Source: an uncultured Candidatus Saccharibacteria bacterium (GTDB lineage: Bacteria > Patescibacteriota > Saccharimonadia > Saccharimonadales > UBA4665). Taken from it: 34,255 nt of DNA. Location: assembly GCA_903839515.1 (NCBI GenBank), contig CAIMCP010000045.1:1-34255 (forward strand), written 5' to 3'. The stretch's first letter is position 1. Each line of letters starts with the position of its first letter. The translations under genes and the position numbers were made by a program. The notes under the pieces were generated by a model. The model was not told where the DNA came from. It saw only the letters and a list, made by a program, of their open reading frames with translations, and did not search any database. Shown in pieces: positions 1-34,255 of this stretch.

Positions 1-1155
1 GTTTTAGGAAGACAAAAAAATATTGCTTTAAGTGAGCTTGAATCCCTTTATGGAGCAAAAAATTTCACTAGGATTAATGATGATATAGTTGGCTGTGAGC
101 TAAATCCAGAAGATATAGATTTTCATAGACTCGGTGGAAGTGTGAAATTGGCCAGTTTTATAAGAGAATATAACTACACAGACTGGAATCATGTCGAAAA
201 ATCTATCACTAATGAAATTATCAATTTACTTAGTTTGCCAATTGAAGGCAAACTGCAATTTGGAATAAGCTCATATGGTTTTGACATCCAGTTAGGTAAA
301 TTAAGAAACTTAAGTCTTATTTTAAAAAATAAGATAAAGAATTCTGGCCAGTCGATTAGAATGATACCAAACCAAGAGCTACAGCTTAATAGTGCCCAAG
401 TTATCCATAACAAACTAATTGGACAAAAAGGCTTCGAAATATTAATCATAAAGTCCCGGTTTTCAACTATTATAGCCAAAACAACCGAGGAGCAGAATAT
501 AGACTCATACTCGATGAGAGATTATAATCGACCATTCAGAGATTCAAGAGTTGGTATGCTGCCACCAAAATTAGCTCAAATACTTATAAACTTAGCCAAA
601 CCTGCAGAAAACGATATTATCCTAGATCCATTTTGCGGCACTGGAGTTATCCTGCAAGAAGCAGTTATAGACAACCTGAGAGCTTATGGGACAGATATTG
701 ATCAAAGAATGATAGATTACTCGGACGGCAACCTAAAATGGCTAGAAAAGGCTCACAAAATAGATAAGCCTGTTATCTTAGAGCTAGGTGATGCTACAAA
801 CCATGAATGGCAATCATTTGACTGTGTCGCCTGCGAAACATACCTGGGGCAAGCCTACAGTTCCTACCCCGATAAATTGGTATTAAATAAGAATATTCAA
901 AATTGCGATACTATTATTTCGAAGTTCCTTATGAATATTCATGATCAATTACCAAAAGGTAAGTTTATGGCATTAGCATTACCGGCATGGGATGATAGAA
1001 TAAATAAATGCTTTATTAGCCTTCCCCTTCTTGACCATCTTGAAGATTTGGGTTATAATCGATTAAGATTTTCAATTATTCAGGACGAAAAATTATTTTA
1101 TCATCGTCCAGGACAAATTGTAGCGAGACAACTAATAGTTATAACTAGGAATTAA
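1..1155 (+). CDS. TRM11-like SAM-dependent tRNA guanine methyltransferase, 5' end cut by the window
   Basis: The frame is open from nt 1 (VLGRQKNIALSELESLYGAKNFTRINDD...), so the ORF-track start at 142 (GTG) is internal. Motif I is DPFCGTGVILQEA. Confidence 0.8.
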   Translation, partial: VLGRQKNIALSELESLYGAKNFTRINDDIVGCELNPEDIDFHRLGGSVKLASFIREYNYTDWNHVEKSITNEIINLLSLPIEGKLQFGISSYGFDIQLGKLRNLSLILKNKIKNSGQSIRMIPNQELQLNSAQVIHNKLIGQKGFEILIIKSRFSTIIAKTTEEQNIDSYSMRDYNRPFRDSRVGMLPPKLAQILINLAKPAENDIILDPFCGTGVILQEAVIDNLRAYGTDIDQRMIDYSDGNLKWLEKAHKIDKPVILELGDATNHEWQSFDCVACETYLGQAYSSYPDKLVLNKNIQNCDTIISKFLMNIHDQLPKGKFMALALPAWDDRINKCFISLPLLDHLEDLGYNRLRFSIIQDEKLFYHRPGQIVARQLIVITRN

Positions 1156-1160
1156 TTTAT

Positions 1161-1433
1161 ATGTCACACGTCAAAGCTGGTGGATCAGCAAAAAATACTC
1201 GAGATAGTCCAGGTAAAAGACTTGGTGTTAAATTATATGCCGGCCAAAAAGTTACAGTTGGTCAAATTATTGTTAGACAAGTTGGTCTTACGAAAAGAGC
1301 TGGTAAAGGCACAATGCTTAGCCGCAACTTCTCTATTCACGCTGCTAAAGATGGCGTAGTTGGTTTTAGAACACGTAAAGTCACAAGATTTACAGGTCGT
1401 TCAGTTCGAAGAACTGAAGTGTTTGTAGATTAA
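1161..1433 (+). CDS. rpmA: 50S ribosomal protein bL27
   Basis: MSHVKAGGSAKNTRDSPGKRLGVKLYAGQKVTVGQIIVRQ is the L27 signature. Confidence 0.96.
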   Translation: MSHVKAGGSAKNTRDSPGKRLGVKLYAGQKVTVGQIIVRQVGLTKRAGKGTMLSRNFSIHAAKDGVVGFRTRKVTRFTGRSVRRTEVFVD

Positions 1434-1445
1434 TACATATCTCTC

Positions 1446-1844
1446 TTAAATTATATATTTGATTCTATCTATTACTTCACTGATAACTATTTGAGATTTT
1501 ACTAGATAATCATCAGCCCCTAGACCCTTTGCCTTTTCTTGGTCAGAGTCTTGTCCAAGTGCAGTCAGCATGATTACCTTTATTTGAGCTGTGGCTGGGG
1601 TATTTTTAAGAATATCTAAAACTTCAAAGCCACTAATTTTTGGCATCATTACATCTAATATAATCATATCCGGATGATATTCGACTGCCGTAGCCAATGC
1701 ATCCTCTCCGTTGTCTACCCTCTTAACCTCAAACCCTTCATTCTCAAGACGTTTAACATAAACACCAGCCATAGCATTATCATCCTCAACTATAAGGATT
1801 TTCTTCTTTATTTGACCTGAGATGTTATTCGAGTTTTGATCCAT
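1446..1844 (-). CDS. Single-domain response regulator (REC only)
   Basis: ILIVEDD, IILDVMMPKISG and MLTALG...GADDYLVKS motifs; 132 aa with no output domain. Confidence 0.92.
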   Translation of the reverse strand: MDQNSNNISGQIKKKILIVEDDNAMAGVYVKRLENEGFEVKRVDNGEDALATAVEYHPDMIILDVMMPKISGFEVLDILKNTPATAQIKVIMLTALGQDSDQEKAKGLGADDYLVKSQIVISEVIDRIKYII

Positions 1845-1862
1845 AAAATACTACCTATGCTA

Positions 1863-1891
1863 ATTATAGTACTTTTAGAGCATACTCCCAA
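1863..1891 (-). promoter_or_regulatory. Response regulator promoter overlapping the pyrG stop
   Basis: TTGGGA, 17-nt spacer, TATAAT on the minus strand. Confidence 0.55.
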
Positions 1892-3470
1892 TAAAACCAT
1901 CAAACATTGGATGTACCCTATTAGGTCTTGATTTGAACTCGGGATGGAATTGGCTTGCCATGAAAAACTTATTATTAGTAGCTTCTATAATTTCTACTAG
2001 CTTATTGTCGGGAGAGGTTCCTACTGCCCTTATTCCCCACTCTTCATAACTTGATCTATAGTCGTTGTTGCATTCATATCTGTGTCTATGTCTTTCGGTG
2101 ATTCTTTTCTCTCTATATAGATTAGCTGCAATAGATTTTGACTGAAGCACACAAGGATAATCCCCTAGTCTCATCGAGCCACCAGTATTCTCTTTGCCTA
2201 TTTGATCATTCATAGTAGATATAACTAGATTATTGGAATCAGGATTGATTTCTTGTGAGTTGGCGTCTTGAATACCATAATTTCGTGCTGCAGCAATAAC
2301 AGCAACCTGTAAGCCTAAACAGAGTCCTAAATACGGGATATCATTTTTAAGTGCATATTGTGCTGAACATATCTTTCCCTCTACGCCTCTAATTCCAAAA
2401 CCACCTGGAATCAATATGCCATCCACACTGTTTAGAGCCTTTTCCCTCTTTTTATCATTTGTCATGTCTTCAGCATCAATCCACCTTATATCGACATCAC
2501 AGTTATTTGACCAAGCTGCAACTCTTAAAGCCTCGAATACTGACATATAGGTATCCGCATTATCTAAGTATTTCGCAACAAAACCAACAGTTACTTTTTT
2601 GTCATATTTTTTAGTGGCCTTATCTACTACTTCAATCCATTGATCAATTTTTGGTTTTTTGGTTTTCAAATCAAGTTTTTTAGCTATTACATCCACCAAG
2701 CCTGTCTTTTCAAGCGTTAATGGAACTTTATATATTGTGCTTTCATTCGGAACTAGGGCAATTGACTGCTCACTAATACCACAAAAAAGACTCAATTTTT
2801 TGAGAATTGTTTTCTTGGATGGTTCTTCACTTCGGACAACTAAAATATCTGGAATAATGCCCAAGCTACGAAGATCTCTTACAGAATTCTGAGCAGGCTT
2901 AGTCTTAAATTCTTGACTAGCTCCAAGATATGGAAGATAAACTACATGTACATAAACGCAGTTTTCTCGTCCTACTCTTAGACTAAACTCCCTAATTGCC
3001 TCTATGAAACTTAGCGATTCATAATCACCCACCGTACCACCGATCTCAACAATATGAACATCGAAGCCTTCACCAGCAATCTGAATATAATCTTGAATTT
3101 TTCCAGTAACATGAGGAATGATTTGAATAGAATGACCGCCGGATTTACCATCACGTTCGTCTTGAATAACGTTCATTAGTACCCTACCACTCATCAAGCT
3201 ACTACTTTGGGTTAATTCTTCATCTAAAAATCTTTCATAATGGCCAAGATCTAAATCAGTCTCAGCTCCATCTTTTGTAACGAAACATTCACCGTGTTCT
3301 CTTGGATTTAGGGTTCCTGCGTCTATATTAAGATAAGGGTCACATTTTTGGATATTAACACTAAGGCCTCTAGCTTTAAGCAAATTACCGATTGAGGCGG
3401 CTGTTATACCCTTGCCTAATCCAGACAAGACTCCACCTGTTACAAATATATACTTAGTCGGTTTCTTCAT
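1875..3470 (-). CDS. pyrG: CTP synthase
   Basis: KYIFVTGGVLSGLGKGITAASIG N-terminus; GATase motifs PYLGLCLGLQ and ASQFHPEFKSRP. Confidence 0.97.
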   Translation of the reverse strand: MKKPTKYIFVTGGVLSGLGKGITAASIGNLLKARGLSVNIQKCDPYLNIDAGTLNPREHGECFVTKDGAETDLDLGHYERFLDEELTQSSSLMSGRVLMNVIQDERDGKSGGHSIQIIPHVTGKIQDYIQIAGEGFDVHIVEIGGTVGDYESLSFIEAIREFSLRVGRENCVYVHVVYLPYLGASQEFKTKPAQNSVRDLRSLGIIPDILVVRSEEPSKKTILKKLSLFCGISEQSIALVPNESTIYKVPLTLEKTGLVDVIAKKLDLKTKKPKIDQWIEVVDKATKKYDKKVTVGFVAKYLDNADTYMSVFEALRVAAWSNNCDVDIRWIDAEDMTNDKKREKALNSVDGILIPGGFGIRGVEGKICSAQYALKNDIPYLGLCLGLQVAVIAAARNYGIQDANSQEINPDSNNLVISTMNDQIGKENTGGSMRLGDYPCVLQSKSIAANLYREKRITERHRHRYECNNDYRSSYEEWGIRAVGTSPDNKLVEIIEATNNKFFMASQFHPEFKSRPNRVHPMFDGFIGSML

Positions 3471-3538
3471 GACCGCTTTTCACCTCTATTTATTGGTTAA
3501 ATACTACCCTATTTTCAGTCCCTTTAGCAAGTATTTTA

Positions 3539-4756
3539 TTAACTTTGTGGAAGTATTCCGAGTGCAGCATTTAGTTGAGCGTCATCACCAGCCTTAACTT
3601 GGTCTCTAGTTAGTGTCACTGTTTTGTCTGGAGTAATACCTTTGTGCTGAATATTTTGACCGTTGGGTCGATACCATTTAGCAACGGTTATTTTAGCTTC
3701 TGCACCGCCTGAAAGGTTAAATATTTGTTGTACTACCCCTTTTCCGAAAGTCTTGACTCCAACTATAGTCGCATCGTTATGATCATGCATTGCTCCTGCA
3801 ACAATTTCACTAGCGCTAGCACTTCCAGCGTCTACTAGAACAACCGTTGGGATGCCATGTAAAATATTTCCACCAGTAGCATTATTAGTAGCCAATATTT
3901 GAGTTTGATTCTTCTCTTGCATCACCATTTCACCCTGATTAAGCCAAAGACTTGATACACCAACAGCCGCCGTGACCAAACCTCCTGGGTTGCCCCTAAG
4001 ATCTAATACGATTCCATTAACCTTATCTTTTACAAAGGTTTGCGCTGCCTTCTGGGCTAGATCGGCAGTGTCCTGGGTAAATTGACTAATTTCAATATAG
4101 CCGATATTATTCCCGATTATTTTGGAAGTTACACTAGGAATGGTGATGTTTTGTCTTTTTATCTTAAAGGTTAGCTCCTGATTACCGTCTCTCAAAACAT
4201 TCAATGTTACATATGTATTTTCCGGACCTCTTATTTTACTTACAGCCACATCTACATTCATGCCAGTAGTGCTTTGCTTATTTATTGAAGTTATAATGTC
4301 CTGTGCCTGCAAGCCAGCTTTATCTGCAGGAAAACCAGTCAATGGAGACACTATGATTAATTGCTTATTAGCATTAAGTCCCATTTGAGCACCGATACCA
4401 CTAAAAGATTCATTCAGTTGATTATTAAAGTCTTTCGTTTGGCTTGCATTGAAATATTCTGTATATTGATCATTCGTAGAATTAGCTAGTCCTGTTTTTA
4501 ATCCATCAAGTACTTGTGCATTAGTAAGGGTTCCATCGTAGTTCTCGCGAATTATTTTATATAGCTGATTAACAGATGAATAATCTACGTTGGCAGACAA
4601 CTCCTTATTAACATTTGGATTTTTTCCGAAATATATGTTTCCATTTCCGAAATTTTCACCTAGGAAAAAAATACCAATTCCAATAATAACTAGAACTAAA
4701 TATAAATAACTTTTCTTATTATTAATTTTCCTTTTTACCAAAACAAGTACCCCCAT
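3539..4756 (-). CDS. ctpA: S41 family C-terminal processing peptidase with PDZ domain
   Basis: N-terminal TM segment, PDZ region, GNPGGLV, catalytic DAGSASASEIVAGA...GVKTFGKGVVQ (Ser/Lys). Confidence 0.92.
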   Translation of the reverse strand: MGVLVLVKRKINNKKSYLYLVLVIIGIGIFFLGENFGNGNIYFGKNPNVNKELSANVDYSSVNQLYKIIRENYDGTLTNAQVLDGLKTGLANSTNDQYTEYFNASQTKDFNNQLNESFSGIGAQMGLNANKQLIIVSPLTGFPADKAGLQAQDIITSINKQSTTGMNVDVAVSKIRGPENTYVTLNVLRDGNQELTFKIKRQNITIPSVTSKIIGNNIGYIEISQFTQDTADLAQKAAQTFVKDKVNGIVLDLRGNPGGLVTAAVGVSSLWLNQGEMVMQEKNQTQILATNNATGGNILHGIPTVVLVDAGSASASEIVAGAMHDHNDATIVGVKTFGKGVVQQIFNLSGGAEAKITVAKWYRPNGQNIQHKGITPDKTVTLTRDQVKAGDDAQLNAALGILPQS

Positions 4757-4817
4757 AAAAAATTATTAACTGCTCTTTTAATTATAGACAACTATGAACT
4801 AAATAACTAAATCAATT

Positions 4818-5972
4818 CTAATGAATAAAGTAATATCCACTATAAGATCTTTGTTTTGCGTAGAACTTACCATCTAAATTAGTATTCATCTCAAATGTAT
4901 CAATATATCCTGCTGGAACTACAGATCCAGCATATGACTCCCCTGGAACTGCTACGACTATCATGACATGTCCCCACTGTCCTGAGGTCTTAACTGCTAT
5001 AGCTCCGTCTTCCGGTGTTTGATCGACTGGATGATTTGAGTAATTAATCCAGTATTTTGCATCGCCGGTTACAGTGAAATCTCGATGTCCCTCGACTGAT
5101 GTAAAGTACCAATATGCGAATGAAGTACATTCACGGTTAGGAAATCCCCCTGAAGTTGTAAGTGAATCTTCCTGGGCATTACACCAAGGCATAGGATATC
5201 CTCCATTGCCCTGACCCTGTCCAGCGTCACATGCACCACCCGCTCCAGAACTGTTAGGTGGGATAATATTCCCTGATCCAATTGAGTTTAGTATTGCCTG
5301 CTGGGCCCTTAACGTTGCAATCTTATCTTTATTGGATGATATCTGCTGATTGTAAGTATCTTGTTGGCCTTGGTTATATCCTAGCATTGATTGCTGTTTT
5401 TGCTGGTCAGAAGAAAGTTGATCATTTTGTGCCTTCTGAACAAGGAGTGTTTGCTGAACCTGGGCTTTTTGGGTATTTAGTTGGTTTTGAAGTTCAGCAA
5501 TTTGACTGAGTGTTTTTTGAATTTTACCCTCTACGGCTTTTTGATAAGTTTGTTGATCTACAAAAACGCTAAGATTCTTGCTAGATGCAAGCATTTCTAT
5601 AGTATCTATTGATCCACTTACGTAAATTGCACGAACATCTGAGGCCAATACTTGTTTTTGATAGTCTAAATCTACTTGTGATTTATCTATTTTTGCCTGA
5701 AGATTTAATATGCTTTGTTGGCTCGCATTAATTGCTGCTTGGGCGGCATTTATTTGGCTCTGAAGAATACTTATTGCATTTTGGTAACTAGTTGCTTGAA
5801 CCTGAAGCGAATCTAAATTCGACTTCGCAGAATTATTCTGGTCTTGAAGATTATTAATTTGCTGCTGTAAACTATCTGCACTCACTAACGGAGCAGAAAG
5901 CAAAACAATGGCACCCATTGCCAATAGTGCAAAACTGCGGTTAATTCTTTTTAATATTTTGATTTTATTCAT
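4818..5972 (-). CDS. Coiled-coil plus CHAP-domain peptidoglycan hydrolase (PcsB-like)
   Basis: Signal peptide, long Gln-rich coiled coil, C-terminal CHAP domain with NRECTSFAYWYF (Cys) and GQWGHVMIV (His). Directly downstream of ftsEX. Confidence 0.88.
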   Translation of the reverse strand: MNKIKILKRINRSFALLAMGAIVLLSAPLVSADSLQQQINNLQDQNNSAKSNLDSLQVQATSYQNAISILQSQINAAQAAINASQQSILNLQAKIDKSQVDLDYQKQVLASDVRAIYVSGSIDTIEMLASSKNLSVFVDQQTYQKAVEGKIQKTLSQIAELQNQLNTQKAQVQQTLLVQKAQNDQLSSDQQKQQSMLGYNQGQQDTYNQQISSNKDKIATLRAQQAILNSIGSGNIIPPNSSGAGGACDAGQGQGNGGYPMPWCNAQEDSLTTSGGFPNRECTSFAYWYFTSVEGHRDFTVTGDAKYWINYSNHPVDQTPEDGAIAVKTSGQWGHVMIVVAVPGESYAGSVVPAGYIDTFEMNTNLDGKFYAKQRSYSGYYFIH

Positions 5973-6041
5973 TTTGATTTTATTAGTATAACCATTATTA
6001 AATATATCATACCCCCTTAAGTCTGTAAATTAATTAAGAAT

Positions 6042-6992
6042 CTATTTAGAAGTTCGAAGTTTTAAGTATCTTGCAGTTGCCACAATAGAGAAAAGTACGC
6101 CCAGTAATACTCCAATTAGTATTTGAGCAGATAGTAAAATCCAAAAATGATCATTAAAGAATTTCGTTGCATAGCTTATATCCAACAAACCAAGACTACT
6201 AGCCTGTAGTGAAGATGAAAATATAGTAAACATAATTTTTATTACGGCAACTGAAATCAATGCCGAAATAAAACCATAAATTGCTGCTTCAACTACGAAT
6301 GGACCGCGAATATACCAAGGCCTAGCTCCCAATAATCTCATTATAGTTATTTCATCTTTTCTATTAAATATAGCCATTCTTAGAGTATTAAATATTATAA
6401 GAGCAGAAACTAGTGCGAATATTCCTATTCCAATTAATCCAGCCTCCCTCATTACACTCGTTGCCTTAGCGATTCTGTCAATTGCCTGCTTTCTGTCTCC
6501 GGAATATGAGATACCTAGCTGCTTATCTTGAAGTTTTATAAATTGTTTCTGATTAATGAAATTCTTCAAATCCTGAATTTTGTTAATATCTACTGGGGTG
6601 ATATTGATACTTGCTGGCAAAGGATTACTAGTTTCACTAACTGCTTGGAGTAGGTTTTGGTTGTTGGCATTATCTGCCTTATATATTGCCAAAGCTTCAT
6701 CCTTAGAAATATACTCAACTTTTTTTACGTTAGAGAGTCCTTTGACTTGTACTTCAAAATATTTTAACTGAGTGCTCGTTACTGAATCACTAAGATAAAC
6801 GGTAATACTGATTTTATTATTAATTTGAGTAATGGTGTTACTGAATGTAACGTTTGCTATATACAAGAACAAACTAATGAATAGTGTTACCGTCATTACT
6901 GCAACTGCCGGTAAAGCTAGAGAAAGATTCCTGAAAAAATTAACAAAACCTGCTTTTAGCACTCTATAAAGTGTAATCATCGACTTCTTCAT
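6042..6992 (-). CDS. ftsX: Cell division protein FtsX
   Basis: FtsX-type permease with 4 TM segments; 4-nt overlap with the end of ftsE. Confidence 0.93.
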   Translation of the reverse strand: MKKSMITLYRVLKAGFVNFFRNLSLALPAVAVMTVTLFISLFLYIANVTFSNTITQINNKISITVYLSDSVTSTQLKYFEVQVKGLSNVKKVEYISKDEALAIYKADNANNQNLLQAVSETSNPLPASINITPVDINKIQDLKNFINQKQFIKLQDKQLGISYSGDRKQAIDRIAKATSVMREAGLIGIGIFALVSALIIFNTLRMAIFNRKDEITIMRLLGARPWYIRGPFVVEAAIYGFISALISVAVIKIMFTIFSSSLQASSLGLLDISYATKFFNDHFWILLSAQILIGVLLGVLFSIVATARYLKLRTSK

Positions 6993-7669
6993 AGACGATA
7001 ACTCGCGTTAGTTCTGTCACTTACGATCTTGCCATTCTCAATTGTAACAACTCTTCTTTTTAACTTATTAACAATTTCCTGGTTATGCGTAGTCAAAAGT
7101 ACGGTTGTTCCAAATCTGTTGATTTTTTCTAAAACTTTTATAACGTCCCATGCGTATTTTGGATCAAGGTTTCCTGTTGGCTCATCGGCAATTAGTATTT
7201 TTGGCTGTCTTACAATAGCCCTAGCAATAGCAACTCTTTGCCTTTCGCCACCCGAAAGTTCATAGGGCATATTATCTGATTTGTTCTTTAAATTTACTAT
7301 ATCTAAAACCCTAGGAACTGTATTATTAATTTCTTTAGTGCTAACTCCAACAATCTCTAGAGCAAATGCAACATTTTCGAAAACTGTTCGGTTTGGCAAT
7401 AATTTAAAGTCTTGAAATACTACGCCGATTTTCCTCCTAAGTAGTGGAATATCCTTATCCTTGAGTTTGTCATAGTCGATACCTCCAACTACGATTTTTC
7501 CTGAAGTTGGTTTTTCTTCTCTAGTTAATAATCTAAGTAGAGTAGTTTTTCCGGCTCCACTCTGACCAACGACAATCACAAATTCCTTAGGCTCAATATG
7601 TAAATTTATACGCTCAATAGCTGTAGATTTACGATTGTAAATTTTTGATACCCTGTCTAATAAAATCAT
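6989..7669 (-). CDS. ftsE: Cell division ATP-binding protein FtsE
   Basis: Walker A GQSGAGKTTLL, signature LSGGERQRVAIARA, Walker B ILIADEPTG. Confidence 0.95.
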   Translation of the reverse strand: MILLDRVSKIYNRKSTAIERINLHIEPKEFVIVVGQSGAGKTTLLRLLTREEKPTSGKIVVGGIDYDKLKDKDIPLLRRKIGVVFQDFKLLPNRTVFENVAFALEIVGVSTKEINNTVPRVLDIVNLKNKSDNMPYELSGGERQRVAIARAIVRQPKILIADEPTGNLDPKYAWDVIKVLEKINRFGTTVLLTTHNQEIVNKLKRRVVTIENGKIVSDRTNASYRL

Positions 7670-7680
7670 ATGTTAAATCT

Positions 7681-7689
7681 ATTATACCA
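7681..7689 (-). promoter_or_regulatory. ftsE promoter, extended -10
   Basis: TGGTATAAT on the minus strand, 11 nt before the ATG at 7669. Confidence 0.6.
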
Positions 7690-7724
7690 AAAGCGTAATC
7701 ATTGTTGAAGGATGATTAAATTTC

Positions 7725-8801
7725 TTAAATATAATCAAGATATGCATCTATTAATTTCTCGATATTTCCGTCAAGAACAGAATCCACATCGGAAGTTTCA
7801 TAGCCAGTTCTTAGGTCTTTAACTTGCTTATAAGGATGAACGACATAGGATCTAATCTGATTTCCCCATTCTGCTGACTGACTGGGGCCTTTAATGTCTG
7901 CAATATCATCCTTATGCTGCTCGATGCTTAGCTGGGCAAGTTTCGAACGGATAATAGTCATAGCTAGTTCCTTATTTTGAACCTGGCTTCTTTCATTTTG
8001 AATCGCAACATTTATTCCCGTTGGCAAATGAGTAATTCTGACGGCAGAATCTGTCGTGTTTACTGACTGACCACCATGGCCACCTGCTCTATATACATCA
8101 ATCTTGAGATCCTTAGGGTCTATCGTTAATTCTTCTGGAGCATCGATGACCGGCATGACTTCGACCTTAGCGAAACTTGTCTCTCGAGAATTACTAGAAT
8201 TAAAAGGACTTAATCTAACCAACCTATGAACACCATGCTCACCTTTTGCAAGACCATATAAATCAGATCCATCTATCTCCAAAGTAACACTCTTCAAACC
8301 TGCTTCTTCCCCTGTAGACTCGTTTATTATCTTAACTTTAAACTTATTTTTATCTGCCCAACGACTGTACATCCTGAGTAACATTTGTGTCCAGTCTTGT
8401 GCATCGGTACCACCTGCACCCGCATAAATACTTATAATTGCATTATTAGAATCATATGGCCCGGTGAATCTCATCTGAATTTTAAGGGCTTCATATTGGG
8501 CTCTAATACTGTCAATTAATTCATTGATATCATTTTCTATATTGTCATCTTTGAGTTTAGATAAATCCTCAAGATAAACCATATCCTGATTAATTTTTTT
8601 CCACGGTTCAATTTTTTTTTGAATCGATGCTAGTTCTTGCATTGTCTTTTGGGCTTTTTCTGAGTTACTCCAAAAATCTGAGTCTTTAGACATTTCTAAT
8701 AAATGTTTTTCTTTATCTAATAATTCGATATATTTAATTTTTTTTAAAGATTCATCTACTAGAGCTTTTAACTCTGATATTTGTTTCTCGAACTTTTCCA
8801 T
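7725..8801 (-). CDS. prfB: Peptide chain release factor 2 (no programmed frameshift)
   Basis: [20 protein letters not shown] and an RF2-type N-terminus in one uninterrupted 358-aa frame. Confidence 0.94.
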   Translation of the reverse strand: MEKFEKQISELKALVDESLKKIKYIELLDKEKHLLEMSKDSDFWSNSEKAQKTMQELASIQKKIEPWKKINQDMVYLEDLSKLKDDNIENDINELIDSIRAQYEALKIQMRFTGPYDSNNAIISIYAGAGGTDAQDWTQMLLRMYSRWADKNKFKVKIINESTGEEAGLKSVTLEIDGSDLYGLAKGEHGVHRLVRLSPFNSSNSRETSFAKVEVMPVIDAPEELTIDPKDLKIDVYRAGGHGGQSVNTTDSAVRITHLPTGINVAIQNERSQVQNKELAMTIIRSKLAQLSIEQHKDDIADIKGPSQSAEWGNQIRSYVVHPYKQVKDLRTGYETSDVDSVLDGNIEKLIDAYLDYI

Positions 8802-8810
8802 CTTATTTCC

Positions 8811-10103
8811 TTAGCTTAGCTTCCAGAGAACTTTTAGTTGATCCCTGAGTTGATTGGCTAGTTCTTCATTCACGTTCCCCAATATTCCAATACCCCAGAT
8901 CCTGTCCTCAAACATAGCTCTAGATACGGCGATTATAGTGTCCTTTTCTATTTGCTTAATACGATCTGGAACCTGATAATAATCTTCAATCACACCATCA
9001 AAAAAATATCTGTTACTGTATCCCGACATAATGCCACCAACTGTCTGAGCACTTCTCTGGAATCTTCCTAGAGAATATTGCTTTGCCTCAGCAACATCAT
9101 CATTAGCGAGTTCGCCATTAAAAACCTTAGTGAGTTCGCTAATAATTATGTCGAAAAGTGGCCTTATATTTTCTTCCATCACTTGAGACCCAAACCACCA
9201 GTTGGAGCTTTTTCTTGATTGACTATAGCCTGAATTCATTCCATAAACCAGACCTCTTTCGCGTGCAGTTCCAAGTATCTTGGAATATAAAGTTTCGGTT
9301 AGCATTGTATTGACGAGACCTAGCGCATCAGACTCTGGATCAGTTAATTTTTTCTTAGAAAAACTATCGATATAAAAGTAAACTGTATCTACGGTTGTAT
9401 TTTTTATAAATAAAGGGGTAGATAATTTTTTAGGAATCTCATTCGGGAGATTTGGCCTACCAGTTCCTTTTGGAAGATCTAAACTTTCTATCAAAGCTTT
9501 TATTATTTTCTGACGATGAGGGCTAATTTTACCTGCAATTACGAAACGAAGATTAGATAGGGTGTGAGTATTTCTGTAATGCTCCCATATATCTTCAAGC
9601 TTTACGTTTTTCATAAGCTTTAGTCTCTCTTGATCTGTTTTAGCTACATAGCCATATTTCTCTCTGAGAGCTAAGCTAAGGTGCCTAAAATGATTATTTG
9701 ACCTAGATGCCAACTCTTCCTTCACGTTTCCAGATTCAGCTATAAACTCGTCCTCAAGGAAAAGTGGCTTACTTATTGAAACTAAAAGCAGATGAAGTAT
9801 TCTTTCCCATTCAAAGTCAGCGCATTCAGCTTCATATGTTATGTCGTAAGCATTAGTAGAAGCATTATTGTATGCTCCATTTTTCTCAAATTCTGCCTGA
9901 AAAGCTCTGGCTTTTGGGATAAATTCATTCGCCCCCAAAAGGAGATGCTCCATAAGATGAGGAGTTTCCCATTTAGGCTCATCTACTAGATATTCACCTG
10001 CCCTGAAACTTAATTCAAACGTCATGACACTAGCGTCAGGAACATTTATTAAAAGCCCTTCTGCTCCACTGTCTAATTTTAGCTTGTTAACAACATGCTT
10101 CAT
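8811..10103 (-). CDS. M16 family zinc metallopeptidase
   Basis: Inverted zinc motif HLMEH in ETPHLMEHLLLGANE; downstream KEELASRSNN. Confidence 0.88.
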   Translation of the reverse strand: MKHVVNKLKLDSGAEGLLINVPDASVMTFELSFRAGEYLVDEPKWETPHLMEHLLLGANEFIPKARAFQAEFEKNGAYNNASTNAYDITYEAECADFEWERILHLLLVSISKPLFLEDEFIAESGNVKEELASRSNNHFRHLSLALREKYGYVAKTDQERLKLMKNVKLEDIWEHYRNTHTLSNLRFVIAGKISPHRQKIIKALIESLDLPKGTGRPNLPNEIPKKLSTPLFIKNTTVDTVYFYIDSFSKKKLTDPESDALGLVNTMLTETLYSKILGTARERGLVYGMNSGYSQSRKSSNWWFGSQVMEENIRPLFDIIISELTKVFNGELANDDVAEAKQYSLGRFQRSAQTVGGIMSGYSNRYFFDGVIEDYYQVPDRIKQIEKDTIIAVSRAMFEDRIWGIGILGNVNEELANQLRDQLKVLWKLS

Positions 10104-10106
10104 TGG

Positions 10107-12704
10107 TTATTTACGTTTTTTTCTAGCTTTTGTTTTTCGTTGTCTCTCAGCTTTATGCGCCTTCTTGCGTTGATCATTTATCTTCTTTTTCTTCTCAAGT
10201 TCGGTTTTCTTTGTCTCAAAATCTGTTTCACCAAAATATTCAGCAGTAGTAATTTTATCTGCATTCGAAACAGATTTTCTAGCAGCTCTAGTTAGATCAG
10301 TGTCAAGTGGTGTATCAGCGAGATTCGGCTCTGCATGGAATAGTGCAGTCACTATATCGTGCTGCAAAACAGATTGCATTGTTTCAAAAATTCTTTGAGA
10401 TTGGCGCCTATACTCAACAAGTGGATCTCTTTGACCGACACTCATCCAGTGGATTCCTTCTCTTAAATGATCCATATTCTCTAAGTGTTGCATCCATAAA
10501 TTATCAAGAATTTGTAGATAAATTTCTCTCTCAATTTTTCTCATATTATCTTTACCGAAAGATAATTCTCTCGATTCATAAATTTCTGTAGCTTCTGTCA
10601 AAAGCACTTTTTCAAACTTATCGTGAGGTGCAGCAAAAAGTCTTTCCATGGTTTCTGGAGAAAGCGGAATAACCTCATTAATTATTGATTTCAAATCATC
10701 GACTGACTTGACCTCAATATTTGCAAGAACTTTGATTTGATCATTGAGTATGATCTTAATTCTCTTGCTTATATCATCAGCAAGTAGAATCTCTCGCCTC
10801 ATTATATATACTGCTTTTCGATGTCGGTTCATGACATCATCATACTGAACTACATTTTTACGCTGATCAAAATGAAATCCCTCGACCTTTTTCTGGGCGC
10901 CTTCAAGACTTTTAGAAATTAATCTGTTTTCGATTGGAGTTTCGTCGTCAACTTTTAGTCTATCCATTAAACCAGATATTCTATCTCCGCCGAAAATCCT
11001 CATCAAGTCATCCTCTGTACTGACAAAGAATTGAGTTAATCCTGGGTCACCTTGACGACCTGACCTTCCTCGTAGCTGGTTATCAATTCTACGGCTTTCA
11101 TGTCTTTCAGATCCTAGTACGAATAAACCACCCAGTTCCTTAACTCCCTCACCAAGAACAATATCTGTTCCTCTACCGGCAATATTTGTGGCAAGCGTTA
11201 CGGCTTGTTTTTCACCAGCCTTTGATATGATTTGGGCTTCTTTTTCGTTATTTTTTGCATTTAAGATTTTATGAGGAACGCCGGCCTTCTTAAGAGCGGC
11301 ACTAAGCATTTCATTTTTCTCAATAGAGACGGTTCCAATCAATACTGGCTGGCCTTTTTCATAACAGACTCTTACTTCTTTTGCGATTGCATTGAATTTA
11401 CCTTTTTCGCTCTTGTAAATTCGATCTGGTCTATCGATACGATTGATTATTCGGTTAGAAGGAATCTCTACTACGTCTAGCTTGTATATTTGATGAAACT
11501 CCTCGCTTTCAGTCAAAGCGGTTCCTGTCATTCCCCCAAGCTTAGAATAAAGCCTAAAAAGATTCTGGAATGAAATTGAAGCGAGTGTCATGGATTCCTG
11601 TTGGACCTCAACATTCTCTTTGGCCTCAATTGCCTGATGAAGACCTTCGTTATATCTTCGCCCCTTCAAAAGTCTTCCAGTGAATTCATCGACTATTACA
11701 ATTTCGCCATCCTTAGATGCTACATAATCTTTATCTCTTTTGAATAATGCCTCTGCTTTAAGTGCTTGTTCAAGGTGATAAATTGATCTTATATTATCTG
11801 AGGCATATAAACTTTCAATTCCCAATATTTCTTGAACTTTTTCTACACCCTTATCGGTCAATATTACTGTTTTCCTTTTTTCGTCTGTCTCATAATCTTC
11901 GTCAAGTTTTAACTGTTTAGCTACTTTTGAAAACTGAGAATATGCGTTCGCACTAGTAACAGATGGAGCAGAGATAATAAGTGGAGTTCTTGCTTCGTCA
12001 ATCAAAATAGAGTCAACTTCATCAACAATTGCATAATGCAGATCCCTTTGTCTCAACTGGTCAATTTCTCTAACCATATTATCTCTAAGGTAATCAAAAC
12101 CAAATTCATTATTCGTACCGTAAGTTATATCTGCCTTATATGCATCTTGCCTAGATATTGGCTTTAGGTGCATAAATCTTTCATCCGTATGATCTTTGTT
12201 TATGTATTCTGGATCATATAGAAATGATTCATCTGGAATAATAACAGCTGTAGTCATACCTAAAAAGCTATATACTTGAGCCATCCAGCCAGAATCTCTT
12301 TGAGCAAGATAATCATTCACGGTTACCACATGAACGCCCTTACCGGTTAATGCATTAAGAAATACAGGTAAAGTAGCAACTAGCGTTTTGCCCTCACCTG
12401 TCTTCATCTCTGCCACATTACCTTCGTGGAGAACCATTCCACCAATTAATTGCACGTCGAAATGCCTCTGGCCTAGAGTTCTAGTAGCAGCTTCTTTAAC
12501 CAAAGCAAATGCATCAGGTAAAATATCGTCTAATGTCTCTTTGGATAGCCTCTTTTTTAATACATCCGACTGTTTTTTTAGCTGATCATCGGACATTTTG
12601 CCATATTTATCAGACAAAGAGTTAACTAATGTAACTTTTTTTCTTAGTCTTTTAATTGTCTTAACTTGAGGATCACCAAGGATTCTCTTAATAACTTTCT
12701 TCAC
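10107..12704 (-). CDS. secA: Preprotein translocase ATPase SecA
   Basis: MKTGEGKTLVA, YGTNNEFGFDYLRDNM, VDEVDSILIDEARTPLIIS, NIAGRGTDIVLG, GRSGRQGDPG. Confidence 0.98.
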   Translation of the reverse strand: MKKVIKRILGDPQVKTIKRLRKKVTLVNSLSDKYGKMSDDQLKKQSDVLKKRLSKETLDDILPDAFALVKEAATRTLGQRHFDVQLIGGMVLHEGNVAEMKTGEGKTLVATLPVFLNALTGKGVHVVTVNDYLAQRDSGWMAQVYSFLGMTTAVIIPDESFLYDPEYINKDHTDERFMHLKPISRQDAYKADITYGTNNEFGFDYLRDNMVREIDQLRQRDLHYAIVDEVDSILIDEARTPLIISAPSVTSANAYSQFSKVAKQLKLDEDYETDEKRKTVILTDKGVEKVQEILGIESLYASDNIRSIYHLEQALKAEALFKRDKDYVASKDGEIVIVDEFTGRLLKGRRYNEGLHQAIEAKENVEVQQESMTLASISFQNLFRLYSKLGGMTGTALTESEEFHQIYKLDVVEIPSNRIINRIDRPDRIYKSEKGKFNAIAKEVRVCYEKGQPVLIGTVSIEKNEMLSAALKKAGVPHKILNAKNNEKEAQIISKAGEKQAVTLATNIAGRGTDIVLGEGVKELGGLFVLGSERHESRRIDNQLRGRSGRQGDPGLTQFFVSTEDDLMRIFGGDRISGLMDRLKVDDETPIENRLISKSLEGAQKKVEGFHFDQRKNVVQYDDVMNRHRKAVYIMRREILLADDISKRIKIILNDQIKVLANIEVKSVDDLKSIINEVIPLSPETMERLFAAPHDKFEKVLLTEATEIYESRELSFGKDNMRKIEREIYLQILDNLWMQHLENMDHLREGIHWMSVGQRDPLVEYRRQSQRIFETMQSVLQHDIVTALFHAEPNLADTPLDTDLTRAARKSVSNADKITTAEYFGETDFETKKTELEKKKKINDQRKKAHKAERQRKTKARKKRK

Positions 12705-12731
12705 TGAATTACTCCACTAGAATTTTCTACT

Positions 12732-12760
12732 ATAATATATTGTAACTTGTTATTTGATAA
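12732..12760 (-). promoter_or_regulatory. secA promoter
   Basis: TTATCA, 17-nt spacer, TATTAT on the minus strand; GGAG SD before the ATG. Confidence 0.5.
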
Positions 12761-12788
12761 AATGCGACCCTGAAAATGGATCCAATAT

Positions 12789-13151
12789 TTAAATATTTTG
12801 TTTCTTTTTTAATAAATTTAAACTATGCCTAATTCTCGAAGTACTATGGAGTCCTTTGTACTTCATTATTTGATTTTTAAGCTTCGTTTCAACAATGTCA
12901 ATTGCGGCGTATATATTTAATGTAGTCTCGCTGGTCATTAAAACTTCTTTAGGTAAGGTCATTTTGACTTCGCAAGTCAATTTTCTTTTGTCCTTAGCCT
13001 TCGACTCTTTGAGCCACACTTCGGCATGCGCACTTTCCTTTACGTGCTTAGACATATACTTATCTAAACCGGCAATTTTCTTAATCACGTACTTTGTCAG
13101 ATCCTCATCTACATCTAGATGGACGCCATTTATTACAATATTTTCAATCAT
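12789..13151 (-). CDS. hpf: Ribosome hibernation promoting factor / RaiA family, short form
   Basis: 120 aa; IVINGVHLDVDEDLTKYVIKKIAGLDKY...AEVWLKESKAKDKRKLTCEVKM; located just upstream of secA. Confidence 0.85.
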   Translation of the reverse strand: MIENIVINGVHLDVDEDLTKYVIKKIAGLDKYMSKHVKESAHAEVWLKESKAKDKRKLTCEVKMTLPKEVLMTSETTLNIYAAIDIVETKLKNQIMKYKGLHSTSRIRHSLNLLKKKQNI

Positions 13152-14446
13152 ATTTCCTCCATTCCTCCTAAATATTTTTTCAAAACTGCCGGAATCCTAA
13201 TATGCCCGTCTTCTGTCTGATAGTTTTCCATGATAGCAGCTAAAATTCTAGAAAATGCAAAAACCGTTGCGTCATTATTGTGCACAAATCCAATCGAATT
13301 ATCGGTTTTCCTAAAACGTGTTTTTAGAGATCTAGCCTGAAAATCTGTCATATAATCCGCGCTATGTGTTTCTCTGTATTTATTCTGTCCAGGAAACCAC
13401 ACTTCAATATCCATACCTTTAGCATTGGGCTTACCTATATCTGCGGTACATTTCTCAAGTAACTGATAAGGAAGATTTAGTTGGCTCACAAAATACTCTT
13501 CGATAGCTACTAACAGTTTATGTTCTTCAATTCCTGTTTCTGGGGTTGAAAATACTTCCATTTCCAATTTGTCGAACTGATGGAGTCTAATTATTCCTTC
13601 AGTATCCTTACCATAACTTCCCGCTTCTCTCCTGTATGAGGTCGCGTATCCCAAATATCTAATCGGTAAATCCTGCTCAGACACTATTTCAGATTGATAC
13701 ATATTACATAAGCTATGTTCGGCGCTCGCATTCATCCACAATTCGTCATCAGCTAGCTTATATGTATCGTCTTCAGCATCTAATCTTGTAGTAGCCATAT
13801 AGCTACTAGTATTAACTAGACCAGGAGGTAGTATCGGAACAAATGGTCTAGATGAAATGTTTAGATTGTTATCCTTAACTATACTATCTATAAAGTCTTC
13901 ATCCGATAACTTTTCCATGACCCAATTAATCATTGCAAACTGAAGCCTCACAAGTCCACCTTTAAGATATACAAAACGGCTACCGGCAATTTTTGCTGCC
14001 CTGGTTTTGTCAAAAAGACTATTGTCGTCATTTAATTCCCAATGATTTTTCGCATTGAATTTGAACTTCTGTGGCTCTCCGACTTTCTTGACTACTACAT
14101 TTTCATCCTCACTTGTGCCTACCGGAACTATATCTAAGGGCATATTTGGAACAAGTTTTAGAGTCTTATTATATTTTTGCTTTAAATCATTAATTTTTTT
14201 TTCGAGCTCTGATGCTTTGTTTTTTAATTCCTTTCCCTTTTCAATATCATCCTGAGAAGGTTTACTGCTAGAAAATTGTGCAGATAGTTTATTTCTCTGA
14301 TTTAATATATCTTCAAGAATCGGTATATTTCTTTTTAATTCATTGTCTAGATTAATTAATTCGTCTAAATTGACTGGATAGCCTTTTTGACGAGCTTTCT
14401 CTTCAACAAGATCTTTATTATTTCTTATAAATTGAATATCTAACAT
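13148..14446 (-). CDS. serS: Seryl-tRNA synthetase
   Basis: MLDIQFIRNNKDLVEEKARQKG N-terminal arm; class II motif 2 GYATSYRREAGSYGKDTEGIIRLHQFDKLE. Confidence 0.96.
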   Translation of the reverse strand: MLDIQFIRNNKDLVEEKARQKGYPVNLDELINLDNELKRNIPILEDILNQRNKLSAQFSSSKPSQDDIEKGKELKNKASELEKKINDLKQKYNKTLKLVPNMPLDIVPVGTSEDENVVVKKVGEPQKFKFNAKNHWELNDDNSLFDKTRAAKIAGSRFVYLKGGLVRLQFAMINWVMEKLSDEDFIDSIVKDNNLNISSRPFVPILPPGLVNTSSYMATTRLDAEDDTYKLADDELWMNASAEHSLCNMYQSEIVSEQDLPIRYLGYATSYRREAGSYGKDTEGIIRLHQFDKLEMEVFSTPETGIEEHKLLVAIEEYFVSQLNLPYQLLEKCTADIGKPNAKGMDIEVWFPGQNKYRETHSADYMTDFQARSLKTRFRKTDNSIGFVHNNDATVFAFSRILAAIMENYQTEDGHIRIPAVLKKYLGGMEEI

Positions 14447-14463
14447 GATTTATACTAATTATA

Positions 14464-15246
14464 CTATTTAATCTGTTTATTTTTAATTAAATATTTCAAT
14501 GTGAGATCGGTTCTAGATTTTGCATAAGCACAGTACTGACATTCATCACCAGTTTTTGGCATTTCTTCTAATTCCAAACAAGCTTTTAATTTTTTTATTG
14601 TAGGATTTATCCACTTATCGTCACCAACATATTCTATAACTTTAGTTCTGAATTCTACCTTATCGTAAAATCCATCAAGATCTAAACGTCCATTGGTATA
14701 GACAAAGTAACCTTTGTCGCTTACCTTAAAGCCATTTTTTCTAAGTAGCCACTGATACACTTCCATTTGGCGTTTATAAGATATTTGCCAAGGCGCATCT
14801 AAAGAAACTTCGCTTTTTTTTGCAGTCGCTTTATAGTCAACTACAATCAATTCACCTTTTTTATTTACCCAAATATCATCAACGGCACCAAAAATTAATA
14901 GATTTGTTGTTTTATCCAGATATTGAACACCATAAAAATTTTCACGCCAATTATCTAGCTCATCATGCTCGTAAGGGATAGCATCGATTTTATATTCAAT
15001 CATTAAGGGATGTGGTTCTTTGCTCTTTCTGTAGATATCGAATTCTTTTTTATAAAGCTCATCAACGGCTTTATTTATCTGAAATGGTGGAGTATCCGGT
15101 TTTGTAATTTTAAGTCTTCTATCAAGCCAGAAACATCTTGGACAATTAATAAAATCTTCAATCTTTGATCTACTGACTTTAAAAGCCTCTTTTTGTCCTG
15201 GTTTGTATGGGATAGTTCTGTATCTGCTGTAAGACGTGAATGCCAT
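14464..15246 (-). CDS. PD-(D/E)XK nuclease, Cas4/RecB-like, with two CxxC pairs
   Basis: FKVSRSKIEDFINCPRCFWLDRR; GAVDDIW...ELIVVDYKAT; QMEVYQWLL; C-terminal ECQYCAYAKSR. Confidence 0.8.
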   Translation of the reverse strand: MAFTSYSRYRTIPYKPGQKEAFKVSRSKIEDFINCPRCFWLDRRLKITKPDTPPFQINKAVDELYKKEFDIYRKSKEPHPLMIEYKIDAIPYEHDELDNWRENFYGVQYLDKTTNLLIFGAVDDIWVNKKGELIVVDYKATAKKSEVSLDAPWQISYKRQMEVYQWLLRKNGFKVSDKGYFVYTNGRLDLDGFYDKVEFRTKVIEYVGDDKWINPTIKKLKACLELEEMPKTGDECQYCAYAKSRTDLTLKYLIKNKQIK

Positions 15247-15253
15247 TGGGCTA

Positions 15254-15262
15254 ATTATAACA
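15254..15262 (-). promoter_or_regulatory. Nuclease gene promoter, extended -10
   Basis: TGTTATAAT on the minus strand, 7 nt before the ATG at 15246. Confidence 0.6.
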
Positions 15263-15264
15263 GA

Positions 15265-15885
15265 TTAGGCTAGAATAATTTTTAATATATCCTGGCTATT
15301 ATCAACCAGAAAGTCTGGATTATGCTTTGACAGTATTTTTTTTCCATTAAAACCATAACTAACTGCTATTACTTTAATGCCTGCTTTTTGAGCGGCCTTA
15401 ATGTCCCTTACCTCATCGCCAATATAGTAAGTGTCTTCTGCATTCAAATTGTTTGTAGATATAATTTTTGAGATTACTTTTGCCTTACTTAGTAATCCTA
15501 CATTGCCATATATTCTCGTAAAGTTATCTCTGAGATGATGAATTTTAAGATATTTCTTGATATTAGAAGGACTATTGCTGCTCGCAATAAATAAATTAGT
15601 ATCACTTTTTTTTAATTCTATAATAGTCTTATCAATGCCTGGGATCATCTTTATTTGTCCGAGTTTTTTATTCATCTCAAGTTTTCCTCTAACAATTAAA
15701 AGAGGTAGTTTCCATGGCCTAACCCTAAGTTCCTCTGCAACCTTTATTAGACTCTCTTCTCTTAATTTATTTCTTTCCAATTGATTGAAGTGCGGTGTTT
15801 TTGGATACCATCGCTCATACATCTCAATTATAAAATCAAGACTATCTACTATTGTCCCATCAAAATCAAAAATCACATTTTTCAT
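15265..15885 (-). CDS. HAD-superfamily phosphatase (phosphoglycolate phosphatase/PpaX-like)
   Basis: MKNVIFDFDGTIVDSLDF, ASSNSP, YYIGDEVRDIKAAQKAGI. The start is re-set from 15927 to the ATG at 15885, preceded by SD AAGGA. Confidence 0.88.
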   Translation of the reverse strand: MKNVIFDFDGTIVDSLDFIIEMYERWYPKTPHFNQLERNKLREESLIKVAEELRVRPWKLPLLIVRGKLEMNKKLGQIKMIPGIDKTIIELKKSDTNLFIASSNSPSNIKKYLKIHHLRDNFTRIYGNVGLLSKAKVISKIISTNNLNAEDTYYIGDEVRDIKAAQKAGIKVIAVSYGFNGKKILSKHNPDFLVDNSQDILKIILA

Positions 15886-15893
15886 TAATATCC

Positions 15894-16697
15894 TTAAGGG
15901 CGAAGAATGCCGAAGAATACTTGCCAAGCCAGTAAGGTTTTAGCGACTAGGCTCAATATCATATATATCTTTTCACCGAATAAATAGTTTTTCCAGTTTC
16001 CGATTTTCTTATACTGCAGGTACATATTTATGGCGAAGCAATTAAAGCTTACAAATATTGTTACGTAAATGAAGTACACGAAAGTTGGTATTCCACCACC
16101 GCCCCATACTTCGACTCCTACGGTATATATCAAAAAAACTACCCATGGAATAATGCCTGCTATACAGCCTATGACATAACTAATCCAACTTGTTTTCTTG
16201 GTAGTCTGATTATGAATCTCCATAACTAGTCCAAGTAGGTTCATGACAAGTATTAGTGTGAATATCATAATTAGGCTAGACAAGTCGGTAACACCCGTTA
16301 GGAAACTAACCGCAATCATCATTGTGCTGGCGCTAAATGAATACTCAAACCATCTAAATTTGTTAATCCCAATCTTTAAATCTGATTCATATTTTTGCCT
16401 ATATCGTGTAGAGACTATAAGATGGGCGATCGCAGACATGAAGAAAAATGCTGCTATTACGTAGGCCATTCTAACATCGAATAAATGTCTCTGGGCAGTG
16501 ACTAAAACTGGATGACTTGACGTAGATAGAATTGGATTCATGGTCAAAAAGTTTGTAGTTACAGGAAAAGCCCTGCTCTGACTTAAGACTAATATCAATA
16601 TTCCAAATAATGCATGAATACCAGCAAGGCTTTTATTCCATTTATTTAGCTCAGGATATGTTACTTCTTTTCCAAAAATTTTATTTATTATCTTCAT
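15894..16697 (-). CDS. Heliorhodopsin
   Basis: 267 aa with about 7 TM segments. Helix-7 motif SLVAKTLLAWQVFFGILRP (K253), helix-3 motif NKFRWFEYSFSASTMM (E118), conserved-looking H28 and H92. Confidence 0.9.
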   Translation of the reverse strand: MKIINKIFGKEVTYPELNKWNKSLAGIHALFGILILVLSQSRAFPVTTNFLTMNPILSTSSHPVLVTAQRHLFDVRMAYVIAAFFFMSAIAHLIVSTRYRQKYESDLKIGINKFRWFEYSFSASTMMIAVSFLTGVTDLSSLIMIFTLILVMNLLGLVMEIHNQTTKKTSWISYVIGCIAGIIPWVVFLIYTVGVEVWGGGGIPTFVYFIYVTIFVSFNCFAINMYLQYKKIGNWKNYLFGEKIYMILSLVAKTLLAWQVFFGILRP

Positions 16698-16704
16698 TGA
16701 TACT

Positions 16705-16714
16705 ATTATAGCAA
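16705..16714 (-). promoter_or_regulatory. Heliorhodopsin promoter, extended -10
   Basis: TTGCTATAAT on the minus strand, 7 nt before the ATG; the promoter extends into the msrA-heliorhodopsin gap and the msrA 3' end, with a possible -35 TTGCTT at a 16-nt spacer. Confidence 0.7.
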
Positions 16715-16724
16715 CTAACTCTAT

Positions 16725-17207
16725 CTAAGCAACAGGACCGTAGGGAATGTGGCACATTCCTCTGCCAGTTCTTTCTGAATACTTTTGATGATATTCCTCG
16801 GCTTCATAAAAGTCTGAGGCTCTCTCAATCTGAGTTACTATTGGATTCTTCAGTTTTTTCTGACATTCCAAAGCTACTTTATCGGCAATACTTTTTTGAT
16901 CGTCAGTGATGTAAAAAATAACGGATCTATAATTATCCCCAATATCTGGTCCTTGTCTATTGAGTTGAGTTGGATCATGCATTCTAAAAAACTGCTTTAA
17001 AATAGTTTCAGTACTAACTTTATTGCCATCATATTCAACTTCAACAACTTCAGCATGACCAGTGTTGTGAGAACACACTTCTTCGTATGTCGGATTCTTT
17101 ACATGACCACCGCTATAGCCAACTCTTGTATTTACGACACCGGGAATTTGATCAAAGTAGAATTGAACCCCCCAAAAACATCCAGCCCCGAGAATTATTT
17201 TTTCCAT
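16725..17207 (-). CDS. msrA: Peptide-methionine (S)-S-oxide reductase
   Basis: EKIILGAGCFWGVQFYFDQIPGVVNTRVGYSGG. The ATG at 17207 is preferred to the track's GTG at 17216. Confidence 0.96.
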   Translation of the reverse strand: MEKIILGAGCFWGVQFYFDQIPGVVNTRVGYSGGHVKNPTYEEVCSHNTGHAEVVEVEYDGNKVSTETILKQFFRMHDPTQLNRQGPDIGDNYRSVIFYITDDQKSIADKVALECQKKLKNPIVTQIERASDFYEAEEYHQKYSERTGRGMCHIPYGPVA

Positions 17208-17212
17208 TAAAA

Positions 17213-18736
17213 TCACCCCTCCTGATTATTTTTATAAAGCTCTGGGTATATTGTCTTAGTTGTATTATCGTCTTCTTGTCTTAGTTGTGGAAATGGAACA
17301 CCTTCTCTGGCAGTAACACCTTCCAAAAACCAAAATACCCTTTCAGAATATCCCCATCCACAAGTTGGCGGCATTCCATATTCAAGCATTTCAATGAAAT
17401 CTATGTCCAGCATCATTGCTTCCTTATCTCCATCCTTACGAAGCTCCTGTTGCTCTTTAAAGCGGTCTAGCTGATCGATTGGATCATTTAGCTCACTCCA
17501 GCCATTACCTAGCTCTGAACCAGCTATTATTGGCTGAAACCGTTCAACCGTCATTGGTCTAAGCGGATCTATTTTAGCCAAAGGACTTATTAATAAAGGA
17601 GTATTGATAAGCCAAGAAGGCCCAGCGATTGTTTTTCTCAAATTTTTCCATAATTTATCTATTCCACGAGCAATATTATCTGTTTGTTCGACTTCAAGTT
17701 TATTATCGCTAAGGGCTTTCTTTACATCATCTAAAGTACAGTTAAAAACGTCGATATTGTATCGGCTCTTAATCTGTTCGCCATAATCTAGTATTTCCCA
17801 TTCTTTAGACAAGTCTACTTCAAAGCCTCTAATATTAAACTTTAGAGTTCCGAATGTTTTCTGCGCAACATCCCTGTACATTTCTGTCATGAAGGTCATT
17901 CCTTCTTTCCAGTCTGCATAAGCCCAGTACCATTCCATAGCTATATGCTCAGGTAAATGCTCATCAGTATAATTTTCATTTCTAAATCTAGGTCCAATAT
18001 CAAATACTTTTTCATATCCACCACCTATCAGTCTTTTGAGTGGTAATTCATGACTTATTCTAAGATAAAAATCTTGGTCTAGAGCATCCATGTGAGTTAC
18101 GAACGGATTAGCATCAGCGCCCCCTGTCGTATGCTCAAGGACTGGTACATTAACCTCAAGAAAATCATTTTTTATTAGATATTCTCTGGTATATTGCCAA
18201 AATTTACTCCTTCTAACAAATCTATCGTGAACATCCTGATTTGTATTTAAATCTATATATCTTCTTCTTAATCTTTCTTCTTTATTAGTGAATCCATCCC
18301 AAGATGTTGGCATTGGTCTAAGGCTTTTTGATAGAATCCTAAGTTTAGTTATCTCTATGGAAATTTCACCAGTTTGAGTCTTGATAACTTTTCCTGAGCC
18401 TTCTATGAAGTCACCCGCATCAAGTAAGTTTATGTCTGAGTAATTCAATTCACTGTGGTTATAGTTTGCATTAACGATATTATCATCCTTTAAAAAAAGT
18501 TGAATTTTTCCAGAGTCATCCTTAATAACAATAAAAGCGATTTTTCCAATTTTTCTTAGAGTTATCACCCTACCAACTAAGAAAACCTCAGAACCTGCAT
18601 GCTCATCAAAATTTTCGGAAATAACTTTAATTGCCGAAGTCCTTTTGGAGTCTGCAGGATAAGGATTAATATTCTTTTTTCTAAGTTCTTCTAGTTTGCG
18701 AAGTCTTTCTCCGCGCAACTCTTGTAGTGTAGCCAT
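17213..18736 (-). CDS. lysS: Lysyl-tRNA synthetase (class II)
   Basis: GRVITLRKIGKIAFIVIKDDSGKIQLF, FDIGPRFRNENYTDEHLPEHIAMEWYWAYAD motif 2. Confidence 0.95.
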   Translation of the reverse strand: MATLQELRGERLRKLEELRKKNINPYPADSKRTSAIKVISENFDEHAGSEVFLVGRVITLRKIGKIAFIVIKDDSGKIQLFLKDDNIVNANYNHSELNYSDINLLDAGDFIEGSGKVIKTQTGEISIEITKLRILSKSLRPMPTSWDGFTNKEERLRRRYIDLNTNQDVHDRFVRRSKFWQYTREYLIKNDFLEVNVPVLEHTTGGADANPFVTHMDALDQDFYLRISHELPLKRLIGGGYEKVFDIGPRFRNENYTDEHLPEHIAMEWYWAYADWKEGMTFMTEMYRDVAQKTFGTLKFNIRGFEVDLSKEWEILDYGEQIKSRYNIDVFNCTLDDVKKALSDNKLEVEQTDNIARGIDKLWKNLRKTIAGPSWLINTPLLISPLAKIDPLRPMTVERFQPIIAGSELGNGWSELNDPIDQLDRFKEQQELRKDGDKEAMMLDIDFIEMLEYGMPPTCGWGYSERVFWFLEGVTAREGVPFPQLRQEDDNTTKTIYPELYKNNQEG

Positions 18737-18771
18737 ATTACATTAATTGTATCTGATTAGCAGATGTTTGA

Positions 18772-19233
18772 CTAGGAAATATTAACGATCTTAAAAGTAT
18801 TGGTTTCGGCAGGAGTAGATATTTCTACCATCTCGCCTTCTTTTTTGCCTAATAGATTCTTGCCGATTGGAGATTCATCAGATATCTTCCCGTTCATTGG
18901 ATCTGCTTCAACTGTACCGACTACCTGAAACTCTTTAGTTGTGCCGCTCTGACTCTTAAGCTTGACTGTCGATCCAAGCTTTACATTGTTACTGTTTTTA
19001 GGAGCAACTATGATTTTTATATTCTTTAAAATATTCTCAATTTCTCCAATTCGAATCTCGTGTCTCTCTTGTTCTTGCCTAGCAATACTGTATTCAGCAT
19101 TTTCTGCCAAATCGCCGAATTCACGAGCAGTCTTAATTCTGTCTGATACTGATTTTCTTTGGGATACTAAATTTTCTAATTCGATTTTTAATTCAGCCAC
19201 ACCCTCTTTTGTCATATTATAAGTTTTTTTCAT
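18772..19233 (-). CDS. greA: Transcription elongation factor GreA
   Basis: MTKEGVAELKIELENL, IKTAREFGDLAENAEYSIARQEQ, SPIGKNLLGKKEGEMVEI. Confidence 0.95.
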   Translation of the reverse strand: MKKTYNMTKEGVAELKIELENLVSQRKSVSDRIKTAREFGDLAENAEYSIARQEQERHEIRIGEIENILKNIKIIVAPKNSNNVKLGSTVKLKSQSGTTKEFQVVGTVEADPMNGKISDESPIGKNLLGKKEGEMVEISTPAETNTFKIVNIS

Positions 19234-19284
19234 AATTTTGTTCCTTCTTTGGGTTAGGTATTAATAAACAATTTGATTTAAGAT

Positions 19285-20553
19285 TTATGTACTATTTGTA
19301 CTTAATTTTTCGATGATTTTCGGTAGATCATCAGGTTTAATGAATTCACTCGATTGTTTTATCCGCTCTTTGATTTCGAGTTTATTGTTAGCAATATTCT
19401 TTTCGCTGACAACAACCCTGAGCGGTATTCCAAGAAGATCGGCGTCAGCAAATTTTTCACCAGGCCTTACATCTCGGTCATCATATATTACCGCAATCTT
19501 TTTATCAGTCAAGTGCTTATATATTTTCTCCGATTCTTTAACTACTTCTGGGCTATTGCCGATTGATGAGATAATGACTTTATAAGGGGCAATATTGTAT
19601 GGCCATACAAGTCCGTTGGCGTCTGAAAAATACTCTACGATAACTCCCATCAGGCGTGATATTCCAATTCCATATGAACCAAGTACGACCGGTCTATTTG
19701 TCCCCTCTTTGTCGGTGAAATAGATTCCGAGCTCTTCACTTTTCGCAGTTCCAAAACTAAATATATTGCCGACTTCAGCTGCTTTAACCTTAATAAAATC
19801 CTTTTTATCTAGTTTTAGTAGGTCTAAAACATCATCGTTGAATACTTCTTGATTTAAAACTACGTTTTTTTCTTTGTTAACGTAAATAGTGTCTTCCCCT
19901 GCGTCAGTAACTGTCTGAAATTCATGAGAAAACTCTGTGAAAGCTCCTCCTGAGGCGAAGGTAAAATAGGTATCATCACCTAGTCCTACTTTTTTAAAGA
20001 TATTCAAGTATGCCTTGGCAACCTTGTCATAAAATTCTTTATGCTGTTCTTCAGTTTCAGAAAAAGAATACATGTCCTTCATTAAAAATTCTCTAGTTCT
20101 AAGTATGCCGCTTTTAGCCCTAGTTTCATTCCTTAGCTTGTTCTGGAACTGATAGACGGATACAGGCAGATCCCTATAAGAGTTTATGTACTCTTTCATC
20201 ATATTGCCTATTTGCTCTTCATGACTCCACCCAAAACCAACTTCAGTACCATTTTTGAGCTCACTCTTAAACCAAACATCTACGATTTCATCATCCCATC
20301 TATTAGTCTTCTCCCAGAGTTCTTTTTCCTGTAATGAAGTCATGGCAAGTTCTTGAGATCCAAGATTATCCATCTCTTCTTTAACGATAGATCTTATATT
20401 GTCCATGACTTTAAGTCCAAGTGGCATAAAGGAATAAACTCCAGCCATCTCCTTGTGTATATAGCCAGCCTTTATTAGTAATTGCGCATTCAACGCCACT
20501 TCATCAGATGGAAATGATTTTCTTGTTTTGCTGTATAGATTAGATAATTTCAT
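19285..20553 (-). CDS. proS: Prolyl-tRNA synthetase, short form lacking the INS editing domain
   Basis: LLIKAGYIHKEMAGVYSFMPLGLKV, RNETRAKSGILRTREFLMKDMYSF, LGSYGIGISRLMGVIVE; only 422 aa. Confidence 0.94.
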   Translation of the reverse strand: MKLSNLYSKTRKSFPSDEVALNAQLLIKAGYIHKEMAGVYSFMPLGLKVMDNIRSIVKEEMDNLGSQELAMTSLQEKELWEKTNRWDDEIVDVWFKSELKNGTEVGFGWSHEEQIGNMMKEYINSYRDLPVSVYQFQNKLRNETRAKSGILRTREFLMKDMYSFSETEEQHKEFYDKVAKAYLNIFKKVGLGDDTYFTFASGGAFTEFSHEFQTVTDAGEDTIYVNKEKNVVLNQEVFNDDVLDLLKLDKKDFIKVKAAEVGNIFSFGTAKSEELGIYFTDKEGTNRPVVLGSYGIGISRLMGVIVEYFSDANGLVWPYNIAPYKVIISSIGNSPEVVKESEKIYKHLTDKKIAVIYDDRDVRPGEKFADADLLGIPLRVVVSEKNIANNKLEIKERIKQSSEFIKPDDLPKIIEKLSTNST

Positions 20554-20579
20554 AATTAACCTCTATTGTATCAAGAGAT

Positions 20580-21359
20580 TTAGTGTATTAGAAATATTAC
20601 ACTAAATGCTAAGAAGTTTTTCAGAGAATGCATGATAATAGATGGCCACAATGTCTTTGTTTTTTCTCTCAAAAAACAAGAAACAACAGATAGGGTAAAG
20701 GTATCTAGGCCCGCAACCCAAAGAAGTCCACCACTTTGACTTTCTAGCAAATGAGGCATTGCAAAAATCACACTAACTAAAAGAGCTGCGTAGACAAATT
20801 TCATTTTTTTTCTAAGTCCACCAAATAGAAATCCTCGGAAAATTATTTCCTCTGCAATTGGGGGCAAAACTACAAGACTGAAGAATGTAAGTACAAGCTC
20901 TGTGGTGTTGTTAGCTGTTTGGAAACCAACATTTTGTTGCTGATTTATATTGAATGATTTAACAAACGAGCTAAGAGCTTGAGCAGTAGCATAAAAGATA
21001 AGAATATATACTCCAAAACCACATAGACTATAAAGGATATCCTTTGTCTTAAACTTAACCAGGCCAATCGATGCGACTGTGGCTTTTTTCCATCTTAAGA
21101 ACAGCAAAACTATGCCGACTGATTGAATTTCAATAATTAATACGTAGAAGAATTGAGCATATATTGATTTATTGAGCCAATTATTAAACTCTTTGCCATT
21201 AGAATGAAGTAAATAATAGTAAGCAAAAAATAATATCACGGCAATAACCTGAGTAACTAAATATATTCCTATAGTTAAGGAAATAGCCCATAGAGGACCC
21301 CAGGTTACTTTATTTTTGTCGTTCTTTTCAGCAGCTTGTTTGCTAGAGTCTTTTAACAT
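20580..21359 (-). CDS. CPBP family intramembrane protease (CAAX/bacteriocin-processing family)
   Basis: Multi-TM protein with PIAEEIIFRGFLFGGLRKK and FAMPHLLES. Confidence 0.85.
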   Translation of the reverse strand: MLKDSSKQAAEKNDKNKVTWGPLWAISLTIGIYLVTQVIAVILFFAYYYLLHSNGKEFNNWLNKSIYAQFFYVLIIEIQSVGIVLLFLRWKKATVASIGLVKFKTKDILYSLCGFGVYILIFYATAQALSSFVKSFNINQQQNVGFQTANNTTELVLTFFSLVVLPPIAEEIIFRGFLFGGLRKKMKFVYAALLVSVIFAMPHLLESQSGGLLWVAGLDTFTLSVVSCFLREKTKTLWPSIIMHSLKNFLAFSVIFLIH

Positions 21360-22467
21360 CTACAATTGTTATTAATACCATCAGAACCATTAATGCCAAA
21401 AAGCCAATTCCATTTATAATATCTTCTGTTCTTGGATTAAGTTTCTTACCTAAGAATCTAGATCCTAGCATTAAATATAATCTACCCCCATCAAGAGCTG
21501 GTATTGGTAGTATATTCATTATGGCAAGAGTTAAGGATATGATTGCAATAATAAATAATATGAACTGATAGCCTAAAGTTGATCCATTTTTCAGTATAGT
21601 AAATATACCGACTGGACCCGTAACCTGTGCTGCAGCCTTGCTTCCCTGTCCTGCGGCAAGCCCAGAAATTAAATTCCAAAGCCCCTGAAAAGTTAAAACT
21701 GTAAATTGCTTAATTAATCCAGCCGCGACTATTGGCGCTGACCAAGTAGATTGCTGCAAGACGAATGGCTGAGCTTCTATGCCTACGTAGCCTTTTGGAT
21801 TATTAGTTTTCTGACTTTGAACAACAACGCTCTTGGTTCTTAGAGTTGTTGTCTTAACAAATGTCGTAGATCCCCGTTTGTATGTTATGGAGACCTTATC
21901 TCCAGCATAAAGCTTAGTGATATTATGTAGATCCTGTGACCCATTAAGGCTTCTTTGAGGCCCGTTTATTTTACCAATTGATAGAAGTTGATCGCTTTGC
22001 TTAAGGCCAATACTATTTGCTGGTGAATTAGGCTCAATAAAAGTAACAAGAACTTTATTGGCGATAACCTTGGTATCGCTTTGGACAGTAAATTGATTAC
22101 TTAAAAGCTTAGGCATTCCAACCCATGCAATAATTGTAAGCAAAACAAAAGCGGCCAGTAGATTCATGAGCACACCCGCGACCATAATTTTAGATTTAGC
22201 ATAAGTCGATGCTGCGCCAAAATCGCCCTCTTTGTCATCGCCATCATGCTCACCTTTTAGCCTCACAAAACCACCAAGTGGCAAAGCATTAATACTAAAA
22301 ATAAAGCCAGTTTTAGTGATTTTAGACCAAATCTTCGGTGGGAATCCTATGCCAAATTCTAATACCTTCACGCCATTTCTTCTGGCCACCAAAAAATGTC
22401 CCAGTTCATGAACGACAACAAGACTGACAAATAAAATTAAGGCTAATATAAATAAGTAAATATTCAT
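21343..22467 (-). CDS. rseP: M50 site-2 protease (RseP/RasP-like) with PDZ domain
   Basis: VVHELGHFLVARRNGVKVLEFGIGFPP; PDZ region; NILPIPALDGGRL. Confidence 0.93.
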   Translation of the reverse strand: MNIYLFILALILFVSLVVVHELGHFLVARRNGVKVLEFGIGFPPKIWSKITKTGFIFSINALPLGGFVRLKGEHDGDDKEGDFGAASTYAKSKIMVAGVLMNLLAAFVLLTIIAWVGMPKLLSNQFTVQSDTKVIANKVLVTFIEPNSPANSIGLKQSDQLLSIGKINGPQRSLNGSQDLHNITKLYAGDKVSITYKRGSTTFVKTTTLRTKSVVVQSQKTNNPKGYVGIEAQPFVLQQSTWSAPIVAAGLIKQFTVLTFQGLWNLISGLAAGQGSKAAAQVTGPVGIFTILKNGSTLGYQFILFIIAIISLTLAIMNILPIPALDGGRLYLMLGSRFLGKKLNPRTEDIINGIGFLALMVLMVLITIVDVKRL

Positions 22468-23172
22468 TTATTGACCAAAATTACGCTTAATTTTACTATA
22501 TTTTTTAAGTATCGACTCAAAATTTGCTTCACTAAAATCTGGCCATAGCTTATTAACAAAAAATAGCTCACTATAAGCAGACTCCCATAGCATAAAATTA
22601 CTAAGTCTATGCTCGCCCGATGTTCGTATAATAAGATCCAGAGGTGGAATTCCAGGCATATCTAAATTCTGACTAATTAGTTCAGGAGTTATGTCTTTAG
22701 GATCTACCCCGCTTTCAACAATTCTTTTAGTAGCTTCTACGATTTCCTGTTGTCCACCATAGTCTAGGCACAGAAGTAATGTTCCTTTAGTATTATTTTT
22801 TGTGGCTTCTTCTGCATCATGGATAGCCTTGACTAAAGCTTTGCCTATGCGCATTTTCGAGCCAATTACCTTGAGTCTTATTCCCTCTTTACTAATCTCT
22901 TTCACTTCATGCTTAAAAATCCAGGAAAATAGTTTCATTAAATTTTTGACTTCTTCATTTCCCCGTTTCCAGTTTTCGCTGGAAAAGACAAAAGCCGATA
23001 TGTACTGAATATCGTGCTTTTTAGAAATCTTAATAATTTTCTTGAGATTCAAATATCCAGCTCGGTGACCCTCGATTGCAGTTAGATTATTTTTCTTAGC
23101 CCATCGTCTGTTGCCATCCAAAATTAAACCTAAATGAACCGGGGGCTTTGAATTATTTTCTGATTTTATCAT
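22468..23172 (-). CDS. uppS: Isoprenyl (undecaprenyl) diphosphate synthase
   Basis: LGLILDGNRRWAKKN, FSSENWKRGNEEV, DLIIRTSGEHRLSNFMLWESAYSELFF. Confidence 0.94.
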   Translation of the reverse strand: MIKSENNSKPPVHLGLILDGNRRWAKKNNLTAIEGHRAGYLNLKKIIKISKKHDIQYISAFVFSSENWKRGNEEVKNLMKLFSWIFKHEVKEISKEGIRLKVIGSKMRIGKALVKAIHDAEEATKNNTKGTLLLCLDYGGQQEIVEATKRIVESGVDPKDITPELISQNLDMPGIPPLDLIIRTSGEHRLSNFMLWESAYSELFFVNKLWPDFSEANFESILKKYSKIKRNFGQ

Positions 23173-23180
23173 CTAAATAT

Positions 23181-23190
23181 ATTGTAGCAA
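23181..23190 (-). promoter_or_regulatory. uppS promoter, extended -10
   Basis: TTGCTACAAT on the minus strand, 8 nt before the ATG at 23172. Confidence 0.5.
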
Positions 23191-23209
23191 TAATATGTTT
23201 TCTTATAAA

Positions 23210-23773
23210 CTAAACCGTGACAATGTCTTCTTCTTTAGACTTAGCTAGCATATCTATTTCAGCCTTAAGACTTGCCATTAATTCATCGACTTTTTTTCCG
23301 AATCTTTTTAGATCATCCTCACTCATAGTCTTATCTGATTTCAATTTTTCTGCAGCTTTAAGAGCCTCGTGTCTATTGTTTCTCATGGCAATCATAGTTT
23401 CTTCGACTTTTTCATAAAGCTGTTTTACAATCTGCTGTCTTCGTTCTTGATTCAATGCTGGAATCGGAACTCTTACAACTCTGCCGTCGTCAGTCGGATT
23501 TAGTCCCAGTGACTGATTATCTCGAATTGCTGCCACAATTGCCTGTAGAGTAGCTGGATCAAACGGAGTGACCTGTATAAGCTGTGCTTCGGGGACACTA
23601 ATAGTTGCGACTTGAATTATGGGCATCTTAGAACCATAGGCCTCTACTAGAACGCCATCTAACATACTAGAATGAGCCCTGCCCGTTCTTATTTTTTTTA
23701 AATCTTCGATGAAATGACTTTTAGCTTTTAAGCTTTTTTCTTCGAAATCTTTAGTTAACTGGTTTTCATCCAT
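23210..23773 (-). CDS. frr: Ribosome recycling factor
   Basis: LKKIRTGRAHSSMLDGVLVEAYGSKMPIIQVATISVPE. Confidence 0.96.
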   Translation of the reverse strand: MDENQLTKDFEEKSLKAKSHFIEDLKKIRTGRAHSSMLDGVLVEAYGSKMPIIQVATISVPEAQLIQVTPFDPATLQAIVAAIRDNQSLGLNPTDDGRVVRVPIPALNQERRQQIVKQLYEKVEETMIAMRNNRHEALKAAEKLKSDKTMSEDDLKRFGKKVDELMASLKAEIDMLAKSKEEDIVTV

Positions 23774-23821
23774 ATTATTACCCTCAAATTAAATTAGAAA
23801 GCACTACTAATATTATAGTTC

Positions 23822-24415
23822 TTAGTTAGTTACTTCTCCAAGCGCCATTCTTGAAAATCTCTTAACAACAATGTTCTCGCCTAATTTTGCAATATTTTCT
23901 TTAATATAAGTTGCTACGTCTTGGTCGGGATTTTTAATATAAGGCTGGTCAAGTAAAATCTTTTCTTGGAAGTATTTCTTAACTTGGCCATCAACAATTT
24001 TATCGATCATATCAGCAGGTTTTTTATCTAATTTAGCTTTTTCAACCATCTCAGCCTTAACTGAATCTTTTTCCTCTTTGCTAATATCATCCTGGCTAAC
24101 AAACTTAGGATCAGATGCTGCTATATGCATAGCTATATTCTTTACTAGTTCAGTAAAAATTTCATTCCTTGCAACAAAATCTGTCTCACAGTTTACTTCT
24201 ACTAAAACACCGATTCTTGAATCATGAAGATAGCTTCCAATAATCCCGGAGCGAGCTTCTCTCTCAGAGCTTTTTTCAGCTTTTGTTAGACCTTTTTTTC
24301 TCATAGCCTGTAAAGCTTTGTCAAAATCACCATTGGTCTCAACTAGGGCCTTCTTAGCATCAGTCATGCCGACGCCTGTTAGTTCTCTTAATCTTTTTAT
24401 ATCTTTAAAATCCAT
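23822..24415 (-). CDS. tsf: Translation elongation factor Ts
   Basis: LRELTGVGMTDAKKALVETNGDFDKA; VEVNCETDFVARNEIF. Confidence 0.97.
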   Translation of the reverse strand: MDFKDIKRLRELTGVGMTDAKKALVETNGDFDKALQAMRKKGLTKAEKSSEREARSGIIGSYLHDSRIGVLVEVNCETDFVARNEIFTELVKNIAMHIAASDPKFVSQDDISKEEKDSVKAEMVEKAKLDKKPADMIDKIVDGQVKKYFQEKILLDQPYIKNPDQDVATYIKENIAKLGENIVVKRFSRMALGEVTN

Positions 24416-24418
24416 ATT

Positions 24419-25156
24419 CTATTCTTCCTCTTCTATTTCTTCCTTATCTTTTTTTTCACTTTTCTGAGCATTTTTACCTTGTTCAATTGCCATTTTTACG
24501 TATTCGCTAATAAGCTGAATTGTTTTGATAGCATCATCGTTTGCTGGAATAGGAAATTGCACTAGGCTTGGATCAGCATTAGTATCAGCTATAGCTATTA
24601 CAGGAATGTTAATCTTTCGAGCTTCCTTGATAGCATTTGCCTCATGAACCATATCAACAACAAATAAAGCGCCAGGTTTTCCGTGAAGATTCTTTATTCC
24701 ACCGAAAGTTATGTTCATGTCATCAATTTCTTCTTGGAATCTTTGAACTTCTAGCTTATTAAATTTAGCGGCTAACTGACCGTTATCCATCTTCTCTTCT
24801 AGGTCTTGAAGATGCTTTACTCGAGCACTAATAGTTTGCCAGTTTGTGAGTGTTCCACCAAGCCATCGCTCAGTTACATAAGGCATGTTAGTTTCATCGG
24901 CAACAGTCTTTAGAACATCTTTAGCTTGTCTTTTTGTGCCGACAAACATTATTTGCCTACCTGACTGAACTGTTTCAGTAATAAAAGCTAATGCAGGATC
25001 AAGCTTTTCAACTGTTCGAGTTAAATCAATAATATGATTTCCGTTTTTCTTACTGTGGATGTACTCCGCCATTTTAGGGTGCCACTTGCTAGTGTTGTGT
25101 CCAAAATGAGCACCTGCACTTAATAGTTTCTTTATATCGACTTCTACTTTAGCCAT
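24419..25156 (-). CDS. rpsB: 30S ribosomal protein uS2
   Basis: LLSAGAHFGHNTSKWHPKMAEYIHSKKNGNHIIDLTRT; WLGGTLTNW; acidic C-terminal tail. Confidence 0.97.
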   Translation of the reverse strand: MAKVEVDIKKLLSAGAHFGHNTSKWHPKMAEYIHSKKNGNHIIDLTRTVEKLDPALAFITETVQSGRQIMFVGTKRQAKDVLKTVADETNMPYVTERWLGGTLTNWQTISARVKHLQDLEEKMDNGQLAAKFNKLEVQRFQEEIDDMNITFGGIKNLHGKPGALFVVDMVHEANAIKEARKINIPVIAIADTNADPSLVQFPIPANDDAIKTIQLISEYVKMAIEQGKNAQKSEKKDKEEIEEEE

Positions 25157-25246
25157 AAAATCCTTCTTTCTCGGTCTGAAATTCCATAATGCTCCTACAC
25201 GGTCACAATTACAGAGGACTTAATTTCCAGACTGTTAATTAATATT
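25157..25246 (-). promoter_or_regulatory. rpsB mRNA leader with a predicted stem
   Basis: GUCUG(G)AAAUU (25232-25222) pairs with AAUUUCAGAC (25183-25174): 10 pairs with one bulged G. Confidence 0.5.
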
Positions 25247-25252
25247 GAACAT

Positions 25253-25281
25253 ATTATATATTGAAATACTATAATAATCAA
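25253..25281 (-). promoter_or_regulatory. rpsB promoter
   Basis: On the minus strand TTGATT (25281-25276), 17-nt spacer, TATAAT (25258-25253). Confidence 0.8.
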
Positions 25282-25286
25282 TAGAC

Positions 25287-25315
25287 TTGACCAGATACCA
25301 ACAGATGTGTATAAT
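25287..25315 (+). promoter_or_regulatory. rpmE promoter
   Basis: TTGACC (25287-25292), 17-nt spacer, TATAAT (25310-25315); ATG 12 nt after the -10. Confidence 0.85.
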
Positions 25316-25327
25316 TCAGATCTGATT

Positions 25328-25675
25328 ATGAGAAAAAAATTACACCCAAGCAATTACCGACAAGTTGTCTTTCAAGACATCAATAATGACTTTAGATTTA
25401 TAACAAGATCTACTGCTGATTCTGATGAGACAGTCAAATGGACAGATGGAAACGAATATCCGTTAGTTAAAATGTATATAAGTAGCGCTTCTCACCCATT
25501 CTTCACTGGTGAAGAAAGAATTGTAGATATCGAAGGAAGAGTCGATAAGTTTAAGGCACGTGCTGAAGCTGCTAAAAAAGCTCAAGAGACTCGGAATAAA
25601 TCTGCTGCTAAAAAAGCTAGTCGCAAAAAACCAAGTACTAAAGAAGCTAAACCAGAACTAAAAGCAGTTAAATAA
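25328..25675 (+). CDS. rpmE: 50S ribosomal protein bL31, type B (no zinc cysteines), with Lys/Ala-rich C-terminal extension
   Basis: MRKKLHPSNYRQVVFQDINNDFRF...WTDGNEYPLVKMYISSASHPFFTG. The start is re-set to 25328 because the track's GTG at 25307 lies within the promoter. Confidence 0.93.
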   Translation: MRKKLHPSNYRQVVFQDINNDFRFITRSTADSDETVKWTDGNEYPLVKMYISSASHPFFTGEERIVDIEGRVDKFKARAEAAKKAQETRNKSAAKKASRKKPSTKEAKPELKAVK

Positions 25676-25685
25676 CTAATAAATC

Positions 25686-25716
25686 AAGGGGTCAAAAATA
25701 ATTTAGACCTTTTTTT
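25686..25716 (+). terminator. Possible weak intrinsic terminator after rpmE
   Basis: AAGGGGUC, 12-nt loop, GACCUUUU with two G-U pairs, then a run of T. Confidence 0.4.
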
Positions 25717-25737
25717 ATTACCTGTTAAAGTAGTATC

Positions 25738-26796
25738 ATGAACAATCAAGAAGAAAATTTACGAAAAGAAATCTCTGAAATTGACCTAAAACTTGAGGAT
25801 AGTTCAATATTCTCATCCAAGGAATATCCCAAAATCGCGAAACGTCGACAAGAAATATCAGACATCTTAGATTTGTTTGATGAGAAAAAATCTAATACTG
25901 AAAAACTTAAACAAGCGCATGAAATGCTTAATGGCTCCGATACAGAAATGTCTAGTATGGCAAAAGAAGAAATTGAGGAGCTAAATCTTCAAATGGAATC
26001 AATCAATAATTCTCTTAATGATGCCTTAATTCCAAAAGATCCAAATGATTCAAAAAATGTAATTATTGAAATTCGAGCAGCTGCCGGTGGCGATGAAGCT
26101 AGTCTATTCGCTGCGGAAGTATATAGGATGTACGTGAGATGGTCTGAGATTCACAACTTCAAAGTTGACCTAATCAATGAAAATCCTAGTGATGCTGGCG
26201 GATTTAAGGAAATAATTTTCTCAGTTAATGGTCATGACATTTATAAATCTCTAAAATTCGAAGCAGGAGTTCACAGAGTTCAAAGAATTCCAGTTACTGA
26301 AAGTAGTGGCAGAATTCATACATCGACTGTTACGGTTGCGGTACTTCCTGAAGCTGAAGAAACCGAAATTGAGCTAGAACAGAAAGACCTAAGAATTGAT
26401 TCATATAGAGCTAGTGGTCATGGTGGACAATCAGTAAACACAACAGACTCCGCGGTAAGAATAACCCATGTTCCTACAGGAATAGTAGTCACCTGTCAGG
26501 ATGAAAAATCTCAAATAAAAAACAAAGATAAAGCTATGGGCGTTCTTCGATCAAGACTTCTATCTATGAAAATAGAAGAAGAACAAAAGAAAATGAGCGA
26601 ATCTAGACTCAAGCTAATAGGATCAGGAGATCGTTCCGAAAAAATTAGAACCTATAACTTCCCTCAAGACAGAATTACGGACCACAGAATTGGATATTCA
26701 AGAAGTAACATTCCAGGTGCTCTCAATGGGGAAATTGATGACATTATAGAACAACTACAGAATTATGAACACGAACTACTCACCAACAATCAATGA
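25738..26796 (+). CDS. prfA: Peptide chain release factor 1
   Basis: [49 protein letters not shown]; next to prmC. Confidence 0.95.
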
Positions 26797-27592
26797 TTGG
26801 CTGAATAAATCAGAGAAAATTCTTAGAGATAGCAACATAAGTTCTTCGAGACTAGATTGTTTAATGCTTCTCGAATTTGTATTACAAAAAACCAGAGTCC
26901 ATATATTGTCTGAAATGGGATATGAACTTAGTCAAGACGATTTAAAAAAGTTAGACGATTTTCTACTTCTGAGAAAAGATCGCCTTCCAATTGCTTATAT
27001 TACAGGTTCCGTGAATTTCTTTAGAAGAGATTTTTTTGTGAATCAGGATGTGTTGATTCCTAGACCAGAAACCGAGGAAATAATTAGTCAAACGCTTAAA
27101 CTAAATCTGAAAAATATTTCCAGGATTGCAGATATCGGCTGCGGTTCGGGATGTATAGGAATAAGCCTAGCTCTTGAATTACCTGACAAAAAAGTCGATT
27201 TATATGACTTAGATCAAAAAGCACTAGATGTGGCCAAAATAAACTGCTCAAGATATAATTTAAAATTAAATTTAACTAAGTCCAACCTACTTGCTAAATT
27301 GGAAGATAATTATGATTTGATAGTCTGTAATCTTCCCTATGTTCCAATAGACTTCAATGTTTCAAGCGAAGTTAGTTATGAACCAAAGACTGCTGTTTTT
27401 TCGGGTAAGGATGGTATGGATTTATATAGAAAGTTTTGGACTCAGGTCAATGAATTAAAATCTAAGCCTGTATATATTATTACTGAAAGTCTAATATTCC
27501 AACATGATCTGATGGAGAATATAGCTAAAGAATATTCATACAATATAATTTCTAAAAATGCTCTAATTCAGACTTTTAGCTTAGTGGCATAG
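26765..27592 (+). CDS. prmC: Release factor glutamine methyltransferase
   Basis: [27 protein letters not shown] (NPPY-type motif); overlaps the prfA 3' end by 32 nt. Confidence 0.92.
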
Positions 27593-28796
27593 AGCCGACA
27601 GTAATTGGTACGGATAAGGTTTTACCGTTTCTAATCACCTTAAGAGTTACATTAGTGCCAACACTATAATTGTCAACGAGTGAGGTCAGAGTATTATTCA
27701 TATTAATCGTGCTGCCGTTAACCTCTGTAATAATATCGCCTTCTTGAAGACCGGCTTTTGCTGCAGGACTACCATCAACTACTCCTGATTGACCGGTAAC
27801 GGATGAAGGAAGAATATAAGCCCCCTGATCGACGCTAAGATTGTATTTATTTTTTACACTTGCATCAATTGGCACATAAACTACACCAAGATAGGGTCTC
27901 TCAAATTTACCCGTATTCTCAATATTTTTAATGATTCCACTAACGTTATTTATTGGAATAGAGAAGCCTATATTCTGAGCTGAAGCGGCTGTTGCAACAT
28001 TGATACCAATAACCTGCCCACTTAAATTAACCAATGGTCCACCTGAGTTTCCCTCGTTGATTGCTGCATCTGTTTGGAATAACCCATCCAAATTTTCGCT
28101 ACTCAATCCAGAGCCATCGCTAGCCTGAATACTTCTTCCAAATCCGGATATAATTCCTGAAGTAACCGTATTTTGGAATTGACCAAGTGCATTTCCGATG
28201 GCTACAACTGAATCGCCCACCTGGACTTTATTGGAATTGCCGAGATTAGCAGGTACCAATTTTTGACCATTGGTATTATTTATTTTCAAAATAGCAATGT
28301 CCAGACTGTCGGTACTATTAGTCCTACCGATAACAGTTACACTATCTAAAACCTTACCGTTCGCTAGGGTAACACTCACATTTGTAGCTCCAGATGGGAC
28401 AACATGCCTGTTAGTTACTATATATCCAGAACTAGTAAGGATTATTCCAGTGCCAGCAGCTCTTTGGGTAGTTGGCTGGGTTTGAAAGCCAAATATTGAA
28501 TCGTTGACAGAACTACTGCTTGATTGGGTGACATTAATTGAAACCACGCTTTGACCGACCGTCTGAGCTATGTTCCTAATAACATCGCCTTGTTGAGACA
28601 CGACCTCTTTTTGAATTGCAGTACCGTTATGGGAAAGTTCAGATCGGGATCCAAACCAGCCTCCAAGGAAACCTAGCCCAAGTGTAATTATAAAAAATAA
28701 AATAATACTTAATAAATTGGCTCTTCTCATATTAAGCATGCTTTTATTCTCATGCCTAAGGCCTATACTAGGACCACTCTTATCTAAATCACCCAT
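27576..28796 (-). CDS. Membrane-anchored HtrA/DegP-type serine protease with PDZ domain
   Basis: Catalytic triad contexts IVTNRHVVP, DSLDIAILKI, INEGNSGGPLVN; N-terminal TM segment; C-terminal PDZ. Confidence 0.93.
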   Translation of the reverse strand: MGDLDKSGPSIGLRHENKSMLNMRRANLLSIILFFIITLGLGFLGGWFGSRSELSHNGTAIQKEVVSQQGDVIRNIAQTVGQSVVSINVTQSSSSSVNDSIFGFQTQPTTQRAAGTGIILTSSGYIVTNRHVVPSGATNVSVTLANGKVLDSVTVIGRTNSTDSLDIAILKINNTNGQKLVPANLGNSNKVQVGDSVVAIGNALGQFQNTVTSGIISGFGRSIQASDGSGLSSENLDGLFQTDAAINEGNSGGPLVNLSGQVIGINVATAASAQNIGFSIPINNVSGIIKNIENTGKFERPYLGVVYVPIDASVKNKYNLSVDQGAYILPSSVTGQSGVVDGSPAAKAGLQEGDIITEVNGSTINMNNTLTSLVDNYSVGTNVTLKVIRNGKTLSVPITVGSMPLS

Positions 28797-28810
28797 TGAT
28801 TTACCCCCTT

Positions 28811-29569
28811 TTAAGATTTTGTTATTTGATTGCCTAATCTTAAGATTCCAAAAACTAAAATAGATATCACTACTATTACCATTATAATTATAAATTGTCT
28901 TTGAAGCAATCTATTAAGCTTATTGGTTTTGTTCAAATAATAAATTGAAGCTACTGCATACCCGACTATCGTTAGAATCAATGTTGGTTGAGCTATTGTT
29001 CCATAAAATAATAGCCAATAAGAAAGTATCCATGCCAATGCAGCCCCAAAATATCCCCATGTGTATGACATTAATCGGGCGTAAGGCTCTTCGAAATTAT
29101 CGAAAAAGTGTCTTGCTGATAGAAAACAAACAAAACCAGTCATAACTGTTAGTTCAAGCCCAGTGGCACTTTCCCAGCTATATATAGCCATAAGACCAAA
29201 TAATTGCGCGACTAAAGACTGTACCGATACAAGAAAAGATGTTTGAGCAGGTTTAATCACCGTTAACCATATAGCGTAGACCAATGCCCAGAGCAGTTGC
29301 CATCCAGGTCCAGAACTGTGAAACATAAATACTATGACCGAAAAACCGACAATAATATCTACAGAGTTTGCCCTGATGTTAGCAGGCCAAAATCTTGGTT
29401 TGACTGCAAACATTCTCCATTTACTTAAAACAATTAATGCTACGGCTAATTGAGTAAAGTCTAATCTAACAAAAATAAACACGAATAATGGAAGGAGTAT
29501 AGTTAAACCAAAATGAAATAGATGAGAAAATCCGGAAATTGGTTTAATTTTTTTAAATAGATTCTTCAT
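28811..29569 (-). CDS. Multi-pass membrane protein of unknown function
   Basis: 252 aa with many hydrophobic segments; no motif recognised. Confidence 0.7.
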   Translation of the reverse strand: MKNLFKKIKPISGFSHLFHFGLTILLPLFVFIFVRLDFTQLAVALIVLSKWRMFAVKPRFWPANIRANSVDIIVGFSVIVFMFHSSGPGWQLLWALVYAIWLTVIKPAQTSFLVSVQSLVAQLFGLMAIYSWESATGLELTVMTGFVCFLSARHFFDNFEEPYARLMSYTWGYFGAALAWILSYWLLFYGTIAQPTLILTIVGYAVASIYYLNKTNKLNRLLQRQFIIIMVIVVISILVFGILRLGNQITKS

Positions 29570-29580
29570 TTCTTAATAGA

Positions 29581-29590
29581 ATTATAGCAA
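29581..29590 (-). promoter_or_regulatory. Promoter of the 28811..29569 membrane protein gene, extended -10
   Basis: TTGCTATAAT on the minus strand, 11 nt before the ATG at 29569. Confidence 0.6.
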
Positions 29591-29627
29591 AAAAAATACT
29601 ATTTTTCGCCTTATCCGATTCATATAT

Positions 29628-30077
29628 TTAATTAAAGATTAATTTGCTTGGATTAATCTTATCAGTAGCTATCAAAAAAATTAATAAAATTATAGCCAAA
29701 GCTATTATCATGATTATTATATTTTTAATAATCTTCAGTTTACTTCTCTTTTTTTTGGGCTTTTTGTCATGGCTCTTGGTTTGGGAATTATTAAGTAAAC
29801 TACTTAAATCTGTCGATTCATTAACACTTGTAAAGATTTCTTGTTTAGAATTTTTATGAATTTTTTCTGGAGTAATTTGTGTATTTAAATTCGGCAAGGA
29901 TGAATGATATCCATTCGGCCTATTAAAATCATCTATCCTCCTATTGGTGCCCCCATTGATTGCTGCGGCACTTTCTTTAGACTGCATTGGTTTAACAGTG
30001 TTTCTACCTAGACGATGGGGATTGATTAAAACATCTTGGTTACTGTGCTTGGAATGTGTTTTCTTTTTAAAAATCAT
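29628..30077 (-). CDS. Hypothetical protein with a hydrophilic N-terminal region and one C-terminal TM helix
   Basis: MIFKKKTHSKHSNQ... then KKPKKKRSKLKIIKNIIIMIIALAIILLIFLIATDK. The track start at 30092 overlaps a TATAAT box, so ATG 30077 is preferred. Confidence 0.65.
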   Translation of the reverse strand: MIFKKKTHSKHSNQDVLINPHRLGRNTVKPMQSKESAAAINGGTNRRIDDFNRPNGYHSSLPNLNTQITPEKIHKNSKQEIFTSVNESTDLSSLLNNSQTKSHDKKPKKKRSKLKIIKNIIIMIIALAIILLIFLIATDKINPSKLIFN

Positions 30078-30159
30078 ATACTTAAATACCATTATACATT
30101 TGTTTATTAATAAAAACTCATGCTTTAAAATCTAAAATCATATATAGTTAATCTAGTAT

Positions 30160-30762
30160 ATGGACAATAATGAGATAAAAAACGACTTCGAAAAACATTC
30201 ATTCGCTAATAATCTTCCAACCATCGGGATAATTGCCTTTTCTATATTGACTGCAATTCTATTGATAGTTTTTGTTTTCCAATCTTACCAAGTGGATGGC
30301 CCTAGCATGGAAACAACCCTAATCAATAATGACAGATTAATTGTGTGGAAATTACCGGTAACTTGGTCTCGGATCACAGGCCACCCATTCGTGCCAAATA
30401 TTGGCGATATAATAATATTTAATGCTCCTGAACTTGGCAAGCAGCTTGTTAAAAGGGTTATAGCTCTACCCGGCGATAGAGTTACAGTGAACAATGGTAT
30501 CGTTACGGTTTATGACGATAAACATCCGAAGGGCTTTCATCCAGACACATCACTACCATATGGCAAAACTACGAAAATTCCTTATACAACAAATGAAGGC
30601 CAACCTATCAATATTACGCTGGGCGAGAATCAGATATATGTTTGTGGTGATAACAGACCAGTTTCTGAAGACTCAAGAATCATTGGACCAGTTCCACTAA
30701 ATCAAGTAATTGGAAAATTAGTACTTAGAATACTACCCGTTACAAAAATAGAAATTTATTAG
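30160..30762 (+). CDS. lepB: Signal peptidase I
   Basis: TM helix then VDGPSMETTL (Ser); KRVIALPGDRV (Lys); YVCGDNRPVSEDSRIIGPV. Confidence 0.95.
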   Translation: MDNNEIKNDFEKHSFANNLPTIGIIAFSILTAILLIVFVFQSYQVDGPSMETTLINNDRLIVWKLPVTWSRITGHPFVPNIGDIIIFNAPELGKQLVKRVIALPGDRVTVNNGIVTVYDDKHPKGFHPDTSLPYGKTTKIPYTTNEGQPINITLGENQIYVCGDNRPVSEDSRIIGPVPLNQVIGKLVLRILPVTKIEIY

Positions 30763-31634
30763 CTAAGCTGTTTTATAATCCTAGCTAAATCATCTTCATT
30801 CTTAAAGCCAATTTCTAGCCTTCCACCCTTAGCGGTTCTTTTTATGCTAACTGGTGCATCAATACGCTTACCTAGCTGTTTCGTATATGGGTTTTCGGTC
30901 TTAACTCTTTCATGTGCAGTTTTATTGTCAGCTCCAAGCTTCTTATAAGCCACCACCCATCTTTCAGCCTGTCTTACAGACCATCCTTTTTTTATAATAG
31001 TATCTAGAAGTTCTTTTTGGGCAGATGGATTAGCATTTAGAGAAAGGATTGATCTTGCATGCCCCTCAGTAATTTTATTGCTGTTTAGGGCATCAATAGC
31101 TTCCTTTGGTAGTTGCAATAGTCTTACATTATTTGCAATCGTTCTACCGGACTTACCAAGTCTTTTCCCTATATCATCATAAGTCAGGTCGAAGTTTTGA
31201 TGTAGTTCATTTACAGATTTAGCCAGCTCAAGTGGCGATAGATTTACTCTCTGAATATTTTCTATTAACGCAATCTCTAATTTTGTATCTTCTTTTTCAT
31301 CCCTAACAATAACTGGAACGGTTTTAAGCTCAGCTAATTTAGAAGCCCTCCAGCGTCTCTCTCCTGCTATAATCGAGTATTTATCCTTCTCACCCTTAAT
31401 CGGCGCCACAATCAAAGGTTGGAGCACTCCATGGACCTTTATCGATTCAGCTAACTCGCCTATTGAATCATTATTGAACTCCTTACGTGGCTGATTAATA
31501 TTTGGAGATACGAGATCGATTGATATTTTCTGAATTCTTTCAGATTCGTCAAGCAAAATACTTTTATCAAAATCAGTAGATAATAGCGTGCCCATTCCTC
31601 TACCTAGAGCGTTATGACTATTTAATGCCGACAC
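30759..31634 (-). CDS. parB: Chromosome partitioning protein ParB
   Basis: GERRWRASKLAEL, ALIENIQRVNLSPLE. The start is re-set from 31733 to GTG 31634 (VSALNSHNALGRGMGTLL), which has AAGGAGGT 8 nt upstream. Confidence 0.93.
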   Translation of the reverse strand: MSALNSHNALGRGMGTLLSTDFDKSILLDESERIQKISIDLVSPNINQPRKEFNNDSIGELAESIKVHGVLQPLIVAPIKGEKDKYSIIAGERRWRASKLAELKTVPVIVRDEKEDTKLEIALIENIQRVNLSPLELAKSVNELHQNFDLTYDDIGKRLGKSGRTIANNVRLLQLPKEAIDALNSNKITEGHARSILSLNANPSAQKELLDTIIKKGWSVRQAERWVVAYKKLGADNKTAHERVKTENPYTKQLGKRIDAPVSIKRTAKGGRLEIGFKNEDDLARIIKQLS

Positions 31635-32382
31635 GATTAATGACCTCCTTAGATAGTTGCTTATATGACCTTGAACCCTTGGACCATTTATCATGATCAT
31701 ATATGGCCTTACCGAAACTTGGCGCTTCAGCAAGTCTTATGTTCCTAGGAATTATTGTATCAAATACCTTATCACCAAAATGATTTTTAATTTCAGATAA
31801 TACTTGTTCGGATAATGACGTTCTTTTATCGTACATAGTTATAACTACGCCTAATATTTCTAATTTTTTATTAATACCCTGTTTTACTATTTGAACAATA
31901 TTCAATAGCTGACTAAGTCCTTCGAGTGCGTAATATTCAGCCTGTACAGGGATTAAGACTGAATTTGCGGCAGTAAGTGCGTTAATTGACAATAGACCAA
32001 GCGCAGGAGGACAATCAATTAATATGAAATCATGCGTGCAAGAAGCAAGTGATTCTTTAAGTTTATATTCTCGACTTATCATTGAACTTAAATCAATTTC
32101 AGCTCCAGCTAAATTGGGATTAGATGGAATAATAAATAAATTAGGAATATACGTTTCCTGTATTACTTCCTCGATAGGAGTTTTGGAAACTAAAATATTG
32201 TATGTAGTTTTCTCAAAAGTATTTCCAGATAATCCTAAACCGCTGGTTGCATTTCCTTGTGGATCTGAGTCAACAATAAGAACTTTATAGCCATCTTTTG
32301 CAAGCTGAGCACCCAAATTAATAGTCGTAGTTGTTTTACCAACCCCACCTTTTTGATTTACTATGGCTATTACCTGTGTCAT
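31618..32382 (-). CDS. parA: Chromosome partitioning ATPase ParA/Soj
   Basis: MTQVIAIVNQKGGVGKTTTTINLGA; LIVDSDPQGNATSGLG; ILIDCPPALGLLSINAL. Confidence 0.96.
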   Translation of the reverse strand: MTQVIAIVNQKGGVGKTTTTINLGAQLAKDGYKVLIVDSDPQGNATSGLGLSGNTFEKTTYNILVSKTPIEEVIQETYIPNLFIIPSNPNLAGAEIDLSSMISREYKLKESLASCTHDFILIDCPPALGLLSINALTAANSVLIPVQAEYYALEGLSQLLNIVQIVKQGINKKLEILGVVITMYDKRTSLSEQVLSEIKNHFGDKVFDTIIPRNIRLAEAPSFGKAIYDHDKWSKGSRSYKQLSKEVINRVGIK

Positions 32383-32412
32383 TTTTGTTTATAACCCCTA
32401 TATTCAAAGACA

Positions 32413-32421
32413 ATTATACCA
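32413..32421 (-). promoter_or_regulatory. parA promoter, extended -10
   Basis: TGGTATAAT on the minus strand, 30 nt before the parA ATG. Confidence 0.6.
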
Positions 32422-32445
32422 CCCTAAATCGGCAATAAACAGGAC

Positions 32446-32757
32446 TTAAGCGGAAATTTTTGTGATCTTTATATTTGAAAGATGTTGTCTGTGGCCATGA
32501 ACTGTGTGTACACGCTTTTTAGCCTTGTATCTAATAGATGTAACTTTTTTATCTTGAAAATCTGGATTAACTATTTCAGCTGTAACTTTAACGCCTTCAA
32601 CAATAGGCTGACCAACTTTTACATTATCACCATCAAAATACAAAAGACTGTCGAATGTAAGAGTCTTTGCGTCTGTATTTAATAGCTCAACATTTAAAGT
32701 AAGGCCTTCATTGACCAAATACTGTTTACCGCCAGTTACTATTACTGCTTTTTTCAT
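32446..32757 (-). CDS. rplU: 50S ribosomal protein bL21
   Basis: KKAVIVTGGKQYLVNEGLTLNVE; KVTSIRYKAKKRVHTVHGHRQHLSNIKITKI. Confidence 0.95.
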   Translation of the reverse strand: MKKAVIVTGGKQYLVNEGLTLNVELLNTDAKTLTFDSLLYFDGDNVKVGQPIVEGVKVTAEIVNPDFQDKKVTSIRYKAKKRVHTVHGHRQHLSNIKITKISA

Positions 32758-32793
32758 TAATATATTTTACCTTTAATAAATTACTATTGCTCA

Positions 32794-32823
32794 ATTCTAC
32801 CAGATTATGACCCCTATTGTCAA
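32794..32823 (-). promoter_or_regulatory. rplU promoter
   Basis: TTGACA, 18-nt spacer, TAGAAT on the minus strand, just after the ileS stop. Confidence 0.7.
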
Positions 32824-32832
32824 AGTTCGAAT

Positions 32833-34255
32833 TTAGACTAGGTATTTGCTGATATAAATTTTTACTTCAAGACCTTCAATTTTAACGACTGCTTCATGAG
32901 CATCAACTGGCACTTCCCCAATTTCTTCAGCCAAAGTCTCATCTTTTATTATTTTCTCAAAATCATTTGCAGCCTCTAATATTTCGGGGCTATCGCTCTC
33001 AATTAGCAAGGAAATTCTATCTTCCACCTCAAGACCTGCCTGCTTTCTCTCATTTTGGATATAGCGTATTAGTTCTCTCACTATTCCTTCTTGTCTTAGT
33101 TCTTCAGTTATCTCCATATCAATAACAGCACTTACATCTGTAGATTCAGAATTTACCTTAAGCTTAACTTCCTTAACATTTAACTCCTCTGAAACAATAT
33201 CCAATAAATCCTTGGAAATATCACTAGAAACATTGAGCACTACAGACTTAAGTGGCTGTCGTACCTTTAAACTATTTCTAGATCTATCAGCCAAACCTTG
33301 CGCTATTAGTTGTCTTATCTGGGCCATCTGCATTAAGAGGTCTTCATTTATTTTTCCTGACTTAGGCCAGTCCACTAGATGGACGGATTCATTGCCTGTT
33401 AGTTTCCGATAAAGTTCTTCGGATAAAAAAGGTGTAAACGGGGCCAAAATCACTGATAACCGAACTAGGACATAATATAAGGTTGCATATGCATCATTCT
33501 TATCGCTATCATCCTCACTTTTCCAGAATCTTCTTCTAGATCTTCTAACATACCAATTTGAGGCATCATCAATAAATTCAAGGACAGGCTTTAGAGCTTT
33601 TTGAAGATCATAATTTTGCATATTAGAATCTATTTCATGACTAACTTGATGCAGTCTTGAGACTATCCAAATATCTAAAGGATTAGTGAGATTATCAAGG
33701 CTAACTTCATAATCCGGACTAGACTCCCAATCATCTACTGATGCATATAATGTAAAGAAGTCATACATGTTCCATATCATCGATAATTTTCGACTTACGT
33801 CTGCGGTGTCTTTTTCGGTTAGGGAGAAATCTTCCCCGCTAATAACTGGTGACGACAATAGCAAGAACCTTAGAGCATCTGAACTATATTTGTCTATGGT
33901 TATGTTCGGATCGGCATAATTACCCAAGGACTTACTTAACTTTCTGCCATCTTCTCCCAGTAGCGTTCCGGTAACTATTACATTCTTAAATGAGTTTGTT
34001 CCAAATAAACCAATAGAAATGGCATGCAGATAATAGAACCAAGCCCTAACTTGTCCTACATATTCTGCAATAAAATCTCCTGGGAAATTGTTTTCAAACT
34101 TTTCCTTATTTTCGAATGGATAATGGAATTGCGCGAATGGCATTGATCCTGACTCAAACCAGCAATCTAGGACTTTTTCTATTCTCTTGTATTTTATTCC
34201 ATCAATTTCGAATTCAACATCATCAATCCAAGGCCTGTGATAATCTTCCAACTTA
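32833..34255 (-). CDS. ileS: Isoleucyl-tRNA synthetase (C-terminal part, cut by the window edge)
   Basis: VLDCWFESGSMPFAQFHYPFENKEKFENNFPGDFIAEYVGQ, LLGEDGRKLSKSLGNYADP. The frame stays open to the last base, so TTG 34251 is not the start. Confidence 0.9.
   Translation of the reverse strand, partial: KLEDYHRPWIDDVEFEIDGIKYKRIEKVLDCWFESGSMPFAQFHYPFENKEKFENNFPGDFIAEYVGQVRAWFYYLHAISIGLFGTNSFKNVIVTGTLLGEDGRKLSKSLGNYADPNITIDKYSSDALRFLLLSSPVISGEDFSLTEKDTADVSRKLSMIWNMYDFFTLYASVDDWESSPDYEVSLDNLTNPLDIWIVSRLHQVSHEIDSNMQNYDLQKALKPVLEFIDDASNWYVRRSRRRFWKSEDDSDKNDAYATLYYVLVRLSVILAPFTPFLSEELYRKLTGNESVHLVDWPKSGKINEDLLMQMAQIRQLIAQGLADRSRNSLKVRQPLKSVVLNVSSDISKDLLDIVSEELNVKEVKLKVNSESTDVSAVIDMEITEELRQEGIVRELIRYIQNERKQAGLEVEDRISLLIESDSPEILEAANDFEKIIKDETLAEEIGEVPVDAHEAVVKIEGLEVKIYISKYLV

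Follow-up and report, generated by a model that had tools for sequence, protein, structure and literature searches.

A saccharibacterial heliorhodopsin at a conserved locus where many homologues lack the retinal-site residues

The function of heliorhodopsins (HeRs) is largely open, and the locus described here raises the question of what such a protein does at a genomic position where homologues with and without the residues of the retinal site occur in different lineages. A single locus holding both forms amounts to an evolutionary experiment, and comparison of the two may tell what an HeR does with light from what it does without, and show which surfaces are common to both. We analyzed a 34,255-nt stretch of DNA (the window, contig C45) from a Saccharimonadia metagenome-assembled genome (MAG) of 959 kb in 130 contigs that is 97.5% complete. 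Its nearest named relatives are Candidatus Saccharibacteria MAGs, in agreement with the first-pass annotation, which had proposed a reduced, CPR-like host from the letters of the window.

Identity and predicted structure of the window heliorhodopsin

The HeR gene of the window (HeR1) occupies positions 15894..16697 on the minus strand, a strand assignment absent from the first-pass annotation; it starts with ATG and encodes 267 amino acids ending in SLVAKTLLAWQVFFGILRP. The multi-transmembrane (TM) ORF, its C-terminal end, and the stretch RWFEYSFSAS, which falls within TM3, were all found exactly as that annotation had given them. In the profile search it had proposed, HeR1 matched Pfam PF18761 over the full profile (positions 1–242 of 242, 290 bits, E = 1.3e-86, cut-off 26.7 bits) and NF038020, the NCBIfam equivalog model for heliorhodopsins (293.5 bits, E = 1e-87, cut-off 100 bits), in both cases far above the cut-off. 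Sequence matches in the PDB included 6is6 (E = 1.6e-72), the HeR of the Thermoplasmatales archaeon SG8-52-1 (TaHeR; also 7u55), and 48C12 (E = 9.5e-46). Residues H28, H92, E118, and K253, previously named as the key HeR residues, are correctly placed and stand in the same alignment columns in TaHeR and other HeRs; the two pocket histidines, H28 and H92, also align with those of 9ljj. S249 and K253 form the SxxxK of TM7 (here SLVAK), and E118 is the Glu counterion in TM3. PF18761 was the only match, with neither PF01036 nor the DxxxK of type-1 microbial rhodopsins found in HeR1, and the retained K253 sets HeR1 apart from retinal-less (noK) opsins, the loss of the lysine being a feature of syntenic homologues.

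An AlphaFold model built from an alignment of 27 relatives (pLDDT 92.2, pTM 0.88) has seven helices (TM1 14–38, TM2 77–96, TM3 113–133, TM4 139–164, TM5 172–198, TM6 205–230, and TM7 238–264) and beta strands in the AB loop at 43–53 and 65–76. A sheet in the AB loop is a hallmark of HeRs. K253 lies in the middle of TM7, as the first-pass annotation had required of a heliorhodopsin, and E118 lies inside TM3. When the model was compared with solved structures, as had also been suggested, Foldseek returned ten matches at E < 0.001, every one a heliorhodopsin, with 6is6 at a TM score of 0.93 and an rmsd of 1.6 Å. Lysine and arginine residues number 13 in the N-terminal, BC, DE, and FG segments vs 4 in the AB, CD, EF, and C-terminal segments, a bias from which a cytoplasmic N-terminus, that is, the inverted HeR topology, is predicted. 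Judged by sequence and model together, HeR1 is a genuine heliorhodopsin.

TaHeR shares 47% identity and all active-site residues with HeR1; it is archaeal, whereas HeR1 falls in a clade of saccharibacterial proteins specific to the locus, and the EF loop of HeR1 (GVEVWGGGG) is longer. The 48C12 and actinobacterial HeRs (6su3, 6uh3, and 9ljj) share the family and active site (target-normalized TM scores 0.84–0.90) but only 34–36% identity with HeR1. HeRs of freshwater CPR Saccharimonadia, the host class of HeR1, are already published, so that HeR1 by itself is not a new kind: the relevant passages of PMC9166423 report 80 occurrences, SLVAK among the commonest motifs, and some MAGs that also carry type-1 rhodopsins. 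The TM7 lysine motif was checked in that study, but neither the present locus nor homologues without the retinal site are described in those passages.

The conserved locus and its promoter

The genes of the window run in the order greA-lysS-msrA-HeR-HAD-PDDEXK-serS-hpf-secA, on the minus strand throughout. The conserved form of the locus is lysS-msrA-(HeR)-HAD-(RumA/RsmE)-PDDEXK-serS-hpf-secA, in which HeR homologues occur across the order; in many lineages, HeR and PDDEXK are separated by RumA-like and RsmE methyltransferases. Upstream of HeR1 lie lysS (lysyl-tRNA synthetase, 17213..18736, assigned from its ORF and synteny) and, overlapping it by 4 nt, msrA (peptide methionine sulfoxide reductase, 16725..17216, Pfam/NCBIfam), which has the Shine-Dalgarno sequence GGAGGG. 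Downstream follow a phosphoglycolate-phosphatase-like hydrolase of the HAD family (15265..15885, Pfam/NCBIfam), a protein with a PD-(D/E)XK (Cas4/RecB-like) nuclease domain (14464..15246, Pfam and synteny), and, from ORFs and synteny, serS-hpf (12789..14446) and secA (10107–12704), all on the minus strand; the neighbors are mostly housekeeping genes. The HAD gene starts 8 nt past the HeR1 stop codon, which is overlapped by an AAGGA, and the two genes are probably cotranscribed and translationally coupled. In some HeR-less relatives (L057:3958-6072 and L059:2740-4851), the slot between msrA and HAD is filled by an uncharacterized protein of ~704 amino acids with ~3 TM segments. At the same locus, some families (relatives L099, L100, L103, L104, L111, and L134) carry a second, divergent type of SerRS, with 34–39% identity to that of the window vs 50–63% for the other type, an apparent in-place replacement.

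HeR1 has no Shine-Dalgarno sequence; a TATAAT begins 13 nt upstream of its ATG within an extended −10 promoter motif of the leaderless type (TGCTATAAT, 16705..16713, minus strand), whose function as a promoter is proposed. Of the 49 syntenic HeR homologues, 29 have such a motif 12–16 nt ahead of a start codon (shuffled sequences gave ~0.2 in all), divided between 14 of 20 copies with the retinal-site pair and 15 of 29 without it. The simplest reading is that HeR and HAD form a leaderless transcription unit within a long directon. TATAAT-like boxes 13–17 nt before the ATG, without a Shine-Dalgarno sequence, were seen in the window at HeR, PDDEXK, serS, lysS, and uppS, and leaderless transcription seems to be common in this genome.

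Homologues without the retinal site

HeR matches were present in 25 of 93 family genomes and in 103 of 393 sampled genomes of the class. From the loci around these matches, we assembled 49 full-length HeR homologues at the locus, that of the window included. The pair corresponding to E118 and K253 is kept in 20 of these (hereafter sighted) and missing in 29 (blind), of which 19 lack the lysine and 10 have the lysine but lack the glutamate, with Asp in its place in four. Among the Saccharimonadia HeRs scored outside the locus, all 46 keep the pair, a difference for which the Fisher test (p = 1.4e-11) is merely indicative, the sequences being related and "outside" having been judged for some from 1.5-kb flanks. 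The first-pass reading of family, residues, and host was sound, but it had missed the syntenic family with its many blind members, as well as two further rhodopsins of the genome.

Among the nearer blind members, TM7 aligns without gaps or ambiguity, with AxSxxAWQ and Ser, Ala, Glu, or Val in place of the lysine. Single alignment columns are uncertain in the most divergent members (G107, G365, G326, and G341). Most divergent blind members nevertheless cover almost the full length of the HeR profile and exceed the Pfam cut-off, below which G107 falls. Most of the lysine-less proteins of the locus exceed this cut-off and would be labelled as photoreceptors, which calls for caution in annotation. 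None of the blind genes has an internal stop, and in the ten pairs compared, differences were most frequent at codon position 3, followed by 1 and then 2 (0.63, 0.38, and 0.27, respectively, for G256/G373), indicating that the blind genes are under purifying selection. In some divergent homologues (L103, L105, L110, and L118, compared with L104, L108, and L109), Asp118 comes with Lys or Arg253, which suggests that a D-K/R salt bridge may replace the retinal Schiff base.

In slots lacking a Pfam match, a blind-clade profile brought up no additional full-length HeR of a more divergent kind, a scan with alignment A1 found no conserved stretch, and no blind HeR occurred in other Patescibacteria, where all 18 sampled HeRs have the Glu and Lys. 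Lysine-less HeRs were not described in any open-access paper we found, an absence that does not prove novelty; a large HeR survey retained SxxxK sequences only (PMC8612252), so that lysine-less HeRs would have been dropped from it. Haloarchaeal site-less opsins, Rh-noK, and the freshwater FArhodopsins (PMC10308929) resemble the blind homologues in having no Schiff-base lysine, but these are type-1 proteins, whereas the blind homologues belong to the HeR family, and HeR1 itself keeps the lysine.

In an HeR tree rooted with TaHeR, all sampled proteins of the locus, sighted and blind, formed one clade (bootstrap 97, SH-aLRT 94), separate from the other saccharibacterial HeRs of the tree, indicating a sighted ancestral state from which the blind one derives. 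This tree fits one origin of the loss as well as many (p-AU 0.32). In a tree of the neighboring genes (PDDEXK, SecA, HPF, and GreA), the state changes about 8 times, and at least 5 changes are forced by strong branches; blind G164 stands next to sighted G380, blind G130 lies within a sighted family, and blind G005 is sister to the window genus. An earlier locus tree from serS and lysS was dropped, its families being scattered and its SerRS of two divergent types. Provided that the gene stayed in place, the simplest reading is that the retinal site was lost repeatedly; alternatively, the HeR gene may have been replaced at the locus.

Companion rhodopsins, retinal supply, and possible function

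The window genome encodes a second HeR, of the actinobacterial 48C12/9ljj type (C69:464-1246, L001/L034), and a type-1 rhodopsin (C122:3863-4537, L003) whose motif, as read from the sequence, is D-T-S at the pump positions plus DxxxK. Both same-genus genomes carry this trio, which makes contamination of the bin unlikely. The first-pass annotation had noticed that the window lacks a retinal biosynthesis gene, and the genome-wide search that it recommended extended this finding: blh (PF15461), phytoene synthase (PF00494), and carotenoid oxygenase (PF03055) had no match in the whole 97.5%-complete genome. Retinal therefore likely comes from outside, and the organism probably takes it from others; an external source has also been proposed for saccharibacterial type-1 rhodopsins (PMC9296517).

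We infer light sensing or regulation by HeR1. In the reading we favor, at a probability of roughly 0.6, HeR1 is a slow light switch acting on a partner, not a pump, uses imported retinal, and is the sighted form of a family with a light-independent core. The protein, with seven TM helices and a cytoplasmic N-terminus, would bind all-trans retinal, acquired from other organisms, at K253 with E118 as the counterion; light would drive a slow switch that regulates a partner protein, and energy gain would be left to the separate DTS type-1 rhodopsin. The blind homologues at the locus suggest a core role without light, which could be partner binding or signaling, light probably being an optional, added input. 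Elsewhere, HeRs act on an ABC transporter, with light-regulated partners (PMC11109279), and on glutamine synthetase and photolyase (as cited in PMC10308929). A further step, which we take only tentatively, is that the HeR-fold protein of the locus has its primary, conserved function without retinal or light, as a partner scaffold or a sensor of chemical or membrane state. The window organism would have retained the light input, whereas the lysine and counterion would have been lost repeatedly in sister lineages in which the gene persisted in its place, often along with its promoter, giving a family of "blind heliorhodopsins."

If HeR1 were instead an ordinary sensor that signals only with retinal, the blind homologues would be decaying or separately specialized and uninformative on HeR1. 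The functional residues, all retained in the window genus, and the light regulation of the known partners would fit this account, but 29 full-length blind genes that contain no internal stop, show purifying selection in the pairs compared, often have the same promoter, and stay at the same locus are not what decay is expected to yield, and we regard it as unlikely. Ion transport by HeR1, as a proton channel or pump, has a precedent in some viral HeRs that transport protons (as cited in PMC10308929); it is very improbable, however, for a protein closest to archaeal TaHeR in a genome with a dedicated DTS type-1 rhodopsin. About equally improbable is a specific partnership between HeR and either MsrA or the HAD hydrolase for repairing light-induced oxidative damage. 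These genes are direct neighbors, many slot loci have msrA immediately upstream, in either orientation, and mitigation of oxidative stress has been proposed for HeRs (PMC8612252 and PMC9166423). Nevertheless, many relatives without HeR also have msrA next to HAD, HAD is present in 88 of 93 family genomes vs 25 for HeR, and RumA or RsmE methyltransferases replace HAD after HeR in several families. Gene context therefore cannot name or prove the HeR partner, and the msrA-HeR-HAD operon was dropped as functional proof; our search of the open-access literature found no paper tying HeR to methionine sulfoxide reductase.

Regarding the companion rhodopsins, it is the C69 HeR, not HeR1, that belongs to the actinobacterial type. 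The HeR of G100 and G381, from another Saccharimonadia family, shares 84% identity with the C69 HeR and 94% with its counterpart in the same-genus genome G003, pointing to horizontal exchange. The type-1 rhodopsin on C122 adjoins two small proteins that are WhiB-like in their cysteine pattern; above the cut-off, type-1 rhodopsins occurred in 8 of 393 class genomes, all 8 of which also carry an HeR of the actinobacterial type.
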